Source: Nitrosomonadales bacterium
GTDB taxonomy: Bacteria; Pseudomonadota; Gammaproteobacteria; Burkholderiales; Gallionellaceae
Reading direction: 5' to 3'
Assembly (NCBI GenBank): GCA_016199835.1
Contig: JACQFX010000013.1
Span: 62,001-126,000 of the forward strand
DNA length: 64,000 bases
The position numbers were made by a program, and so were the translations under genes. This document shows positions 1-64,000 of this stretch, piece by piece (the first letter of the stretch is position 1; each line of letters opens with the position of its first letter). Below the pieces are notes generated by a model, which had not been told where the DNA came from, searched no databases, and saw only the letters and a program-made list of their open reading frames with translations.

Positions 1-656
1 AACTGTTCGACCTGCACGCTGACCGAGTAAGGCAGCTCTTCGCCCGTGAAGCGGAATATTTTTTCGCGCAGCAGTTCGGCTGCGAGGAAGCGCTCGTTGC
101 GGTCGGTAATCTCGTCCGCCGCATAGATAGGATCGCCTTCTGGCAGGTATTCGCGTATGGCTTCGACCAGGGTGTCGAGTTGCTTGTCCAGCTTGGCGCT
201 CACCGGCACGATGGCGGCAAAATGAAACTCGGTGGCAATGCCCTCGATGAACGGTAGCAGCTCGCTCTTGTCCACCATCACATCTACCTTGTTGATGACC
301 AGAATCACCGGCACGTCGGTCGGCAACATTTTCAACACCTGTTCGTCGCGCTCGTCAAAATGCCGTGCTTCGAGCACGAACAGCACCACGTTCACGTCGC
401 GCATGCTGCTGGTCACCACGCGGTTCATGCCGCGATTCAGTGCGTTCATGTGCTGGGTCTGAAAACCCGGCGTGTCCACGAACACGAACTGGCTGTGCTC
501 GTCGGTAAGGATGCCGGTGATGCGATGGCGCGTGGTCTGCGCCTTGCGCGAAGTGATGCTGATCTTCTGCCCGATCAGATGATTCAGCAGCGTGGACTTG
601 CCGACGTTGGGGCGCCCTACGATAGTGATGAAGCCGCTACGAAATGTGCTCGTCAT
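1..656 (-). CDS. era: GTPase Era, 3' end cut off by the window edge
   Basis: Era is a membrane-associated GTPase that binds 16S rRNA and is needed for 30S maturation. The reverse strand from the ATG at 656 reads [20 protein letters not shown], with the G1 P-loop GRPNVGKS, then a G3 DTPGFQT and a G4 NKVD. The visible 218 codons cover the whole GTPase domain and run off the window at base 1, so the C-terminal KH domain is outside. rnc lies upstream in the same direction, the usual rnc-era order. The 147-bp gap between them holds an inverted repeat. The identification is secure; only completeness is unknown. Confidence 0.95.
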
Positions 657-670
657 AAAATCCTTAATTA

Positions 671-792
671 ACCACGGAAAACACGGATGACACGGAAAAG
701 GCAAAAGGCGCAAATGAGCCGCAAGGGATTACTGGATACTTGTTCTGGATAAATGGGTTTGATTTTTCCGTGTCATCCGTGTTTTCCGTGGT
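671..792. repeat. Inverted repeat, CCACGGA/TCCGTGG family, copy 1
   Basis: Two 29-bp arms (671-699 and 764-792) are perfect reverse complements separated by about 64 bp. The arms are built from short CACGGA-like units. The element lies between rnc and era and could form a hairpin in the transcript. Related copies lie near 6517, 28202 and 50849. Confidence 0.85.
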
Positions 793-803
793 TGAAATGT
801 TTT

Positions 804-1472
804 TCAAGAGAATATCTTCCGGTAAGCCGCTTCGGCGGCAGCCTGTTCCGCTGCTCGACGACTGACGCCTTCGCCATGCGTGATGAGCTTCAATTGCGCG
901 ATCTCGCATGCGACCTTGAATAATTGTGCATGCGCCTCGCCCTGTATGGCCGCCACGGTGTATTGCGGCAGCGCGAGTTTTTTGCCTTGCAGGTATTCCT
1001 GCAACAGGGTCTTGGCATCCTTACCCAGAGCCTGCACATCGGCCTGTTTGATATAGGGCACATACAGGCCGAGCACCACTTGCTGCGCGGCATCGAAACC
1101 ACCATCGAGGAACACCGCGCCAAACAAGGCTTCCATCGCATCGGCGAGTATAGAGGGACGGCGATGCCCGGCGCTCTTGCGCTCGCCTTCGCCCAGCTGC
1201 AGCAGTTCGCCCAGATCGAGTTGCTGCGCCAGCGTGTACAGCGTTTGCTGGTTCACCAGATTGGAGCGCACGCGCGACAGGTCGCCTTCCGGCAAATCGG
1301 GATAAGCATCGTACAGATGTTTGGCGACCGTACAGTTCAACACGCTGTCGCCTAGAAATTCCAGCCGTTCGTTGTGCGCCTGGCTGTGGCTGCGATGCGT
1401 CAGCGCGCGCTGCAACAACTGCGGCTGCGCGAACGTGTAGCCGAGACGGCGGCACAGCGCTTCGCGGCTCAT
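804..1472 (-). CDS. rnc: Ribonuclease III
   Basis: RNase III cleaves double-stranded RNA in rRNA precursors and structured mRNAs. The 222-residue product has the family signature [11 protein letters not shown] near residue 35 and the second acidic cluster [15 protein letters not shown] near residue 110, which supply the Mg-binding catalytic residues. A C-terminal double-stranded RNA-binding domain follows, with the conserved [14 protein letters not shown] end. Length is normal for the family. The gene starts one base from the end of the upstream DUF4845 gene, so the genes are translationally close in the lepA-lepB-DUF4845-rnc-era series. Confidence 0.97.
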
Positions 1473-1844
1473 TTATTTTGCATCGCTGCCGGGATTGAAA
1501 TCGAGCAACAGGCTGATGTTGGCGAACAGCGGCACTTTCACCGAGTAAGTCGCACTCAGCGACAGGCCGCCCCCCTCCCTGCCGATGTCGATGTCATCTG
1601 CCTTGATCGCGCTGATATTGGAGACCTGCGCGCGTTTGCTGTACGCAAGCAGGATGTCACTGTCCCTGGCTTTCTGCAATTCCGGGTCATGCGCGACAGA
1701 GACGAAGGCGCTCTTGATCGAGGCATTCTCGATATACGCCGGGATAAGGCGCATACCCAGGATCACTGCCAATATCAGCACTATCACCGTCATCATAAAA
1801 CCGGAGAAGCTTATGCCGCGCTGCCTGTTAGCCATGGTCTTCAT
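1473..1844 (-). CDS. DUF4845 family single-pass membrane protein
   Basis: A small protein (123 aa from the ATG at 1844) with one N-terminal membrane segment (about residues 14-32, GFMMTVIVLILAVILGMRL) followed by a periplasmic region. This is the DUF4845 family, which in betaproteobacteria typically sits between lepB and rnc, as here. A GTG 15 bases further upstream is open, but it overlaps an AAAGGA ribosome site that is well placed for the ATG at 1844. Function is not established; the pseudopilin-like N-terminus is only a resemblance. Confidence 0.85.
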   Translation of the reverse strand: MKTMANRQRGISFSGFMMTVIVLILAVILGMRLIPAYIENASIKSAFVSVAHDPELQKARDSDILLAYSKRAQVSNISAIKADDIDIGREGGGLSLSATYSVKVPLFANISLLLDFNPGSDAK

Positions 1845-1866
1845 CACGCGTCCTTTCACTCGTCAC

Positions 1867-2673
1867 TCAGTTGATGGATAAGCCGATACGCTTCAAATCG
1901 CCGAAATTCATCCAGATCATGAAAGCCTTGCCGACTATAAGTTCGTCCGGCACAAAACCCCAATAGCGGCTGTCGCGGCTATTGTCGCGGTTGTCGCCCA
2001 TCATGAAATAATGTCCCGCCGGCACCGTGCAGCGCATCTCCTCGTCGTTGTAGCTGCAAGCCTCCCGGTGCGGAAAGTCAGCCACCGACCCAAGATGCAC
2101 GCTGGGCAGTTCGGGGTTGACGATCACGGCATGCGCATGGCCATCCAGATTCTCGCTGTAACGCTCGGTATGCACAAAACGCAACCCGCCTTCCACATAG
2201 TTATATTCGCCTTCGGGTTTGTCTTCCTGCAACACGCCGTTTACATAGAGTTGCTTGTTATTTTTGTAAACGATGGTATCACCCGGCAACCCGACCACGC
2301 GCTTAATATAATCCACCGAGGGGTTCTCCGGATAGTGGAACACCATCACATCCCCGCGATGCGGATCGTTGATCTGGACGATCTTCTTGTTGACGATGGG
2401 CAGACGGATGCCTAAGGTATATTTGTTGACCAGGATAAAGTCGCCGACCTGCAAGGTGGGGATCATTGAGCCGGAAGGTATCTTGAACGGCTCGACCAGG
2501 AAAGAGCGCAGCATGAACACGGCGAGGATCACCGGAAAGAAGCTCTTGGAGTATTCCACCCACCACGGCTCCTTGGCATCCGCCGCCCGCCTGGGGCGCA
2601 ACACGAAACGATCCAGCAGCCACACGCCGCCGGTGATGACCAGCAGCACAAACATAATCAGTGCAAAATCCAT
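1867..2673 (-). CDS. lepB: Signal peptidase I
   Basis: LepB cleaves signal peptides from exported preproteins at the outer face of the inner membrane. The product (268 aa) has two N-terminal hydrophobic stretches, then the catalytic serine motif PSGSMIPTL (about residues 71-79) and the general-base lysine in the DYIKRVVGLPGD box. The conserved GDNRDNSRDSRYWGFVP box is near the C-terminus. Length is slightly below that of the E. coli enzyme. It lies between lepA and DUF4845 in a reverse-strand operon. Confidence 0.97.
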   Translation of the reverse strand: MDFALIMFVLLVITGGVWLLDRFVLRPRRAADAKEPWWVEYSKSFFPVILAVFMLRSFLVEPFKIPSGSMIPTLQVGDFILVNKYTLGIRLPIVNKKIVQINDPHRGDVMVFHYPENPSVDYIKRVVGLPGDTIVYKNNKQLYVNGVLQEDKPEGEYNYVEGGLRFVHTERYSENLDGHAHAVIVNPELPSVHLGSVADFPHREACSYNDEEMRCTVPAGHYFMMGDNRDNSRDSRYWGFVPDELIVGKAFMIWMNFGDLKRIGLSIN

Positions 2674-2697
2674 TCAGCTTCCTTTATTCAGTTCTTG

Positions 2698-2740
2698 TAG
2701 GGCGGGCTCTGCCCGCCATGTCGGGCGTAGCCCGACCTAC
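2698..2740. repeat. GTAGG palindromic repeat between lepA and lepB
   Basis: Two adjacent hairpins, one on GGCGGGC/GCCCGCC and one on GTCGGGC/GCCCGAC, bounded by GTAGG and CCTAC. Similar double hairpins occur at 10803, 34253, 40932 and 49535. It probably acts as an intergenic RNA hairpin. Confidence 0.8.
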
Positions 2741-2744
2741 ATTA

Positions 2745-4538
<1,794 letters not shown>

Positions 4539-4635
4539 GCGTTCCTGATGATCTTTAATCCCGGCCAAGCGGCCGACGGGCGCGGATTATACCCCGAAGC
4601 AGGCGTTCCCCGAAGCATCGTATTGTGCAACGAGA

Positions 4636-5523
4636 TCAATATGCGGGGAGCTGCAACAATCCGTTTACCTGCTCCCTTATTTCGGCCTGCACGCCCGTAT
4701 CCAGCCTGGCCAGCCAGCGACGAGGTATGGCTTCCGCGCCATACAGCGCCCCGGCCAGCATCCCGGCTATCGCGCCTGTAGTGTCGGCGTCTTCACCGCA
4801 ATTGACGGTATCCACCAGAAACGACTCGAGCGAGTCGGTGATGAAAAAGTGATGCAGCACGGTCTGCATGGTGTCCACGATGTAGCCTGACGCGCGCCCC
4901 GGATACGGTGTGAATTTGAATCTGGGATACTCGACCAGCAACGCCTTCACCACCTCGCGGCATTCTTTCACCCCGCCGCCCTTGAGCAGCACGCGCGTCA
5001 TTTCGCCCAGCGCCAGCGTGGCTGCGTCGGACAGCGGGTGATTATGGGTGAGGTGCGCCTGTTCCAGCATCTGCTGCCGGAATGCCGCGTCATCGTTGAG
5101 CGTCGCCAGCACTAGCGGAAAGATGCGCATGGCTGCACCGTTGCCGCCGTCGCCGTCGCTCACCGGCCCGCTCAAACTGCCGTTGAGCATGTAACGCTGA
5201 ATACCGCGACGGCAGGTATTGCCTATGTCTATCGGGCGCGACTTGAGCCAGACGACAAATTCATCGGCCACGGCGTTTGCATTCCATCCCCCGCATGACA
5301 ACAGCGCACGCCCCAAAGCAAGCGACATTTCGGTATCGTCGGTCACCCTCCCCGCTTTCAGCTTGAGCCAGCCGCCGCCGATGATGTCCTTGTGTACGCC
5401 GTATTGATATTTAATTTCGCGCGGCAGCATGAATTCCACGGTCGCGCCGAGCGCATCGCCGACGGCGAGGCCGAGATAGGCTCCGAGTGCGCGGTCGTGC
5501 AATTGTTCGGTCTGGAGGCCCAT
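4636..5523 (-). CDS. draG: ADP-ribosyl-[dinitrogen reductase] hydrolase DraG
   Basis: DraG removes ADP-ribose from the regulatory arginine of NifH and so reactivates nitrogenase. The 295-aa product has the ADP-ribosylglycohydrolase fold with metal-binding acidic clusters VTDDTEMSLA (about residues 61-70) and GEDADTTGAIAG (about residue 243), matching the two-Mn site of the family. Length equals that of known DraG proteins. It lies just downstream of draT on the same strand, which makes DraG far more likely than another ADP-ribosylglycohydrolase. A GTG immediately before the ATG is an alternative start. Confidence 0.93.
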   Translation of the reverse strand: MGLQTEQLHDRALGAYLGLAVGDALGATVEFMLPREIKYQYGVHKDIIGGGWLKLKAGRVTDDTEMSLALGRALLSCGGWNANAVADEFVVWLKSRPIDIGNTCRRGIQRYMLNGSLSGPVSDGDGGNGAAMRIFPLVLATLNDDAAFRQQMLEQAHLTHNHPLSDAATLALGEMTRVLLKGGGVKECREVVKALLVEYPRFKFTPYPGRASGYIVDTMQTVLHHFFITDSLESFLVDTVNCGEDADTTGAIAGMLAGALYGAEAIPRRWLARLDTGVQAEIREQVNGLLQLPAY

Positions 5524-5532
5524 CACATTACT

Positions 5533-5618
5533 ACCGTCATCCCCGCGCAGGCGGGAATCCAGTGAGTTTGAAAAAACTTTTTTGTCTTGCTGGATTCCCG
5601 CCTGCGCGGGAATGACGG
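5533..5618. repeat. CGTCATTCCCGC-type inverted repeat between draT and draG
   Basis: Arms 5533-5562 and 5590-5618 are near-perfect reverse complements, each containing its own short hairpin around CCCGC...GCGGG. The central part of the hairpin (GCGCAGGC) is the same in both arms but differs from the copy at 14218, so the arms match each other better than they match other copies. Confidence 0.85.
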
Positions 5619-5638
5619 AGAGATATTTTTCATTTATT

Positions 5639-6457
5639 TCACCAATACGCCATCTTCACACGGTAATCGCCGCCTAACACCAGACACTCAGCCTCGCCGC
5701 GCAAGGGATGACTGGGTAACAGGTCGTTGTAGAAAAATATCTTCGGCACCGGCACCTCGGCTTCGATGATGGTGTCACCGAATTCGTCCGCGATCTCGCG
5801 TTGCGAACTGAACGACACCAGATTATTCAGGCGCACGGTGGCAGTACGCTTATCCAGTTGCTGTATCAATTGCTGATCGCTCAAATCGTTGGTGCCGCGA
5901 TACAGCACCAGATGCTTCTTCCCAACCGCGTGGAAGCGCACCAGCACCCACTGGCAGAATTCGTAGAGCAGGTCGAACTGCATGTGTATGGTGTTATTGT
6001 TGAAGCGGCTGGACATTTTTTCTTCCATGTAGCCGATCCATTGCGGGGAATTGAAGCGGCGTATCGGCCCTTTGTGAAAAGTCGGGAATAGCCCGAAACG
6101 GCTTTCCACCCAGCCTTTCAGCACCGCCGCCGCCGGGCTGTTGGAATCGAAACCCCAGTCTTTCAGAAGGCGCAGATAACTGGCGTGATAGCGGCGGCGT
6201 CCGTTCTTCTCATGTTCATGATCCAGCCCGAATACCAGCGCCATGTAGTCCTGAAATATTTTCCCCGCTTCAGCGGCGTCATCCAGTGTATTCAGACGCT
6301 CGAACAGGCTGCGGTGCGACTCGCGCGTGCCGCTGATCGAGAGCGGTATCGGATAGTCGTTAAAACTCACGCTGGCCAGCAAGCCGGTCGGAATTCCAAC
6401 CAGGTTGGTGCTGTGCCCGCGCGAGGCGATGGTGGTGTCTGATTCTTCGTTGGACAT
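5639..6457 (-). CDS. draT: NAD+-dinitrogen-reductase ADP-D-ribosyltransferase DraT
   Basis: DraT transfers ADP-ribose from NAD+ to an arginine of NifH and so switches nitrogenase off on ammonium or energy downshift. From the ATG at 6457 (272 aa) the protein has the family N-terminal box HSTNLVGIP, the NAD-binding region VLYRGTNDL, the SFSSQREIADEFGD segment and the C-terminal PLRGEAECLVLGGDYRV. A TTG 39 bases upstream is also open, but the HSTN box sits near the N-terminus in known DraT proteins. draG follows after a repeat-filled gap. No sigma-54 promoter was found upstream, so the pair may be expressed independently of NifA. Confidence 0.94.
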   Translation of the reverse strand: MSNEESDTTIASRGHSTNLVGIPTGLLASVSFNDYPIPLSISGTRESHRSLFERLNTLDDAAEAGKIFQDYMALVFGLDHEHEKNGRRRYHASYLRLLKDWGFDSNSPAAAVLKGWVESRFGLFPTFHKGPIRRFNSPQWIGYMEEKMSSRFNNNTIHMQFDLLYEFCQWVLVRFHAVGKKHLVLYRGTNDLSDQQLIQQLDKRTATVRLNNLVSFSSQREIADEFGDTIIEAEVPVPKIFFYNDLLPSHPLRGEAECLVLGGDYRVKMAYW

Positions 6458-6516
6458 ATCCCAAGGTATAGAGCAAGAAACGAACCTGAAAAGCAATTAC
6501 CCCTGAAAACTTTTAA

Positions 6517-6681
6517 ACCACGGGAAACACAGATGACACGGAAAAAGCGAAGACCTAAATCAATCATTTAACCTCGATCTGCCTGCTGTTGATTACAGAG
6601 ATTTTGATACATGATGGAGGCGTGAATTGAAAGGTATCGTTTTGTTTTGCCGTTTCCGTGTCATCTGTGTTTTCCGTGGTT
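6517..6681. repeat. CCACGGA/TCCGTGG inverted repeat, copy 2
   Basis: Arms at 6517-6545 and 6652-6681 flank about 105 bp in the gap between divergent draT and nifE. Both arms carry the same change (ACAGATGAC in place of ACGGATGAC), so base pairing is kept. Confidence 0.8.
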
Positions 6682-6737
6682 ACAAGTTTTCTGCAATGCA
6701 CCACACCGGTGCCGTTTGTTACGTCCCTTGCACCTTT

Positions 6738-6753
6738 TGTAGGGTTTGCGACA
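6738..6753. promoter_or_regulatory. NifA upstream activator site for nifE
   Basis: TGT-AGGGTTTGCG-ACA matches the NifA consensus TGT-N10-ACA. It lies 57 bp upstream of the sigma-54 promoter of nifE, a suitable looping distance. The same 16 bases occur upstream of nifV at 20114. Confidence 0.85.
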
Positions 6754-6810
6754 TAAGCCGCTTATCCGCCACAGCGCATGCAAACAAGCAGTTATCCTGA
6801 CATTCTGCCT

Positions 6811-6826
6811 TGGCACAGTGCTTGCT
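6811..6826 (+). promoter_or_regulatory. Sigma-54 promoter of the nifENX operon
   Basis: TGGCAC-AGTGC-TTGCT is an exact -24/-12 element (TGGCAC-N5-TTGCW). It lies 33 bp upstream of the nifE start codon, leaving a short leader with AGGAGAG before the GTG. Confidence 0.93.
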
Positions 6827-6859
6827 GAGTATCCAGCGTAAATCTCAGGAGAGACCATC

Positions 6860-8239
6860 GTGGCTGTACTCAACATCAAAGTGCAGGAAGTGTTCAACGA
6901 GCCCGCTTGCGACAAGAATCAGGCGAAGGGCGAGAAGGAACGCAAGAAGGGCTGCACCAAGCAACTGGTGCCCGGCGCTGCGGCAGGCGGCTGCGCATTC
7001 GATGGTGCCAAGATCGCGCTGCAACCTATCATCGATGTAGCACATATCGTGCACGGCCCCATCGCCTGCGAAGGCAACGGCTGGGACAACCGTGGCTCGA
7101 AGTCGTCCGGCTCCCTGCTTTATCGCACCGGCTTCACCACCGACATCTCCGAGAACGACATCATCTATGGTGGCGAGAAGCGTTTGTACAAAGCCATCCG
7201 CGAGGTGATCGAAAAATACGATCCGCCTGCCGTGTTCGTGTATCAAACCTGCGTGACGGCACTCATAGGCGACGAGATCGAGGCGGTATGCAAAGCCGCC
7301 AAGGAAAAATTCAACAAGCCCATCATCCCCATCAACGTGCCCGGTTTCGTCGGCAGCAAGAACCTCGGCAACAAGCTGGCAGGCGAAGCGCTGCTGGATT
7401 ACGTCATCGGCACCGAAGAGCCGGAAACTACCACGCCTTACGACATCAACATCATCGGCGAATACAACCTTGCGGGCGAGATGTGGCAGATCAAGCCCTT
7501 GCTGGACCACCTCGGCATCCGCGTGCTGGCGTGTATCTCCGGCGATGCGCGCTATCACGAGGTCGCTTCGTCGCATCGCGCCAAGGCCGCGATGATGGTG
7601 TGTTCCAAAGCGATGATCAACGTGGCACGCAAGATGGAAGAGCGCTACGCCATTCCGTTCTTCGAAGGCTCGTTCTACGGCATCTCCGACACCAGCGACT
7701 CGCTGCGCCAGATTGCAAAACTGCTGGTGCAGCGCGGCGCGCCGGAAGATTTGTTGAGCCGCACCGAGATACTGATCCGCCGCGAGGAAGCGCGCGCCTG
7801 GGAACGACTCAATGGCTACCGCAAGCGCTTCGAGGGCAAGCGCGTGCTGCTCATCACCGGCGGCGTGAAGTCGTGGTCGGTGGTGTCGGCCTTGCAGGAA
7901 GTAGGTCTGGAGATCGTCGGCACCAGCGTGAAGAAATCCACCGACGAAGACAAGGAGCGCGTGAAGGAGCTGATGGGCGAAGACGCCCACATGTTCGACG
8001 ACCTGCCGCCGCGCGAAATGTACAAGATGCTCAAGGAAGCCCGCGCCGACATCATGCTGTCCGGCGGACGCTCGCAGTTCGTCGCGCTGAAAGCCAAGAT
8101 GCCGTGGCTGGACATCAATCAGGAACGTCATCAGGCCTATGCCGGATACGAAGGCATGGTGACGCTGGTGCAGGAGATCGACAAGGCCTTGTACAACCCG
8201 ATCTGGGAACAGGTCAGGAAGGATGCGCCATGGCAATAG
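6860..8239 (+). CDS. nifE: Nitrogenase FeMo-cofactor scaffold, NifE
   Basis: NifE forms the NifEN heterotetramer on which the NifB-derived precursor is matured with molybdenum and homocitrate. The 459-aa product is NifD-like, with the cluster-binding cysteine contexts [21 protein letters not shown] and [14 protein letters not shown]. The start is GTG with AGGAGAG nine bases upstream. An ORF in another frame runs almost through the gene, but it contains nothing recognisable before nifN. nifN starts ten bases before the nifE stop, so the two are translationally coupled, as expected for equimolar subunits. Confidence 0.97.
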
Positions 8240-9591
8240 TCTCTACCTCGAAGAAGGCATGCACCGTCAATCCGCTGAAGATGAGCCAGCCCATGGGGGG
8301 CGCGCTGGCCTTCATGGGCCTGGCGAACTGCATGCCGGTGCTGCACGGCTCGCAAGGCTGTACCGCATTCGGCCTGGTGCTGTTCGTGCGCCACTTCCGC
8401 GAAGCCATCCCCTTGCAGACCACGGCGATGAACGAAGTCACCACCATCATGGGCGGCATGGACAACATCGAGCAGGCATTGCTCAACATCAACAAACGCG
8501 CCCAGCCGGAAATCATCGGCCTGTGCACCACCGGGCTGACCGAGACGCGCAGCGAAGACATACATGGCGACTTGAAACTGATACGCCAGCGCCATCCTGA
8601 ATTGGCCAAGCTGCCCATCGTGTTCGTGGATACGCCCGACTTCAAGGATGCATTCCAGGATGGCTGGAGCAAGACTGTGGCGCGGATTATTGAGGAGCTG
8701 GCAACAAAAACCACAGAGGCCATTCCGGGCCAGGTCAACCTGCTGCCCGGCAGCCATCTCACCGCCGCCGACATCGAAGAGATCATGGAAATGATCGAAG
8801 CGTTCGGCCTTACCGCCGTGGTGTTGCCCGACTTGTCCGGTTCGCTCGATGGCCACATCCCCGAACAATTCACGCCCACCACTCTGGGCGGCACGACGGT
8901 GGACGAGGTGCGCAGCATGGGCAGTTCCCTCGCCACCTTGGCCATCGGGCAACAGATGGAGCGCGCGGCACTGGAACTCGAGATGCGCACCGGCGTGTCT
9001 TACACCGTATTCGACCGGCTCACGGGCCTCGATGCCAACGACCGTTTCCTGATGACGCTCTCCGGACTTTCAGGCAGGCCGGTACCGCTCAAATATCGGC
9101 GTCAGCGTAGCCAGTTGGTGGATGCCATGCTGGACGGCCACTTCTATTTCGGCGGCAAGAAAGTCGCCATCGGCGCCGAACCCGATTTGCTGTGGTCGCT
9201 GGGAACACTCATGTCCGAGCTGGGTTGTGAAATCGCCGCCGCCGTCACCACCACCTATTCCCCGCAGCTGGAAAAGATGCCCTGCGCCGAAGTGCTGATC
9301 GGCGACCTCGAAGATCTGGAGCTGCGCGCGAAAGATTGCGATCTGCTGGTCACGCATTCGCATGGACGCCAGGCATCCGAACGTCTCGGCATCCCGCTGT
9401 TCCGCGCGGGTCTGCCCTGCTTCGACCGCTTAGGTGCGAACCACAGATTAAGCGTGGGCTATCGCGGCACGCGCGACCTGATATTCCAGATCGGCAACGT
9501 GTTCCTTGAACACTCGCACGAAAACGCGCCGGATAGCTGGCCGCTGCCGGAGGCCAATGATGAACCTGCAACGCAAGCTCAAACTGTGTAG
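8230..9591 (+). CDS. nifN: Nitrogenase FeMo-cofactor scaffold, NifN
   Basis: NifN is the NifK-like partner in NifEN. From the ATG at 8230 (453 aa) it begins [20 protein letters not shown] and has the conserved [10 protein letters not shown] and [10 protein letters not shown] boxes, where the cysteine is a cluster ligand, plus [10 protein letters not shown] and [11 protein letters not shown]. The reading frame is open far upstream through nifE, but the homologous region begins here and overlaps the nifE stop by ten bases. nifX begins before nifN ends, so the pair also overlaps. Confidence 0.96.
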
Positions 9592-10012
9592 TCCAAACCA
9601 AGGAGTAAAAGGTATGAAGATCGCATTCGCCACCCAGGATCTGCAACGCGTGGACGCCCATTTCGGCTGGGCAAGGAACATAGCGGTATATGAGATTTCG
9701 CCGCAAGGTTTCAGCCTGGTCGAGGCCATACAATTCGACGGCGACCTCAAGGAAGACGGCAATGAAGACAAGCTCGCGCCCAAGATCGAGGCCATCAAGG
9801 ACTGCGCCATTCTCTACGTCGCAGCCATCGGCGGCTCGGCTGCGGCGCGTGTAGTGGCCAACAAAATCCACCCGATCAAGGTGAACGAGCCGGAAGCCAT
9901 CGCCGAGATACTCGAAAAATTGCAGGAAGTGCTCAAGGGCGCGCCCCCGCCGTGGTTGCGCAAGGCATTGAGCAAGGGCAGCGAGCGCGAATTGAATTTC
10001 GATGAAGAATGA
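9560..10012 (+). CDS. nifX: Nitrogenase cofactor carrier NifX
   Basis: NifX binds the FeMo-co precursor and passes it between NifB and NifEN. The 150-aa product has the NifX/NafY core: MKIAFATQDLQRVDAHFGWA, then EDGNEDKLAPKI and the HPIKV segment. GGAGG at 9549 is well placed for the ATG at 9560, which gives the short basic leader seen in other NifX proteins. A second good site (AAGGAG at about 9600) precedes an ATG at 9614, so an 18-residue shorter form is possible. It overlaps the nifN stop. Confidence 0.92.
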   Translation: MNLQRKLKLCSPNQGVKGMKIAFATQDLQRVDAHFGWARNIAVYEISPQGFSLVEAIQFDGDLKEDGNEDKLAPKIEAIKDCAILYVAAIGGSAAARVVANKIHPIKVNEPEAIAEILEKLQEVLKGAPPPWLRKALSKGSERELNFDEE

Positions 10013-10015
10013 TTT

Positions 10016-10096
10016 AGCCACAGAGTACACAGAGACCACAGAGAAAACCGCCAAGTGTGGCGAACATAATCTCTCTCTGTGATCTCTGTGGCAAAA
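10016..10096. repeat. Imperfect CACAGAG inverted repeat after nifX
   Basis: A GCCACAGAG...CACAGAG run near 10016-10046 is answered by CTCTGTG...CTCTGTGGC near 10073-10092. It fills the gap between nifX and the DUF269 gene and could form a hairpin in the operon mRNA. Confidence 0.65.
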
Positions 10097-10132
10097 AAAG
10101 ATTTTAACGATCTACAGATCAGGAGCAAAAAC

Positions 10133-10600
10133 ATGAACACCACAGCAGAAGCAGTAACAACATCCAGCGGCGAAATTTTCCTGAGCGAACTGGCGAAACA
10201 ATATCGCGCACAGGACACCTACGGCACTTGGGACGGCAAGAGCAATGACACGCTGCTAGAGCCTTACATCATCGACAAAGAGAAGCGCAAGGAGATGCCC
10301 ATCATGGGCGACCCTGACCCGGAAACGTTGTGGCGGCTGGAGCTGTTCTACAACGCCGTCGGCCTGTCGGTGGAGCGCCAGACCGGCATCATGGTCTCGC
10401 CCATGATGAAGATGAGCCACGAAGGTTTTGGCCGCATGATCCTCACCGCAGGGCGTCTGGTGGTCATCAACAAATACCTGCGCGACGTGCATCGCTTCGG
10501 CTTCAACGACATGGGCAAGCTCGCAGAAGAAGGCGGCAAACTGGTGGATACGGCCATTGCGATGATCAACCAGTTTCCGGAAGTGGCCAAGTACGGTTAA
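10133..10600 (+). CDS. NifX-associated nitrogen fixation protein (DUF269)
   Basis: A 155-aa member of the DUF269 family, found almost only next to nifX/nifN. Recognisable parts include [20 protein letters not shown] near the N-terminus, [19 protein letters not shown] and the [17 protein letters not shown] block. The ATG at 10133 has AGGAG upstream. The family is thought to help cofactor assembly, but no biochemical role can be assigned from sequence. The next gene follows 12 bp downstream. Confidence 0.92.
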
Positions 10601-10612
10601 GGAAAAATCACC

Positions 10613-10804
10613 ATGGAAGACATAGACACCATCAAGGCAGAAGTAAAGAAACTCAACGCTCAGGCCACGCAGCTCAAGATGGATCTGCATGACCTGTCGG
10701 AAGAGCTGCCTATAGGTTGGGAACGCATACCGGAAATAGCAGAAAAGACTTTTCAGGCTTATCAAAAACTCACAGCCGCGCGCCAGAAGCTGGCGGGCAC
10801 GTAG
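10613..10804 (+). CDS. CCE_0567 (DUF683) family small helical nif protein
   Basis: A 63-residue, highly charged helical protein (IKAEVKKLNAQATQLKMDLH, then LPIGWERIPEIA) matching the CCE_0567/DUF683 family that always accompanies DUF269. Family members are helical-hairpin metalloproteins, but the role in nitrogen fixation is unknown. The stop codon TAG is the first part of a GTAGGTCGGGC repeat, so the repeat may have set the present C-terminus. Confidence 0.88.
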   Translation: MEDIDTIKAEVKKLNAQATQLKMDLHDLSEELPIGWERIPEIAEKTFQAYQKLTAARQKLAGT

Positions 10805-10916
10805 GTCGGGCTCTGCGTGTGTTGTCGGGGCTTTAGCCCCTTACAACCACGGCGTACCCCTTGCGGGTGCAGCCCGACAAATAAAATCCGGCGGGCAGAG
10901 CCCGCCCTACAAAGCC
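10803..10916. repeat. Composite GTAGG palindromic repeat before fdxB
   Basis: The 140-bp gap between the DUF683 gene and fdxB is filled by GTAGGTCGGGC, an inner GGGGCTTTAGCCCC hairpin and a GGCGGGCAGAGCCCGCC hairpin ending in CCCTAC. The repeat supplies the TAG stop of the upstream gene. Confidence 0.75.
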
Positions 10917-10944
10917 AGATGAATTGAAGCAAGGAGAAATCATC

Positions 10945-11253
10945 ATGACATCCGTAGTAACCATCACCCTGCCTGACGGACGTAGCTGGACGCCGAAGTT
11001 CGTTCAGGGCATCAGCCAGGAAAAATGCATAGGCTGCGGCCGCTGCTTTAAAGTGTGCGGACGCGAAGTGCTGCAACTGGTCGGCATCGGCGAAGATGGA
11101 GATATCATCCCGCTGGAGCTCGGCGAAGACGATGACGACGAGTACGAGAAAAAAGTCATGACCGTCGCCAACGACAAGAACTGCGTCGGCTGCGAAGCCT
11201 GCGCCAAGATCTGCCCGAAGAAATGCTACACGCACGCACCGATGGCGGCCTGA
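10945..11253 (+). CDS. fdxB: Nif-specific ferredoxin III, two [4Fe-4S]
   Basis: A 102-aa ferredoxin of the nif-specific FdxB type with two four-cysteine groups, CIGCGRCFKVC (residues about 28-38) and CVGCEACAKICPKKC (about 80-94), separated by a long acidic insert (LGEDDDDEYEKK). It probably passes electrons to cofactor assembly or nitrogenase. The ATG at 10945 follows AAGGAGA; an in-frame ATG seven codons upstream precedes that site and is unlikely. nifQ begins inside the 3' end of this gene. Confidence 0.93.
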   Translation: MTSVVTITLPDGRSWTPKFVQGISQEKCIGCGRCFKVCGREVLQLVGIGEDGDIIPLELGEDDDDEYEKKVMTVANDKNCVGCEACAKICPKKCYTHAPMAA

Positions 11254-11864
11254 ACATCCGCAACGCGCATGATGCCACGAGCGTAGGCGTGTGGCATCTG
11301 CTCGGCCATTCCGGGAAAGGCGATGTACTGACCGAATCTTTCGCCTGGGTGATCGCTACATACTGCGATCCGCAATCCGGGCCTTTCGTACCGGCTCTCG
11401 GACTGGAGCGTGCCGCATTCGCCGAACTGCTATCCATGCGATTCCCGCATTTCATTCCGCCGCAGAGCTGGCTCGCCGCGCAAAACAAGTCGTCAGGCAA
11501 CAACGGCGCACTGGAAGAATTTCCCGACCTGCTGCAACTGCTGCTTGACCATCGCGCAGTCGATGATGCACATCATCGCAATGTCGCCCATCTCGTCGCC
11601 AGCGCGTGCATGGGCGGCGACCATCTGTGGCAAGATCTCGGCCTGCCCGAGCGCCGCGCGCTTTCCACCTTGCTTGCAGAGTACTTCCCTGCCCTCGCCA
11701 CGAAGAATGCTGGCGACATGAAATGGAAGAAATTCTTCTACAAACAATTATGCGAACGCGAAGGCATCAACGCCTGCCGTTCGCCAAGCTGCGCTGTCTG
11801 CTGCGACCATGCGAAATGTTTCGGGGCGGAGGAAGGTGTGGCAAATATCCGGATCGCGCGCTGA
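11223..11864 (+). CDS. nifQ: Molybdenum delivery protein NifQ
   Basis: NifQ carries a Mo-Fe-S cluster and hands molybdenum to NifEN/NifH. The 213-aa product ends with the diagnostic MKWKKFFYKQLCEREG block followed by the metal-binding cysteines C-X4-C-X2-C-X5-C (CRSPSCAVCCDHAKC). The annotated ATG overlaps fdxB by 31 bases; the first 30 residues are not clearly conserved, and an in-frame GTG (VWHLLGH) is another possible start. Together with modABC in this window it completes a molybdenum route to the cofactor. Confidence 0.92.
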   Translation: MLHARTDGGLNIRNAHDATSVGVWHLLGHSGKGDVLTESFAWVIATYCDPQSGPFVPALGLERAAFAELLSMRFPHFIPPQSWLAAQNKSSGNNGALEEFPDLLQLLLDHRAVDDAHHRNVAHLVASACMGGDHLWQDLGLPERRALSTLLAEYFPALATKNAGDMKWKKFFYKQLCEREGINACRSPSCAVCCDHAKCFGAEEGVANIRIAR

Positions 11865-11877
11865 CCCTACAAAAACA

Positions 11878-11907
11878 AAAAGCCCGACACTTGCGTGCCG
11901 GGCTTTT
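11878..11907. terminator. Bidirectional terminator between nifQ and the cold-shock gene
   Basis: A 13-bp stem (AAAAGCCCGACAC/GTGCCGGGCTTTT, one mismatch) with a TTGC loop has A and T runs on both sides. It lies between the convergent nifQ and csp stop codons and can act on both strands. Confidence 0.88.
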
Positions 11908-11925
11908 AAACAACTCAGGAACCGA

Positions 11926-12129
11926 TTAAGGAGCCTGGATGTTGGATGCTTGCTTGCCCTTAGGACCTTGAGTCACTTCGAAGGTGACCTTCTGGCCTTC
12001 CTTCAGGGTCTTGAAACCGCTCATGTTGATCGCGGAGAAATGTGCGAACAGGTCTTCGCTGCCATCATCAGGAGTGACGAAACCAAAACCTTTTGCATCG
12101 TTGAACCATTTAACTGTACCAGTTGCCAT
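11926..12129 (-). CDS. Cold-shock domain protein, CspA family
   Basis: A 67-residue cold-shock protein that binds single-stranded RNA. It has both RNP motifs, [10 protein letters not shown] (RNP1) and DLFAHFSAI (RNP2), and the usual start [22 protein letters not shown] lies just before the ATG. About 300 bp of gene-free sequence upstream leaves room for the long 5' leader typical of the family. No link to the neighbouring nif genes is evident. Confidence 0.95.
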
Positions 12130-12437
12130 GTGATTACTTCCTTATTTAAAAATAACGGGAACCTCCCGCAGAACTATTTGAAACGAAGATTGCACATGGA
12201 GAACCAGTACTGCAAACGCTTTGAATCAAATACCTGTGCGCTTTCTACGCGGGTTTGCCGGATATAGCAAGCGATTTCATAAATAAATAAAAAAATGCAT
12301 AGACCTTTTACCGCCAGCCCGGACGACATCCCGCAGTTTTGCGCCCTGCCCGCCATCCTGTGCGCATAGGAAACCAACTTCAATCCGGACGCCGAAAAAC
12401 CATCTGTGGCACTACGCGAGATCATCGCCCATCCCGT
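12130..12437. other. Gene-free stretch upstream of the cold-shock gene
   Basis: These 308 bp between csp and modA have no convincing gene. The half next to csp is A/T-rich and fits a promoter and long leader for csp on the reverse strand. The remainder shows no recognisable motif. Confidence 0.5.
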
Positions 12438-13217
12438 TCAAGGCAGGACGTAACCGTATTTCTTGAGGATGGCGCGCGCCTTGGGCGAGAACAAGAAAGC
12501 ATAAAACTTGTACACGGAATCGGCCTGCGTCTCTTCGCCATGTTTCAGGATGACTGCACTTTGCGCGATGGTATCGTAATTCGCCTTAGGTATTTCCACC
12601 CATTTCCCCTTGCCCGCCATGTCTGGCGCAATCACCACGGACTTGGCGATAAAGCCGATGTCCGCCGCACCAGAGTCCACAAACTCTGCGGTTTGCGTGA
12701 CAGTTTCCCCGAATACCAGCTTGGGCTCGACCGTCTTGCCCAGCCGGGCTTTTTCTATCGCCTTGAGTGCCGCACGCCCATAAGGCGAGATTTTGGGATT
12801 GCAAATGGCGACGGTTTTTATTTGCTCGTCGCCTAACAGCTTCACACCCCGGCTCAAGTCCAGCTCCTTCGCTGTCCACAGCACCAGCACACCATGGGCA
12901 TAAACCCTGGGATGGCTGGCCGCCAGCCCTTTCTTGTATAGCTCTTCCGGGAAATCGGTGTCGGCTGAAATGAAGACATCGAATGGCGCACCGTTCTTCA
13001 CTTGCGTGGCAAGCTTGCTCGACGAGCCAAACACGCCTTTCACCTCCATGCCATATTCGGTCTTGAACTCGGCAGCAATATCGTCAAAAGCAAATTGCAC
13101 ATTCTCCGCTACGGCAACGGTGAGCGGTTCTGCCTGGGCCAACATACCCTGCCACAGCAACAGGGCTGCCATTCCCAGCATGCGCAACGAATCTATCAAA
13201 CCACTCTTGTTCATCAT
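12438..13217 (-). CDS. modA: Molybdate ABC transporter substrate-binding protein (ModA, copy 1)
   Basis: A periplasmic oxyanion-binding protein (259 aa) with a signal peptide ending near AQAEP, then the ModA start LTVAVAENVQFAFDDIAAEF. The ligand-loop regions FGSSSKLATQV and ISADTDFPEELYKKG and the SGAADIGFIAKS segment follow. It delivers molybdate to ModBC. It lies downstream of modC; a second modA heads the group at 16832. The two are clearly related in sequence but not identical. Confidence 0.93.
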   Translation of the reverse strand: MMNKSGLIDSLRMLGMAALLLWQGMLAQAEPLTVAVAENVQFAFDDIAAEFKTEYGMEVKGVFGSSSKLATQVKNGAPFDVFISADTDFPEELYKKGLAASHPRVYAHGVLVLWTAKELDLSRGVKLLGDEQIKTVAICNPKISPYGRAALKAIEKARLGKTVEPKLVFGETVTQTAEFVDSGAADIGFIAKSVVIAPDMAGKGKWVEIPKANYDTIAQSAVILKHGEETQADSVYKFYAFLFSPKARAILKKYGYVLP

Positions 13218-13327
13218 GAGCTTCCTGTATCGTGGATCACAAACACCGAGGATGATGGCGCTTTAAACGATCACCCGACTATGCCCTGCCCACCTGTTCC
13301 ATTTTTCGAATGGCATAGTTTACAGGC

Positions 13328-14194
13328 TTACACGGGTACCAACATAGGGTTGAACGCTTTGGACAACAGCATCACGCGATCGCCGATCTTGATGCGCTGT
13401 ACTTCGTCGGCGCTGGCGATGACGCGCACGATCTGATTGCCGACCAGCAGGGTAACGGCGTACACCACGTCCGCCGCTTCGATGGCGAGCACTTCTCCGG
13501 CAAAGGTGAATTTCCCGCTGGCCTGCCCTGCGCCGAATACCTCGGCAGGCTGGCCAGCTCGCACGATGCAGCCTTGTTCAACGACGAGTACGCGCCTGGA
13601 TAGCCGGTACACTTCACTCACGTCATGGCTGACCATCACGGTGGTGATGCCGAAGTGGCGTTGCAATCGCAGCACTTCGTCCTGCAGGCGCAGCCGGGTT
13701 TCGTGGTCAAGCGCGGAGAAGGGTTCGTCGAGCAGCAGCAGTTGCGGCTCGGCGGCGAGCGCGCGCGCCAGTGCCACGCGCTGCTGCTGACCGCCGGAGA
13801 GTGTGGCGGGTTTGCGCTGTTGCAATTCGCCCAGCGCCATCATCTCGATCAGCTCGATCACACGTTGGCAGTTGGCTCTCTTGCGTTGCGCGAATTCCAG
13901 ATTGCCGCGCACGCTCATATTGGGAAACAGCGCGTAGTCCTGGAACATATATCCGACGCGGCGTTGTTGCACCGGCAGCCTGGTGTGCTGGTCGAACCAG
14001 GTTATGCCATTGACGCGGATGCTGCCCGCGTCCGGTTCCGCCAGTCCGGCCAGGCAGCGCAGCAAGGTGGTCTTGCCAGCACCGGATTCACCGAACAAAG
14101 TGACGAATTCACCTGGCTCGATGCGCAGCCTCACGTCGAGAGTAAACTCGCCTTGCGCACCCAGCAATTTCTTTTTGAGGTCGAGTTCGATCAT
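13328..14194 (-). CDS. modC: Molybdate ABC transporter ATP-binding protein ModC
   Basis: The ATPase subunit (288 aa) has Walker A GESGAGKTT (residues about 35-43), Q-loop MFQDYALFPNMSV, signature LSGGQQQRVALARAL, Walker B LLLLDEPFSALD and the H-loop histidine SHDVSEVYRLS. A C-terminal TOBE-like domain, which in ModC senses oxyanion, occupies about residues 225-288. Its place next to modB supports molybdate over other substrates. A CGTCATTCCCGC repeat separates it from modB. Confidence 0.95.
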   Translation of the reverse strand: MIELDLKKKLLGAQGEFTLDVRLRIEPGEFVTLFGESGAGKTTLLRCLAGLAEPDAGSIRVNGITWFDQHTRLPVQQRRVGYMFQDYALFPNMSVRGNLEFAQRKRANCQRVIELIEMMALGELQQRKPATLSGGQQQRVALARALAAEPQLLLLDEPFSALDHETRLRLQDEVLRLQRHFGITTVMVSHDVSEVYRLSRRVLVVEQGCIVRAGQPAEVFGAGQASGKFTFAGEVLAIEAADVVYAVTLLVGNQIVRVIASADEVQRIKIGDRVMLLSKAFNPMLVPV

Positions 14195-14217
14195 TTTGTT
14201 ATTGTAATGACCAGGCT

Positions 14218-14304
14218 CGTCATTCCCGCGAAAGCGGGAATCCAGCGGGGTAAAACAAAATGCATCTTTGACTGCATGGATTCCCGCTTTCGCGGGAATG
14301 ACGG
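14218..14304. repeat. CGTCATTCCCGC-type inverted repeat between modB and modC
   Basis: Arms 14218-14245 and 14278-14304 are near-perfect reverse complements. The hairpin core is GCGAAAGC in one arm and its complement in the other, unlike GCGCAGGC in the copy at 5533. Confidence 0.85.
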
Positions 14305-14327
14305 ATTCTTGGAGTATACCGTCTCTT

Positions 14328-15002
14328 TCACCACTCGCTCCTGACCATGCGTTTGTTCACCAGATACACCGTGAGCAAAATACTGAAGCACACCGCAAAC
14401 AACACCATCGCATAGAAATTCGCCGCCGCATAATTGAGCGATTCCACTTCGTCATAGATGGCGATGGAAGCCACACGCGTCTCGCCCGGCAGGTTGCCGC
14501 CTATCATCAGCACCACGCCGAATTCGCCTATGGTGTGCGCGAAAGCGAGCACGATACCGGACAACAACGACGGTTTGATATTGGGCAGCAGCACGTACAG
14601 AAAAGTCTGCCAGCGCGTCTTGCCCAAGGTGTAGGAGGCCTCGGCCAGCGAGGCGGGCAGACTCTGGAATCCAGCCTGCACCGGATGCACCATGAACGGC
14701 AGGCTGAACAGCACCGAGGCCAGCACCAGCCCTTCAAAACTGAACGCGAGCTTCAAGCCAACGGCCTGATCCATAAAGTGACCGAACCAGCTCGTCGGGC
14801 TGAACGCCAGCAGCAGATAGAAGCCCAGCACCGATGGCGGCAACACCAGCGGCATGGACACCAGCGTTTCCAGCACCGGCTTGATGCGCGTTCTTGTCTG
14901 CGACAGCCACCACGCGAAAGGGATGCCGATCAGGCACAGGATGAAAGTGGTCACAGCGGCCAGCTTGAAGGTAAGCAGCAGCGGTTGCCAGTCATAGGTC
15001 AT
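14328..15002 (-). CDS. modB: Molybdate ABC transporter permease ModB
   Basis: The permease (224 aa) begins MTYDWQPLLLTFKLAAVTTF and has about five membrane segments. The cytoplasmic coupling loop is ASLAEASYTLGKTRWQTF, the EAA motif that contacts ModC. The family VLPPSVLGFYLL segment is near residue 50. The frame is open 60 bases further upstream, but that part is repeat sequence, so the ATG at 15002 is chosen. It lies directly downstream of the DUF559 element. Confidence 0.95.
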   Translation of the reverse strand: MTYDWQPLLLTFKLAAVTTFILCLIGIPFAWWLSQTRTRIKPVLETLVSMPLVLPPSVLGFYLLLAFSPTSWFGHFMDQAVGLKLAFSFEGLVLASVLFSLPFMVHPVQAGFQSLPASLAEASYTLGKTRWQTFLYVLLPNIKPSLLSGIVLAFAHTIGEFGVVLMIGGNLPGETRVASIAIYDEVESLNYAAANFYAMVLFAVCFSILLTVYLVNKRMVRSEW

Positions 15003-15022
15003 GCTAATAGCTCCATACCAGT

Positions 15023-15058
15023 CCCTTCCCCTCTCAGGGGGAAGGTTAGGATGGGGGT
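15023..15058. repeat. Left end repeat of the DUF559 element
   Basis: CCCTTCCCC, a short loop and GGGGGAAGG form a hairpin, followed by TTAGGATGGGGGT. The same sequence in inverted orientation lies at 15419-15455. This copy overlaps the last codons and stop of the DUF559 gene. Confidence 0.85.
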
Positions 15059-15408
15059 GCAACCGTCAAACTTGCCACAATCGTTGACAACACCCCATCC
15101 AGATTATTCAAAACATCGTTATTCCAAAAGCGCAAAACCTGCCAGCCATGCAGTCGTAGAAAAGTAGTTCTTTGTTCATCGTATGCAAGCTGTTCTTGAT
15201 GTCGCCCACCATCAAGCTCAACAACAATTTGCTGCTCAATACAGGCGAAATCTGCAATATATTGCCCGATAGGATGCTGACGACGAAAGCGCTGGCCGTT
15301 AAGTTGCTTGCCTCGCAATGCCCGCCAGAGCAAACGCTCGGCATCGGTCATGTCATGTCGAAGCGACCTTGCTCTGGCAGTTGTTACCAAACTTATTCTT
15401 CTTGTCAT
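15046..15408 (-). CDS. DUF559 (Vsr-like) endonuclease domain protein
   Basis: A 120-aa protein of the DUF559 family, related to very-short-patch-repair endonucleases. It shows the family order: LRHDMTDAERLLWRALRGKQ, FRRQHPIGQYIADFACIE, the acidic core VVELDGGRH, DEQRTTFLRLHGWQVLRFWN and the terminal NNDVLNNLDGVL. The Asp of IADF and the Glu of VELDGG fit the PD-(D/E)XK-like active site. MTRRIS at 15408 is the chosen start; the frame further upstream is repeat-derived. It sits alone between two inverted copies of a 36-bp repeat within the mod genes. No cognate methylase is present. Biological role unknown. Confidence 0.85.
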   Translation of the reverse strand: MTRRISLVTTARARSLRHDMTDAERLLWRALRGKQLNGQRFRRQHPIGQYIADFACIEQQIVVELDGGRHQEQLAYDEQRTTFLRLHGWQVLRFWNNDVLNNLDGVLSTIVASLTVAPPS

Positions 15409-15418
15409 CGAGTGCCAT

Positions 15419-15455
15419 ACCCCCATCCTAACCTTCCCCCTGGACGGGGGAAGGG
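15419..15455. repeat. Right end repeat of the DUF559 element
   Basis: Inverted copy of the repeat at 15023-15058 (ACCCCCATCCTAACC, then CTTCCCCC...GGGGGAAGGG). It overlaps the 3' end of modG and encodes that protein's last residues. Confidence 0.85.
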
Positions 15456-15877
15456 ATATGGTCAGTATCTGCATTTCCAACCTCCATCAACGAAACCTCG
15501 TTCGCCTTCACCAGCGCTTCCACCGCATCGCCCTGCTCCAGAACCAGCCGCTGCGCCGCGCGCGTGGTGATGATGCTGGTGATCGTCTGCCCCTGATAAT
15601 CGAGCATCACTTCGCTGAGTATGGCGCCGTTCCTGATCTGCGTGACCACGCCCTTGATGCGGTTGCGCAAACTGATCTGGCCGGAGAGATTCTTCGCCAG
15701 CGACACTTCGGTCTCCTTGAACAGCACCACCACCGCATTGCCGACTTTCAGATAGGGTGCATCCTGCGGCGTTTCCATCAGCATGGCCGTGAACGTATCC
15801 TGCCCGACGGCCACATCCACCAGCGAGAGATGATCGTTGGATTCGATGGCGGTGATGATGCCGGGCAAACGGTTCAT
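15428..15877 (-). CDS. modG: Di-Mop molybdenum-pterin/molybdate-binding protein (ModG type)
   Basis: A cytoplasmic oxyanion-binding protein with two tandem Mop/TOBE domains: residues about 1-68 (MNRLPGIITAIESNDHLSLV onward) and about 71-138 (NRIKGVVTQIRNGAILSEVM onward). Proteins of this kind bind and buffer molybdate. The ATG at 15877 is chosen because the MNRL-type start aligns with the repeated NRIKG start of the second domain; the frame upstream has no homology. The last dozen residues (DTDHIPSPVQGEG) are encoded by the neighbouring repeat, so the native C-terminus has been replaced. Confidence 0.88.
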   Translation of the reverse strand: MNRLPGIITAIESNDHLSLVDVAVGQDTFTAMLMETPQDAPYLKVGNAVVVLFKETEVSLAKNLSGQISLRNRIKGVVTQIRNGAILSEVMLDYQGQTITSIITTRAAQRLVLEQGDAVEALVKANEVSLMEVGNADTDHIPSPVQGEG

Positions 15878-15989
15878 GGCAAAGCGTTGCTCCCTGTATG
15901 CATGTACCTGCTGGGACACTAAGTTTCGGCTAAATCCGGGATGACCATTCGCATAGTACATCACCGAAATCAGCCAGGCAGCCAATTAG

Positions 15990-16056
15990 AGTGGGCAAGA
16001 TTTCCTGCCCACGCGGTTTCAATCCGCGTGTGCACAAAGACGTGCCCACCCTACCT
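15990..16056. repeat. Palindromic repeat between modA copy 2 and modG
   Basis: AGTGGGCA...TGCCCAC followed by CACGCGG...CCGCGTG and GTGCCCACCCTAC forms nested hairpins. It resembles the element at 35741 and fills the gap upstream of modG. Confidence 0.7.
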
Positions 16057-16076
16057 ACTGATTGCGAGCAGACATT

Positions 16077-16832
16077 TCATGGCAGCACGTATCCGTATTT
16101 CTCGAAGATAGCGCGCGCCTTGGGGGTGAACAGAAAATCCACGAACTTGTGTGCGGCTTCCGATTGCGTATTGGCCCCGTGCTTGAGCACGACCACGGCT
16201 TGCGCGATGGGCTCATAACTTCCTTTGGTAACTGCTACCCACTTGCCTTTGCCCGCCAGCTCCGGCGCGATCACGATGGACTTGGCGATGAAGCCGATGT
16301 CTGCCGCGCCCGAATCCACAAACTGCGTGGCCTGCGTGATGCTCTCGCCATACACCAGCTTGGGAACGATGACCGCATCAAGCTTCGCGCTTGCCAGAGC
16401 CTGCATAGCGGCGCGCCCGTAAGGCGCAACCTTGGGATTTGCGATGGCGATCTTCTGCACGCTGGCGTCGGCCAGCAGCGGCAGGCCTTTGTTCAAGTCC
16501 ATATCCTTGGCCGTCCACAACACCAACACACCGTAGGCATAAATGCGCGGTTGCGTGACCGCCAGGCCGTCCTTGTATAGCGCTTCGGAATATTCGGTGT
16601 CGGCGGACAGGAAGGCGTCAAACGGGGCTCCGCTCTTGATCTGCGTCGCGATCTTGCCCGCTGCGCCGAACACGCCGTTCACTTCGATGCCGGTATCTTT
16701 CCTGAATTCGGCGGCAAGATCGTCGAAGGCATATTTGACGTTTGCAGCAACCGCGACAGTAAGCGGTGCGGCGGATACCGGCATACCGCTCGCGCATAAC
16801 ATGACAAAACACAGAAATAGGCGCAAAGACAT
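16077..16832 (-). CDS. modA: Molybdate ABC transporter substrate-binding protein (ModA, copy 2)
   Basis: A second periplasmic ModA (251 aa) from the ATG at 16832, with a signal peptide ending in PVSAAP and the mature start LTVAVAANVKYAFDDLAAEF. The same boxes as copy 1 are present (FGAAGKIATQI, LSADTEYSEALYKDG, DSGAADIGFIAKSIVIAPEL), and the C-terminal EKYGYVLP is nearly identical, so the two look like duplicates that have diverged. Its position at the promoter-proximal end of the mod group, 62 bp after the last nifV-operon gene, suggests nif-linked expression. Confidence 0.93.
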   Translation of the reverse strand: MSLRLFLCFVMLCASGMPVSAAPLTVAVAANVKYAFDDLAAEFRKDTGIEVNGVFGAAGKIATQIKSGAPFDAFLSADTEYSEALYKDGLAVTQPRIYAYGVLVLWTAKDMDLNKGLPLLADASVQKIAIANPKVAPYGRAAMQALASAKLDAVIVPKLVYGESITQATQFVDSGAADIGFIAKSIVIAPELAGKGKWVAVTKGSYEPIAQAVVVLKHGANTQSEAAHKFVDFLFTPKARAIFEKYGYVLP

Positions 16833-16894
16833 TTCAACTCCATGAATGATGTCGATACTATGGCATGAACACCTGCCATGCCAACAGATGATGT

Positions 16895-17272
16895 CTACGT
16901 CGGCATCATCGCCAGCCGCGTATCCGTCTGGATCTTGCCGTCGCGCACCCATGCCTCTACCGCCTCGATGAACAAAGCCGGGCGGTTCGGGTGCGGGCGC
17001 ATGATGTGGTATTCGGCAAAACTGCTGCCATCAGAATGGAACAGCAGAAAGCCGATGCAATAGTGTTGCGAGGGAAAAAAGGCGGCGCGCAGAGTTTGCT
17101 GGCCGTTGTAGAGGTCGTGCTCCAGCGTGAAGCGCGCGGCTTCGAATTGCGGGATGGTGATGGCATCGCCCGGCAGGTTGAGCTTGGTGATCTTTTCCTG
17201 CAAGGCGGCGATCAGCTCCGCACCATGTGCTGATGCGGAAGCGATGCGCTGTTTGATGAGTTGCTGTTCCAT
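16895..17272 (-). CDS. Unknown 125-aa protein in the nifV-mod gene run
   Basis: Not assigned to a family. The sequence is soluble-looking, with an N-terminal helical part (MEQQLIKQRIASASAHGAEL) and a mixed alpha/beta remainder containing FPSQHYCIGFLLFHSDGSSF and HPNRPALFIEAVEAWVRDGK. One cysteine, no signal peptide, no membrane segment. It lies on the same strand between another unknown gene and modA, downstream of nifV-nifW, so a role linked to nitrogen fixation or molybdenum is inferred from context only. Confidence 0.7.
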   Translation of the reverse strand: MEQQLIKQRIASASAHGAELIAALQEKITKLNLPGDAITIPQFEAARFTLEHDLYNGQQTLRAAFFPSQHYCIGFLLFHSDGSSFAEYHIMRPHPNRPALFIEAVEAWVRDGKIQTDTRLAMMPT

Positions 17273-17289
17273 CCCGCCCTCTCCCTACC

Positions 17290-17313
17290 CCTCTCCCGCA
17301 AGCGGGAGAGGGA
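17290..17313. repeat. CCCTCTCCCGC hairpin
   Basis: CCCTCTCCCGC-AA-GCGGGAGAGGG is a near-perfect hairpin in the gap between the two unknown genes. A similar hairpin lies at 39291. Confidence 0.75.
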
Positions 17314-17329
17314 AATAATGGAAGCGTGC

Positions 17330-17899
17330 CTATACCGGACGATTTTCCGGAATGCGTATCGGCCCCATTTCCTGTTTGCCTTGCTCGAAGCTGGTAGCGG
17401 GAAACTTGCCTTTGAACTTCGCGGCAGCCTCGGCAATCTTGTCGAGTTTGGCGGCAGTGTCGAGCTTCTTGAGATCATTGCGCTCCAGACCGATCAGGTC
17501 GAGCAGTTCGTTGTACACCGTTGCTTCGTCCAGCGGCAGGACATTGAAGGGTATGCCTTCCAAGGTGATGGCGTATTTCTTAGAAATATCCACGTTGCCC
17601 GCGAACACGAAATACTGGCCTTCCGGCTTGAGGAAGTCACCCAACACCGCGCGCAGCTCTTCCATATAAGCGAGCGAATCAAGTTCGCAAGCAATGAAAT
17701 CGAACTTGCCGCCGCTGGCGGAAAACATGGTCTGCGTTGCCGCGATCTCCGGCGGACGCGCCTCATCGGCCAGTTGCGCGGCGAACTTCAGCGCGATCTC
17801 GCCGCGAAAACCTTCCTCGGCTTTTTTCAATGCGCCCTTATACACGGGGCATAGCAGGCGTTTCTGTTGTTCCAGTATCTGGATGGGTGATGTGCTCAT
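17330..17899 (-). CDS. Unknown 189-aa protein in the nifV operon
   Basis: Not recognised. A soluble protein beginning MSTSPIQILEQQKRLLCPVY, with FDFIACELDSLAYMEELRAV and YFVFAGNVDISKKYAITLEG in the middle and a lysine-rich helical tail (LDKIAEAAAKFKGKF). No metal-binding cysteine cluster or membrane segment is visible. GGGAAA precedes the ATG at 17899. It follows the [2Fe-2S] ferredoxin gene after a repeat-filled gap. Context in the nifV operon suggests an accessory nitrogen-fixation role, which is inference. Confidence 0.75.
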   Translation of the reverse strand: MSTSPIQILEQQKRLLCPVYKGALKKAEEGFRGEIALKFAAQLADEARPPEIAATQTMFSASGGKFDFIACELDSLAYMEELRAVLGDFLKPEGQYFVFAGNVDISKKYAITLEGIPFNVLPLDEATVYNELLDLIGLERNDLKKLDTAAKLDKIAEAAAKFKGKFPATSFEQGKQEMGPIRIPENRPV

Positions 17900-17930
17900 G
17901 GTTTTATTTCCCAGGGTTAAAAATTCTCGT

Positions 17931-18010
17931 CCGTCATTCCCGCAAGGGCGGGAATCCAGTCATTCAAAATGCGCCTTTTCAAAATCACTGGATCCCCGCG
18001 CGGGAATGAC
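17931..18010. repeat. CGTCATTCCCGC-type inverted repeat, third copy
   Basis: A CCGTCATTCCCGC arm at 17931 and a CGCGGGAATGAC arm ending at 18010 flank about 40 bp. Pairing is less perfect than in the copies at 5533 and 14218. Confidence 0.7.
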
Positions 18011-18021
18011 AGCAATCCGAA

Positions 18022-18348
18022 TCAGCCCCAAATTTCAGCAGGTACTTTCAGCCTTTCCACCGGCTTGTCGCCCAGCAGATGTTCCTCGATGATGGCGACC
18101 ACGTCGTCCTTCCCTACTCCGCCATACATCACGCCTTCGGGATACACCAGCACGCTGGGTCCATTGCCGCATGGGCCGAGGCAGCCGCTGCCGGTGATGG
18201 CAAAGCGCCCCCACAGTCCACGCATCTCGAATTGCTGCATGAATTCCTGATGCACGGCCATGCTGCCTTTGGCGCCGCAAGAGCCGCGCGGATGGCCGGG
18301 CGGACGGGTCTGGGTGCAGATGAACAGGTGTTTTTGTGGCTTAGCCAT
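18022..18348 (-). CDS. Thioredoxin-like [2Fe-2S] ferredoxin (Shethna type)
   Basis: A 108-residue protein with four conserved cysteines, C11 (LFICTQTRPPGHP), C24 (RGSCGAKG) and C56/C60 (GSGCLGPCGNGP). This is the pattern of thioredoxin-fold [2Fe-2S] ferredoxins such as the A. vinelandii protein encoded in its nif region. It probably acts as an electron carrier in the cytoplasm. It lies between nifW and two unknown genes in the nifV operon, which favours a nitrogen-fixation role over the NuoE-like or hydrogenase relatives. Confidence 0.9.
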   Translation of the reverse strand: MAKPQKHLFICTQTRPPGHPRGSCGAKGSMAVHQEFMQQFEMRGLWGRFAITGSGCLGPCGNGPSVLVYPEGVMYGGVGKDDVVAIIEEHLLGDKPVERLKVPAEIWG

Positions 18349-18464
18349 GGTGAATCTCTCCTATGCTTGTGTAGAACGGGTTAGCGGTTTTTATCCGGCG
18401 ATAAAACCGGGAAGCGAACCTACACAATTACTTCTGCGCATTCAAGCTTGTCCTGAGTATGGAT

Positions 18465-18794
18465 TTAGCGCCGCGCCGGCATCGAGGCACGCAGGCTGTC
18501 CACGCTGAATGTCTTCATGCCCGTGGCGTCCTGGAACACCTTGAATACTTTTTCCGTCACGGCATCCGACTTCACGAAGTCACTGTATGCCTGCTCCAGC
18601 AATACCTTGTATTCCATTCTGAGCACCGCATCCGTCGCACCGGAAAATGTGTGGCGCGCAATGTACTGGTTGAAGCGCTTGAGTATGTGCAGGCGATTTA
18701 CATTGACCACGCGCTGCTCGTATTCCACGCCCAGGTAATCCAGGAACTCTTCCGCCGAAGCCAGCGTTCCCAATGTTTGTACTATCCCGTTCAT
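18465..18794 (-). CDS. nifW: Nitrogenase-stabilizing protective protein NifW
   Basis: NifW interacts with MoFe protein during maturation and protects it from oxygen. The 109-aa product has the family pattern LASAEEFLDYLGVEYEQRVV, NVNRLHILKRFNQYI and a long C-terminal helix. The ATG at 18794 has AGGAGA upstream and starts 13 bp after nifV ends, so the two are likely cotranscribed. The frame is open further upstream inside nifV, without similarity. Confidence 0.92.
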   Translation of the reverse strand: MNGIVQTLGTLASAEEFLDYLGVEYEQRVVNVNRLHILKRFNQYIARHTFSGATDAVLRMEYKVLLEQAYSDFVKSDAVTEKVFKVFQDATGMKTFSVDSLRASMPARR

Positions 18795-18807
18795 GCCGGT
18801 GTCTCCT

Positions 18808-19962
18808 TTATGAATGAGTCGCAGAACAGGCTGCGGTCTCGAAATATATCTGCCGCAGATCGTCCTGCGCCGGCGCATGCTTGGTGCGACAGGCGAACTC
18901 GCGCACGCGGGACAATATGCGCTGCGCATCGGGCATGGACAGCGCGATGCCGATGTCGGCATAAGTCTTGATCACCGCGCCAGTGCCTGAATGTTTGCCC
19001 AGCACCATGCGGTGCACCATGCCGATTTCGGCTGGATCAAACGGTTGGTAGTTGTGCGGGTTCTTGAGCAGGCCGTCCACATGGATGCCCGCCTCGTGCG
19101 TGAACACCGCCGAGCCGACGATGCTCTTGTTCGCCGCCACTCCGCGCCCGGATGCCTGCGCCACCAGACGCGACAGGTCATGATAGAAATACATGTCCAC
19201 GCCGGTCTCGACTTCATGCATGTGGCGCAACGCCATCACCACTTCTTCCAGCGGCGCATTTCCGGCGCGCTCGCCCAGGCCGTTCACCGTAGTGTTCACA
19301 TGCGTCGCCCCGGCGCGCACTGCCGCCAGCGAATTGGCCGTGGCCAGACCGAAATCGTTGTGCGCATGGATTTCGATCTGCATGTCGGTGGTCTTCTTGA
19401 GCAGGCCGATGCGCTCGTAAGTGGCGAACGGGTCGAGCACGCCCAGCGTGTCGGCGAAACGGAAACGCAATGCGCCGCAATCCTGTGCCGTCTCCGCCAC
19501 GCGGCGCACGAAATCGATATCGGCGCGCGATGAATCTTCTCCGCCGACACAGACATGGAATCCCAGCTCGGCGGCCTCGGCAACAAAGCGCCGCACCGTG
19601 CGCAACACCCAGTCTCTGTCCTTGCCCAGCTTGTTGCTTATCTGGATATCCGACACCGGGATGGACAGGTTCACCCAATCCACTTTGCAGCGCGCCATGG
19701 CCGCGAGGTCGGCCTCGTGCATGCGTCCCCACACCATCAGCCCGGCCTGAGTCTCCTGCTCCGCGATCGCATTGATGACTTCGCATTCGGCCTCGCCCAT
19801 CACCGGGATGCCGATCTCCAGCTCGGACACGCCAGCCGTGATCAGCGCATGCGCGATGTGCATCTTCTCGTCGGCAGTGAACGCCACGCCAGCAGTCTGC
19901 TCACCATCGCGCAGCGTCGTGTCGTTGATCGTTACCATGTTGCCGTAGTATTCGTTTTCCAT
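18808..19962 (-). CDS. nifV: Homocitrate synthase NifV
   Basis: NifV condenses acetyl-CoA with 2-oxoglutarate to homocitrate, the organic ligand of FeMo-co. The 384-aa product has the DRE-TIM barrel signature NDTTLRDGEQTAGVAF near the N-terminus, EIHAHNDFGLATANSLAAV with the metal-binding histidines, NTTVNGLGERAGN and the HEAGIHVDGLLKNP region. The ATG at 19962 is chosen because the sigma-54 promoter at 20002 would start transcription near 19990, after the upstream in-frame alternative. It heads a long reverse-strand gene run down to modA copy 1. Confidence 0.96.
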   Translation of the reverse strand: MENEYYGNMVTINDTTLRDGEQTAGVAFTADEKMHIAHALITAGVSELEIGIPVMGEAECEVINAIAEQETQAGLMVWGRMHEADLAAMARCKVDWVNLSIPVSDIQISNKLGKDRDWVLRTVRRFVAEAAELGFHVCVGGEDSSRADIDFVRRVAETAQDCGALRFRFADTLGVLDPFATYERIGLLKKTTDMQIEIHAHNDFGLATANSLAAVRAGATHVNTTVNGLGERAGNAPLEEVVMALRHMHEVETGVDMYFYHDLSRLVAQASGRGVAANKSIVGSAVFTHEAGIHVDGLLKNPHNYQPFDPAEIGMVHRMVLGKHSGTGAVIKTYADIGIALSMPDAQRILSRVREFACRTKHAPAQDDLRQIYFETAACSATHS

Positions 19963-20001
19963 GATCTGCCCTCTCAGGGATTTGCTCTCAAGCATGATTC
20001 A

Positions 20002-20016
20002 GCAACATCTGTGCCA
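20002..20016 (-). promoter_or_regulatory. Sigma-54 promoter of the nifV operon
   Basis: On the reverse strand TGGCAC-AGATG-TTGC matches the -24/-12 consensus exactly. It lies about 40 bp from the nifV start codon. Confidence 0.92.
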
Positions 20017-20113
20017 TCGCTAGCGCAGACTTGTCAGCCATGCAGAATCAAGCAGATAGATGGAGACGGAAAGCTTCCGTGACGTATGTTGCGATCAAGA
20101 CAAACAGGAAGAT

Positions 20114-20129
20114 TGTAGGGTTTGCGACA
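20114..20129. promoter_or_regulatory. NifA upstream activator site for nifV
   Basis: TGT-AGGGTTTGCG-ACA, identical to the site upstream of nifE. It lies 97 bp upstream of the nifV -24 element, in the 311-bp gap between nifV and the divergent kup. Confidence 0.85.
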
Positions 20130-20273
20130 CCAGTCGAAGCGAACATCATGCGTTATTCCGCTCCGCTTTCATGCCTGGCGCATAGCATGCGCAAGCCGCC
20201 ATTCAGGATTGCATTCAACTTGCCGCAAGCGTACAGTGCCGCCCGATTCTTTCGCCGGAAATGATTGTAGAAA

Positions 20274-22145
20274 ATGGGCCATGCGCAACCGCAACAAAAA
20301 CTATCGACCCAGGTACTGGGCGCGATTGGCGTTGTCTATGGCGACATCGGCACCAGCCCGTTGTATGCGCTGAAGGAGACCTTTGCCGGACATCATCCGC
20401 TGCCCATCGTCGAAGCCAATATCTTCGGCGTGCTATCCGTGATGTTCTGGACCATCATGCTGCTGGTTTCGATCAAATATGTGACCGTCATCATGCGTGC
20501 GGATAACCGGGGGGAAGGCGGCTCGCTTTCCCTGCTCGCTCTGGTCGGCGAAGTCACAGAGCAGAAGCCTCGCATAAAATGGTTCGTCACCGTATTGGGT
20601 ATTTCCGCCGCCACCCTGTTTTACGGCGACAGCATGATCACGCCGGCCATCTCGGTGTTATCGGCGGTTGAGGGATTGAATGTCCTTGCACCGCAATTCG
20701 CCAGTTACGTTATCCCCATTACCATTCTTGTCCTGACGGTATTGTTCCTGATCCAGAAACGCGGCACGGGCACCGTGGGCCTGGCCTTCGGCCCCATCAT
20801 GGTCGTGTGGTTCCTGAGCCTGGCCGTATTCGGCCTGCTCGCTATCGCACAAAGCCCGCAAGTCATGTGGGCACTCAACCCGCAGTATGCGTATGAGTTC
20901 CTGAGTGCGTCGCCGCGAACGGCTTTCCTGACTCTGGGCTCGGTCGTACTGGCAGTGACCGGCGGCGAAGCGCTGTACACCGACATGGGGCATTTCGGGA
21001 AATTCCCGATACGCCTGACTTGGTTCTATTTTGTGCTGCCTGCGCTCGTGTTGAATTATTTCGGCCAGGGCGCATTGCTGCTGGGCAATCCCCAGGCCAT
21101 AGAAAATCCATTCTATCTGCTCGCACCGGCGTGGGCGCTGCTGCCTATGGTACTGCTGGCCACGGCGGCCACGGTCATCGCTTCCCAGGCGGTTATCTCA
21201 GGCGCTTTCTCGGTTGCCAGCCAGTCGGTGCAGATGGGATTTCTGCCACGCATGGAAATACGCCAGACATCGGACAAGGCGCAGGGACAAATTTATGTAC
21301 CGTTCACCAACTGGACACTATTCCTCGCGGTCATTTTCCTGATATTCACCTTCCGGAGCTCCAGCAATCTGGCTGCGGCTTATGGCATCGCCGTCACCGG
21401 CACCATGACCATAGACACACTGCTGATCGGTCTGCTCATCGTGATAGCGTGGCGCTGGCCGCTACTGCTCGCGCTGCCGTTGATAGGCATTTTCCTGGCG
21501 GTGGACCTGGCCTATTTCTCGGCCAATGCCATCAAGATCCCGCAAGGCGGCTGGTTTCCATTGGGCATAGCTGCCGTATCTTTTATCGTGCTGACCACAT
21601 GGCGGCGCGGGCGCGGCCTGTTATCCGCCGAATTGGCACGGCAGGCTGTCCCCATACAGGTGGTGCTCGATAGCTCGGATGACATACACCACATCCAGGG
21701 TACGGCAGTATTTCTGGCTGCGCCGACCGAAGGCGCACCATCCGCGCTGCTGCACAACATCAAGCACAATCAGGTGCTGCACGAACGCAATATTCTGCTC
21801 ACCGTGATAGTCGAGGACAAACCTTATGTCACGCAGGGCAACAGGCTGCTGGTGGACGACCTGGGCAAGGACTTTTATCGGGTGAGGATTTTCTACGGCT
21901 TCATGGATACACCGGACATTCCGGCTGCCCTGGAGTTATGCTCAAAATGGAAATTGAAGATTGATGTCATGACTACGTCGTTCTTCATTTCCCGTGCGGT
22001 GATCGTTTCCAGCCCGACCCCCGGCATGATGAAATGGCGCGAGCGCCTGTTCCGCGCGATGGCAAAAAACGCCATGAGCGCAGCGGAATTCTTCAAGATA
22101 CCGACCAACCGCGTCATCGAGATGGGCATGCGCATCGAGATTTAG
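20274..22145 (+). CDS. kup: Low-affinity potassium transporter Kup
   Basis: Kup is a K+/H+ symporter of the inner membrane. The 623-aa product starts with the family block [20 protein letters not shown], has about twelve membrane segments through residue 430, the conserved [17 protein letters not shown] box, and a cytoplasmic C-terminal domain of about 190 residues. Length is normal. It stands alone between nif operons, transcribed away from nifV and convergent with the iscA/erpA pair. The upstream gap contains the nifV promoter; no strong promoter for kup itself was identified. Confidence 0.96.
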
Positions 22146-22173
22146 CTGCCCGTGTTTTAATGTCCGCCACGCC

Positions 22174-22497
22174 TCAAACGCTGAAGCTTTCCCCGCAGCC
22201 GCAAGTATTTTTGACGTTGGGATTATTGAACTTGAAACCCTCGTTCAACCCTTCCCGTGTGTAATCCAGCTCGGTGCCGTCCAGATAGGCCAGGCTCTTC
22301 TGATCCACCAGCAAGGTCACTCCGAAACTTTCAAACCTCAGATCGTCATCTATCAATTCGTCCGCAAATTCCAGGCTGTACGCCATGCCGGAGCAACCGG
22401 AAGTCTTCACGCTCAGGCGCAGACCCACGCCCTTGCCGCGATTCTTCATGAAACTCTGCACGCGTGTCGCCGCACTCTCGGTCAATGTGATTGCCAT
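22174..22497 (-). CDS. A-type Fe-S carrier, IscA family
   Basis: A 107-aa A-type iron-sulfur carrier with the three family cysteines, C in TSGCSGMAY and the C-terminal CGCG. It probably carries [2Fe-2S]/[4Fe-4S] clusters to nitrogenase maturation proteins. The ATG at 22497 aligns with family starts ([13 protein letters not shown]); an in-frame ATG eight codons upstream lies in the 3' end of the upstream gene's spacer. It follows an ErpA-like gene by 20 bp, and the pair has its own sigma-54 promoter, so this is a nif-dedicated set. Confidence 0.9.
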
Positions 22498-22517
22498 TTT
22501 GCCATCCTTAGAAAGGT

Positions 22518-22865
22518 TCAAACTGAAAACGAAGAGCCGCAGCCGCAGGTTGATGAGGCATTCGGATTGGTGATGACGAAGCGCGCGCCTTCCAGCCCTT
22601 CCTGATAATCCACGGACGCGCCTTCCATGTACTGGTAGCTCATCGCATCTATCAGCAGCGACACGCCGTTTTTCTCGATCACGGTGTCGTCGTCGTTTAC
22701 GGCTTCGTCGAAAGCAAAGTTGTACTGGAAGCCGGAACAGCCGCCGCCGGAAACATAAATGCGTAGCTTCAAAGCCGGGTTGCCCTCTTCCGCGATCAGC
22801 GCACTTACCTTGATGGCTGCGCTATCGGTGAAGTCTAGTTGTGCCGCAGTTTCTGCCTGAGTCAT
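22518..22865 (-). CDS. A-type Fe-S carrier, ErpA-like
   Basis: A 115-aa A-type carrier closest to Erp[21 protein letters not shown], then the [14 protein letters not shown] box with the first cysteine and the C-terminal [21 protein letters not shown] precedes the ATG at 22865. It is the first gene of a two-gene reverse operon behind the sigma-54 promoter at 22903-22918. In most proteobacteria ErpA is housekeeping; nif control here points to a duplicated, nif-specific copy, though it could be the only erpA in the genome. Confidence 0.88.
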
Positions 22866-22902
22866 TGCCTGTCCTCCATAAAGTTTTCCATGACTTGAGT
22901 CC

Positions 22903-22918
22903 AGCAAGGTCTATGCCA
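22903..22918 (-). promoter_or_regulatory. Sigma-54 promoter of the erpA-iscA pair
   Basis: On the reverse strand TGGCAT-AGACC-TTGCT matches the -24/-12 consensus with one change. It lies about 40 bp upstream of the ErpA-like start, and a NifA site lies 65 bp further upstream at 22984. Confidence 0.85.
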
Positions 22919-22983
22919 AACGAAGAAAACCCGCGATCGCGAAGGATTGCAGACATACATGCCGCAACTGGCGCACATTTGTT

Positions 22984-22999
22984 TGTAGGCTTCGCGACA
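22984..22999. promoter_or_regulatory. NifA upstream activator site between erpA-like and nifA
   Basis: TGT-AGGCTTCGCG-ACA matches TGT-N10-ACA and differs by only two bases from the nifE and nifV sites. Its distance suits the reverse erpA promoter, but it is only 9 bp from the -24 element in front of nifA. Confidence 0.85.
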
Positions 23000-23008
23000 A
23001 AAACATTG

Positions 23009-23024
23009 GGGCACAAAACTTGCT
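23009..23024 (+). promoter_or_regulatory. Probable sigma-54 promoter of nifA
   Basis: GGGCAC-AAAAC-TTGCT has the invariant GG and GC at the right spacing, with one deviation (G for T at the first base). It lies about 100 bp upstream of the chosen nifA start. It suggests NifA-linked control of nifA. Confidence 0.7.
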
Positions 23025-23051
23025 TATATCCTGATGAGAAAGGTGTTGGAT

Positions 23052-23107
23052 GGATGCAGGTGCGAATTCATCGCACACCCGACAGATGCGAATCCATTCG
23101 CACCTAC
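23052..23107. repeat. GGTGCGAATTC inverted repeat in the nifA leader
   Basis: AGGTGCGAATTCATCGCAC near 23052 and GTGCGAATGGATTCGCATC on the opposite strand near 23090-23107 form an imperfect palindrome between the promoter and the nifA ribosome site. This is why an upstream ATG at 23050 is not taken as the start. Confidence 0.65.
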
Positions 23108-23121
23108 ATAAAGGAAAGCCC

Positions 23122-24744
23122 GTGCGTATCACAAAGACCAACGACATCGAATTGATTACCGTATACGAGGTAAGCAAGATACTCAATTCGTCGCTCGATC
23201 TGCACAAGACCCTGCACAGCGTGCTGAATGTGCTGTCCAGCCATTTGCAGATGCAGCGCGGCATGGTCGCGCTGTTGCAGGACGACGGCTATTTGCAGGT
23301 GATCGCCGCCAGCGGCCTGAACCGTGAAGAGATCGCCCACGGGCGCTTCAAATCCGGCGAAGGTGTGATGGGCAACATCCTCAAGAGCGGCGTACCTGCC
23401 GTGGTGCCGGACATCGCCAAGGAGGCGCTATTCCTCAACCGCACCGGCGCGCGCAAAGGCAAAAACAAAAACGTGATCGCATTTATCGGTGTACCCATCA
23501 AGGCCGGACGCGAAACTCTGGGCGTACTGAGTTTCGACCGCGAAAATCCGGACGGTGACAACAGTTTTGGCGGCGATGTGCGCTTCCTGTCCATGGTGGC
23601 CAACCTGATCGGACAAACCGTGCGCCTGCACCAAAAGGTGGCAGAAGACCGCGCCAATTTGATGCATGAAAAGCAGCGGCTGCAATCCGAATTGCACGAC
23701 AAGTACAGCATCGATAACGTGATCGGACAGAGCAAAATAATGCGCGGCGTGTTTGCCGAAGTGCATCAGGTCGCCCCCTCCAAATCCACCGTATTGCTGC
23801 GCGGCGAATCCGGCACCGGCAAGGAAGCCATCGCGCGCGCCATCCACCACCTTTCTCCGCGCAAAGACAAACCATTCGTCAAAGTGAACTGCGCTGCGCT
23901 ATCCGAGACGCTGCTCGAATCGGAATTGTTCGGCCACGAGAAAGGCTCGTTCACGGGCGCGGCGCAGGAGCGCAAAGGCCGCTTCGAGATGGCGCACGGC
24001 GGTACACTATTTCTCGACGAGATCGGCGACATCTCGTCCGCGTTCCAGACCAAGCTGCTGCGCGTGTTGCAGGAACGCGAGTTCGAACGCGTAGGCGGAA
24101 CAAAAACCATCAAAGTGGATGTGCGTCTGGTCGCCGCCACCAACAAGAATCTAGAAGAAGCCGTGGCCAAGAACGAGTTCCGCGCGGATTTATACTACCG
24201 CATCAACGTCGTCTCCATCTTCCTGCCACCCGTGCGCGAGCGACGCGAAGACATACCGCTGTTGGCGGAATTTTTCCTGCAACAGGCCAACCAGGAAAAC
24301 GGCAAGCATCTGAAATTCTCCGCCGAAGCCATGCATGCCATGTGCAACTGCCAGTGGCCCGGCAACGTGCGCGAGCTGGGCAACTGCGTCGAACGCATCG
24401 CTGCGATGACACAAGGCAATATCGTCCGCAAGAAGGACATGCTGTGCGACAGCGACCGTTGCTTCTCTTCCATCATGTGGCAGCAACAAAGCAAACATGC
24501 CGTATATCCCATCGCCAGCGCACCCGCGCAGGCCGCGTTCACGCGCGATGCCCAGCCACCTGCCGCCGAAACCTCATTGCCACCGCCAGCAATCGTGTAC
24601 GGTGATCCGCAGAAACAGCAGATCGTCGAGGCGCTGGAAAAGTGCGGCTGGGTGCAAGCCAAGGCTGCGCGCCTGCTAGGCATCACACCGAGGCAAATGG
24701 GTTATGCCATCATCAAGTACGACATTGATGTGAAACGCTATTAG
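23122..24744 (+). CDS. nifA: Nif-specific transcriptional activator NifA, cysteine-motif (oxygen-sensitive) type
   Basis: NifA activates sigma-54 nif promoters. From the GTG at 23122, preceded by AAGGAAA, the product is 540 aa: GAF domain about 20-165, AAA+ domain about 195-430 with Walker A GESGTGKE (228-235), GSFTGA (275-280, usually GAFTGA) and Walker B GGTLFLDE, then a linker and a Fis-type helix-turn-helix at about 497-535. Residues 410, 422, 442 and 447 form C-X11-C-X19-C-X4-C, the motif tied to direct oxygen sensitivity in rhizobial and betaproteobacterial NifA. No nifL is adjacent. An ATG at 23050 is open but lies in repeat sequence. Confidence 0.95.
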
Positions 24745-24802
24745 CGCGAGATTTAAAATCATGGCAGTATAACGGGCAGCGAAAAAATTTCCGGAATCGA
24801 CG

Positions 24803-26083
24803 ATGACGAACACGGCAATGCAACCGAACTCGCTGCCTGTCCGGCTTACGCTGGATCACATCGAGCCGTTCATCCATCTGCAAAGCGACTGCGTCTCCGG
24901 AAAATTCCGCGACATCCAGCTCTGTAGCGCCTTTCAACCCATATTCAGCCTCGCGCACCGGCGCCCGGTCGGATACGAAGCCTTGCTCAGGCCGCGCGCA
25001 GCCGACGGCACATCGCTTTCTCCTCTCGCCGTTTTCGACATGGCGCAAGGCGAGGTGGAAAACGTTTTTCTCGACCGGCTGTGCCGCATCGTTCATACCC
25101 AGAATTTTCTTGCACAGTCCGACGATACCAACTGGCTGTTCCTCAATATCAACCCGCTGGTCACCATCATCGGCAAGCATCATGGCGCTTTCTTTGCCGA
25201 CGTGCTGGAACGTTACCATATCTCGCCACACCGCGTAGTCATCGAAATACTGGAAGGCAAGATACTGGATGAAGGGCTGCTGGCGGAGTCCGTGATGTTC
25301 TTCAAGGAACTCGGCTGTCTGGTCGCCATAGACGATTTCGGCGCGGGCCACTCCAACTTCGAACGTATCTGGCGCATCCAGCCGCACATCGTCAAACTGG
25401 ATCGCAGCATCATCACCCAGGCCGCAGCCAACCGCGCGGTGCGCAGGGTGATCCCCAACCTGGTCAACCTGATCCACGAGGCGGGCAGCCTGGCCTTGAT
25501 GGAGGGCGTTGAAAACGAAGAAGAAGCGCTGATCGCCATGGACTCAGACGTCGACTTCGTGCAGGGATATTATTTCGCCAAACCGTCAGCCATGTTCCCT
25601 CCCGGCGAACATGGGCAGAATGCCATAGACGAATTGAGCAGGAAATTTTCGCAGGCGAACAAGCACGAGACCGGCGCGTACAGAACAGGGCTGCACCCCT
25701 ACCTCGACGCCTTCGACGTATTCCTCAAACAATTCAAGCTCGGCTTAGAAACAGGCGCTGCCTGCCAATGTTTCCTCGATCTGCCCAGAACGGAGCGCTG
25801 TTATCTGCTCGACAAGGAGGGGCGGCAACTAGGCGGAAATTTCATCTCCTACTCGGCTCCATCGCTCTCCGATCCCCGCTTCAAACCTCTGGCCGACAGC
25901 CGCGATGCGACCTGGGCGCGCCGCCACTATTTCCGGCGTGCGATCGGAAAACCCGGCGAGATACAAGTCAGTCGCCCGTATCTCTCCATCGCCGGAGGCA
26001 ATATGTGCGTGACGCTGTCGGTAGCCGTATTCAACGGAAAAGAATTATTGGTGCTGTGCGGCGATCTGATGTGGAATGATTAG
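24803..26083 (+). CDS. Cyclic-di-GMP phosphodiesterase-like EAL protein with YkuI_C-type C-terminal domain
   Basis: A 426-aa soluble protein. The EAL domain (about 38-270) has the signature YEALLRPR, the metal-binding LNINP, EILEGK, IDDFGAGHSN, KLDRSII, MEGVENEEE and QGYYFAKP, so the catalytic residues appear complete and c-di-GMP hydrolysis is likely. The C-terminal part (about 300-426) resembles the PAS/Cache-like YkuI_C sensor domain (LDKEGRQLGGNFISY). It lies 58 bp downstream of nifA on the same strand and may be cotranscribed with it. Confidence 0.9.
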   Translation: MTNTAMQPNSLPVRLTLDHIEPFIHLQSDCVSGKFRDIQLCSAFQPIFSLAHRRPVGYEALLRPRAADGTSLSPLAVFDMAQGEVENVFLDRLCRIVHTQNFLAQSDDTNWLFLNINPLVTIIGKHHGAFFADVLERYHISPHRVVIEILEGKILDEGLLAESVMFFKELGCLVAIDDFGAGHSNFERIWRIQPHIVKLDRSIITQAAANRAVRRVIPNLVNLIHEAGSLALMEGVENEEEALIAMDSDVDFVQGYYFAKPSAMFPPGEHGQNAIDELSRKFSQANKHETGAYRTGLHPYLDAFDVFLKQFKLGLETGAACQCFLDLPRTERCYLLDKEGRQLGGNFISYSAPSLSDPRFKPLADSRDATWARRHYFRRAIGKPGEIQVSRPYLSIAGGNMCVTLSVAVFNGKELLVLCGDLMWND

Positions 26084-26445
26084 TGAACCCGCTCATGCAA
26101 ACCCGATTCGACACCTCCATCCTCACCCCGCTGCGCTCCAGCCACTTTGAACTATATTGCCGTGCCATGACGGAGATTGGCGCCGATCCGTCCGTCGTGC
26201 AGACATTCGTGAGTAAAGCCGCCGCGAGCGGGATCGAGGCGGTCTTCACGCTCGACAGCGCCCCCGGGGCAGCACGCGAGTTCATGGAAAGCACGTTCGG
26301 CTTCCTCGCCGGCGGCAAGCCTCACAGGGTTGCTGCCGCCTTCGCCATGGGACGGGATACTGGATCGTATCAACTCCGGACGGTTCAAGCGGAAAGCCGG
26401 CCTTGCGTAAAAGGAAAACATTGCTTTGCCAACGCGGAGCTCTGA
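26083..26445 (+). pseudogene. Truncated DUF3050 protein, probable gene remnant
   Basis: The 120-aa frame contains the middle of a DUF3050 protein (heme-oxygenase-like fold): RSSHFELYCRAMTEIGADPS, then EFMESTFGFLAGGKPHRVAA and AAFAMGRD. The roughly 110-residue N-terminal part of the family is absent, and after MGRD the expected IPDMF-type continuation is replaced by an unrelated tail. No frameshift that restores either end was found by eye. It overlaps the EAL stop by one base and ends before the nifB promoter. A short functional protein cannot be excluded. Confidence 0.6.
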
Positions 26446-26484
26446 TACGAAGCACAATGCCTGTGTAGCAAACCTCCCCAACCC

Positions 26485-26500
26485 TGTCGCAATAACTACA
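26485..26500. promoter_or_regulatory. NifA upstream activator site for nifB
   Basis: TGT-CGCAATAACT-ACA matches TGT-N10-ACA and lies 61 bp upstream of the nifB sigma-54 promoter. Confidence 0.82.
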
Positions 26501-26561
26501 GCCCCAACCACACGCCTTCGGCACGACTCTCCATCCAACTGATCCACATGGCATTTTTATT

Positions 26562-26577
26562 TGGCACGTGGCTTGCT
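26562..26577 (+). promoter_or_regulatory. Sigma-54 promoter of the nifB operon
   Basis: TGGCAC-GTGGC-TTGCT matches the -24/-12 consensus exactly and lies 37 bp upstream of the nifB ATG. Confidence 0.93.
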
Positions 26578-26614
26578 AAAGCTATGGCAAGACTAACTGC
26601 ATCGCGAGGTCAGC

Positions 26615-28168
26615 ATGGCAAGCATGTTCGAAGGCGGCACCGTATCAAAACTTAAACCCATAGGCGGCATCAAGGTCGAAGTGGCCGGGCAATCTTCCGG
26701 CTGCGGCACCACGGGCGGCGCGGGCAAATCGAGCTGCGGTTCATCCGCCGGGCCTGACGACATGCCGCCGGAGATATGGGAGAAGGTGAAGAACCATCCC
26801 TGCTATTCCGAAGAGGCGCACCACCATTACGCACGCATGCACGTCGCGGTCGCGCCCGCGTGCAACATCCAGTGCCATTACTGCAACCGCAAGTACGACT
26901 GCTCCAACGAATCGCGTCCCGGCGTAGTGTCGCAGAAGCTCACGCCGGATCAGGCGGTAAAGAAAGTGCTCGCGGTGGCTTCCGAGATTCCGCAGATGAC
27001 GGTGCTGGGCATCGCCGGCCCCGGCGATGCGCTGGCGAATCCGGCGAAGACGTTCGAAACTTTTGCGCGGCTGCAACAGGAGGCTCCCGACATCAAGCTG
27101 TGCCTCTCCACCAACGGCCTCATGCTGCCCGACTATGTGGACGAGATCGTCAAATACAACGTGGATCACGTGACCATCACCATCAACATGGTGGATGCGG
27201 CGGTCGGCGAAAAGATTTATCCGTGGATATTCTACGATCACAAGCGCATCCATGGCCGCGAGGCCGCGCAGATACTCACCGAGCGCCAGATGCTGGGGCT
27301 GGAGATGCTCACCGCGCGCGGCATCCTGACCAAGATCAATTCGGTGCTGATCCCCGGCATCAACGATAAACATCTCATCGAAGTAAATCGCGAGGTCAAG
27401 AAACGCGGCGCATTCCTGCACAACATCATGCCGCTGATCTCGGAAGCCGAACACGGCACGGTATACGGCCTTACCGGGCAGCGCGGGCCGTCGGCGCAGG
27501 AACTGAAGGAAGTGCAGGATGCCTGTGCGGGCGGCGCCAACCTGATGCGCCATTGCCGCCAGTGCCGCGCCGATGCTGTGGGCCTGCTCGGAGAAGACCG
27601 CAGCGACGAATTCACCCAGGACAAAGTGGACAAAATGGAAGTGGTGTACGACCTGGACCGGCGTCGCGAGTATCAGCAGAAGGTCGAAGCACAGCGCGAG
27701 GCGCAGGTCACCGCCAGGAAAGCCGCACTCGCTGCGCAGCAACCCGACGACGGCATGAAAGTCCTGGTGGCCGTGGCGACCAAGGGCGAAGGAAAAATCA
27801 ACGAACACTTCGGCCACGCGCACGAATTCCAGATCTACGAAGTGTCGGCCAGCGGCACCGCCTTCATCGGCCACCGCCGCGTGGATCATTACTGCCAGGG
27901 CGGCTGGGGCGAAGACGATGTGTTGCCGTCCATCGTCACTGCGATCAACGATTGCCACGCGGTGCTGGTATCCAAGATCGGCGCATGCCCGCGCGACGAG
28001 TTGAAAGAAGCCGGTATCGAGCCGGTGGATGCCTATGCGTTCGAGTACATCGAGAAGGCGGCATTGAGCTGGTTCATGGATTACCGCGCGCGCATCGCCA
28101 AGGGCGAGATCGTACACAAGGAGCGCGGCGATGCAGCGATACGCCAGGGAGCTTATCTGGCGGCGTAA
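26615..28168 (+). CDS. nifB: FeMo-cofactor biosynthesis radical SAM protein NifB
   Basis: NifB makes the 8Fe-9S-C NifB-co precursor. The 517-aa product has the radical SAM triad C-X3-C-X2-C ([15 protein letters not shown], about residues 83-97), further conserved cysteines at both ends including [18 protein letters not shown], and a C-terminal NifX-like domain from about residue 388 ([20 protein letters not shown]). This two-domain architecture is the standard proteobacterial form. It leads a long forward operon of nif accessory genes. Confidence 0.97.
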
Positions 28169-28201
28169 TAAGTTTTCAACTGCAAAAACCAGAAACTTTT
28201 C

Positions 28202-28320
28202 AACCACGGAAAACACGGATGACACGGAAAAATCCCCCCTTCGGAAAGTCGTTTGTTTTTGACTTTTCCGTGTCATCCGTGTCATCCGTGTCATCCGTGT
28301 CATCCGTGTTTCCCGTGGTT
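28202..28320. repeat. CCACGGA/TCCGTGG inverted repeat, copy 3, with a 9-bp tandem expansion
   Basis: The left arm (28202-28232) is the standard 30-bp form. The right arm (28264-28320) contains four consecutive GTCATCCGT units at 28272-28307, where other copies have one. It lies between nifB and fdxN. Confidence 0.9.
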
Positions 28321-28365
28321 GATTGCATTTGCTTTTGAACGATTTATAAATTCAAGGAGAAACAA

Positions 28366-28587
28366 ATGGCATACAAGATAGATGACACCTTCTGCACCGG
28401 CTGTTCCGCCTGCGAACCGGAATGCCCCAATCAGGCCATCTACGAGAAGAGCGGCATGTTCTACATCAAGCCGGACAAATGCACCGAATGCATCGGCAGC
28501 TTCGACGACCCGCAATGCGTGTCAGTCTGCCCGATAGACGACACCTGCATCATAGACACTGATTACCCGCGCTATGTCGCGGCATAA
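28366..28587 (+). CDS. fdxN: Nif-linked 2[4Fe-4S] ferredoxin, FdxN-like
   Basis: A 73-aa ferredoxin with cysteine groups [12 protein letters not shown] and [18 protein letters not shown], the second with the insertion typical of Allochromatium-type 2[4Fe-4S] ferredoxins. In nif systems FdxN supplies electrons for NifB activity or for nitrogenase. It follows nifB directly, the usual place, and an AAGGAGA site precedes the ATG. The symbol is assigned by position and type. Confidence 0.88.
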
Positions 28588-28596
28588 GGAAGAATC

Positions 28597-28974
28597 ATGA
28601 ACATCACCATCACAGACAAGGCAGCAAAATTCATCAGCCGCATGATACGTTTCAACGGCGGCGCAGCAGGCTCCGGTTTCCGTCTTGCGGTTACACCCGG
28701 CGGCTGCTCCGGGCTCAGCTCCAGCTTTACCGTCGAAGCCACTCCGCTCGATGGCGATGCCGTGCTGGAAAGCGGCGGCGTCAAGTTGTTCCTGCCCGCC
28801 GAGAGCCGCATCCTGCTGGAAGGAGTGACCATAGATTTTACCGACACTGCGATGGCGACCGGGCTGAGCTTCATCAACCCTAACGCGCAGTCCTGCGCAT
28901 GCAGCAGCGCCAGTGCCGGCGCGCCGCCCAAGGCCGCGACCATCAGCATCGCCAGCATACAGCGCAAGCATTGA
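28597..28974 (+). CDS. HesB/IscA-like Fe-S carrier of the nifB operon
   Basis: A 125-aa A-type carrier with the GGCSGLSSSF box and a C-terminal CACSS in place of the usual CGCG; the last cysteine spacing is therefore altered. About 20 residues beyond this (ASAGAPPKAATISI) form an unusual tail. In many diazotrophs a similar gene lies between fdxN and the LRV gene. It starts nine bases after fdxN and probably assists cluster supply to NifB or other nif proteins. Confidence 0.85.
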   Translation: MNITITDKAAKFISRMIRFNGGAAGSGFRLAVTPGGCSGLSSSFTVEATPLDGDAVLESGGVKLFLPAESRILLEGVTIDFTDTAMATGLSFINPNAQSCACSSASAGAPPKAATISIASIQRKH

Positions 28975-28975
28975 C

Positions 28976-29479
28976 GTGGCGATCTGGGCTTCCGATGAAC
29001 TCCCCTGTTCGCTGGCGGGCTTGCCGGAAGAAGCGGAACGCCAACTGAAGCTGGCCGGATCGGCTTATACGCAGGACAGCGTAGCGGAGCAGCATCTGGC
29101 TGAGGCCATACGCATCGCGCCCGCGCATCTGGCGACGCAGGTGGGTTACTACCGTTACCTGTTTTACAAAGGGCGCTTGCGCGATGCGCTGGCACAACTG
29201 GATGTCTGCATCGCCAATGCGGCGGCGCAAAGCGGACTGCCCGCAGACTGGCGCATGGCGCAGCCGCAGGATGCCGACTTCGGCGATTTCGATGCAATCT
29301 GGGCGCGCTTCTACCTGTTCGCGATCAAGGCGCACGGCTATATCAGGATGCGCCTGGGCGACCTCGACGGCGGCATGGATGCCATCGTCAAAACCTTGCA
29401 ACTGGACCCGACGGACAAGGTCGGCGCAAAGATATTGCTTGATGTGATCGAGCGCCATGGACGCGACGATTATGAGTGA
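28976..29479 (+). CDS. TPR-like helical protein of the nifB operon
   Basis: A 167-aa all-helical protein (from a GTG one base after the previous stop) with tetratricopeptide-like pairs, e.g. AEQHLAEAIRIAPAHLATQV and GRLRDALAQLDVCIANAAAQ, and a last repeat MDAIVKTLQLDPTDKVGAKI. It probably mediates protein contacts. There is no clear ribosome site for the GTG; an in-frame ATG at 28913, inside the upstream gene, is the alternative, and translation may be coupled. Similar genes are found next to the LRV gene in other diazotrophs. Confidence 0.78.
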   Translation: MAIWASDELPCSLAGLPEEAERQLKLAGSAYTQDSVAEQHLAEAIRIAPAHLATQVGYYRYLFYKGRLRDALAQLDVCIANAAAQSGLPADWRMAQPQDADFGDFDAIWARFYLFAIKAHGYIRMRLGDLDGGMDAIVKTLQLDPTDKVGAKILLDVIERHGRDDYE

Positions 29480-30266
29480 CCCGCTCGAATCCATCGATTG
29501 GCGCGGTGCTCCGATCGATTGCAGCAACTGCGCCCATGCCGCGCTGCTCGCCAGCGGCGGCTGCAAGCCGCTCGCATCCTGCGTGCAGGACCGCTATGCC
29601 AAGCGCATAGAACGCTTCTTCAGGAACCATCCAGAATTGGCGCAGGTTTATATGACACATCCCTATTTCGAGGTGCGCGCAATCGCATCGAAATATCTGG
29701 ATGTATTCCATCTGGCCAGGCTGCGCAACGATCCTGACGAAACGGTGCGCAGCATGGTGGTACTGCGCCTGCCGCAGCGGCAATTGCTGGGCATGCGCAA
29801 CGATCCTGATCGCGAGGTGCGCATCCGTGTCGCCGCCAGGCTGCCGCCGCACGAACTGGAGCCGATGATGCACGACGACGATTATTACGTGCGCACAGTG
29901 GTCGCCAAACGGCTACCGCCGGGAATGCTGGCACTGATGTTGCATGATCCGGATAACAGTGTGCGTGTAGTCGTGGCGGAACGCATCGCGGAAGACATGT
30001 TGCCGGCGATGGCCGGCGACCCGGATGGCACGGTGCGACTGGCCGCTATCAAGCGCATCGCGATGCAGCAGTTGCCTGCCTTCCGCCATGATCGCGACTG
30101 GCGCGTGCGCTACGAAGTGGCGCAACGCATCAGCACGGTGCACCTGAGCGAGATGGCGCATGACGAAGATGCGATGGTGCAGGAGATGGCGCTGATGCGA
30201 TTGATGGAAGTCGCGATGAGCGAAGACAAACCCGGACGGAGGTCAAATGGCAAAGATCAGTCGTGA
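29472..30266 (+). CDS. 4Fe-4S-binding leucine-rich variant (LRV) repeat protein
   Basis: A 264-aa protein with an N-terminal [4Fe-4S] motif C-X2-C-X10-C-X5-C (DCSNCAHAALLASGGCKPLA onward) and eight or so degenerate helical LRV repeats of about 24 residues (pattern LRNDPDETVRSMVVLRLP). It matches the LRV protein encoded beside nifB-fdxN in Azotobacter, whose role is unknown. It overlaps the TPR gene by eight bases and nifZ by 20, so these genes are translated as a block. Confidence 0.9.
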   Translation: MSDPLESIDWRGAPIDCSNCAHAALLASGGCKPLASCVQDRYAKRIERFFRNHPELAQVYMTHPYFEVRAIASKYLDVFHLARLRNDPDETVRSMVVLRLPQRQLLGMRNDPDREVRIRVAARLPPHELEPMMHDDDYYVRTVVAKRLPPGMLALMLHDPDNSVRVVVAERIAEDMLPAMAGDPDGTVRLAAIKRIAMQQLPAFRHDRDWRVRYEVAQRISTVHLSEMAHDEDAMVQEMALMRLMEVAMSEDKPGRRSNGKDQS

Positions 30267-30546
30267 CAGCGAGATCGTAGAACTGGACGGCCCACCGCGT
30301 TTCGATTACGGCGACAAGGTGGTGTCGCGCTTCAACATCCGCAACGACGGCACTTATCGCGGGCGCGATATCGGCGACCTGCTGGTGCAGAAAGGCGATG
30401 TCGGCTACGTCTCCAGCATCGGCACTTTTTTGCAGCAGTATTACATCTATGGCGTGGATTTTTATGAGCGCGGGAATCTGGTCGGAATGCGCTCGCGTGA
30501 ATTGCTGGAATTTGAACCGCAGGAAAGCGAGGATGAGCATGCTTGA
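30247..30546 (+). CDS. nifZ: Nitrogen fixation protein NifZ, copy 1
   Basis: NifZ acts in maturation of the second P-cluster of MoFe protein. The 99-aa product has the family opening PPRFDYGDKVVSRFNIRNDG, GDVGYVSSIGTFLQQYYIYG and VDFYERGNLVGMRSRELL. A second NifZ-like gene begins before it ends. It overlaps the LRV gene start-to-stop. Confidence 0.92.
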   Translation: MAKISRDSEIVELDGPPRFDYGDKVVSRFNIRNDGTYRGRDIGDLLVQKGDVGYVSSIGTFLQQYYIYGVDFYERGNLVGMRSRELLEFEPQESEDEHA

Positions 30547-30778
30547 TATCAGGCAACCGAAATACCAGTGGAGCCAGCCTGTCACCGCTGCGATAGATCT
30601 GGTCAATGACGGCAGCTACCCGGATGCCGGGATCGATGCGCTGCTCGTGGCGGCAGGCACCAAGGGCGAGATCGTACAGACCGGAATGCACGAGGAATCG
30701 AACATGCCGGTGTACATCGTGGAGTTCTCCAACGGCAAAGTGGTCGGCTGCCTGGAAGATGAACTCGCGCCCGTCTGA
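30539..30778 (+). CDS. NifZ-like protein, copy 2
   Basis: A 79-residue protein with the same core as NifZ: IDLVNDGSYPDAGIDALLVA, GTKGEIVQTGMH and PVYIVEFSNGKVVGCLEDEL. It is shorter at both ends and clearly diverged from copy 1. GAGG lies six bases before the ATG at 30539; ATG at 30533 is equally open. Tandem nifZ-like pairs may act at different maturation steps, which is speculative. Confidence 0.82.
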   Translation: MLDIRQPKYQWSQPVTAAIDLVNDGSYPDAGIDALLVAAGTKGEIVQTGMHEESNMPVYIVEFSNGKVVGCLEDELAPV

Positions 30779-30789
30779 GGCGTACGGCC

Positions 30790-31122
30790 ATGACAGATCG
30801 AGCCGCGCATCCGAACCAGCTTGACCACAAGCGCATAGCACGTGCGCTGGATCAGCGCGAGCGTTATCGCTACGTCACGCCGCACGTCATCGCGGATGAA
30901 GAGGAACACGGCTACCGCATCGAGAGCCCGTGCTGCTCGCGCAATGTGGAACCGGCTGGCGGCATCATAGATATCGCCTTACTGAAATATCTCAAGCCGC
31001 ACTGGCTGCTGTATCGCAAGGATCATGAGTACAGCACCTGGGTGCTGCACAGCGTGGTGGATACGCTGAGCGCGGCGCTGGAGATTTTATTGCCGGATGA
31101 AGAGCGGGTGTTCTGGCCGTGA
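30790..31122 (+). CDS. Conserved unknown protein in the nifB operon
   Basis: A 110-aa soluble protein that I cannot assign to a named family. Notable segments are RIARALDQRERYRYVTPHVI, GYRIESPCCSRNVEPAGGII with an adjacent cysteine pair, and the C-terminal LPDEERVFWP. Two cysteines side by side could bind metal or form a disulfide. It lies 11 bp after the second nifZ-like gene and before nifT, so a nif accessory role is inferred from position. Confidence 0.72.
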   Translation: MTDRAAHPNQLDHKRIARALDQRERYRYVTPHVIADEEEHGYRIESPCCSRNVEPAGGIIDIALLKYLKPHWLLYRKDHEYSTWVLHSVVDTLSAALEILLPDEERVFWP

Positions 31123-31127
31123 AACAT

Positions 31128-31192
31128 ATTGTGGGAGCGACCTCCCGGTCGCGATAAATCTGATCGCGGCCTGAAAGCCGCTCCCATCCAAC
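31128..31192. repeat. GGGAGCG inverted repeat before nifT
   Basis: TGGGAGCGACC...GATCGCGGCCTGAAAGCCGCTCCCA forms a hairpin between the unknown gene and nifT. Confidence 0.75.
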
Positions 31193-31218
31193 AGCATTTT
31201 TATTGAAAGGAACGCACC

Positions 31219-31431
31219 ATGAAAGTCATGATCCGCAAGAACCACAAGGGCGTAGCCTCGGTCTACGCGCCAAAAAAAGACCTGGAAGAACCCATCGTCT
31301 CCATGACCAACCCGGACATGTGGGGCGGCATCGTGACGCTGGGCAATGGCTGGCAACTCGAACTGCCCGAGATGGCTGCTGATACGCGCCTGCCGATCAC
31401 GGTGGAAGCGCGCCACGTCAACCGTGAGTGA
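31219..31431 (+). CDS. nifT: Nitrogen fixation protein NifT/FixU
   Basis: A 70-residue protein with the family pattern MKVMIRKNHKGVASVYAPKK, then KKDLEEPIVSM and GWQLELPEM. Its role is unknown and mutants in other diazotrophs have little phenotype. GAAAGGAACGC lies before the ATG. nifT is more often found next to nifHDK; here it is in the nifB operon. Confidence 0.9.
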   Translation: MKVMIRKNHKGVASVYAPKKDLEEPIVSMTNPDMWGGIVTLGNGWQLELPEMAADTRLPITVEARHVNRE

Positions 31432-31438
31432 GGCCATC

Positions 31439-31702
31439 ATGTCCATGAATGAAGCCCAGATAATCTCCATCGAAGCCTCGATCAAAGCGCTGATGGCGAC
31501 CGGCAATCCGCTGGTGCCGGGTCTGCGCAGCATGTTCCCGGACATCACCTTCGTGCGTTGCAGCGCGGGAGATATGGATGGACAACCCTACCGCACCAGC
31601 AACCGCTATCAGCTTTATCTGATGGATCGCAGTGAAGTCTGCATCAAACTGACCAATCGGCTGGAATCTGCTGACGGCGTGATCGTGGCGGAAGTAGAGT
31701 GA
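31439..31702 (+). CDS. DUF6129-like small nif-associated protein
   Basis: An 87-aa protein (MSMNEAQIISIEASIKALMA, FPDITFVRCSAGDMDGQPYR, YQLYLMDRSEVCIKL) that resembles the DUF6129 family found in nif clusters. The assignment is from memory of the family and is moderate. A weak TGAGG site precedes the ATG at 31439. It starts seven bases after nifT and ends one base before the DegT-like gene. Confidence 0.72.
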   Translation: MSMNEAQIISIEASIKALMATGNPLVPGLRSMFPDITFVRCSAGDMDGQPYRTSNRYQLYLMDRSEVCIKLTNRLESADGVIVAEVE

Positions 31703-31703
31703 T

Positions 31704-32855
31704 ATGTCCGACGACCTGATACGCTTATCCGATCCAGACATCTCCAGGGCCGAACTGGAAATAGTCGAGGCCGCGCTGTGTTCGCCGCGCCTGAGTCAGG
31801 GGCCATTGGTCGAGGCGTTCGAGAGCGCATTCGCGGCGTGGCTGGGGCGCAAGTACGCGGTCGCAGTATCGGGTTCGACGCTGGCGCTATGGCTGTGCCT
31901 GCAAGCGAAACAGATAGGCGCGGGTAGCGAAGTCATCGCTGCGGCACATTCCTGGCACCAGATCGCGCGCGGCATTTCGCTCGTGGGTGCGACGCCGGTA
32001 TTCGCCGACATCGATTACTGGGCGGGCACGCTGGCACCCGAGAAGGCAGCAGCAAAAATCACGGGAAATACCAAAGCCATTCTTGCGGGCAACACCAACG
32101 GTCATCCGGCCGACTGGCACGCCTTGCGCGCACTGGCAACGCAACATGATTTATTGCTGATCGAGGATTGCACCGAATCCATAGGCTCGCGTTATGCCGG
32201 ACAGATGGTCGGCACCTTCGGCGATTGCGCGATCTTCGATTTCTCGCAGCCCTCAGCTTTGTGTTGTGGCGAAGGCGCGATGATAGTCACCGACGATCTC
32301 GATCTCTCACGCACCTTGCGCTACCTGCGCGACCGCCAGCCGGAGCAGCGTTATTCCGTCAGCATCTCCTGCCTGTTGCCGCTGAACGCGCGCATCAGCG
32401 AACTGACTGCCGCGCTCTGCATCGCCCAGCTCAGGCGCGTGGATGAGATACTGGCCAAGCGCAAGCAGGTCGCGCTGTGGTACGAAGACCAGATCAAATC
32501 GTTCGAGGGCATCAAGCCGCCCTATCTCGCACCCGATGTAGACGAGGTGAACTGGTTCCTCTACACCGTGCATCTCGGCACACGTTTCTCGCACAGCTCC
32601 TGCCGTGCCATTGTCGAGGACATGCACACTGCCGGGGTCGAAGCCGAGCTGTACAGCCATCCGCTCTATCTGGAGCGCTATTACATTGATCGAGGCTGGC
32701 GCAAAGGCGGCTGCTTCGTCACCGAAAAAGTGGCAGACCGCGCCATCGCACTGCCCTTCCATGCGCACCTCAGCGAAGACCAGATCGCGTTCATTGTAAC
32801 GACCGCGAAAGATGCTTCGGTAAATGTCGGCGCGGGAGCCGCAATCTATCTTTAG
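31704..32855 (+). CDS. DegT/DnrJ/EryC1-family protein lacking the PLP lysine
   Basis: A 383-aa fold-type I aminotransferase-like protein. Family features include LSQGPLVEAFESAFAAWLGR, the AVAVSGSTLALWLCL start of the PLP pocket, PVFADIDYWAGTLAPEKAAA and LLIEDCTESIG with the pyridine-contacting Asp. Where sugar aminotransferases have FSFHxxKN, this protein has FDFSQPSAL, placing Ser184 at the Schiff-base lysine. It is therefore unlikely to be an ordinary aminotransferase. It could bind PLP or another ligand in a structural role, or catalyse a lysine-independent reaction. Position in the nifB operon suggests a nif function. Confidence 0.85.
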   Translation: MSDDLIRLSDPDISRAELEIVEAALCSPRLSQGPLVEAFESAFAAWLGRKYAVAVSGSTLALWLCLQAKQIGAGSEVIAAAHSWHQIARGISLVGATPVFADIDYWAGTLAPEKAAAKITGNTKAILAGNTNGHPADWHALRALATQHDLLLIEDCTESIGSRYAGQMVGTFGDCAIFDFSQPSALCCGEGAMIVTDDLDLSRTLRYLRDRQPEQRYSVSISCLLPLNARISELTAALCIAQLRRVDEILAKRKQVALWYEDQIKSFEGIKPPYLAPDVDEVNWFLYTVHLGTRFSHSSCRAIVEDMHTAGVEAELYSHPLYLERYYIDRGWRKGGCFVTEKVADRAIALPFHAHLSEDQIAFIVTTAKDASVNVGAGAAIYL

Positions 32856-32901
32856 GATCTTTCAACCCAGTCTTTTTCAACCAACTCATACAGGAGTGAA
32901 C

Positions 32902-33207
32902 ATGCCAGTCGTATCCATACAACCTTCCGGAAAAACCATAGACGCCGCCGAAGGCACCCGCCTGCTCGACATACTGCTGAACAGCGGCGAGACCATCGCA
33001 CACAAATGCGACGGACAGGCGCAATGCGGCAGTTGCCATATCTACGTGCAGGAAGGCCGCAAGAGCGTTTCCAAGATACAGCGCAACGAGCATGAAAAGC
33101 TGGACAGCATCATCGGCGTCGGCTCCAAATCGCGCCTGGCTTGCCAGGTAATATTGGGCAACGAGAACGTCAGCGTCGAACTGCTGGGATTCTCATCCGG
33201 GTTTTAA
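32902..33207 (+). CDS. Plant/adrenodoxin-like [2Fe-2S] ferredoxin
   Basis: A 101-aa ferredoxin with CDGQAQCGSCHIYVQEG (C-X5-C-X2-C) and a distal LAC giving the fourth ligand, preceded by the beta-grasp start MPVVSIQPSGKTIDAAEGTR. It matches nif-linked [2Fe-2S] ferredoxins such as FdxD of Rhodobacter and FeSII-like proteins that can protect nitrogenase. The ATG at 32902 follows AGGAGTG. It lies between the DegT-like and SIR2-like genes. Confidence 0.88.
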   Translation: MPVVSIQPSGKTIDAAEGTRLLDILLNSGETIAHKCDGQAQCGSCHIYVQEGRKSVSKIQRNEHEKLDSIIGVGSKSRLACQVILGNENVSVELLGFSSGF

Positions 33208-33239
33208 TCATCAACACAAGCCGGCCTCCAGGGCGGTTT

Positions 33240-33310
33240 TCGTAGGTCGGAATTCATCCCGACGGGGTTTCGGTCAAGAGAAAAAACGTCGGGATGAATC
33301 CCAACCTACG
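33240..33310. repeat. CGTAGGTCGGAATTCATCCCGACG inverted repeat
   Basis: Arms near 33240-33264 and 33287-33310 are near-perfect reverse complements (GTAGGT...TCATCCCGACG against CGTCGGGATGAATC...ACCTAC). It lies between the ferredoxin and SIR2-like genes. Confidence 0.85.
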
Positions 33311-33347
33311 AGTTCTAATGTTAAGAGTACGAAACCAAGGAGCTGCC

Positions 33348-34187
33348 ATGTCGAACAATACTTCGATCAACGAAATTCTGGTCGGGCTGGAAACGGGACA
33401 GATCGTCCCCTACCTCGGCGCTGGCGTCTGGGCTGCGGCTGCGACTCCACCAGCACACCCTGCCAACCATCTGCAATTGGTCGCCAAGCTCACCGAGCGC
33501 GTCACCGTACCGCACAAGATCCGCAAGAATCTCACTGCTGCGGCACAGTACATCGAGAATTTCAAACACCGCAAGACGCTTGCCGGCTTGATGAATACCG
33601 CCTTCGCAGTCCCGGCGCAACCCACCGAGTTGCATGAATTCATCGCCTCGCTGCACGCGCTGCCGCTGGTGGTGGATGCCTGGTATGACGATGCCATGCA
33701 ACAAGCGCTGACGCAGAATCCGAGCTGGGGTCAGGTGCAGGGTGTAAGCCAGGCCGAACACCACGGCGAATGGGTGCGCTACTACACGCCGGACGGCGCG
33801 CTGGCGGATGCCGCCAGTGCAGCACACTGGCAGACGCTGCTTTACCGTCCGCTGGGTTCAGCCGGCCCTGCGCACAACTACATCGTGTCGGACTCTGATT
33901 ACGTCGAGATACTGACTGAGATAGACATCCAGACGCCTATCCCGGAGATCGTGCAACAGCGCAGGAAAGACCGGAATTTCCTGTTCCTCGGCTGCCGCTT
34001 CGGTTATCAACTGGATCGCATCTTCGCGCGCCAGATCATGAAGCGATCATCCGACAAACACTACGCAATCATCGAAGGCGATCTGACGAAGAATGAAGCG
34101 AAATTTCTGAAGGAGTTGAACATCACCCGGCTGGATATGCCGCTGCAAGCGTTCATCGCGGCGGCCTGCGGAGAAGCGGTGGTTTGA
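33348..34187 (+). CDS. SIR2-like NAD-binding domain protein in the nif operon
   Basis: A 279-aa protein with the SIR2 nucleotide-binding motif IVPYLGAGVW at residues 19-28 and a FLFLGCRFGYQLDRIF segment near residue 223 that matches the second Rossmann part of SIR2_2-type proteins. The catalytic histidine and zinc-binding cysteines of deacetylase sirtuins are not evident, so it resembles the NADase or NAD-sensor class more than deacylases. AAGGAGC precedes the ATG at 33348. It is the last gene of the nifB operon; a role in NAD-linked control of nitrogenase is possible but unproven. Confidence 0.78.
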   Translation: MSNNTSINEILVGLETGQIVPYLGAGVWAAAATPPAHPANHLQLVAKLTERVTVPHKIRKNLTAAAQYIENFKHRKTLAGLMNTAFAVPAQPTELHEFIASLHALPLVVDAWYDDAMQQALTQNPSWGQVQGVSQAEHHGEWVRYYTPDGALADAASAAHWQTLLYRPLGSAGPAHNYIVSDSDYVEILTEIDIQTPIPEIVQQRRKDRNFLFLGCRFGYQLDRIFARQIMKRSSDKHYAIIEGDLTKNEAKFLKELNITRLDMPLQAFIAAACGEAVV

Positions 34188-34252
34188 CGTATGTGTGCGA
34201 ATGAACGCACCCACAATCAACCATTTTTACAAAATATAGCCGGAAATCAAAT

Positions 34253-34295
34253 GCAGGTCGGGTTACGCCCGGCATGGTGGGCATAGCCCACCATG
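34253..34295. repeat. GTAGG-type double hairpin between SIR2-like and lexA-like genes
   Basis: AGGTCGGGTTACGCCCGGC and ATGGTGGGCATAGCCCACCAT are adjacent hairpins between two convergent genes, a suitable place for termination on both strands. Confidence 0.75.
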
Positions 34296-34304
34296 CATTT
34301 CGGC

Positions 34305-34898
34305 TCATTTCCGGTATTTGCGTATCAGGCCGATGAGCACGCCGAATATTTCCAGCAGGCCTTGCGGACGAATGACGGGATAGGCCGGGTTGGCCGGACG
34401 CAGAATGAATTTTCCTTTTTCCCTGTCCAGCGTCTTCAGGGTGAATTCGCTGTCCACTATGGCCACCACGATGTCGCCGACGTTGGCAGACACGCGCTTT
34501 TCCACCACGGCCACGTCGCCATCATGTATGCCCGCGTCTATCATCGAATCGCCCTTGACCGGAATCAGCGTGGTTTTGGACGGCGTGTCTATCAGCATCT
34601 CATCAATGAGGAACAGCTCGCCTTGCGAGGGCGCGACGGAAACCGGCATCCCAGCCGGCACGGATGATTCCGCCAAAGGCCGTGCGAAAAATTGCCGCGT
34701 AGGCACCCAGATGCCATCCGGCGTGCGCTCGATGAAGCCGGCTTCGCTCAAACGCATCAAGATAGCCTTGACCCAGGACTTGGACGCGATGCCGAACACG
34801 TCGCACAGTGCGGCATAGGAAGGGATGCTCTTCCAGTCAGCGTAATAGTCTTGCAGTCTGGCGAGATACTCGGCGTCTTTGGAGTTGTAGTCTGTCAT
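34305..34898 (-). CDS. LexA/S24-family self-cleaving repressor
   Basis: A 197-aa repressor with an N-terminal winged-helix part (SIPSYAALCDVFGIASKSWV) and a C-terminal S24 peptidase. The Ala-Gly cleavage bond is at residues 82-83 (VPAGMP), the nucleophile is Ser118 in VKGDSMIDAG and the general base is Lys155 in EFTLKTLD. It is shorter and more divergent at the N-terminus than canonical LexA, so it may be a second LexA or a phage-type repressor. A candidate operator (AGAAC-N4-GTTCT) lies just upstream. Confidence 0.85.
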   Translation of the reverse strand: MTDYNSKDAEYLARLQDYYADWKSIPSYAALCDVFGIASKSWVKAILMRLSEAGFIERTPDGIWVPTRQFFARPLAESSVPAGMPVSVAPSQGELFLIDEMLIDTPSKTTLIPVKGDSMIDAGIHDGDVAVVEKRVSANVGDIVVAIVDSEFTLKTLDREKGKFILRPANPAYPVIRPQGLLEIFGVLIGLIRKYRK

Positions 34899-34937
34899 GG
34901 CGGCACACCTGGAGAACGAACGTGCTGCGCACTGTAA

Positions 34938-34951
34938 AGAACGATTGTTCT
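34938..34951. promoter_or_regulatory. Candidate operator for the LexA-like repressor
   Basis: AGAACGATTGTTCT, 40 bp upstream of the repressor start, is a dyad GAAC-N4-GTTC resembling the Gram-positive SOS box rather than CTGT-N8-ACAG. Autoregulation is inferred. Confidence 0.6.
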
Positions 34952-34996
34952 GTTGTCAACCCTGATCATGTATTCAGGATGCCGTACCCGGCGCCA

Positions 34997-35722
34997 CTAT
35001 TCCCATGGGAATCGCGGCAGATTCTCCAGCGCTTGTATCAGCCCCTGATTCCAAGCCTCAGAAAGCTGTTTGGCGAATGGGTCGTTCTCGGTCAGGGTCA
35101 TGCGCTGGCCGAAATCCAGGCTGTCTTTCTTGTAGATCAGCAGGTCGATCGGCGGGCCAACGGTGAGGTTGCTGCGGGTGGTGGAGTTCATGGAGACCAG
35201 CGCGCAACGCGCGGCGTGGGTCAGCGGCGTGGCACGTTTGATGATGCGGTCGAGGATAGGTTTGCCGTATTTCACTTCGCCGATCTGCAGGAAAGGATGT
35301 TCGTCCGATTCGTGGATGTAGTTGCCTTGCGGGTAGATCAGCAGGGTTTCCGGTTTGGCTGTACCGATCTGTCCGCCGAAGATGAAGGTGGCTTCAAAGT
35401 TGGTGGTCGCTGTATCGCGTTCGTTATGTTGTTTCTGCACGCCCGCGCTGATGCTGGAGATGTAGTCGGAGGCGCCCAGCATATTGGCTACCGTGCGCAG
35501 GTTCACCGGCGCGCCATTCTCGATGTCGCTCCATAATCGTTTTACCACCGACTGGGTCGTGGCCAGATTGCCTGCCGACAGCAGCACGAAAGTGCGTTCG
35601 CCCGGCCAGACGAAGGTGTGCATCTTGGAGTAGATGGAGATGTTGTCGAACCCGGCGTTGGTGCGGGAGTCGGAACAGAAGATCAGTCCCTGATCGGTGT
35701 TGATGGCGACGCAGTAGGTCAT
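34997..35722 (-). CDS. Proteasome-like peptidase Anbu
   Basis: Anbu (bacterial proteasome homologue) is an Ntn-hydrolase that forms helical assemblies. The 241-aa product begins MTYCVAINTDQGLIFCSDSR, so Thr2 becomes the N-terminal nucleophile after Met removal, and the proteasome-type SDSR and LLSAGNLATTQ boxes are present. It follows the alpha-E and ATP-grasp genes in the same direction, the well-known conserved set. The transglutaminase-like protein often found with them is missing here. Confidence 0.92.
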   Translation of the reverse strand: MTYCVAINTDQGLIFCSDSRTNAGFDNISIYSKMHTFVWPGERTFVLLSAGNLATTQSVVKRLWSDIENGAPVNLRTVANMLGASDYISSISAGVQKQHNERDTATTNFEATFIFGGQIGTAKPETLLIYPQGNYIHESDEHPFLQIGEVKYGKPILDRIIKRATPLTHAARCALVSMNSTTRSNLTVGPPIDLLIYKKDSLDFGQRMTLTENDPFAKQLSEAWNQGLIQALENLPRFPWE

Positions 35723-35740
35723 GTGGGTTCAATCAAAAGT

Positions 35741-35821
35741 TTGTAGGGTGGGCACGTTTGTTGTGCCCACGCAGTCTGCGGATATTATTCCGGGTGGGCA
35801 CAACAAACGTGCCCACCCTAC
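35741..35821. repeat. GTAGGGTGGGCAC inverted repeat
   Basis: Arms of about 30 bp (GTAGGGTGGGCACGTTTGTT and its complement) flank about 25 bp between the alpha-E and Anbu genes. The arms are nearly perfect and could form a strong hairpin. Confidence 0.88.
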
Positions 35822-35829
35822 CATGCTCG

Positions 35830-36819
35830 TCATTGCCCGGCAAACTCGATCTCGGTCTGATTGGTGCCGGTCGGCTGGCTGTCGTCAAGGTAGGCGTGGA
35901 AATACTGGCGCGTCAGTACGTCATGGATCTCGCCCAATTCGGCTTGCAGCAAATCCAGCAATTCATGCAGTGCGACGGAACTCAGACCGCTGGTAGGGCT
36001 TTGCTCGATACGGTGGCGCAGTTGGGCGGCGAGCTGTTGCAACTGTTGCGATTTCGGCATGAGTTTAAAGCAGTCTTCAATTTCGCTCAGGCAGTGTTCG
36101 ACGCTGCGCGGGAAGCGCAGATCGCACAGCAGGAAGGCGACCACTTCGTCGCTGCGCACGTGCATGCTGATCTTGCGGCGGTAGGTCTGGTAGGCGGACA
36201 GGGAATTCAGTGTGCTCATCCAGATGCGTTCCATCAGGGCTTCGTGCAGCACGCTGTCTTGGGGAAATTGCACGGCGGAATTGAGATCGAGGATACGCGT
36301 GGTCATGTCGGCGCGTTCGATGTTGCGACCCAGTTTGAGCACTTGGTAGGCGATGTCGTGCGACATGGTTCCGGCGATCAGGCCGATGATGGCGTGACGC
36401 TGTTCGATGATGTTGTTCAGCACCATATAGCGGTCGCGTCGGCTGCGACAAGCGATGGCGGCGTTGTCGCGCACGTACAGGTAGAGGCTGTTGATGCGTT
36501 CCCACATTTCGGCGGGGAGCACTTCGCGCAGCGTGCGCGTGTTCTCGCGGGCGTATTGCACGCACGACAGGATGGAACTCGGATTGCGTGTGTCCTCGAT
36601 CAGGAAACGCATGATGGCTTCTTCGTTGGCCTCCGGGTAATTCTGCTGGAATAAATTGTCCAGTCCAGCGATCTCGATCAGATTGGCCCAGCCAAATGAG
36701 GCGCCGAGCGGCAGGTCGAGCAGGACGTGCGTGGTGCTGTTGATGAGACGGGCGGTGTTTTCGGCGCGCTCCAGATAACGCGCCATCCAGTACAGATTTC
36801 CTGCTGCGCGGGCCAACAT
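35830..36819 (-). CDS. Alpha-E domain protein
   Basis: A 329-aa helical protein of the alpha-E family, with the conserved opening MLARAAGNLYWMARYLERAE and further RxxxR helical signatures (GRNIERADMTTRILDL). The family always lies beside a circularly permuted ATP-grasp protein and is thought to work with it in making a peptide-like modification or small peptide. The stop of the ATP-grasp gene overlaps this start by one base. Confidence 0.92.
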   Translation of the reverse strand: MLARAAGNLYWMARYLERAENTARLINSTTHVLLDLPLGASFGWANLIEIAGLDNLFQQNYPEANEEAIMRFLIEDTRNPSSILSCVQYARENTRTLREVLPAEMWERINSLYLYVRDNAAIACRSRRDRYMVLNNIIEQRHAIIGLIAGTMSHDIAYQVLKLGRNIERADMTTRILDLNSAVQFPQDSVLHEALMERIWMSTLNSLSAYQTYRRKISMHVRSDEVVAFLLCDLRFPRSVEHCLSEIEDCFKLMPKSQQLQQLAAQLRHRIEQSPTSGLSSVALHELLDLLQAELGEIHDVLTRQYFHAYLDDSQPTGTNQTEIEFAGQ

Positions 36820-38270
36820 CAGAGAGCCTCCTCTTCAACGATCCAGGTGTCCTTGCTGCCGCCGCCCTGCGAGGAGTTGACCACCAGCGAACCTTGTCGC
36901 ATAGCCACCCGCGTCAATCCGCCTGTGGTGGCGTAGAGCTGATCCGATTGCAATACGAAGGGGCGCAGGTCGAGATGGCGCGGCGCGAGTTTTCCGTCCA
37001 CCAGCGTGGGGGCGGTGGAGATGTCGAGCGTGGGTTGCGCCATATAGTTGCGCGGGTTGGCGCGGATGAGTTCGGCGAATTGTGCGCGTTCTTCAGGCGT
37101 GGCGCGCGGGCCGATAATCATGCCGTAGCCGCCGGATTCATTGGCGGGCTTGACTACCAGTTTGTCCAGATTAGCCAGCACGTAGTCGCGCTGCTCTTCA
37201 ACCATGCACAGATAGCTGGGCACGTTGGCGAGAATAGGATCTTCGTTCAGATAGTAGCGGATGATCTGTGGCACAAAGGTGTACACCACCTTGTCGTCCG
37301 CCACGCCCGCGCCGGGCGCATTGGCGATGCCTACGTTGCCGCTGCGCCAGGCGCGCATCAGGCCGCGCACACCGAGTACCGACTCCGGATTAAAGACTTC
37401 CGGATCAAGGAAGGCATCATCGACGCGGCGATAGATCACATCCACGCGTTGCAAGCCGGCAATGCTTTTCATATAGACCACATCGTCGCTGCCCACGATG
37501 AGATCAGATCCTTCCACCAGATAGGCGCCCATTTGCTGCGCCAGATAACTGTGTTCGAAATACGCCGAGTTATAGATGCCCGGCGTCAGCACCGCGATGA
37601 CGGGCTGGTCGCCGGGACGTGGCGACAGGGCGGCGAGTGTGCGGTGGAGCTGTGTGGGGTAGTCGTCCACGGGCAGGATGTTCGTGGTGCGGAACACCTC
37701 GGGAAATATCCGTTTCATGACCTGGCGATTCTCCAGCATGTAGGACACACCGGAAGGAACACGCAGATTATCTTCCAGCACATACACTGTGCCATCGCGA
37801 TCGCGCACCAGATCAGTGCCGCAGATGTGCGCCCACACGCCAAAGCGGGGCGTGATGCCCACGCATTGCGGGCGGAAGTTGGCGGAGTCTTCCAGTACCT
37901 CGGCGGGGAAGACGCCGTCCTTGATGATGCGTTGCTCGTTGTACAGGTCGTTGATGAACAGATTCAGCGCGCTCAATCGCTGCTTCAGCCCGGCCTGTAT
38001 GCGTTCCCATTCGCTGCGCGCCATCACGCGCGGAATGGGATCGAACGGCCAGACGCGATCTATGTTGCCGGACTCGCTGTAGATGGTGAACGTGATGCCC
38101 ATCGCCATGATGGTGGCGTCCACGGCCTGACGGCGTGCGGCCAGTTCGTTCTCGTCCAGCGAATTCAGATAAGCGAACAAGGGCTGCGCCACCGGGCGCG
38201 GATGCAGGTCGCGGCCCAGCAGCTCGTCATAGGCGGTGTTGCTTGTGTATTCGGATGAGGCGAGTTCCAT
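36819..38270 (-). CDS. Circularly permuted type 2 ATP-grasp protein
   Basis: A 483-aa ATP-grasp ligase-like protein. Diagnostic segments are RVWPFDPIPRVMARSEWERI, the LRVPSGVSYMLENRQ box, GVRGLMRAWRSGNVGIANAP with a circularly permuted order, and KPANESGGYGMIIG near the C-terminus. It probably forms an amide bond using ATP; the substrate is unknown. It is the first gene of the ATP-grasp/alpha-E/Anbu operon, which lies between two nif blocks without obvious functional connection. Confidence 0.93.
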   Translation of the reverse strand: MELASSEYTSNTAYDELLGRDLHPRPVAQPLFAYLNSLDENELAARRQAVDATIMAMGITFTIYSESGNIDRVWPFDPIPRVMARSEWERIQAGLKQRLSALNLFINDLYNEQRIIKDGVFPAEVLEDSANFRPQCVGITPRFGVWAHICGTDLVRDRDGTVYVLEDNLRVPSGVSYMLENRQVMKRIFPEVFRTTNILPVDDYPTQLHRTLAALSPRPGDQPVIAVLTPGIYNSAYFEHSYLAQQMGAYLVEGSDLIVGSDDVVYMKSIAGLQRVDVIYRRVDDAFLDPEVFNPESVLGVRGLMRAWRSGNVGIANAPGAGVADDKVVYTFVPQIIRYYLNEDPILANVPSYLCMVEEQRDYVLANLDKLVVKPANESGGYGMIIGPRATPEERAQFAELIRANPRNYMAQPTLDISTAPTLVDGKLAPRHLDLRPFVLQSDQLYATTGGLTRVAMRQGSLVVNSSQGGGSKDTWIVEEEAL

Positions 38271-38365
38271 GATGGTACACAGTAGTTTGCTTGCGACATA
38301 CTAAGCGAATACTGTGCCACGGCAGAACAAGTGCCTGTGCCCCCATTAAATGCCGTGCGTATCTT

Positions 38366-38821
38366 TTAGCTGTCTTGCAGTTCGCGCGGTGAACATGCCG
38401 GATCTTGCGGCACGCAGGGAGCATGCACAATTGATCTCGGGCAGGTTTCCAGATCAATTCTGAGTCCAGGCGTCAGCCCCAGCCAAGCGTGTATCTTTTC
38501 CTGATCGAAGCCGATTTCTCTTCGCCCATCCGCTTCCATCAGCGGACGGCGGATCAGTAATGGATCATCGAGCATTAGCCCCAGTGCTGTTTCCGCATCC
38601 AGCAATTCCGGCACGACTGCGCCAGATTTCACGCGCGGAGCAGCGCGATTGAACCATTCGGCGACGGGGCGCTCGCCGAAGAATTCCAGCAGCCGCTCCT
38701 GCGTCCACGGTTCGGCCAGCAGATTGCGTGCGATGACCGCATGACCGGCGGCGGCAAGCAACGCCTTCTGCTTGGCGTTGTTGCCACAGCCGGGTTTTTC
38801 GTAAAATATGATTGTGGTCAT
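38366..38821 (-). CDS. ArsC-like nitrogenase-associated protein (NifO type)
   Basis: A 151-aa thioredoxin-fold protein of the ArsC/Spx family. It begins MTTIIFYEKPGCGNNAKQKA, where the arsenate-reductase C-X2-C-like site is reduced to one cysteine, and continues with LLAEPWTQERLLEFFGERPV and DPLLIRRPLMEADGRREIGF. This matches the nitrogenase-associated family that includes NifO. It lies downstream of nifHDK and a ferredoxin on the same strand. Arsenate reduction is unlikely given the context. Confidence 0.85.
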   Translation of the reverse strand: MTTIIFYEKPGCGNNAKQKALLAAAGHAVIARNLLAEPWTQERLLEFFGERPVAEWFNRAAPRVKSGAVVPELLDAETALGLMLDDPLLIRRPLMEADGRREIGFDQEKIHAWLGLTPGLRIDLETCPRSIVHAPCVPQDPACSPRELQDS

Positions 38822-38822
38822 A

Positions 38823-38894
38823 AAACCAGCTGGTAGCCTGTAGCTCGTAGCGGGTAGCCGATCTCGGTTTTGCTACAAGCCACCAGCTACAGGC
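38823..38894. repeat. CAGCTGGTAGCCTGTAGC inverted repeat
   Basis: CCAGCTGGTAGCCTGTAGC near 38825 and GCTACAGGCTAGCTG near 38888 form an imperfect hairpin between the ferredoxin and the NifO-like gene. Confidence 0.65.
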
Positions 38895-38906
38895 TAGCTG
38901 CTTCAA

Positions 38907-39254
38907 TCAGAACTTTACCAGTATATCTTCATTGCGCACGATGAACTGGCAAGCCAATCTCCATGGTGGCGGCACGTCGCTGTTTTCGGCGGCTTCGATC
39001 TGTTCCTTGCTGATCTTGCCCGCGAGTTTCAGCGCGGTCTTTTCTTTTTCGGTCAGGTTCACGCCCAGCGGCTGTTTATTCCCAAGTATGGTGACCTGGA
39101 TCGCACAGGAACCGCATTCGCCGTTCTCACATTCGAAATCCATCGGTATCTTGTGTTCCTTGGCGACGCTGAGCAAGGAGCTGGTGTCGCCTGCCGTGGC
39201 GTACACCGTGATGTCTTTTTTCAGCTTGGGCGAGCTGAAGGTTATGTTGGCCAT
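38907..39254 (-). CDS. Nif-linked [2Fe-2S] ferredoxin downstream of nifK
   Basis: A 115-aa ferredoxin with CENGECGSC (C-X4-C-X2-C) around residue 42 and a later LAC as fourth ligand (PPWRLACQFIV). The stretch LTEKEKTALKLAGKISKEQI lies between. Similar genes lie after nifHDK in other betaproteobacteria, and an electron-transfer role for nitrogenase is inferred. It lies 90 bp after nifK across a hairpin. Confidence 0.88.
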   Translation of the reverse strand: MANITFSSPKLKKDITVYATAGDTSSLLSVAKEHKIPMDFECENGECGSCAIQVTILGNKQPLGVNLTEKEKTALKLAGKISKEQIEAAENSDVPPPWRLACQFIVRNEDILVKF

Positions 39255-39290
39255 GATGTTCCTTTTCTATATGCAAACCCTCTCCCCCAG

Positions 39291-39316
39291 CCCCTCTCCC
39301 GCCTGCGGGAGAGGGG
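39291..39316. repeat. Hairpin between nifK and the ferredoxin gene
   Basis: A perfect 12-bp stem, CCCCTCTCCCGC/GCGGGAGAGGGG, with a CT loop. It may reduce read-through or protect the nifHDK message from 3' decay. Confidence 0.8.
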
Positions 39317-39343
39317 TGCGCGTAGCGCTGGAGAGGGGTGTTT

Positions 39344-40888
39344 TTAACGCACGATGTCGTAGCTGATGTCGGTCTTGGCCGTGATGATCGTGCTTTGATC
39401 CAGGCGCTCGAACATTTCATCCAGAATCATCACCAGTACACGCAGCCCGCCTTCGTAGCCCCAGATCGGGAAACGATGGTAGTGGTGACGGTCGAAAATC
39501 GGGAAGCCCAATCTGATCAGCGGCACGTTGCAATCGCGTTCCAGATACTTGCCGTGCGTGTTGCCGATCAGGTAGTCCACCGGTTCGGTGAACAGCAGCG
39601 AGCGCAGATGCCACATGTCCTTCTTCGGATACACCTTGCAGTTCTTGCCGAACGGGCTGGCATCGAACAGGGCCTGTACCTTGGCGGCCCACTTGTCGTC
39701 GCCGTTGGTGGACAGAACGGTTGTCGGCTCAGCGCCCAATTCCAGCAAGAATGCAGTCAGGCCCAGCATCAGGTCGGGATCGCCGTACAGCGCGAACTTC
39801 TTGCCGTGAATCATGGCTTGCGAGTCGGCGATGGCATCCACCAGACGACCGCGTTCCTTGGTCAGCGCGTCAGGGATAGCCTTACCGGTCAGGCGCGACA
39901 CTTCCATCAGGAACTTGTCGGTGCCGCCCACGCCTACCGGGTGGTTCAGCGCCACGGTTTCCTGGCCTTTTGTAGCGATGTATTTGAGCGTCTTCTCGGT
40001 GCAGTATTCCTGGAACGAGATCGTGGCGGAAGCGTTGAGCGCTGCCTTCACTTCTTCCTTGGTGGTGCCGCCGTCGTACATGCGGTATTCGCCGTCGGTA
40101 GGCGTATCCCAGATGTCGGAGGTGTCGCCGAGGATGGTGTAGTCCACGCCCATTGCACCCAGCAGACGCTTGATCTCGCGCAGGTTGCCGGTGGTGTAGC
40201 CGTCGAAGCCACCGATGAAGTTGAGCTTGCCTGCGACCGGTTTTGCATCGCCTGCCTTGCTCCAGAAGTGCTCGACGATGCCCTTGAGCGCGTTGTCGTA
40301 GCCGGTGACATGGCTGCCGACGAAAGCGGGAGTGTGGGCGAACGGCACGTCGAAGTCTTCGGGCACGCTGCCCTTGCTCTTCGCTGTCTTGATGAAACTG
40401 TCCAGATCGTCGCCGATCACCTCGGCCATACAGGTGGTGGACACGGCGATCATGTCCGGCTTGTACATGCTGTAGGCATTGGCCAGGCCGTCGACCATAT
40501 TGTTGAGACCGCCGAACACCGCTGCATCTTCCGTCATCGAGGAAGAGACGCAGGAGGTCGGTTCCTTGAAGTGACGCGAGAAGTGCGAGCGGTAGTAAGC
40601 GACGCAGCCTTGCGAACCGTGCACGAAAGGCAGGGTGTTGGCAAAACCGACGGCGGCGAACACCGCGCCCAGCGGCTGGCAAGCCTTGGCCGGATTCACG
40701 GTCAGCGCTTCGCGGGCGAAGTTCTTGTCCTGATACTCCTTGGTCTTGGTCCATTCCTGAATCTCGATGATCTTCTGTTCAGGGTGCTTGTACTCGAAGT
40801 TCTTTTGCTTGTTCTCGAACATCGAGGTGTATTCCGGCTGACGGAACAACAGTTCGTGGTCTATAACTTTTTCAGCGTTTTGTGACAT
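39344..40888 (-). CDS. nifK: Nitrogenase MoFe protein beta subunit NifK
   Basis: NifK (514 aa) with NifD carries the P-cluster. P-cluster cysteine contexts are visible: [36 protein letters not shown] and the [13 protein letters not shown] box. The ATG at 40888 has GGAG six bases upstream; a TTG four codons earlier overlaps that site and is less likely. It follows nifD by about 90 bp, with a GTAGG repeat in between. Confidence 0.98.
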
Positions 40889-40931
40889 GGCAGTCTCCAA
40901 ATAAGTGTTACTTCAGAATCCTTAAATCTCA

Positions 40932-40977
40932 TGTAGGTCGGGCTCCGCCCGACATGGCGGGCAAAGCCCGCCCTACG
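40932..40977. repeat. GTAGG double hairpin between nifD and nifK
   Basis: GTAGGTCGGGCTCCGCCCGAC and GGCGGGCAAAGCCCGCC are adjacent hairpins ending in CCTAC, directly after the nifD stop codon and within the nifHDK message. Confidence 0.82.
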
Positions 40978-40979
40978 AA

Positions 40980-42431
40980 TTACTTCCAGGGGGCTTTGGT
41001 CAGGCTCCACACCGGGCTGTTGATGGCCATGTCCATATCGCGCGCGAAAATGGCGAAGCCGTCGTAGCCGTGGTAAGGGCCGGAGTAATCCCAAGAGTGC
41101 ATCTGGCGGAACGGCACGCCCATTTTCTGGAACACGTACTTTTCCTTGATGCCTGAGCCGACCAGATCGGGCTGGATTTTTTCCACAAACTTTTCGAATT
41201 CGTAACCGGTCACGTCGTCGTACACCAGCGTGGAATCCTTGATGTAATCGGTGGTGCGCTGGTAATCGTCGTTGTGGGCGAACTCGTAACCGGTGCCGAC
41301 CACTTCCATGCCGAGGTCTTCATACGCGCCGATCACGTGACGCGGACGCAAGCCGCCGACGTACAGCATCACCTTCTTGCCTGCGAGGCGCGGTTTGAAG
41401 TTGGCGATGACTGCATCCACCAGCGGGCGGTACTTGGCGATGACACGTTCAGCGCCTTCCTTGATCTTGTCATCGAAGTGGCTGGCGATTTCGCGCAAGG
41501 ACGCTTCGATCTTGGACGGGCCGAAGAAGTTGTACTCGACCCACGGCGTGCCGTACTTTTCTTCCATGTGACGCGAGATGTAGTTCATCGAACGGTAGCA
41601 GTGCAGCACGTTGAGCTTGGCCTTGGGCGTATTCTCGATTTCCGCGATGGTGCCGTCGCCGGACCATTGTGCGATCACGCGCAGACCCATCTCTTCCAGC
41701 AGGATACGCGAAGACCAGGCATCGCCGCCGATGTTGTAGTCGCCGATGATGGCCACGTCATAAGGTGTTGCTACGAACGCATTCTTGTTCGGGTCGGTCT
41801 TGTCGAACACCCAGTCGCGGATCATGTCGTTGGCGATGTGGTGGCCCAGCGATTGCGACACGCCACGGAAACCTTCGCAGCGCACCGGCACGATGGTCTT
41901 GCCGTTGAGTTCCTTGGATTTCTTTTTTGACACGGCTTCAATGTCGTCGCCGATCAGGCCGATTGGGCATTCCGATTGCACCGAGATCCCCTTGTTCAGC
42001 GGGAACAACACTTCGATTTCGTCGATCAGCTTTTCAAGTTTCTTGTCGCCGCCGAACACGATGTCCTTTTCCTGGAAGTCGGAGGTGAACTGCATGGTGC
42101 CGAAGCTATCGATGCCGGTGGTGCCGATGTAGTAGTTGCGGCGCGTGGCCCAGGAATACTGGCCGCAGCCGACCGGGCCGTGGGAAATGTGGATCATGTC
42201 CTTGATCGGGCCCCACACCACGCCCTTGGAACCGGCGTAAGCACAGCCGCGCACGGTCATCACGCCAGGCAGCGATTTGATGTTGGACTTCACGCCGCAA
42301 TCGCTCTTGCCTTCTTCGTGCACGCCGAGGTGCTTGGCGCGGCGCTTGGCGGACTTCTCCGGGTAGACGCTGAGAACTTCTTCGATCAGTTCCTTGTTGC
42401 GTGTCTTCGTTTGTTCAGCAGTAAGGCTCAT
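40980..42431 (-). CDS. nifD: Nitrogenase MoFe protein alpha subunit NifD
   Basis: NifD (483 aa) binds FeMo-co. The FeMo-co ligands fall in [20 protein letters not shown] (cysteine) and [20 protein letters not shown] (histidine). P-cluster cysteines lie in [26 protein letters not shown] and [13 protein letters not shown]. The sequence is of the molybdenum type, consistent with NifQ, ModABC and NifEN here. It is preceded by a strong hairpin in the nifH-nifD gap. Confidence 0.98.
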
Positions 42432-42538
42432 GTTGCCCTCCTAAATGTTAAGTAAAAATCTGTTCAGCTCAGCAAAGGACGCGCGGGTCCGTATTGCTCC
42501 TGTTTCAATTTGCATGCCCTTTACGGAGCTGCCTGATC

Positions 42539-42570
42539 AACCGTTCGCCCGATGAACCGGGCGAACGGTT
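42539..42570. promoter_or_regulatory. Strong hairpin between nifH and nifD
   Basis: A perfect 13-bp stem (AACCGTTCGCCCG/CGGGCGAACGGTT) with a six-base loop lies just after the nifH stop in a 155-bp gap. Such a structure can stabilise the nifH message or terminate part of transcription, so that NifH is made in excess over NifDK. Confidence 0.85.
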
Positions 42571-42586
42571 TCAGTCATTAAGACGA

Positions 42587-43480
<894 letters not shown>

Positions 43481-43547
43481 TTAAAAACCAAACTCAACGA
43501 TCAATCCTGTGGTGCCTTGTTGTGTATCTGCCCCGCGCCTTTACCTT

Positions 43548-43563
43548 AGCAAGCGCTGTGCCA
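43548..43563 (-). promoter_or_regulatory. Sigma-54 promoter of nifHDK
   Basis: On the reverse strand TGGCAC-AGCGC-TTGCT is an exact -24/-12 match, about 85 bp upstream of the nifH start. Confidence 0.95.
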
Positions 43564-43642
43564 CCACCACGGATATTGTTTATCACCATGTTCCATATGT
43601 ATTTTTTATACTCGCAGACAGGCTTGTAGCAATGCTGCTACC

Positions 43643-43658
43643 TGTAGCGATTGCTACA
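43643..43658. promoter_or_regulatory. NifA upstream activator site 1 for nifH
   Basis: TGT-AGCGATTGCT-ACA, 79 bp upstream of the -24 element. The interior is itself palindromic, and a near match without a full ACA half lies next to it at 43624. Confidence 0.88.
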
Positions 43659-43701
43659 AAGCACGACAATCTAACGGCAGGGCGCAGCCAGAGGTTTTAT
43701 G

Positions 43702-43717
43702 TGTTGGTTAGCAGACA
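43702..43717. promoter_or_regulatory. NifA upstream activator site 2 for nifH
   Basis: TGT-TGGTTAGCAG-ACA, about 140 bp upstream of the -24 element, a second consensus match. Confidence 0.7.
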
Positions 43718-43789
43718 GACTGTGCAGCAATTACGCTACAATCGCGAGAACGGTGCTTGTGTTTTAAGCGCAGCGCACCCGCCCTCCAG

Positions 43790-43827
43790 GTGGAGGCAGG
43801 AGGCAGGAGGCAGGAGGCAGGAGGCAG
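43790..43827. repeat. Heptanucleotide tandem repeat AGGCAGG
   Basis: About five consecutive AGGCAGG-type 7-bp units lie upstream of the nifH control region and just downstream of the glycosyltransferase stop. Such a run is prone to change in copy number. No function is evident. Confidence 0.85.
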
Positions 43828-43852
43828 AAAATGATAAATGCCTGATTCTCTG

Positions 43853-45349
43853 CTACGCGCTGAAATACTTCTCGCAGAAGTAACATGGCGCGTGAGGCAG
43901 GAACTTCGGGATGTTGTAATACTTGTCCTTGATCGGCCTCAGCACATGCTCCCGGTATTGCGCATAATCAAAACCGTAGCCCAGTACAAAATAGAACGTC
44001 ACGCCGCGCAGCACAAACTGCCGGACTTCCACACGCCGGAAATATGGCGAGTATTGCGCCAGGTCGGGTGCGGATTTTCTCACGATCACCATGTCGCGCC
44101 CGCCGAACTGGTGGAAATCGGTGACGATGTCATCCTGCCGCGCGTAATGCGAACCCTCGCCGAACACGACGAAGTTCTTGCCGTAATGGTAGGAGATGAT
44201 CGCCGCCGAAGTGTAGCCGTCGGCAGCCAGAATGAATCCTTGCTGCTCGAACGGCCTCACCTTCTCCACAATCTCGTTGTTCTTGAACATGAACACGATG
44301 CCGTCGTACAGCTTGTGCTGCTTCCAGGTGTCCATAGGCAGAACTGCGATCACCGCAATGGCCACCAGATGTGCCGCGCTGAACCATGCCATGAACTTGA
44401 GCGACTTCTTCAACTCTTCGCGCGACAGGAACAGGTACAGCAGCAAATAGAAGAAAGGATAGAACGCCAGCACCCAATGCAGGCCGATGACTTTCTTGAA
44501 CGACAGCAGCATGAAAGCCGCCATCGGCAGCAGAAAGGCGCAGGCGAACAATCTGTAGTGGTCGCGCCTGATCTTGCGCCCGAATTCCGCGCGATGCTTG
44601 AACAGGTAATATACGACCGGCGGCGTCATCAAATATATCTGCGTACCAATAAAGATCGCCACCTTGCCCAGCGAGAACTCTTCGCCTTCGTTACGGTTGT
44701 ACAGATTGAACAGGATATTGTCCCAGCAATGCGTGTAATTCCACCAGAGATTGAGCAACGCGAACGGTAGCGCCGCGAGGAACAGCAGGGCTGCGCCCTT
44801 GAGCTTGCCCCTGCCGCCGAGAACAAAGTACGACAGATAGCCCAGCCCGAGCAGCACGGCAAAATATTTCGACAGAAACGCCAGGCCGAATAAAACGCCG
44901 GACAACGCGTACCAGCCCATGCTGTCCCGTTGCAACGCCTTGACCAGCGCCGCGACGGACAGGAACGCGAACAGGATCAGCGGCGTGTCGGTCGTGATCA
45001 GCACGTTCAAAATATTCAGCGGCGAAACCAGATACAGGATCGCCACCAGTGCCGCCTTATTCTCGTCGTGCGGCTTGAGCAGTTGATAGATGCCGAGACC
45101 GATCAGCGAGGAAAGCAGGATGGCAGGCAAGCGCAGCATCACTTCCGAGCTGCCAAAATAAAGCAGCATCTGAAGTATCCAGCCAACCATGGGCGGATGA
45201 TCGTAGTAACCGAGATCGGGATGATGTGCCCAGACGATGAAATAAGCCTCGTCGCCCGACATGGGAAGTAACCACGCGAGGATGAACTTGATCGCCAGCG
45301 TGGCCAGCAGAATGAACTTGAAGGACGCGTTCAGATTCATCAGCTTCAT
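43853..45349 (-). CDS. GT39/ArnT-like membrane glycosyltransferase
   Basis: A 498-aa integral membrane protein with about ten to twelve membrane segments. Near the N-terminus GDEAYFIVWAHHPDLGYYDH contains the acidic residue of the first periplasmic loop that is catalytic in ArnT/PMT-type enzymes, and LYLVSPLNILNVLITTDTPL follows. The family transfers sugars from polyprenyl phosphates to lipid or protein at the periplasmic face; the acceptor is unknown. It is transcribed towards the nifH control region and convergent with no gene. Confidence 0.88.
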   Translation of the reverse strand: MKLMNLNASFKFILLATLAIKFILAWLLPMSGDEAYFIVWAHHPDLGYYDHPPMVGWILQMLLYFGSSEVMLRLPAILLSSLIGLGIYQLLKPHDENKAALVAILYLVSPLNILNVLITTDTPLILFAFLSVAALVKALQRDSMGWYALSGVLFGLAFLSKYFAVLLGLGYLSYFVLGGRGKLKGAALLFLAALPFALLNLWWNYTHCWDNILFNLYNRNEGEEFSLGKVAIFIGTQIYLMTPPVVYYLFKHRAEFGRKIRRDHYRLFACAFLLPMAAFMLLSFKKVIGLHWVLAFYPFFYLLLYLFLSREELKKSLKFMAWFSAAHLVAIAVIAVLPMDTWKQHKLYDGIVFMFKNNEIVEKVRPFEQQGFILAADGYTSAAIISYHYGKNFVVFGEGSHYARQDDIVTDFHQFGGRDMVIVRKSAPDLAQYSPYFRRVEVRQFVLRGVTFYFVLGYGFDYAQYREHVLRPIKDKYYNIPKFLPHAPCYFCEKYFSA

Positions 45350-45358
45350 TTTGCAGAA

Positions 45359-46528
45359 TTACCCATGAATTTCCTTTGCCAGTTCGGCGAGTGAAATTGC
45401 CTCGATATCCTCGGCAATGCGATAGCGCTCCTTGCCCGGATAAACGACAAACTTGCGCAACGGGTTAAGGTCGGCGCAGGCCGCATGGAAGCCGCGCTCC
45501 ACCCTGGGCGCCAGACTGCGCTTGATCTCGATGGCGCACAGCTTGCCGTCCGGCCAGGCCAGCAACAGGTCGATCTCGGCACCGCCGCTGGTGCGGTAAA
45601 AATAAGCTTGCACATCGCTTCCCTGTGCGGCAGCCAGCAGATTCTCGATGACAAAGCATTCCCAGCTTGCCCCCACCACGGGGTGGGCAAGCAGTGTTTC
45701 CTTGTCCGCGATGCCGAGCAAGGCATGAACCAGGCCGCTGTCGCGCACATAAACCTTGGGCGCCTTGACCAGACGCTTGCCCAGATTGGCGTGCCAGGGA
45801 GGCAGGCGGCGCACCAGCAACAGGTCAACCAGCAAATCCAGGTAACTGCCCGCAGTCTTCACATCCACGCCCAGATTGCGCGCCAACTGGGCCGTGTTGA
45901 GCAAACCTCCCTGATGATGCGCGAGCATGCCCCAGAAGCGGCGCAGCGTTTCGGCGGCGATGCGCGGGCCGAACTGCGGAATGTCGCGCTCAAGATAAGT
46001 GCGGATGAAATCCTGCCGCCAGCGCAGGCTGCGCGCCTCATCTTTTGCGAGCAGACTTTCCGGAAACCCGCCGCGCACCCACAGCACATCGTCGGGCAGA
46101 TGCGGCGTTTCCAGAATCTGAAAGGGGGAAAGTTCGAGGTAAGCGATGCGCCCGGCCAGCGTTTCGCCGGTTTGCTTGAGCAGGTCGAGCGATGCGGAAC
46201 CCAGCAACAAATACTGCCCAGCCCGCCGCCCGGCACGACGATTCTTGTCTATGAGGCCGCGCAGCACGGGAAACAGACCGGGCACCCGATGCACCTCATC
46301 GAGGATGACCAGCTTGTCGCCGTGATCGGCGAGATAAAGCTCCGGCTGCGCGAGCCTGGCCCTGTCCTGCTCGGATTCCAGATCGAGGTAAAGCGCTTGC
46401 CCGCCTTGGGCGTTGCCCACCTCCAGCGCCAGCGTGGTCTTGCCCACCTGGCGCGGCCCCAGCAATGCCACCGCCGGGGAACTAGCGAGTGCGTCGGCGA
46501 GTATCGGGATGAGGGTACGCTTAATCAT
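45359..46528 (-). CDS. AAA+ ATPase with DUF4143 domain
   Basis: A 389-aa protein of the AAA_14/DUF4143 group, with Walker [17 protein letters not shown], Walker [13 protein letters not shown], the [20 protein letters not shown] sensor region, and a C-terminal DUF4143 nuclease-like part with [15 protein letters not shown] and [11 protein letters not shown], a PD-(D/E)XK-type pattern. Genes of this kind are common, often acquired horizontally, and their function is not known. MIKRTL at 46528 is chosen as the start; an ATG at 46564 is also open. Confidence 0.88.
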
Positions 46529-46898
46529 ACTTGCAATTATGGAGTTCCATTCCATGAATTGCAAGGATTATTCTGGCAAGGAAAAACCGGCCTGCTCGTC
46601 ACGCATGCTTTTGCTTGCGGCCATTACGGCAGTATTGAGTTGTGCGGTTCGGAAGCGGAATCGGGTACCGTGCCACCCTGCCGTGATTAAGCTGCTTTTC
46701 TCTCCATCACGAACGCGATCGCGAATGACTCGGCCAGCGCGATCAAGGGCATGGGATGGTTGGCGGCGAGCATGCACCGTTCGGGTTCAGCGCCGCAAAA
46801 ATATTTCACTTCACCCCTTGAAGCCCGTGAAACCGCCCCCATTTGTCCTTCCACGTATTGCCCATGGAACCCGAATGCCATTTTGGAGAAAGAAGCAG
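46529..46898. other. Stretch between the DUF4143 gene and grpE
   Basis: These 370 bp hold the divergent 5' ends of the two genes, a palindrome around 46545-46560 (GGAGTTCCATTCCATGAATT region) and the sigma-32-like grpE promoter at 46817. No convincing gene, and no hrcA, is seen. Confidence 0.6.
46817..46844 (+). promoter_or_regulatory. Sigma-32-like heat-shock promoter of grpE
   Basis: CTTGAAG-N13-CCCCATTT matches the heat-shock consensus (CTTGAAA-N11-16-CCCCATNT) with one difference, 55 bp upstream of the grpE start. Confidence 0.85.
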
Positions 46899-47426
46899 AT
46901 GGAACAGAACGAAGCCGCACCACAACAGGATCAGGTTGCGCCAGCCGAAGCCACGCCCGAAGTCATGCCCAGCCTGGAAGAATCGCTCAAGGCTGCCGAA
47001 CTCAAGGCGCAGGAACATTACGACGCCTGGATGTATGCCAAGGCCGAAGGCGAGAACATCCGCCGCCGCGCGCAGGAAGACATCAGCAAGGCACAGAAAT
47101 TTGCCGTGGAGCGTTTCTCCGGCGAGATGCTGGCGGTGATGGATAGTTTGCAGGCCGGGATGGCGGTGCAAACCGGGAACGTGGAGAGCTTCAAGAGCGG
47201 CATGGAGCTGACGCTCAAACAGCTCGCCAGCGTGTTCGAGAAATTCAACATCAGGGAAATCAACCCGGTCGGCGAAAAGTTCGATGCACACAAGCATCAG
47301 GCCATCGGCATGCTGGAAAGCGAGCAGGAAGCGAACACCGTGGTGAGCGTGATGCAGAAGGGCTATACGCTGAATGACCGTGTGCTGCGCCCGGCGCTGG
47401 TGATGGTGGCAAAAGGAAAGGAATAA
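46899..47426 (+). CDS. grpE: Nucleotide exchange factor GrpE
   Basis: GrpE promotes ADP release from DnaK. The 175-aa product has a disordered N-terminus, a long helix ([20 protein letters not shown] and [20 protein letters not shown]) and the family C-terminal block [16 protein letters not shown], then [22 protein letters not shown] at 46899 is chosen; an ATG seven codons upstream is possible. It leads grpE-dnaK-dnaJ. Confidence 0.96.
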
Positions 47427-47440
47427 AAACGCCCTCTCCG

Positions 47441-47520
47441 TAGGATGGGGGGAGCGTAGCGCAACCCATCGGAACCCTTGGCCGCAATGATGGGTTGCTC
47501 CGCGCTCCCCCCATCCTACT
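47441..47520. repeat. GTAGGATGGGGGGAGC inverted repeat between grpE and dnaK
   Basis: About 30-bp arms (GTAGGATGGGGGGAGCG.AGCGCAACCCATC and its complement) flank a short loop. It may end transcription from the grpE promoter. The dnaK heat-shock promoter starts at its right edge. Confidence 0.88.
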
Positions 47521-47546
47521 TGAAATTCTCCGCCCTGCCCTCATCT
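47519..47546 (+). promoter_or_regulatory. Sigma-32-like promoter of dnaK
   Basis: CTTGAAA-N13-CCTCATCT matches the heat-shock consensus with one difference, 60 bp upstream of the dnaK ATG. It would let dnaK be expressed separately from grpE. Confidence 0.75.
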
Positions 47547-47606
47547 TAAGCGGCAAGGCAGCAGAACGGATTCTGATTTTTACGCATTCAATCGAAAGGA
47601 AAGAAA

Positions 47607-49534
<1,928 letters not shown>

Positions 49535-49538
<4 letters not shown>

Positions 49539-49578
49539 GTCGGGCTAGGCCCGACATGGCGGGCAAAGCCCGCCCTAC
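49535..49578. repeat. GTAGG double hairpin after dnaK
   Basis: GTAGGTCGGGC-TAG-GCCCGAC and GGCGGGCAAAGCCCGCCCTAC, the same layout as at 40932. Its TAG is the stop codon of dnaK. Confidence 0.85.
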
Positions 49579-49633
49579 AGGCTTGATAATGTAAGGGGTG
49601 GGGCGCATGCGCCCCACCGTCACATGGAAAAAT

Positions 49634-50755
49634 ATGAGTAAGCGCGACTATTACGAAACCCTCGGCGTCAACCGCGACGCGTCGGACGAAGACATAAAAA
49701 AGGCTTATCGCAAACTCGCGATGAAGCATCATCCCGACCGCAATCCGGACAATCCCAAAGCGGAGGAACACTTCAAGGAAGCCAAGGAAGCTTACGAAAC
49801 CTTGAGTGACGGCCAGAAGCGCGCGGCTTACGATCAGTATGGCCACGCTGCGTTCGAGGCGGGCGGCATGGGCGGCGGCAGCCCGTTCGGTGCAGGCGGC
49901 GCGCAAGGCTTCGATTTCTCCGACATCTTCGGCGACATCTTTGGCGGCGGCGGACGCGGGCGCAGCAATGTGCATCGCGGCGCCGACCTGCGCTACAACC
50001 TGGAGATCACGCTGGAGCAGGCCGCACGCGGCACCGAGACACAGATCCGCGTGCCGACCATGTCCGAGTGCGAGACCTGCAAGGGCACGGGCGCCAAGCC
50101 AGGCACCAGCCCGACCACCTGCGGTACCTGCGGCGGCCATGGTCAGGTACGCATGCAGCAAGGCTTCTTCTCCATCCAGCAGACCTGTCCACGCTGTCAC
50201 GGCAGCGGCAAGCAGATCACTTCGCCGTGCGCATCGTGCCACGGCGCGGGACGCATCAAACAGCACAAGACCCTGTCCGTGAAGATCCCGTCTGGCGTAG
50301 ACAATGACGACCGCATCCGCTTGTCCGGCGAAGGTGAGGCTGGCGCCAACGGCGGCCCATCGGGCGACCTGTATGTGGTCATCCATATTGCCGCACACCC
50401 CGTGTTCCAGCGAGACCACAACGACCTGCATTGCGAAATGCCAATCAGTTTCACCACCGCCGCACTCGGTGGCGAGATCGAAATCCCTACACTGGATGGC
50501 TCGGCGCGCATCAAGATCCCCGCCGAGTCGCAAAGCGGCAAGATATTCCGTCTGCGCGGCAAAGGCATCAAGGGCGTGCGTAGCGCGACCTACGGCGACC
50601 TGCATTGTCATGTGGTGGTGGAAACGCCGATCAACCTCACCGAACGCCAGAAAGAATTGCTGCGCGAATTCGAAGCAATCAACGAGACCGACAGCGCCCG
50701 TCACAGCCCCCGTGCAAAATCCTGGATGGACAAGGTCAAGGAGTTTTTCGGCTGA
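49634..50755 (+). CDS. dnaJ: Chaperone DnaJ (Hsp40)
   Basis: DnaJ (373 aa) stimulates DnaK ATPase. It has the J domain ([23 protein letters not shown] motif in KHHPDRNPD), a Gly-rich segment, four zinc-binding CXXCXGXG repeats ([16 protein letters not shown]-type, [16 protein letters not shown]) and the C-terminal substrate-binding domains. ATG at 49634 is chosen on homology. Its last codons lie within a perfect inverted repeat that continues past the stop. Confidence 0.98.
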
Positions 50756-50778
50756 AGCCGAAAAACTCCTTGACCTTG
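50731..50778. terminator. Perfect 23-bp inverted repeat centred on the dnaJ stop codon
   Basis: Arms 50731-50753 and 50756-50778 are exact reverse complements with only GA between them. The stop codon TGA spans the centre. It can form a very stable hairpin, but lacks a following T run, so terminator is the best available label and not proven. Confidence 0.85.
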
Positions 50779-50848
50779 CGGTGAAGGCTAACTGGCGAAG
50801 CAAGTTAAGGGCGAAGCCCGGTCGTAGCCACAAATTGGAAGACCTGTT

Positions 50849-50930
50849 AACCACGGAAGACACGGATAGCACGGAAAAATCAGAACATAGAGCAAGAGGT
50901 GTTTCCGTGTTATCCGTGTCTTCCGTGGTT
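50849..50930. repeat. CCACGGA/TCCGTGG inverted repeat, copy 4
   Basis: Arms 50849-50879 and 50901-50930. Both arms carry GAAGAC and ATA variants not found in other copies, so pairing is kept. Confidence 0.82.
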
Positions 50931-50991
50931 GCATGATTTTTGATTCACATCCTGAGTGCGCATACGCGCCCAGCAAAAAACGGAGGCGTCC

Positions 50992-51432
50992 ATGCAAATA
51001 CAATCCCTGGGTCACGTCGTCCTCAAGGTGCGCGACCTCGAGCGTTCCGTCACTTTTTATCGCGATGTACTCGGCATGAAGGAAGTGATGCGCTATCGCG
51101 GCGCAATGGCATTCTTTTCATTCGGCTCCAACCACCACGATCTCGGCCTGCTGCAACTCGGCGACCGGGCTGCCCTGCCCGACCCATACAGCCTCGGTCT
51201 GTACCATGTCGCATTCAAGGTGGGGGATACGCTGGATGAGTTGCGCGAATGCAAGACACATCTGGAACAGCATGGCGTGCAGCTCATCGGCATGAGCGAT
51301 CACGGCGTCAGCCAGTCGCTGTATCTGGCTGATCCGGACGGCAACGAGATCGAATTATTCGTGGACGCCGATCCTGCAAGCTGGCGCGGCCGTGTGGATC
51401 AGGTGATGACGACCAAGCCCTTGCGGCTCTGA
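50992..51432 (+). CDS. VOC-family (glyoxalase/extradiol dioxygenase-like) protein
   Basis: A 146-aa vicinal-oxygen-chelate fold protein with two beta-alpha-beta-beta-beta modules. Metal-ligand candidates are the histidine in LGHVVLKVRDLERSV, the histidine in GLYHVAFKVGDT, and the glutamate in DGNEIELFVD. It may be a small dioxygenase or lyase; the substrate is unknown. CGGAGG precedes the ATG at 50992. It stands alone after the dnaJ region. Confidence 0.88.
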   Translation: MQIQSLGHVVLKVRDLERSVTFYRDVLGMKEVMRYRGAMAFFSFGSNHHDLGLLQLGDRAALPDPYSLGLYHVAFKVGDTLDELRECKTHLEQHGVQLIGMSDHGVSQSLYLADPDGNEIELFVDADPASWRGRVDQVMTTKPLRL

Positions 51433-51433
51433 A

Positions 51434-51850
51434 TCACTCGACGCGGAAAGTCCTCTGGTCTTCCGGAACAACCATCTGGGACAGGATATCGGTCAGGGCA
51501 CTCTTGCCCTCCCCCTTGAACTCGAGGAATTTTATCCCTATGCGAAACATGCCATGATCGGCGGATAGTACGGTGTACAGCATGCGGCTGCGGATCTCGA
51601 TGATGTTTTCCGGCAGTCCGGTGTGCCGGGGCGGTATAGCAAGCAACATGACTATCGAGTCTTCCACGAAGATGTTCTCGTCAGCAAGGATGCTCGCCCC
51701 TCTCGTGGAGACGTCATGCGTGCGCCCATGGAATATCTCGTTCTTGTCCCCGGTCTTGCGGACTATGGCTACCCGCCAATGCACCGGATGTCTTGTAGCC
51801 CGCCTGTGTTCCGGTGTGTCTGTCGCCGCACCGCCCTTGTAGTTCTTCAT
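51434..51850 (-). CDS. PilZ domain c-di-GMP-binding protein
   Basis: A 138-aa protein, essentially a single PilZ domain. The c-di-GMP binding motifs are present: RRATRHPVHW (RxxxR) near residue 16 and THDVSTRGASI (D/N-x-S-x-x-G) near residue 45. It fits the c-di-GMP enzymes in the same region but is not in an operon with them. Its output partner is unknown. Confidence 0.9.
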   Translation of the reverse strand: MKNYKGGAATDTPEHRRATRHPVHWRVAIVRKTGDKNEIFHGRTHDVSTRGASILADENIFVEDSIVMLLAIPPRHTGLPENIIEIRSRMLYTVLSADHGMFRIGIKFLEFKGEGKSALTDILSQMVVPEDQRTFRVE

Positions 51851-52044
51851 TCCCCGCTGTCCGCTCCGGAAATTTCATGCGGCATGCCGCGATATGCGTT
51901 GCTCGCTCTTTGTCCACTCGGCAGGCCAATTTTCGCAGGCGCCCCCGTCAGGAACTCTATCCAGCTTCAGATTCTACCCGAATACCCTAAAACGGTTGTT
52001 CCGAATCCAGCCGCATGGAATCCTTCCACACCGTTTCCTTGCCA

Positions 52045-52761
52045 TCACTCAGGCGTCAGCAACATCAATTCCTGCGCATCGAGATAGCACCACTCCCCTT
52101 CCGGCAGCTCCAGCGCCGCAAGCTCCAGACGTCCGATCTGCGTGCGGCGCAAAGCCACGCAATGATTGCCCGCTGCGGCCAGCATACGTTTTACCTGATG
52201 ATATTTCCCCTGCTCCAGCACGATTTCGATTTCGTGCGCAGACAACCGTCGGCAAATCTCCGCCGCCAATGGCGCGGGCTCGTCGTGCAGCTTGACGCCG
52301 CCCAGCAACTGCGAGACAAGTTCAGGTGTCACGGGATCCTGCGTCGTGGCCACATAGATTTTCGGGATGTGCCGCCTGGGAGAAGACTGCGCGTGGATGA
52401 ATGCGCCATCATCGGACATCAACAGCAAGCCGGTGGTGTCGTGATCGAGGCGGCCCACCGGCTGCACATCACGCAAGGCGAATGGCTCGGGCAGCAGGCT
52501 CAACACGCCGGGATGGTGACTGGGTTTGCGCGAACATTCGTAGTTTGCCGGTTTGTGCAGCGCAATGTACACGTGCTCGCGGTAACGCCACTGCTCGTCA
52601 AACAGGGAAAAAACCAGGCCGTCGGTTTCGATCTCCATGCGGTGATCGGTAAGAACCTCCCCGGCGAAACTCACATCGCCGACGGCGATCAATTCACGAC
52701 ACCATTTGCGTGTGCCGAAACCTTGCGATTGCAGGATACGATCCAGGGATAGCTTGCTCAT
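52045..52761 (-). CDS. rsuA: 16S rRNA pseudouridine synthase, RsuA type
   Basis: A 238-aa pseudouridine synthase with an N-terminal S4-like domain (LDRILQSQGFGTRKWCRELI) and the RsuA/RluB catalytic motif VGRLDHDTTGLLLMSDDG, which contains the catalytic aspartate. Further blocks are KIYVATTQDPVTPELV and GKYHQVKRMLAAAGNHCVAL. RsuA modifies 16S rRNA at U516; related RluE/RluF members cannot be fully excluded. Confidence 0.88.
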   Translation of the reverse strand: MSKLSLDRILQSQGFGTRKWCRELIAVGDVSFAGEVLTDHRMEIETDGLVFSLFDEQWRYREHVYIALHKPANYECSRKPSHHPGVLSLLPEPFALRDVQPVGRLDHDTTGLLLMSDDGAFIHAQSSPRRHIPKIYVATTQDPVTPELVSQLLGGVKLHDEPAPLAAEICRRLSAHEIEIVLEQGKYHQVKRMLAAAGNHCVALRRTQIGRLELAALELPEGEWCYLDAQELMLLTPE

Positions 52762-52819
52762 GGCAGTGCGGTAGCGGTAGCGCTGCTCATGGGAATGTCA
52801 AACAAGGCCACCAGCCTTG

Positions 52820-53800
52820 CTATTTGGCGTCCTTCGCGCAGCGGAAGCCCAGATCGATCAATGCCGTATCGGGGCGCTGATGCATGCGTCTTGCCGCGCG
52901 GAATATCACGCTGAGCGAATCATAATGGCCCGAGCTGGTCATTCCGCCGCGCACTACACGGTGCGCCTTGCCGTAGTAGCGTATCGCAGGGTCAGGGGTT
53001 GCACCGGGATAGGCATCGTACCAATCGGCCACCCACTCCGAAACATTGGCCGCCAGGTCATAGACGCCATAAGCTGATTTGTCGCCAGGGAACGAGCCCG
53101 AAGGCGAATACGGCGCATCGGAGTCTTCAGCCATGGCGTTGATCTTCTTCGGGTCCCATTGATTGCCCCATGGATATTCGAATCCTTCGGGACCGCGCGC
53201 GGCCTTTTCCCATTCGGCTTCGGATGGCAGGCGTTTGCCCGCCCACTCGCAATAGTCGTTCGCATCACTCCAGGTAACAGTCGTTACCGGCAAGGCATCG
53301 CGGGCAGTCTGCATCTTGTCCAGTTCCGCCAGTATGGCTTCCCGGGTCATCTGGTTCACGTCCCTGTCCAGCTTGAAACGATCACTGGCCATGTTGCGCA
53401 GATGCTCCAGTGGCAGATCAGCCAGGAACTCGTTGCTCAGGTTGTAACCGTTACTCACCCAACTGTCTGGTGGCCTGTGCCCGGTAGCTCGCCAGAAGTC
53501 GAAATACTGGCCATTGGTGACTTCGTACTTATCCATGAAATAAGCCGGGAGATTGACCTTATGCGCGGGGCGTTCGTTGATATACAACTGTTCATTGAAG
53601 CCATACGGATTGAGCGCATTGGCCTGGCGCCACATGGCGGCATTCTCTTCCTTGTTGCTGCCCATGCTGAACTCGCCAGCCGGGATCAGCACCATGCCGT
53701 CATCGGCAGGCTGGGTCGGCGCAGCCACTTCTGCTGCGCATGCGGCACCACCGGATAAACCCAGAAAAAGAATAGCCGCTAACAAATAATTAATTCGCAT
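52820..53800 (-). CDS. SUMF1/formylglycine-generating-enzyme-fold protein
   Basis: A 326-aa exported protein (signal peptide MRINYLLAAILFLGLSGGAA, perhaps a lipoprotein at Cys21). The SUMF1 domain shows DGMVLIPAGEFSMGSNKEEN, YFMDKYEVTNGQYFDFWRAT, WSDANDYCEWAGKRLPSEAE, GPEGFEYPWGN and the end LGFRCAKDAK. The cysteine pair of true FGE is not evident, so formylglycine generation is unlikely. Its start overlaps the stop of the heme-SUMF1 gene by 11 bases, and the two share most motifs, so they are duplicates in one operon. Confidence 0.88.
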   Translation of the reverse strand: MRINYLLAAILFLGLSGGAACAAEVAAPTQPADDGMVLIPAGEFSMGSNKEENAAMWRQANALNPYGFNEQLYINERPAHKVNLPAYFMDKYEVTNGQYFDFWRATGHRPPDSWVSNGYNLSNEFLADLPLEHLRNMASDRFKLDRDVNQMTREAILAELDKMQTARDALPVTTVTWSDANDYCEWAGKRLPSEAEWEKAARGPEGFEYPWGNQWDPKKINAMAEDSDAPYSPSGSFPGDKSAYGVYDLAANVSEWVADWYDAYPGATPDPAIRYYGKAHRVVRGGMTSSGHYDSLSVIFRAARRMHQRPDTALIDLGFRCAKDAK

Positions 53801-54848
53801 CTTTGGCGCACCTGAATCCGAAACTGGAATTCTTGATATTCTGTTTGAAATAACTGCGGTTGAACACTGGCGCGGAAACACCGCACTGATAATACGAGCA
53901 ATCGAACCACGAGCCACCCTTCAACACCTTGTACTGCTCGCCGTAATTCTCGCTCGGCCAGTTGTTGCCGGGATATTGTGTGTACCAGGAATCGGTCCAT
54001 TCCCACACATTGCCCGACATGTCGTACAAACCATAAGGGCTCTTGCCGCCTTCGAACGCACCCACGGGCGTGGTGTCGCCGTCCATTTTGAGCGTTTTCC
54101 AGCGCACGGGCGAATTGAGCCTGGTCGCATCGAAGTCGTCGCCCCAGGGAAAGTAACGATCGTCATCCGCACCGCGCGCGGCCTTTTCCCATTCGATATC
54201 GGTCGGCAAACGCTTGCCCGCCCATACGCAATAATCATGGGCGTCGAACCATGAGACGAAGACCACAGGATGATCCACCTTGCCTTGCGGATAAGTGCGA
54301 TTGCGGAAATGGCCGGGCGACTTGCGGTTGGTCGCATCGATGAACTGCTTGTATTGCAGGTTCGTGACTTCGTACTTATCCATCCAGAATGCCTTGGTCT
54401 CGGCGGTATATTGCGGGCCTTCATCGGGCAGGCGGTTGTTCGTCCCTCGCTGGAATTTTCCCGCCGGGATCAATACCATCCGGTGCGGTTCCTGGCCGAT
54501 GCGGGTTTCCGCGTAATACATCGGCACGCTCATGCCCGCTGTGGCACTGGGCGGCGGGGCTACATCCATGCCGTTCAGGTAGGGATCGTTATAAGCCTTC
54601 TTTTCTGTCTTCACGTCGGCCACGCGCACGATGGGGCCGCTCTCACCCGAGGTATGGCATTCCTCGCAATCGCTGGCCATCTTCGAATTGAATTCGTCTA
54701 CCTGGCTTCTTTCATGGCAGGAATGGCAGGTCTCGGTTGCCTGGATGACATGCTGGTAGGGGATATCGCCGCCCATATCCCTGGCTGGCGCCCCTGCGGG
54801 AATGGCAAACGACAAAAATAAAACGAGGTGAGTAAATTTCAATGACAT
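53790..54848 (-). CDS. Di-heme c-type cytochrome fused to a SUMF1-fold domain
   Basis: A 352-aa exported protein. After a signal peptide (LVLFLSFAIPAGAPA) come two CXXCH heme-c motifs, CHSCH at about residue 41 and CEECH at about residue 61. A SUMF1-fold domain follows (RMVLIPAGKFQRGTNNRLPD, WMDKYEVTNLQYKQF, WAGKRLPTDIEWEKAARGAD, GNVWEWTDSWYTQYPGN, GFRCAKDAN). Covalent heme attachment would make it a periplasmic redox protein. The partner downstream is a heme-less SUMF1 protein. A link to respiration or iron oxidation is only a guess. Confidence 0.9.
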   Translation of the reverse strand: MSLKFTHLVLFLSFAIPAGAPARDMGGDIPYQHVIQATETCHSCHERSQVDEFNSKMASDCEECHTSGESGPIVRVADVKTEKKAYNDPYLNGMDVAPPPSATAGMSVPMYYAETRIGQEPHRMVLIPAGKFQRGTNNRLPDEGPQYTAETKAFWMDKYEVTNLQYKQFIDATNRKSPGHFRNRTYPQGKVDHPVVFVSWFDAHDYCVWAGKRLPTDIEWEKAARGADDDRYFPWGDDFDATRLNSPVRWKTLKMDGDTTPVGAFEGGKSPYGLYDMSGNVWEWTDSWYTQYPGNNWPSENYGEQYKVLKGGSWFDCSYYQCGVSAPVFNRSYFKQNIKNSSFGFRCAKDAN

Positions 54849-54956
54849 CGATTCCGACCTGAAAATTCAAACGCGAAAGCATTTTCCCATGATATGGAAG
54901 ACGAACTCAAGCGAACTTATCGGCCTTGCAGATGCGGTTTTCAAGCTCACCACATC

Positions 54957-56861
54957 CTACCGGCTTTCCAGCTCTTCCCAGCGCGCCATGAGTTTGAGCA
55001 ACTCATCCTCGATAAGTGCCGTACGCTCCTGCAATTGTCTGGCGTGCGAAGGATTGTCGCGATACAGGTCGGCGCTGCCCAGAGCGGCGACTATCTCTTC
55101 CTGTTCGCGCTCCAGCACCGCGATGCGCTGCGGTATCTCATCGAGTTCGCGCTGCTCCTTGAAACTTAACTTGCTGGCCGGCTTGGCTTTTGCGGGAGCC
55201 GGAGCTGTTGCAACTTTCGGTGCCGGGGCCGCTTTCACGGCTGCCTGCTGATCAGCCATAAACTTCTTCACACGCACCCAGTCTTCGTAACCGCCGACAT
55301 ATTCCATCAGCTTGCCGTCGCCCTCGAAGGCGATGACCTGCGTCACCACGTTGTCGAGGAAGGCGCGGTCATGGCTGACCAGGAACAGCGTGCCATCGTA
55401 TTGCGCCAGAAGCTCCTCCAGCAGTTCCAGCGTTTCGATGTCGAGATCGTTGGTCGGCTCATCCAGCACCAGCACATTGGCCGGGCGCGTGAACAAACGC
55501 GCCAGCAGCAAACGATTGCGCTCACCGCCGGACAGCGATTTCACCGGCGAACGCGCGCGTTCCGGTGCGAATAAAAAATCGCCGAGATAGCTGATGACGT
55601 GTTTCTTCACGCCGCCGATCTCGATGAAATCCGAGCCCTGGCTGATGGTGTCGGCCAGCGTCATCTCGTCGTTGAGTTGCGCGCGCAACTGGTCGAAATA
55701 GGCCACGCTGAGCTTGGTACCCAGCTTGACGCTACCGCTGTCCGGTTCCATCTCGCCCAGAATTATTTTCAGCAACGTGCTCTTCCCCGCGCCATTGGAG
55801 CCGAGCAGGCCGATCTTGTCGCCGCGCTGGATGCGGCAGGAGAAATCGTTGATAACTTTGCGCGCGCCGAATGTCTTGCTGACATTGCTGAGCTCAGCCA
55901 CCAGCTTGCCCGAGCGGTCGCCCGCCTCCAGATTCATCTCGACCTTGCCGACCTTTTCGCGCCGCGCCGTGCGTTCCAGGCGCAACGCTTCCAGCCGCCG
56001 CACGCGGCCTTCGTTGCGCACGCCGCGCGCCTTGATGCCCTGGCGTATCCACACCTCTTCCTGCGCCAGCACCTTGTCGAACTTGGCGTTATGCACGGCC
56101 TCATCCGCCAGCATCTGTTCCTTGGTGCGCAGGTAAGCCGCAAAATTGCCGGGGAAGCTCGCAAGCTTGCCGCGATCCAGTTCGACGATGCGCGTGGCAA
56201 CATTGTCCAGGAAGCGCCGGTCGTGGGTCACGAACAGCACACTGCCGCGAAAATTATTCAGCAGCCCTTCCAGCCATTCGATGGATGCAAAATCCAGATG
56301 GTTGGTCGGCTCGTCGAGGATCAGCACGTCCGGCTCGGCCACCAGCGCCTGCGCCAGCGCCACGCGCTTGCGCACGCCGCCGGACAGATCGCCCACGCGC
56401 GCGTCGCCGTTCAATTCCAGACGCTGGATCGCGGTCTCGATGCGTGCCTGCACCGCCCAGCCATCCTGCGCTTCGAGCGCGGTTTGCAGCGGCTGCATCG
56501 CCTCCAGCAGTTTTTCGTAATCGGCATCCGGCTCGGCAAGCTGGTGCGAGAGATGATGGTAATCGGTGATGATCCGATGCAGTTCGCCCAGACCGCGCGC
56601 CACTTCGTCGAACACCGTCGCATCCGCATCCAGCACCGGCTCCTGGCTCACGTAACAGATGCGCACGCCGGGCGCACGCCACACCAGGCCGTCGTCCAGC
56701 GCTGCCTGTGCAGCCAGAATTTTCAGCATGCTGGACTTGCCGCCACCGTTGCGTCCGATCAGGCCGACGCGCTCGTTCTCGTCGAGTTGAAAATCTACAT
56801 GATCCAGCAGTGCTACGTGGCCGAAGGCAAGAGCAGCTTTGTCGAGGGTGATGAAAGGCAT
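54957..56861 (-). CDS. uup: ABC-F family ATPase Uup
   Basis: A 634-aa cytoplasmic ABC-F protein with two ATPase domains (Walker A GRNGGGKSSML and GSNGAGKSTLLK; signatures LSGGVRKRVALAQALV and LSGGERNRLLLARLF) and no membrane segments. The C-terminal coiled coil with an Ala/Pro/Lys-rich linker (about 535-634) is typical of Uup, which acts on ribosomes or branched DNA intermediates. ATG at 56861 aligns with MPFITLDKA starts. Confidence 0.92.
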   Translation of the reverse strand: MPFITLDKAALAFGHVALLDHVDFQLDENERVGLIGRNGGGKSSMLKILAAQAALDDGLVWRAPGVRICYVSQEPVLDADATVFDEVARGLGELHRIITDYHHLSHQLAEPDADYEKLLEAMQPLQTALEAQDGWAVQARIETAIQRLELNGDARVGDLSGGVRKRVALAQALVAEPDVLILDEPTNHLDFASIEWLEGLLNNFRGSVLFVTHDRRFLDNVATRIVELDRGKLASFPGNFAAYLRTKEQMLADEAVHNAKFDKVLAQEEVWIRQGIKARGVRNEGRVRRLEALRLERTARREKVGKVEMNLEAGDRSGKLVAELSNVSKTFGARKVINDFSCRIQRGDKIGLLGSNGAGKSTLLKIILGEMEPDSGSVKLGTKLSVAYFDQLRAQLNDEMTLADTISQGSDFIEIGGVKKHVISYLGDFLFAPERARSPVKSLSGGERNRLLLARLFTRPANVLVLDEPTNDLDIETLELLEELLAQYDGTLFLVSHDRAFLDNVVTQVIAFEGDGKLMEYVGGYEDWVRVKKFMADQQAAVKAAPAPKVATAPAPAKAKPASKLSFKEQRELDEIPQRIAVLEREQEEIVAALGSADLYRDNPSHARQLQERTALIEDELLKLMARWEELESR

Positions 56862-57030
56862 AACGGAAAGAGGCTGTGGCAAGTAAAATGAGGCGCGCAT
56901 GATACCAGCCTATGCCTTACTGATCTGGCACATATGCACCAGAATGCATTTCTCTGTCGTTGTGGTAAAGTGAGCCGAGATTAGACGGTTTACTGGAAGC
57001 CGCCAGCACAATCAAAATCGAGACCGTTCC

Positions 57031-60000
57031 ATGCATGAGCCCGGCATCACCGATTCATCGCATAACAATATCCTCAAGATTGTCCTGATCTATGCCGTGT
57101 TCGCCGGGCTATGGATATTGCTGTCGGACGCGGCGCTGCTCCGGATATTCGACGACCCCGAACAGCTTGCGGTTGCCGAGACCCTCAAAGGCTGGCTATT
57201 CGTAGCACTCACGTCATTGCTGCTCTATTTCACCCTGAGAAAACTGGCCGGACGCCATGCCGGAAGCGGCGTGCCCTTGCGGCACAGCGGACTGATAGCC
57301 TGGAAACGCTGGCAGTTTTACCTGTTCGCCGTAACAGTGACTCTGCTGACCTTGCTGCTGCGCCAGAACATCGCCGTATCGTTCGGCGAACGTCCGCTGC
57401 TGGTCATGTTCATGTTTCCCATCATCCTGAGCGCGGCACTCGGAGGGGGCGGGCCGGGGCTGGTTTCCACGCTCATCGCGGCGTTGTCTGTCACTTATTT
57501 CGTCTCACCCACCGGCAATTTCAGCATCGGGCAGGCGCATAACCTGCTGCAATTGGGCTTCCTGGTCGCCAATGGTCTGCTCGTCAGCCTGCTCAGCACG
57601 ATGCTGCACCTGGCATGGCGCCGTTCTGAAAGTGAACGCCAGAATGCCGAAACCAGCCTGGCCGAAAAAATCCGCACACTGCAACTGCTCAACGCCATCG
57701 CCGCAGGCTCGACTGACGCCATCTTCGCAAAAGACCTGCAAGGACGATATGTGCTGTTCAACAGGGCGGCCGAACAAAACGTCGGCAAGCCCGCGTCAGA
57801 AGTATTGGGCCGCGACGATACCGCGATCATGAAACCGGAGGATGCGCGCCTTGTCATGGCCGATGACAAACGCATCATATCCGAAAACAAAACCATCACC
57901 TGGGAACACACCTTATCCATGCCGAATGGAACAAGAGTCTTCCGTACCACCCAGGGGGTATTGCGCGACACTGACGGCAAAGTGACCGGTGTGTTCGGTA
58001 TCGCCCGCGACATCACGGATCTCAAGACGACCGAAACGGCATTGCGCCAAGAGCGCGACCGCAACCAGCGCTATCTGGACACCGTCCAGAACATCATGGT
58101 CGCACTGGATACCGAAGGCCGCATCACCATGATCAACCATTACGGTTGCTCGCTGCTCGGTTATGCGGCGGACGAATTGATCGGGCGCAACTGGTTCGCA
58201 TGCTGTCTGCCCAGCCCCGAAGGCAAGGAGATCGTTTATCCCTTGTTCCGCCAGGTCATGGCCGGCCAGCAGTCTGCCGAATATTTCGAGAATGCCGTGC
58301 TGTGCCGCGACGGCAGCCAGCGCATGATCTCCTGGCACAACACCCTGTTCACCGACGAATCAGGGAAAATCGTCGGCACACTCAGTTCCGGCGAAGACAT
58401 CACCGAACGCCATCGCGTCGAGGATGCCTTGCATGCGCAAGAGGCCACTTACCGCTCATTGTTCGAGAACATGATGAACAGCGTCGTCCATTCCCGCGTC
58501 ATTTTTGAAGGCGACAAAGCGGTAGATCTGCTATATCTCTCGGTCAATCCGGCGTTCGCCGAGGTCACCGGCATCACCGCACCCGTGGTCGGACGCAGGG
58601 TCAGCGAGATCATCCCGGGTTATTGCGAGCACAACCCGGAGTCGCTGGAAATATTCGGGCGCGTCGCCGCGACGGGCGTGCCGACGCGCTGGGAACATTA
58701 CCTGACAGAGATCGGTCGCTGGCTCTCGTTCATGATCTACTCGCCCGCTTCCGGCGAGATCATCATCGTGAGCGAAAACATTACCGAGCGCAAAAAAGCC
58801 GAAGCGCAATTGCTCAAGCTCGCGCAAGCAGTCGAACAAAGCCCGGAAAGCATCACCATCACCGACCTCGATGCCAGGACCGAATACGTGAACGAATCGT
58901 TCGTGCGCAACAGCGGCTACAGCCGCGAAGACCTCATCGGCCAGAATCCGCGCATCCATCAGTCGGGCAAAACGCCGAAAGAAACTTACGACGCCCTGTG
59001 GAAGAGCCTGACAGAAGGCAGGACATGGGATGGCGAGCTGTATAACAAACGCAAGGACAGCAGCGAATATGTCGTGCATGCCATCATCAGCCCGATCCGC
59101 CAGGCGGACGGGGATATCACCCACTACGTGTCGGTGGAAGAGGACATCACGGACAAGAAGCGCGCCGAATCGGAGATCCGCCGCCTGGCCTATTACGACA
59201 CGCTCACCGACCTGCCCAATCGCGCCTTGCTGCTGGATCGCCTCGGCATGGTATTGCCTATCGTGCAACGCCAGCAGCGGCATGACGCATTGCTGGTATT
59301 CAATCTCGACCGTTTCAAGAACGTCAACGACACCAGCGGGCAAACCGTCGGCGATGCCTTGCTCAAGGCAGTCGCCGCAAGGCTGGGCCATGTATTGCGC
59401 GAGGGCGATGTGCTGACCCGGCTGTCCGGCGACGAATTCGCCATCCTGCTGCTCGACCTGGCGCCGCTGGAACATGCCGCCGCACACCAGACCATGCATG
59501 TGTCAGAAAAGATTCACTCCAGCCTGCGCGAGCCATTCAGGATAAACGAAGAGCAAATCATGCTTACCGCCAGCATCGGCATCGCGCTGTTCCCAGGTGA
59601 AGATTCCGATACGCCGCTGGACATCCTGCGCCGCGCCAACAGCGCATTACACCAGTCCAAGGCGGCTGGCGGCGCGCAGACCACGCTGTTCGAGCACAGC
59701 ATGGACGAGAATGCCAAGCAACGTTTCCGCATCGAACGCGAACTGACGCTGGGCATTCCGGCAGGGCAATTGCGCCTTTACCTGCAACCGCAAGTGGACT
59801 CTTCCGGCAAGATGGTCGGGGCCGAAGCGCTCGTGCGCTGGCAACATCCGGAACTCGGCCTGATCCCGCCCGGGGTGTTCATTCCCATCGCCGAAGAATC
59901 CGATCTCATCATCGAGATCGGGCGCTGGGTATTCCGCCAGGTCTGCAAGTTGCTCACGCATGAGGCCTTGCTTGGCCGGACTTTCCGCATCGCGGTCAAC

Positions 60001-60486
60001 ATCAGCCCGCGCCAGTTCCGCCAGCCCGATTTCGTGGCCTGGGTCAGGAACGAACTCGCTGTCAGCGGTGCGGAGCCGACCCATCTCACGTTCGAGGTGA
60101 CGGAAAGCGTGGTGATAGCGGACATTGGCAGTGTGATCGCACGGATGAACGAACTATCCGTCATGGGTATCCATTTCGCCATAGACGATTTTGGCACCGG
60201 CTACTCCTCGCTGGCCTATCTCAAACGCCTGCCCATCCACGAACTCAAGATCGACAAAATCTTCGTACAGGATGCCCCTTCCGACCCGGACGATGCCGCG
60301 CTGGTCGAAACCATACTCGCGGTGGCCAAACACATGCACTTGAAGGTCGTGGCAGAAGGCGTGGAGACCGCCGCGCAGGCCGACTTCCTGAATGCCCGTG
60401 CGACTGTTATTCACCAGGGCTTCCTGTTCGGCAAACCCGAACCCATGGAAGCCTGGCTCGAAGACCTGAAACAGCGCGGTGCTTGA
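57031..60486 (+). CDS. Membrane PAS-GGDEF-EAL protein with DUF4118-type N-terminus
   Basis: A 1151-aa c-di-GMP signalling protein. The N-terminal 200 residues have several membrane segments with DUF4118-like MFPIILSAALGGGGPGLVST. Four or so PAS domains follow (about 220-330, 340-455, 465-585, 595-710). The GGDEF domain is about 720-890 with RLSGDEFAILL, so the first Gly is Ser (SGDEF). The EAL domain (about 905-1150) is intact with AEALVRWQHP and IDDFGTGYSSLAYL. Cyclase activity may be reduced by the S change, while phosphodiesterase residues look complete. Confidence 0.92.
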   Translation: MHEPGITDSSHNNILKIVLIYAVFAGLWILLSDAALLRIFDDPEQLAVAETLKGWLFVALTSLLLYFTLRKLAGRHAGSGVPLRHSGLIAWKRWQFYLFAVTVTLLTLLLRQNIAVSFGERPLLVMFMFPIILSAALGGGGPGLVSTLIAALSVTYFVSPTGNFSIGQAHNLLQLGFLVANGLLVSLLSTMLHLAWRRSESERQNAETSLAEKIRTLQLLNAIAAGSTDAIFAKDLQGRYVLFNRAAEQNVGKPASEVLGRDDTAIMKPEDARLVMADDKRIISENKTITWEHTLSMPNGTRVFRTTQGVLRDTDGKVTGVFGIARDITDLKTTETALRQERDRNQRYLDTVQNIMVALDTEGRITMINHYGCSLLGYAADELIGRNWFACCLPSPEGKEIVYPLFRQVMAGQQSAEYFENAVLCRDGSQRMISWHNTLFTDESGKIVGTLSSGEDITERHRVEDALHAQEATYRSLFENMMNSVVHSRVIFEGDKAVDLLYLSVNPAFAEVTGITAPVVGRRVSEIIPGYCEHNPESLEIFGRVAATGVPTRWEHYLTEIGRWLSFMIYSPASGEIIIVSENITERKKAEAQLLKLAQAVEQSPESITITDLDARTEYVNESFVRNSGYSREDLIGQNPRIHQSGKTPKETYDALWKSLTEGRTWDGELYNKRKDSSEYVVHAIISPIRQADGDITHYVSVEEDITDKKRAESEIRRLAYYDTLTDLPNRALLLDRLGMVLPIVQRQQRHDALLVFNLDRFKNVNDTSGQTVGDALLKAVAARLGHVLREGDVLTRLSGDEFAILLLDLAPLEHAAAHQTMHVSEKIHSSLREPFRINEEQIMLTASIGIALFPGEDSDTPLDILRRANSALHQSKAAGGAQTTLFEHSMDENAKQRFRIERELTLGIPAGQLRLYLQPQVDSSGKMVGAEALVRWQHPELGLIPPGVFIPIAEESDLIIEIGRWVFRQVCKLLTHEALLGRTFRIAVNISPRQFRQPDFVAWVRNELAVSGAEPTHLTFEVTESVVIADIGSVIARMNELSVMGIHFAIDDFGTGYSSLAYLKRLPIHELKIDKIFVQDAPSDPDDAALVETILAVAKHMHLKVVAEGVETAAQADFLNARATVIHQGFLFGKPEPMEAWLEDLKQRGA

Positions 60487-60630
60487 AACCAATCTGCTTC
60501 CTTCTGTCGATCCGAAATGTTGCCGGCGCAAGAAGCCGACTTCCATGCACAGCCGGTAAGCCGTCCCGCAGAAAGCACTTCCTTCGATCAGGGATGTGCT
60601 GCACGCGTTTTACGATAGAATGCACGGCGC

Positions 60631-60706
60631 GCCCCGGTAGCTCAGTGGATAGAGCGACCCCCTCCTAAGGGGTAGGCCACACGTTCGATTCGTGTTCGGG
60701 GCACCA
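60631..60706 (+). tRNA. tRNA-Arg (anticodon CCT)
   Basis: A 76-nt cloverleaf with acceptor GCCCCGG/TCGGGGC and an encoded CCA. The anticodon stem ACCCC/GGGGT encloses the loop CTCCTAA, anticodon CCT at positions 34-36, reading AGG. The T arm is ACACG-TTCGATT-CGTGT. A 15-bp piece of its 3' part is repeated just downstream. Confidence 0.96.
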
Positions 60707-60707
60707 A

Positions 60708-60722
60708 CGATTCGTGTTCGGG
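60708..60722 (+). repeat. Direct repeat of the tRNA-Arg 3' part
   Basis: CGATTCGTGTTCGGG at 60708-60722 repeats 60686-60700 of the tRNA gene exactly. Such a partial duplication is what an integrated element or slippage at a tRNA 3' end leaves behind. No integrase is in the window. Confidence 0.75.
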
Positions 60723-60745
60723 ACAGCAATCAGATAAATACTATC

Positions 60746-63700
60746 ATGCCATCCAGTCGCCCCCCCATTACTCGCGCTCACCGCTCAGGGTGGATACGCT
60801 ACGTTGTGCTGTTGCCGTGGTCTGTGCTGGCGCTCTCCCTGCTCAGCACCTGGCTGCTGCGAATGCAAGCCCAGCATGACATCCAGCAGGATTTGCAGAT
60901 TGAGTTCAATGCCCGGGCGCACGAAACGTTCAGTCTGGTCGAACAGCGCATGCAGACTTACGAAAAAGTGCTGTATGGCGCAAGAGGATTATTCGCCGCA
61001 TCCGATGAGGTGCGCAGAGACGAGTTTCGTGCTTATGTCCATGCGCTGAATCTGGATAAGACCCATCCCGGTATCCGGGGCATGGGATTTGCCATGGTCA
61101 TTCCCCCCGAGCTCAAAGATGGACATATAGCAGCCATCCGCAAGGAAGGCTTCCCTGACTACAGCATTCAGCCGGAAGGGATGCGCGATCTTTACACCGC
61201 AGTCGTCTATATCGAGCCGTTCGACCAGGAAAACCAGCAGACTCTCGGCTATGACATGTATTCCGATCTGGATCATCCGCTGAGCGGCGACCCGGCTCCG
61301 GGCAGCCGCCATAATGCCATGGCAAAATCACGCGACAGTGGCATGGCAACCATCTCCGGCAAGGTGAAGCTGATAACGGATACCGCAAATAATGAATATA
61401 CACAGGCCGGATTCCTGATGTATCTGCCGGTCTACAGGAACGGCATCGTTCCTGGCACTGTCGCCGAACGCCGCGCCCAGTTGGCCGGCTGGGTCTACTT
61501 CCCGTTCCGCATGGATGGCCTGATGGTGGGCATACTCGGCGGCCAGGCCAGCGACATGGATATAGAAGTTCACGATGGGGAAATACTGACTGACGCGTCG
61601 GTCATGTACGACCCCGACTTCAGCAGCGGCGCCACCAGCGGCAGAGCATCGCTGTTCCATACCACCGAGCGCATCGAGATCGCGGGCCACTACTGGACAG
61701 TGACCGTGCGCTCCCTGGATGGTTTCGAGACGCGTCTGGACGGCGGGAAACCGCTGTTCATCACCTATGCCGGCGGCATCGCCAGCGCATTGCTGTTCCT
61801 GTTCGCCTGGCTGTTGATTTATGGCCGCACGCGCGCATTGCGCGACGCCAGTGAAATAGAGCGCAGCGAAACCCGTCTGTCCAACATCATCAACACGGCT
61901 CTCGACGCCGTGGTGCAAATGGATTCCGATGGACGCATCTCGGGCTGGAATAACCGCGCTGAAACCATCTTCGGTTGGCAGCGCGAGCAGGCTATCGGAC
62001 GCCTGCTGCACGAGACCATCATTCCGCCGCAGCATCGCCAGGCGCACATCATGGGCATGAAGCATTTCCTGGAATCCGGCCATGGCCCCGTGCTCAATTC
62101 ACGCTTCGAGATCACCGCCCTGCACAAGGATGGGCACGAGTTCCCCATAGAGCTGTCCATCACCCAGTTCAAGGTCGCCAACCAGAACCTGTTCACTTCT
62201 TTCATCCGCGACATCACCGAACGCAAACTGGCCGAAGAAGAATTGCAGCTCGCCGCCATGGTGTACGAAAGCAGCAGCGAAGCCATGGCGGTCACCGATG
62301 CGTCCAATCGCATCATCGCCGTCAATCCCTCCTTTGAAAAACTGACCGGCTACGATGAGCATGAAGTCCTGGGCAAAGATCCCAGGATCCTCAGCTCAGG
62401 CCGTCAGGACAGGACGTTCTATCAGGCCATGTGGCATGACATTAAAACCCTGGGTTATTGGCAAGGCGAATTGTGGGATAAACGCAAGAATGGGGATATT
62501 TACCCAAAGTCCCTGACCATCAATACCATCAAGGGCAGTGACGGCGAGATACACCGCTATGTGGCGCTGTTCTCCGACATCACCAAGAAAAAAGAGAGCG
62601 AGGAATTAATCTGGAAGCAGGCCAACTTCGATATGCTCACCGCCCTGCCCAACCGCCGCATGTTCCGCGACCGCCTCGATCAGGAGATCAAGAAAGCGCA
62701 CCGTAGCGGCTTGCCTCTGGCGCTGATGCTGCTCGACCTCGACCGCTTCAAGGAGATCAATGACACGCTCGGCCACGATATGGGTGACGTGCTGCTCAAG
62801 GAAGCAGCCTTCCGCCTGTCCGCCTGCGTGCGTGAATCGGACACCGTGGCGCGGCTGGGCGGCGACGAGTTCACCATTATTCTGAGTGAACTGGACGATC
62901 CCGCCAGTGTTGACCGCATCGCCCGTGACATTATGCAAAAGCTCGCCGAGCCATTCTGCCTGGGCGACGAGACCGGCTACGTCTCGACCAGCATCGGCAT
63001 CACCTTATACCCGGACGATGCCACCGAGATCGATTCCCTGCTCAAGAACGCCGATCAGGCCATGTATGCCGCCAAAAACCAGGGACGCAATCGGTCCAGC
63101 TATTTCACGCCATCCATGCAACAGAACGCGCAAGCACGCATGCGCATGGTCAGCGATTTGCGTAATGCAGTCCTGGCCGCTGATCAGTTCCTGCTGCATT
63201 ACCAGCCCATAGTGGAGCTGGCCAGCGGCGCCATACACAAGGCGGAAGCGCTGATCCGCTGGCAGCATCCGGTGCATGGATTGATCAGCCCCGATCAATT
63301 CATCCCCATCGCCGAAGAAACCGGCTTGATCGTCGAGATCGGCGACTGGGTGTTCCACCAGGCCGCCGCCCAGGCAGTGCGCTGGCGCGCCATGCACGAC
63401 CCGGAATTCCAGCTCAGCATCAACAAATCCCCGGTACAGTTCCGCGACATGAGCGGCACGCACTCTGCATGGTTCGAGCACCTGCAAGCGCTCGGCCTTC
63501 CGGGCAGCAGCATCACGGTGGAAATCACCGAAGGATTACTGCTGGATGCCAACACCAGCATCGCGGACCAATTGCTCGCCTTCCGCGATGCGGGCGTACA
63601 GGTAGCGATAGATGATTTCGGCACTGGCTATTCGTCACTGTCCTATCTCAAGCGCTTCGACATCGACTACCTGAAAATAGACCAGGCTTTCGTGCGTAAC

Positions 63701-63934
63701 CTGAAGGCAGACTCGGACGATCTGGCGTTGTGCGAAGCTATCATCGTGATGGCGCACAGGCTGGACATCAAGGTGATCGCGGAAGGCATAGAAACCGAAG
63801 AACAGTGCGGCCTGCTGCTGGCTGCCGGGTGCGACTATGGGCAAGGCTACCTGTTCTCCAGGCCCATCCCCGCCGCCGCATTCGACGCATTCCTCAGCGA
63901 ACAGCCCCGAAAAATCGACCGTGCCCACCCCTGA
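60746..63934 (+). CDS. CHASE-PAS-PAS-GGDEF-EAL sensor protein
   Basis: A 1062-aa membrane c-di-GMP protein. A membrane segment at about 18-38, then a periplasmic CHASE domain (about 70-290: ARGLFAASDEVRRDEFRAYV, GIRGMGFAMVIPP, YIEPFDQENQQTLGYDMYSD), a second membrane segment near 345-365, two PAS domains, GGDEF at about 640-800 with canonical LGGDEFTIIL and EAL from about 815 with AEALIRWQHP and IDDFGTGYSSLSYL. Both catalytic sites look intact. It begins 39 bp after the tRNA gene. Confidence 0.93.
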   Translation: MPSSRPPITRAHRSGWIRYVVLLPWSVLALSLLSTWLLRMQAQHDIQQDLQIEFNARAHETFSLVEQRMQTYEKVLYGARGLFAASDEVRRDEFRAYVHALNLDKTHPGIRGMGFAMVIPPELKDGHIAAIRKEGFPDYSIQPEGMRDLYTAVVYIEPFDQENQQTLGYDMYSDLDHPLSGDPAPGSRHNAMAKSRDSGMATISGKVKLITDTANNEYTQAGFLMYLPVYRNGIVPGTVAERRAQLAGWVYFPFRMDGLMVGILGGQASDMDIEVHDGEILTDASVMYDPDFSSGATSGRASLFHTTERIEIAGHYWTVTVRSLDGFETRLDGGKPLFITYAGGIASALLFLFAWLLIYGRTRALRDASEIERSETRLSNIINTALDAVVQMDSDGRISGWNNRAETIFGWQREQAIGRLLHETIIPPQHRQAHIMGMKHFLESGHGPVLNSRFEITALHKDGHEFPIELSITQFKVANQNLFTSFIRDITERKLAEEELQLAAMVYESSSEAMAVTDASNRIIAVNPSFEKLTGYDEHEVLGKDPRILSSGRQDRTFYQAMWHDIKTLGYWQGELWDKRKNGDIYPKSLTINTIKGSDGEIHRYVALFSDITKKKESEELIWKQANFDMLTALPNRRMFRDRLDQEIKKAHRSGLPLALMLLDLDRFKEINDTLGHDMGDVLLKEAAFRLSACVRESDTVARLGGDEFTIILSELDDPASVDRIARDIMQKLAEPFCLGDETGYVSTSIGITLYPDDATEIDSLLKNADQAMYAAKNQGRNRSSYFTPSMQQNAQARMRMVSDLRNAVLAADQFLLHYQPIVELASGAIHKAEALIRWQHPVHGLISPDQFIPIAEETGLIVEIGDWVFHQAAAQAVRWRAMHDPEFQLSINKSPVQFRDMSGTHSAWFEHLQALGLPGSSITVEITEGLLLDANTSIADQLLAFRDAGVQVAIDDFGTGYSSLSYLKRFDIDYLKIDQAFVRNLKADSDDLALCEAIIVMAHRLDIKVIAEGIETEEQCGLLLAAGCDYGQGYLFSRPIPAAAFDAFLSEQPRKIDRAHP

Positions 63935-64000
63935 CATCCCCGCTACTGCCGCAGCGCAAGCCATTTCCAGCATCCAGCGCAGAGTCGTCATCGCCGCCTG
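63921..64000 (+). CDS. Possible start of a further gene, cut by the window end
   Basis: A GTG at 63921 opens a frame that overlaps the stop of the CHASE-GGDEF-EAL gene and reads MPTPDIPATAAAQAISSIQR, then RVVIAA to the window end. Too little is visible to identify it, and the start is not certain. Confidence 0.4.
   Translation, partial: MPTPDIPATAAAQAISSIQRRVVIAA

Follow-up and report, generated by a model that had tools for sequence, protein, structure and literature searches.

RAYTs, the enzymes of REP/REPIN-RAYT systems, are Y1/HUH transposases, and Vsr-like homing endonucleases sit in introns or next to inteins. Rickettsia palindromic elements (RPEs) are palindromic DNA found in frame inside protein genes; to our knowledge, they encode no enzyme. 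The boxC/PIT triplex repeats of Escherichia coli have been known since the 1990s, and boxC/PIT/TM repeats of E. coli and other bacteria were reportedly described by Hoyne in 2000 as forming intrastrand triplexes. We know of no origin or enzyme assigned to the boxC/PIT repeats so far.

The TM repeat has been characterized as a purine-motif intrastrand triplex, present in 23 copies in strain MG1655, with the consensus CCCTCNCCC N3-6 GGGNGAGGG N3 GGGNGAGGG; its loci are unstable in E. coli, no association of the repeats with mobile elements was found, and the main text of that study does not contain the word "nuclease" (Holder et al. 2015, PMC4666352). In Caulobacter, DNA is damaged in vivo by a DUF559 protein once the partner methylase of that protein is lost, and Caulobacter VsrA has been proposed as a mismatch repair enzyme (PMC12907096). 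A published link between DUF559 genes and repeats was not found in our literature search, which had most of the subscription literature outside its reach.

The nuclease gene and repeats between modG and modB

The window, the whole stretch of 64,000 nucleotides from a member of the Gallionellaceae that was analyzed here, carries on its minus strand a modG-like gene encoding a TOBE domain, a repeat, a DUF559 gene, a second repeat, and modB, in that order. An inverted-repeat search and a match to PF04480 bore out the original prediction of a single DUF559 gene between inverted 36-nt repeats at the modG-modB junction. The modG-like gene (15428..15985, minus strand) matched TOBE in two stretches, and its start is uncertain; the modB permease gene (14328..15002, minus strand, BPD_transp_1), with its ATG at 15002, forms the far flank of the insertion site. 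The gene between them (15046..15408, minus strand) was assigned by Pfam match and model as encoding a PD-(D/E)XK, Vsr-like nuclease, and matched PF04480 with an E-value of 9e-42 and 141.8 bits against a gathering score of 20.6. The ORF as listed has 144 residues and starts at a TTG within modG; the start is likely the ATG at 15408, giving a protein of 120 residues. The columns of catalytic-type residues in DUF559 (E, D, E-x-D-G, H, D) were invariant.

The predicted structure of the nuclease had a mean pLDDT of 78, with the core above 90, and matched, in order, 3hrl (another DUF559 protein), the homing endonuclease I-Bth0305I, and Vsr. I-Bth0305I (PDB 3r3p) was thus the first match outside DUF559, with a TM-score of 0.79 by target length and a sequence E-value of 3e-4, so that the predicted fold is that of a homing-type nuclease. 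The dN/dS ratio was 0.07-0.17 in nine of the ten pairs for which it could be estimated, indicating that the nuclease is under purifying selection; the tenth, at 0.48, was the Variovorax pair with exchanged cassettes described below.

Both repeats are of the type we designate A. One lies 3' of the nuclease gene (15023..15058, plus strand) and was recognized as an inverted repeat with a mirror third strand; the other, inverted relative to its partner, lies 5' of the gene (15419..15454, minus strand) and was recognized by the same features and from the ORF list. The 36-nt arms are 86% complementary and are separated by 360 nt. Each consists of a hairpin (CCTTCCCCC-loop-GGGGGAAGG) and a G-rich tail (TTAGGATGGGGG), with both tails facing the gene; in the arm at 15023..15058, the hairpin CCTTCCCC..GGGGAAGG is followed by the spacer TTA and then by the third strand GGATGGGGG toward the gene. 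The nuclease stop codon (15046-15048) falls in the left repeat, and the arm at 15419..15454 codes for the C-terminus of the modG ORF (...IPSPVQGEG), so that our ORF reading upheld the earlier description of one repeat encoding the end of modG (PSPVQGEG) and the other holding the nuclease stop.

The G-rich tail mirrors the purine arm except for one A>T change, and is triplex-compatible. For the third strand of the window arms, the mirror match was 1.0 and the direct match 0.56-0.75, as in a hairpin with a mirror-image purine third strand, and among asymmetric arms at all loci the third strand mirrored better than it directly copied in 84 cases versus 23 (P=2e-9). The flanks of a second type, B (CCCTCTCCC-loop-GGGAGAGGG-TTR-GGGTGAGGG), match the boxC/PIT/TM consensus, while the A-type repeat of the window does not fit the published TM consensus letters. 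Judged by this mirror rule at the sequence level, the window repeats belong to the boxC/PIT/TM architecture, with A-type letters that differ. In the Rickettsiales genome G427 (C15, C19), the repeat occurs in tandem arrays with regular periods of 50 nt and 103 nt.

In relatives, modB orthologues 76-80% identical to that of the window adjoin modG with no insert. In three of them (G007, G009, and G016), modG and modB overlap by approximately 11 nt (ATGRRCTATGA), and in G024 a different spacer of approximately 125 nt, devoid of DUF559, separates the two genes. The check for an empty site that had been proposed thus found the gene missing at the mod position in four relatives. The 3' end of modG comes from the inserted unit in the window and lies within the start of modB in relatives. 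The empty state of the junction in relatives indicates that the unit was inserted there in the lineage of the window.

The surrounding region has further repeated features. Between modC and modB, at 14219-14303, two copies of another palindromic repeat family (CATTCCCGCGAAAGCGGGAATCCA) lie in inverted orientation, and this pair is a candidate for another doublet-like insertion in the mod operon. Two similar genes for modA-type binding proteins (12438-13217 and 16077-16952) stand on either side of the mod genes.

DUF559 genes and their repeats in other genomes

DUF559 loci were drawn from the host family, from its class, and from 80 GTDB genomes of many phyla. At each locus, the 200 bp on the left were aligned locally (+1/-1, gap -2) to the reverse complement of the 200 bp on the right, and the best alignment gave the score. 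A score of at least 20 was reached at 65% of 113 single-gene DUF559 loci versus 0.43% of 4685 random intervals from the same loci. With one locus counted per orthologous site, 56 of 92 (61%) scored at least 20 and 68 of 92 (74%) at least 16, leaving about a quarter of DUF559 sites with no clear inverted repeat. A frequent link between DUF559 genes and such repeats, as put forward in the original prediction, therefore holds at most sites. Neither of the two findings that were to refute the prediction, the gene at the mod position in all relatives or DUF559 genes nearly always lacking flanking repeats, was made. A 22-nt core of the repeat, with up to 3 mismatches allowed, occurred in 20 copies in the genome of the window and in none for a reversed control; together with the 0.4% of random intervals scoring 20, this argues that the window repeats are not due to chance. 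Among 369 genomes of the class, at least 10 TM copies were found in 33 of the 78 having a strong DUF559 match versus 16 of the 257 having none. DUF559 itself is patchily distributed, being present in 36 of 60 relatives.

The type of repeat was compared with the relatedness of the nucleases. Within the host family, repeat similarity tracked protein similarity (Mantel r=0.67, 0/2000); outside it, in the broader set, the correlation was weak (r=0.07). When repeat types A, B, and D were placed on the nuclease tree, 2 changes were needed, the minimum, versus 14.3 with shuffled labels. Several nuclease clades may share a genome, each with its own repeat type: the genome of the window has the A-type unit and a B-type unit (L001), and G018 has types B and D. 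Copies of the A-type repeat numbered 20-55 in five relatives having a nuclease at least 67% identical to that of the window and at most 15 in the other 31 family members (Fisher 2.7e-6, with the 67% cut picked after the data were seen). In Variovorax guangxiensis (L065) and Variovorax sp. E3 (L070), a common site with flanks 92-94% identical holds a B-type cassette in one and, in the other, an A-type cassette whose nuclease is distant (dN 0.52), and at the same site two more genomes have A-type (L108) and B-type (L073) cassettes, each with the matching nuclease. These comparisons show, as far as sequences can, that nuclease and repeat type descend together and that cassettes are exchangeable at one site. 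Several cassette sites were orthologous across genera. One small Rickettsiales genome has a DUF559 cassette in valS and another in mfd (L054 and L077), and the two differ in repeat type.

No transposase was found in the unit, since Pfam and fold comparison gave only the PD-(D/E)XK, Vsr-like nuclease, and no consistent target-site duplication was seen across the cassette loci compared. Lacking both, the unit is not an insertion sequence or MITE. The other DUF559 gene in the genome of the window, with B-type repeats (L001, 1361-1940), lies between direct copies of a 68-bp segment that duplicates the beginning of a permease gene. A universal long target duplication was rejected, because the 68-bp repeat is missing from L025 and L026, whose related cassettes occupy the same junction, and direct repeats at L144, L077, L153, and L115 proved to be spacers of repeat arrays rather than target duplications.

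In-frame insertion and the boxC repeats of E. coli

Where a long open frame ran through DUF559, it turned out to be a host gene with an in-frame interruption. The profile of the host protein matched on both sides of the insert in HrpA, MetG, two ValS proteins, Mfd, HsdR, an MmeI-like enzyme, and an AsnB-type amidotransferase; in IspE, HsdS, HsdM, Mod-type methylases, and an M14 peptidase, the profile matched on one side and the other side was recognized by eye. Natural domain fusion was rejected for the in-frame copies, as the host profiles resume past the insert, and Pfam and NCBIfam scans of 20 in-frame hosts detected no splicing (intein) domains around the nuclease. These cases were found by way of long open frames and give no rate of out-of-frame insertion. 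The copy in the window is intergenic and merely lengthens modG; the in-frame cases are related cassettes. In a Rickettsiales genome, the interrupted ValS was the only ValS found, in an assembly that is perhaps incomplete. The idea that solo TMs are usually intragenic was discarded, as gene-less TMs were nearly all intergenic in the Rickettsiales genome. Many in-frame hosts are restriction-modification genes (HsdS, HsdM, HsdR, MmeI-like, and Mod-type; L042, L152, L244, L247, L250-L255).

One codon of HrpA, within ERFxxHF|xGAP, was found in three states. It is empty in most relatives, contains an in-frame insert of approximately 13-22 residues in G000, G003, G013, and G020, which in at least three of these genomes is a lone repeat, and holds full cassettes in G022, G029, and G035. 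The repeat in G003 is oppositely oriented, which suggests an independent insertion. The genome of the window (G000, L282) itself has a solo triplex repeat in frame in hrpA at this codon. A linker in MetG likewise occurs in empty, solo-repeat, and full states. The compared sequences thus show that the association of nuclease and repeats is general, that sites occur in empty, solo-repeat, and full states, and that they lie between genes or in frame in proteins.

In E. coli, the DUF559 gene is ycjD, located between sapF and fabI in approximately 3360 of 5426 genomes. Copies resembling boxC adjoin ycjD on one side only, downstream, and no repeat lies 5' of the gene. In most of the ycjD-less strains looked at, the eef operon occupies the place of ycjD; a clean insertion of ycjD was rejected, since the other allele carries the eef operon and the difference is hence a replacement (PMC12817139). 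Among 60 evenly sampled records, matched places numbered 10-24 in the 37 with ycjD, the ycjD match included, and 1-14 in the 23 without it, a comparison confounded by phylogroup. The boxC doublet between hrpB and mrcB is missing in EC958 (ST131) and in two further strains that were read, leaving the interval approximately 100 bp shorter, and in strain UTME-10 (L204) the middle of this doublet is deleted and one composite hairpin remains. The boxC doublet between ygfF and gcvP was rejected as a case of insertion, there being no clean empty site.

Candidate explanations and comparison with known systems

We consider the unit to be probably a minimal homing-like selfish cassette, consisting of a Vsr/homing-type nuclease gene and two inverted copies of its own triplex repeat. 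The earlier suggestion of a minimal unit of nuclease and terminal repeats gains support from the cassette swap, from the co-divergence of nuclease and repeat, and from the series of empty, solo, and full sites. The homing-like reading also draws on the generality of the association, including the class-wide link of copy number and gene, on in-frame insertion, on the purifying selection on the nuclease, on its closest characterized structural match being a homing endonuclease, and on the DNA damage that a DUF559 protein causes in vivo (PMC12907096). The nuclease would nick or cut DNA at the target or the repeat, and repair by the host would fill the break with a copy of the cassette, as happens in homing. 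The repeats, being stop-free in the frame used, would be read as Pro/Gly/Ser-rich linkers, which would let operons or linkers within proteins tolerate the cassette, and the host gene would supply its expression. Loss of the nuclease gene would leave solo repeats or doublets, and the boxC/PIT repeats would be gene-less relatives of the cassette, perhaps still mobilized in trans. Counting against a homing-like cassette are the approximately one in four DUF559 sites where no inverted repeat was clear, the 16 DUF559-less genomes with at least 10 repeats, the weak correlation outside the host family, the sites orthologous across genera, which make many copies long-term residents, and the one-sided boxC-like copies and eef replacement at ycjD.

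The main rival, which overlaps with the homing-like reading, is a REP-RAYT-like system in which DUF559, as a structure-specific nuclease, acts directly on the repeats and moves them as solos or doublets instead of homing into empty sites; the cassette would then be just one of many repeat pairs. The scattered solos and inverted doublets, the solo repeats at the HrpA codon with one oppositely oriented, and own-type copy numbers that follow the nuclease would all fit. We nevertheless regard it as unlikely, since the fold lacks transposase chemistry and is nearest to Vsr and a homing endonuclease, and since in the one genome examined the gene-less repeats are mostly intergenic whereas the cassettes are in frame within genes. 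The lack of a consistent duplication, the long-resident copies, and the gene-less genomes rich in repeats argue against both of these readings.

It is quite improbable that DUF559 is a resident host nuclease, a Vsr-like repair enzyme whose neighboring repeats are local regulatory or terminator structures and not element ends. The low dN/dS, the orthologous positions across genera, and the proposed mismatch repair role of Caulobacter VsrA (PMC12907096) are in its favor, but it accords poorly with the patchy distribution among relatives, the Variovorax swap, in-frame insertion in unrelated essential genes, and own-type repeats scattered elsewhere in the genome. Very unlikely, in our judgment, is that triplex-prone repeats spread by accidents of replication or recombination and that DUF559 is cargo caught between two of them. 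It is true that the TM loci of E. coli show instability (Holder et al. 2015, PMC4666352) and that TM-rich genomes lacking DUF559 exist, but chance capture predicts neither the strict matching of nuclease clade to repeat type nor high own-type copy number only alongside the matching nuclease.

Returning to the homing-like cassette, we put forward tentatively, at somewhat less than even confidence, that it is a new mobile element: a transposase-free homing cassette that inserts in frame in essential proteins, is translated with them, and is the source of boxC/PIT families across phyla. It may explain the origin of the boxC repeats of E. coli, for which it provides a candidate enzyme directly testable in strain K-12 through ycjD. 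If this is true, DUF559, a widespread domain of unknown function, gains a likely role, a further enzyme class joins the selfish systems of repeats and nucleases, and nuclease domains are translated within ValS, MetG, HrpA, and Mfd.

The cassette resembles a homing or REP-RAYT element and is a member of neither, as it has no HUH transposase, intron, intein, or consistent duplication. Like REP/REPIN-RAYT systems, it places an enzyme gene between inverted palindromes, with gene-less solos and doublets dispersed, but its enzyme is a predicted PD-(D/E)XK, Vsr-like nuclease rather than a Y1/HUH transposase, and its gene-bearing units insert in frame within proteins. It shares with homing endonucleases of the I-Bth0305I type the nuclease fold and a distant sequence similarity; unlike them, the DUF559 gene is bounded by its own repeats, with no intron or intein domain. 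Caulobacter VsrA and E. coli YcjD are likewise DUF559 proteins, and ycjD adjoins boxC-like copies but differs in having no repeat on its 5' side and in replacing the eef operon. Hairpin and third strand, as well as solos and inverted doublets, are common to the boxC/PIT/TM repeats, which have been described only as repeats of no assigned origin, neither associated with mobile elements nor linked to a nuclease, whereas the A-type repeats of the window follow the same mirror rule in other letters. In the related cassettes, as with the RPEs, palindromic DNA lies in frame in protein genes, but the DUF559 insert can hold a whole nuclease domain, and does so in several phyla.
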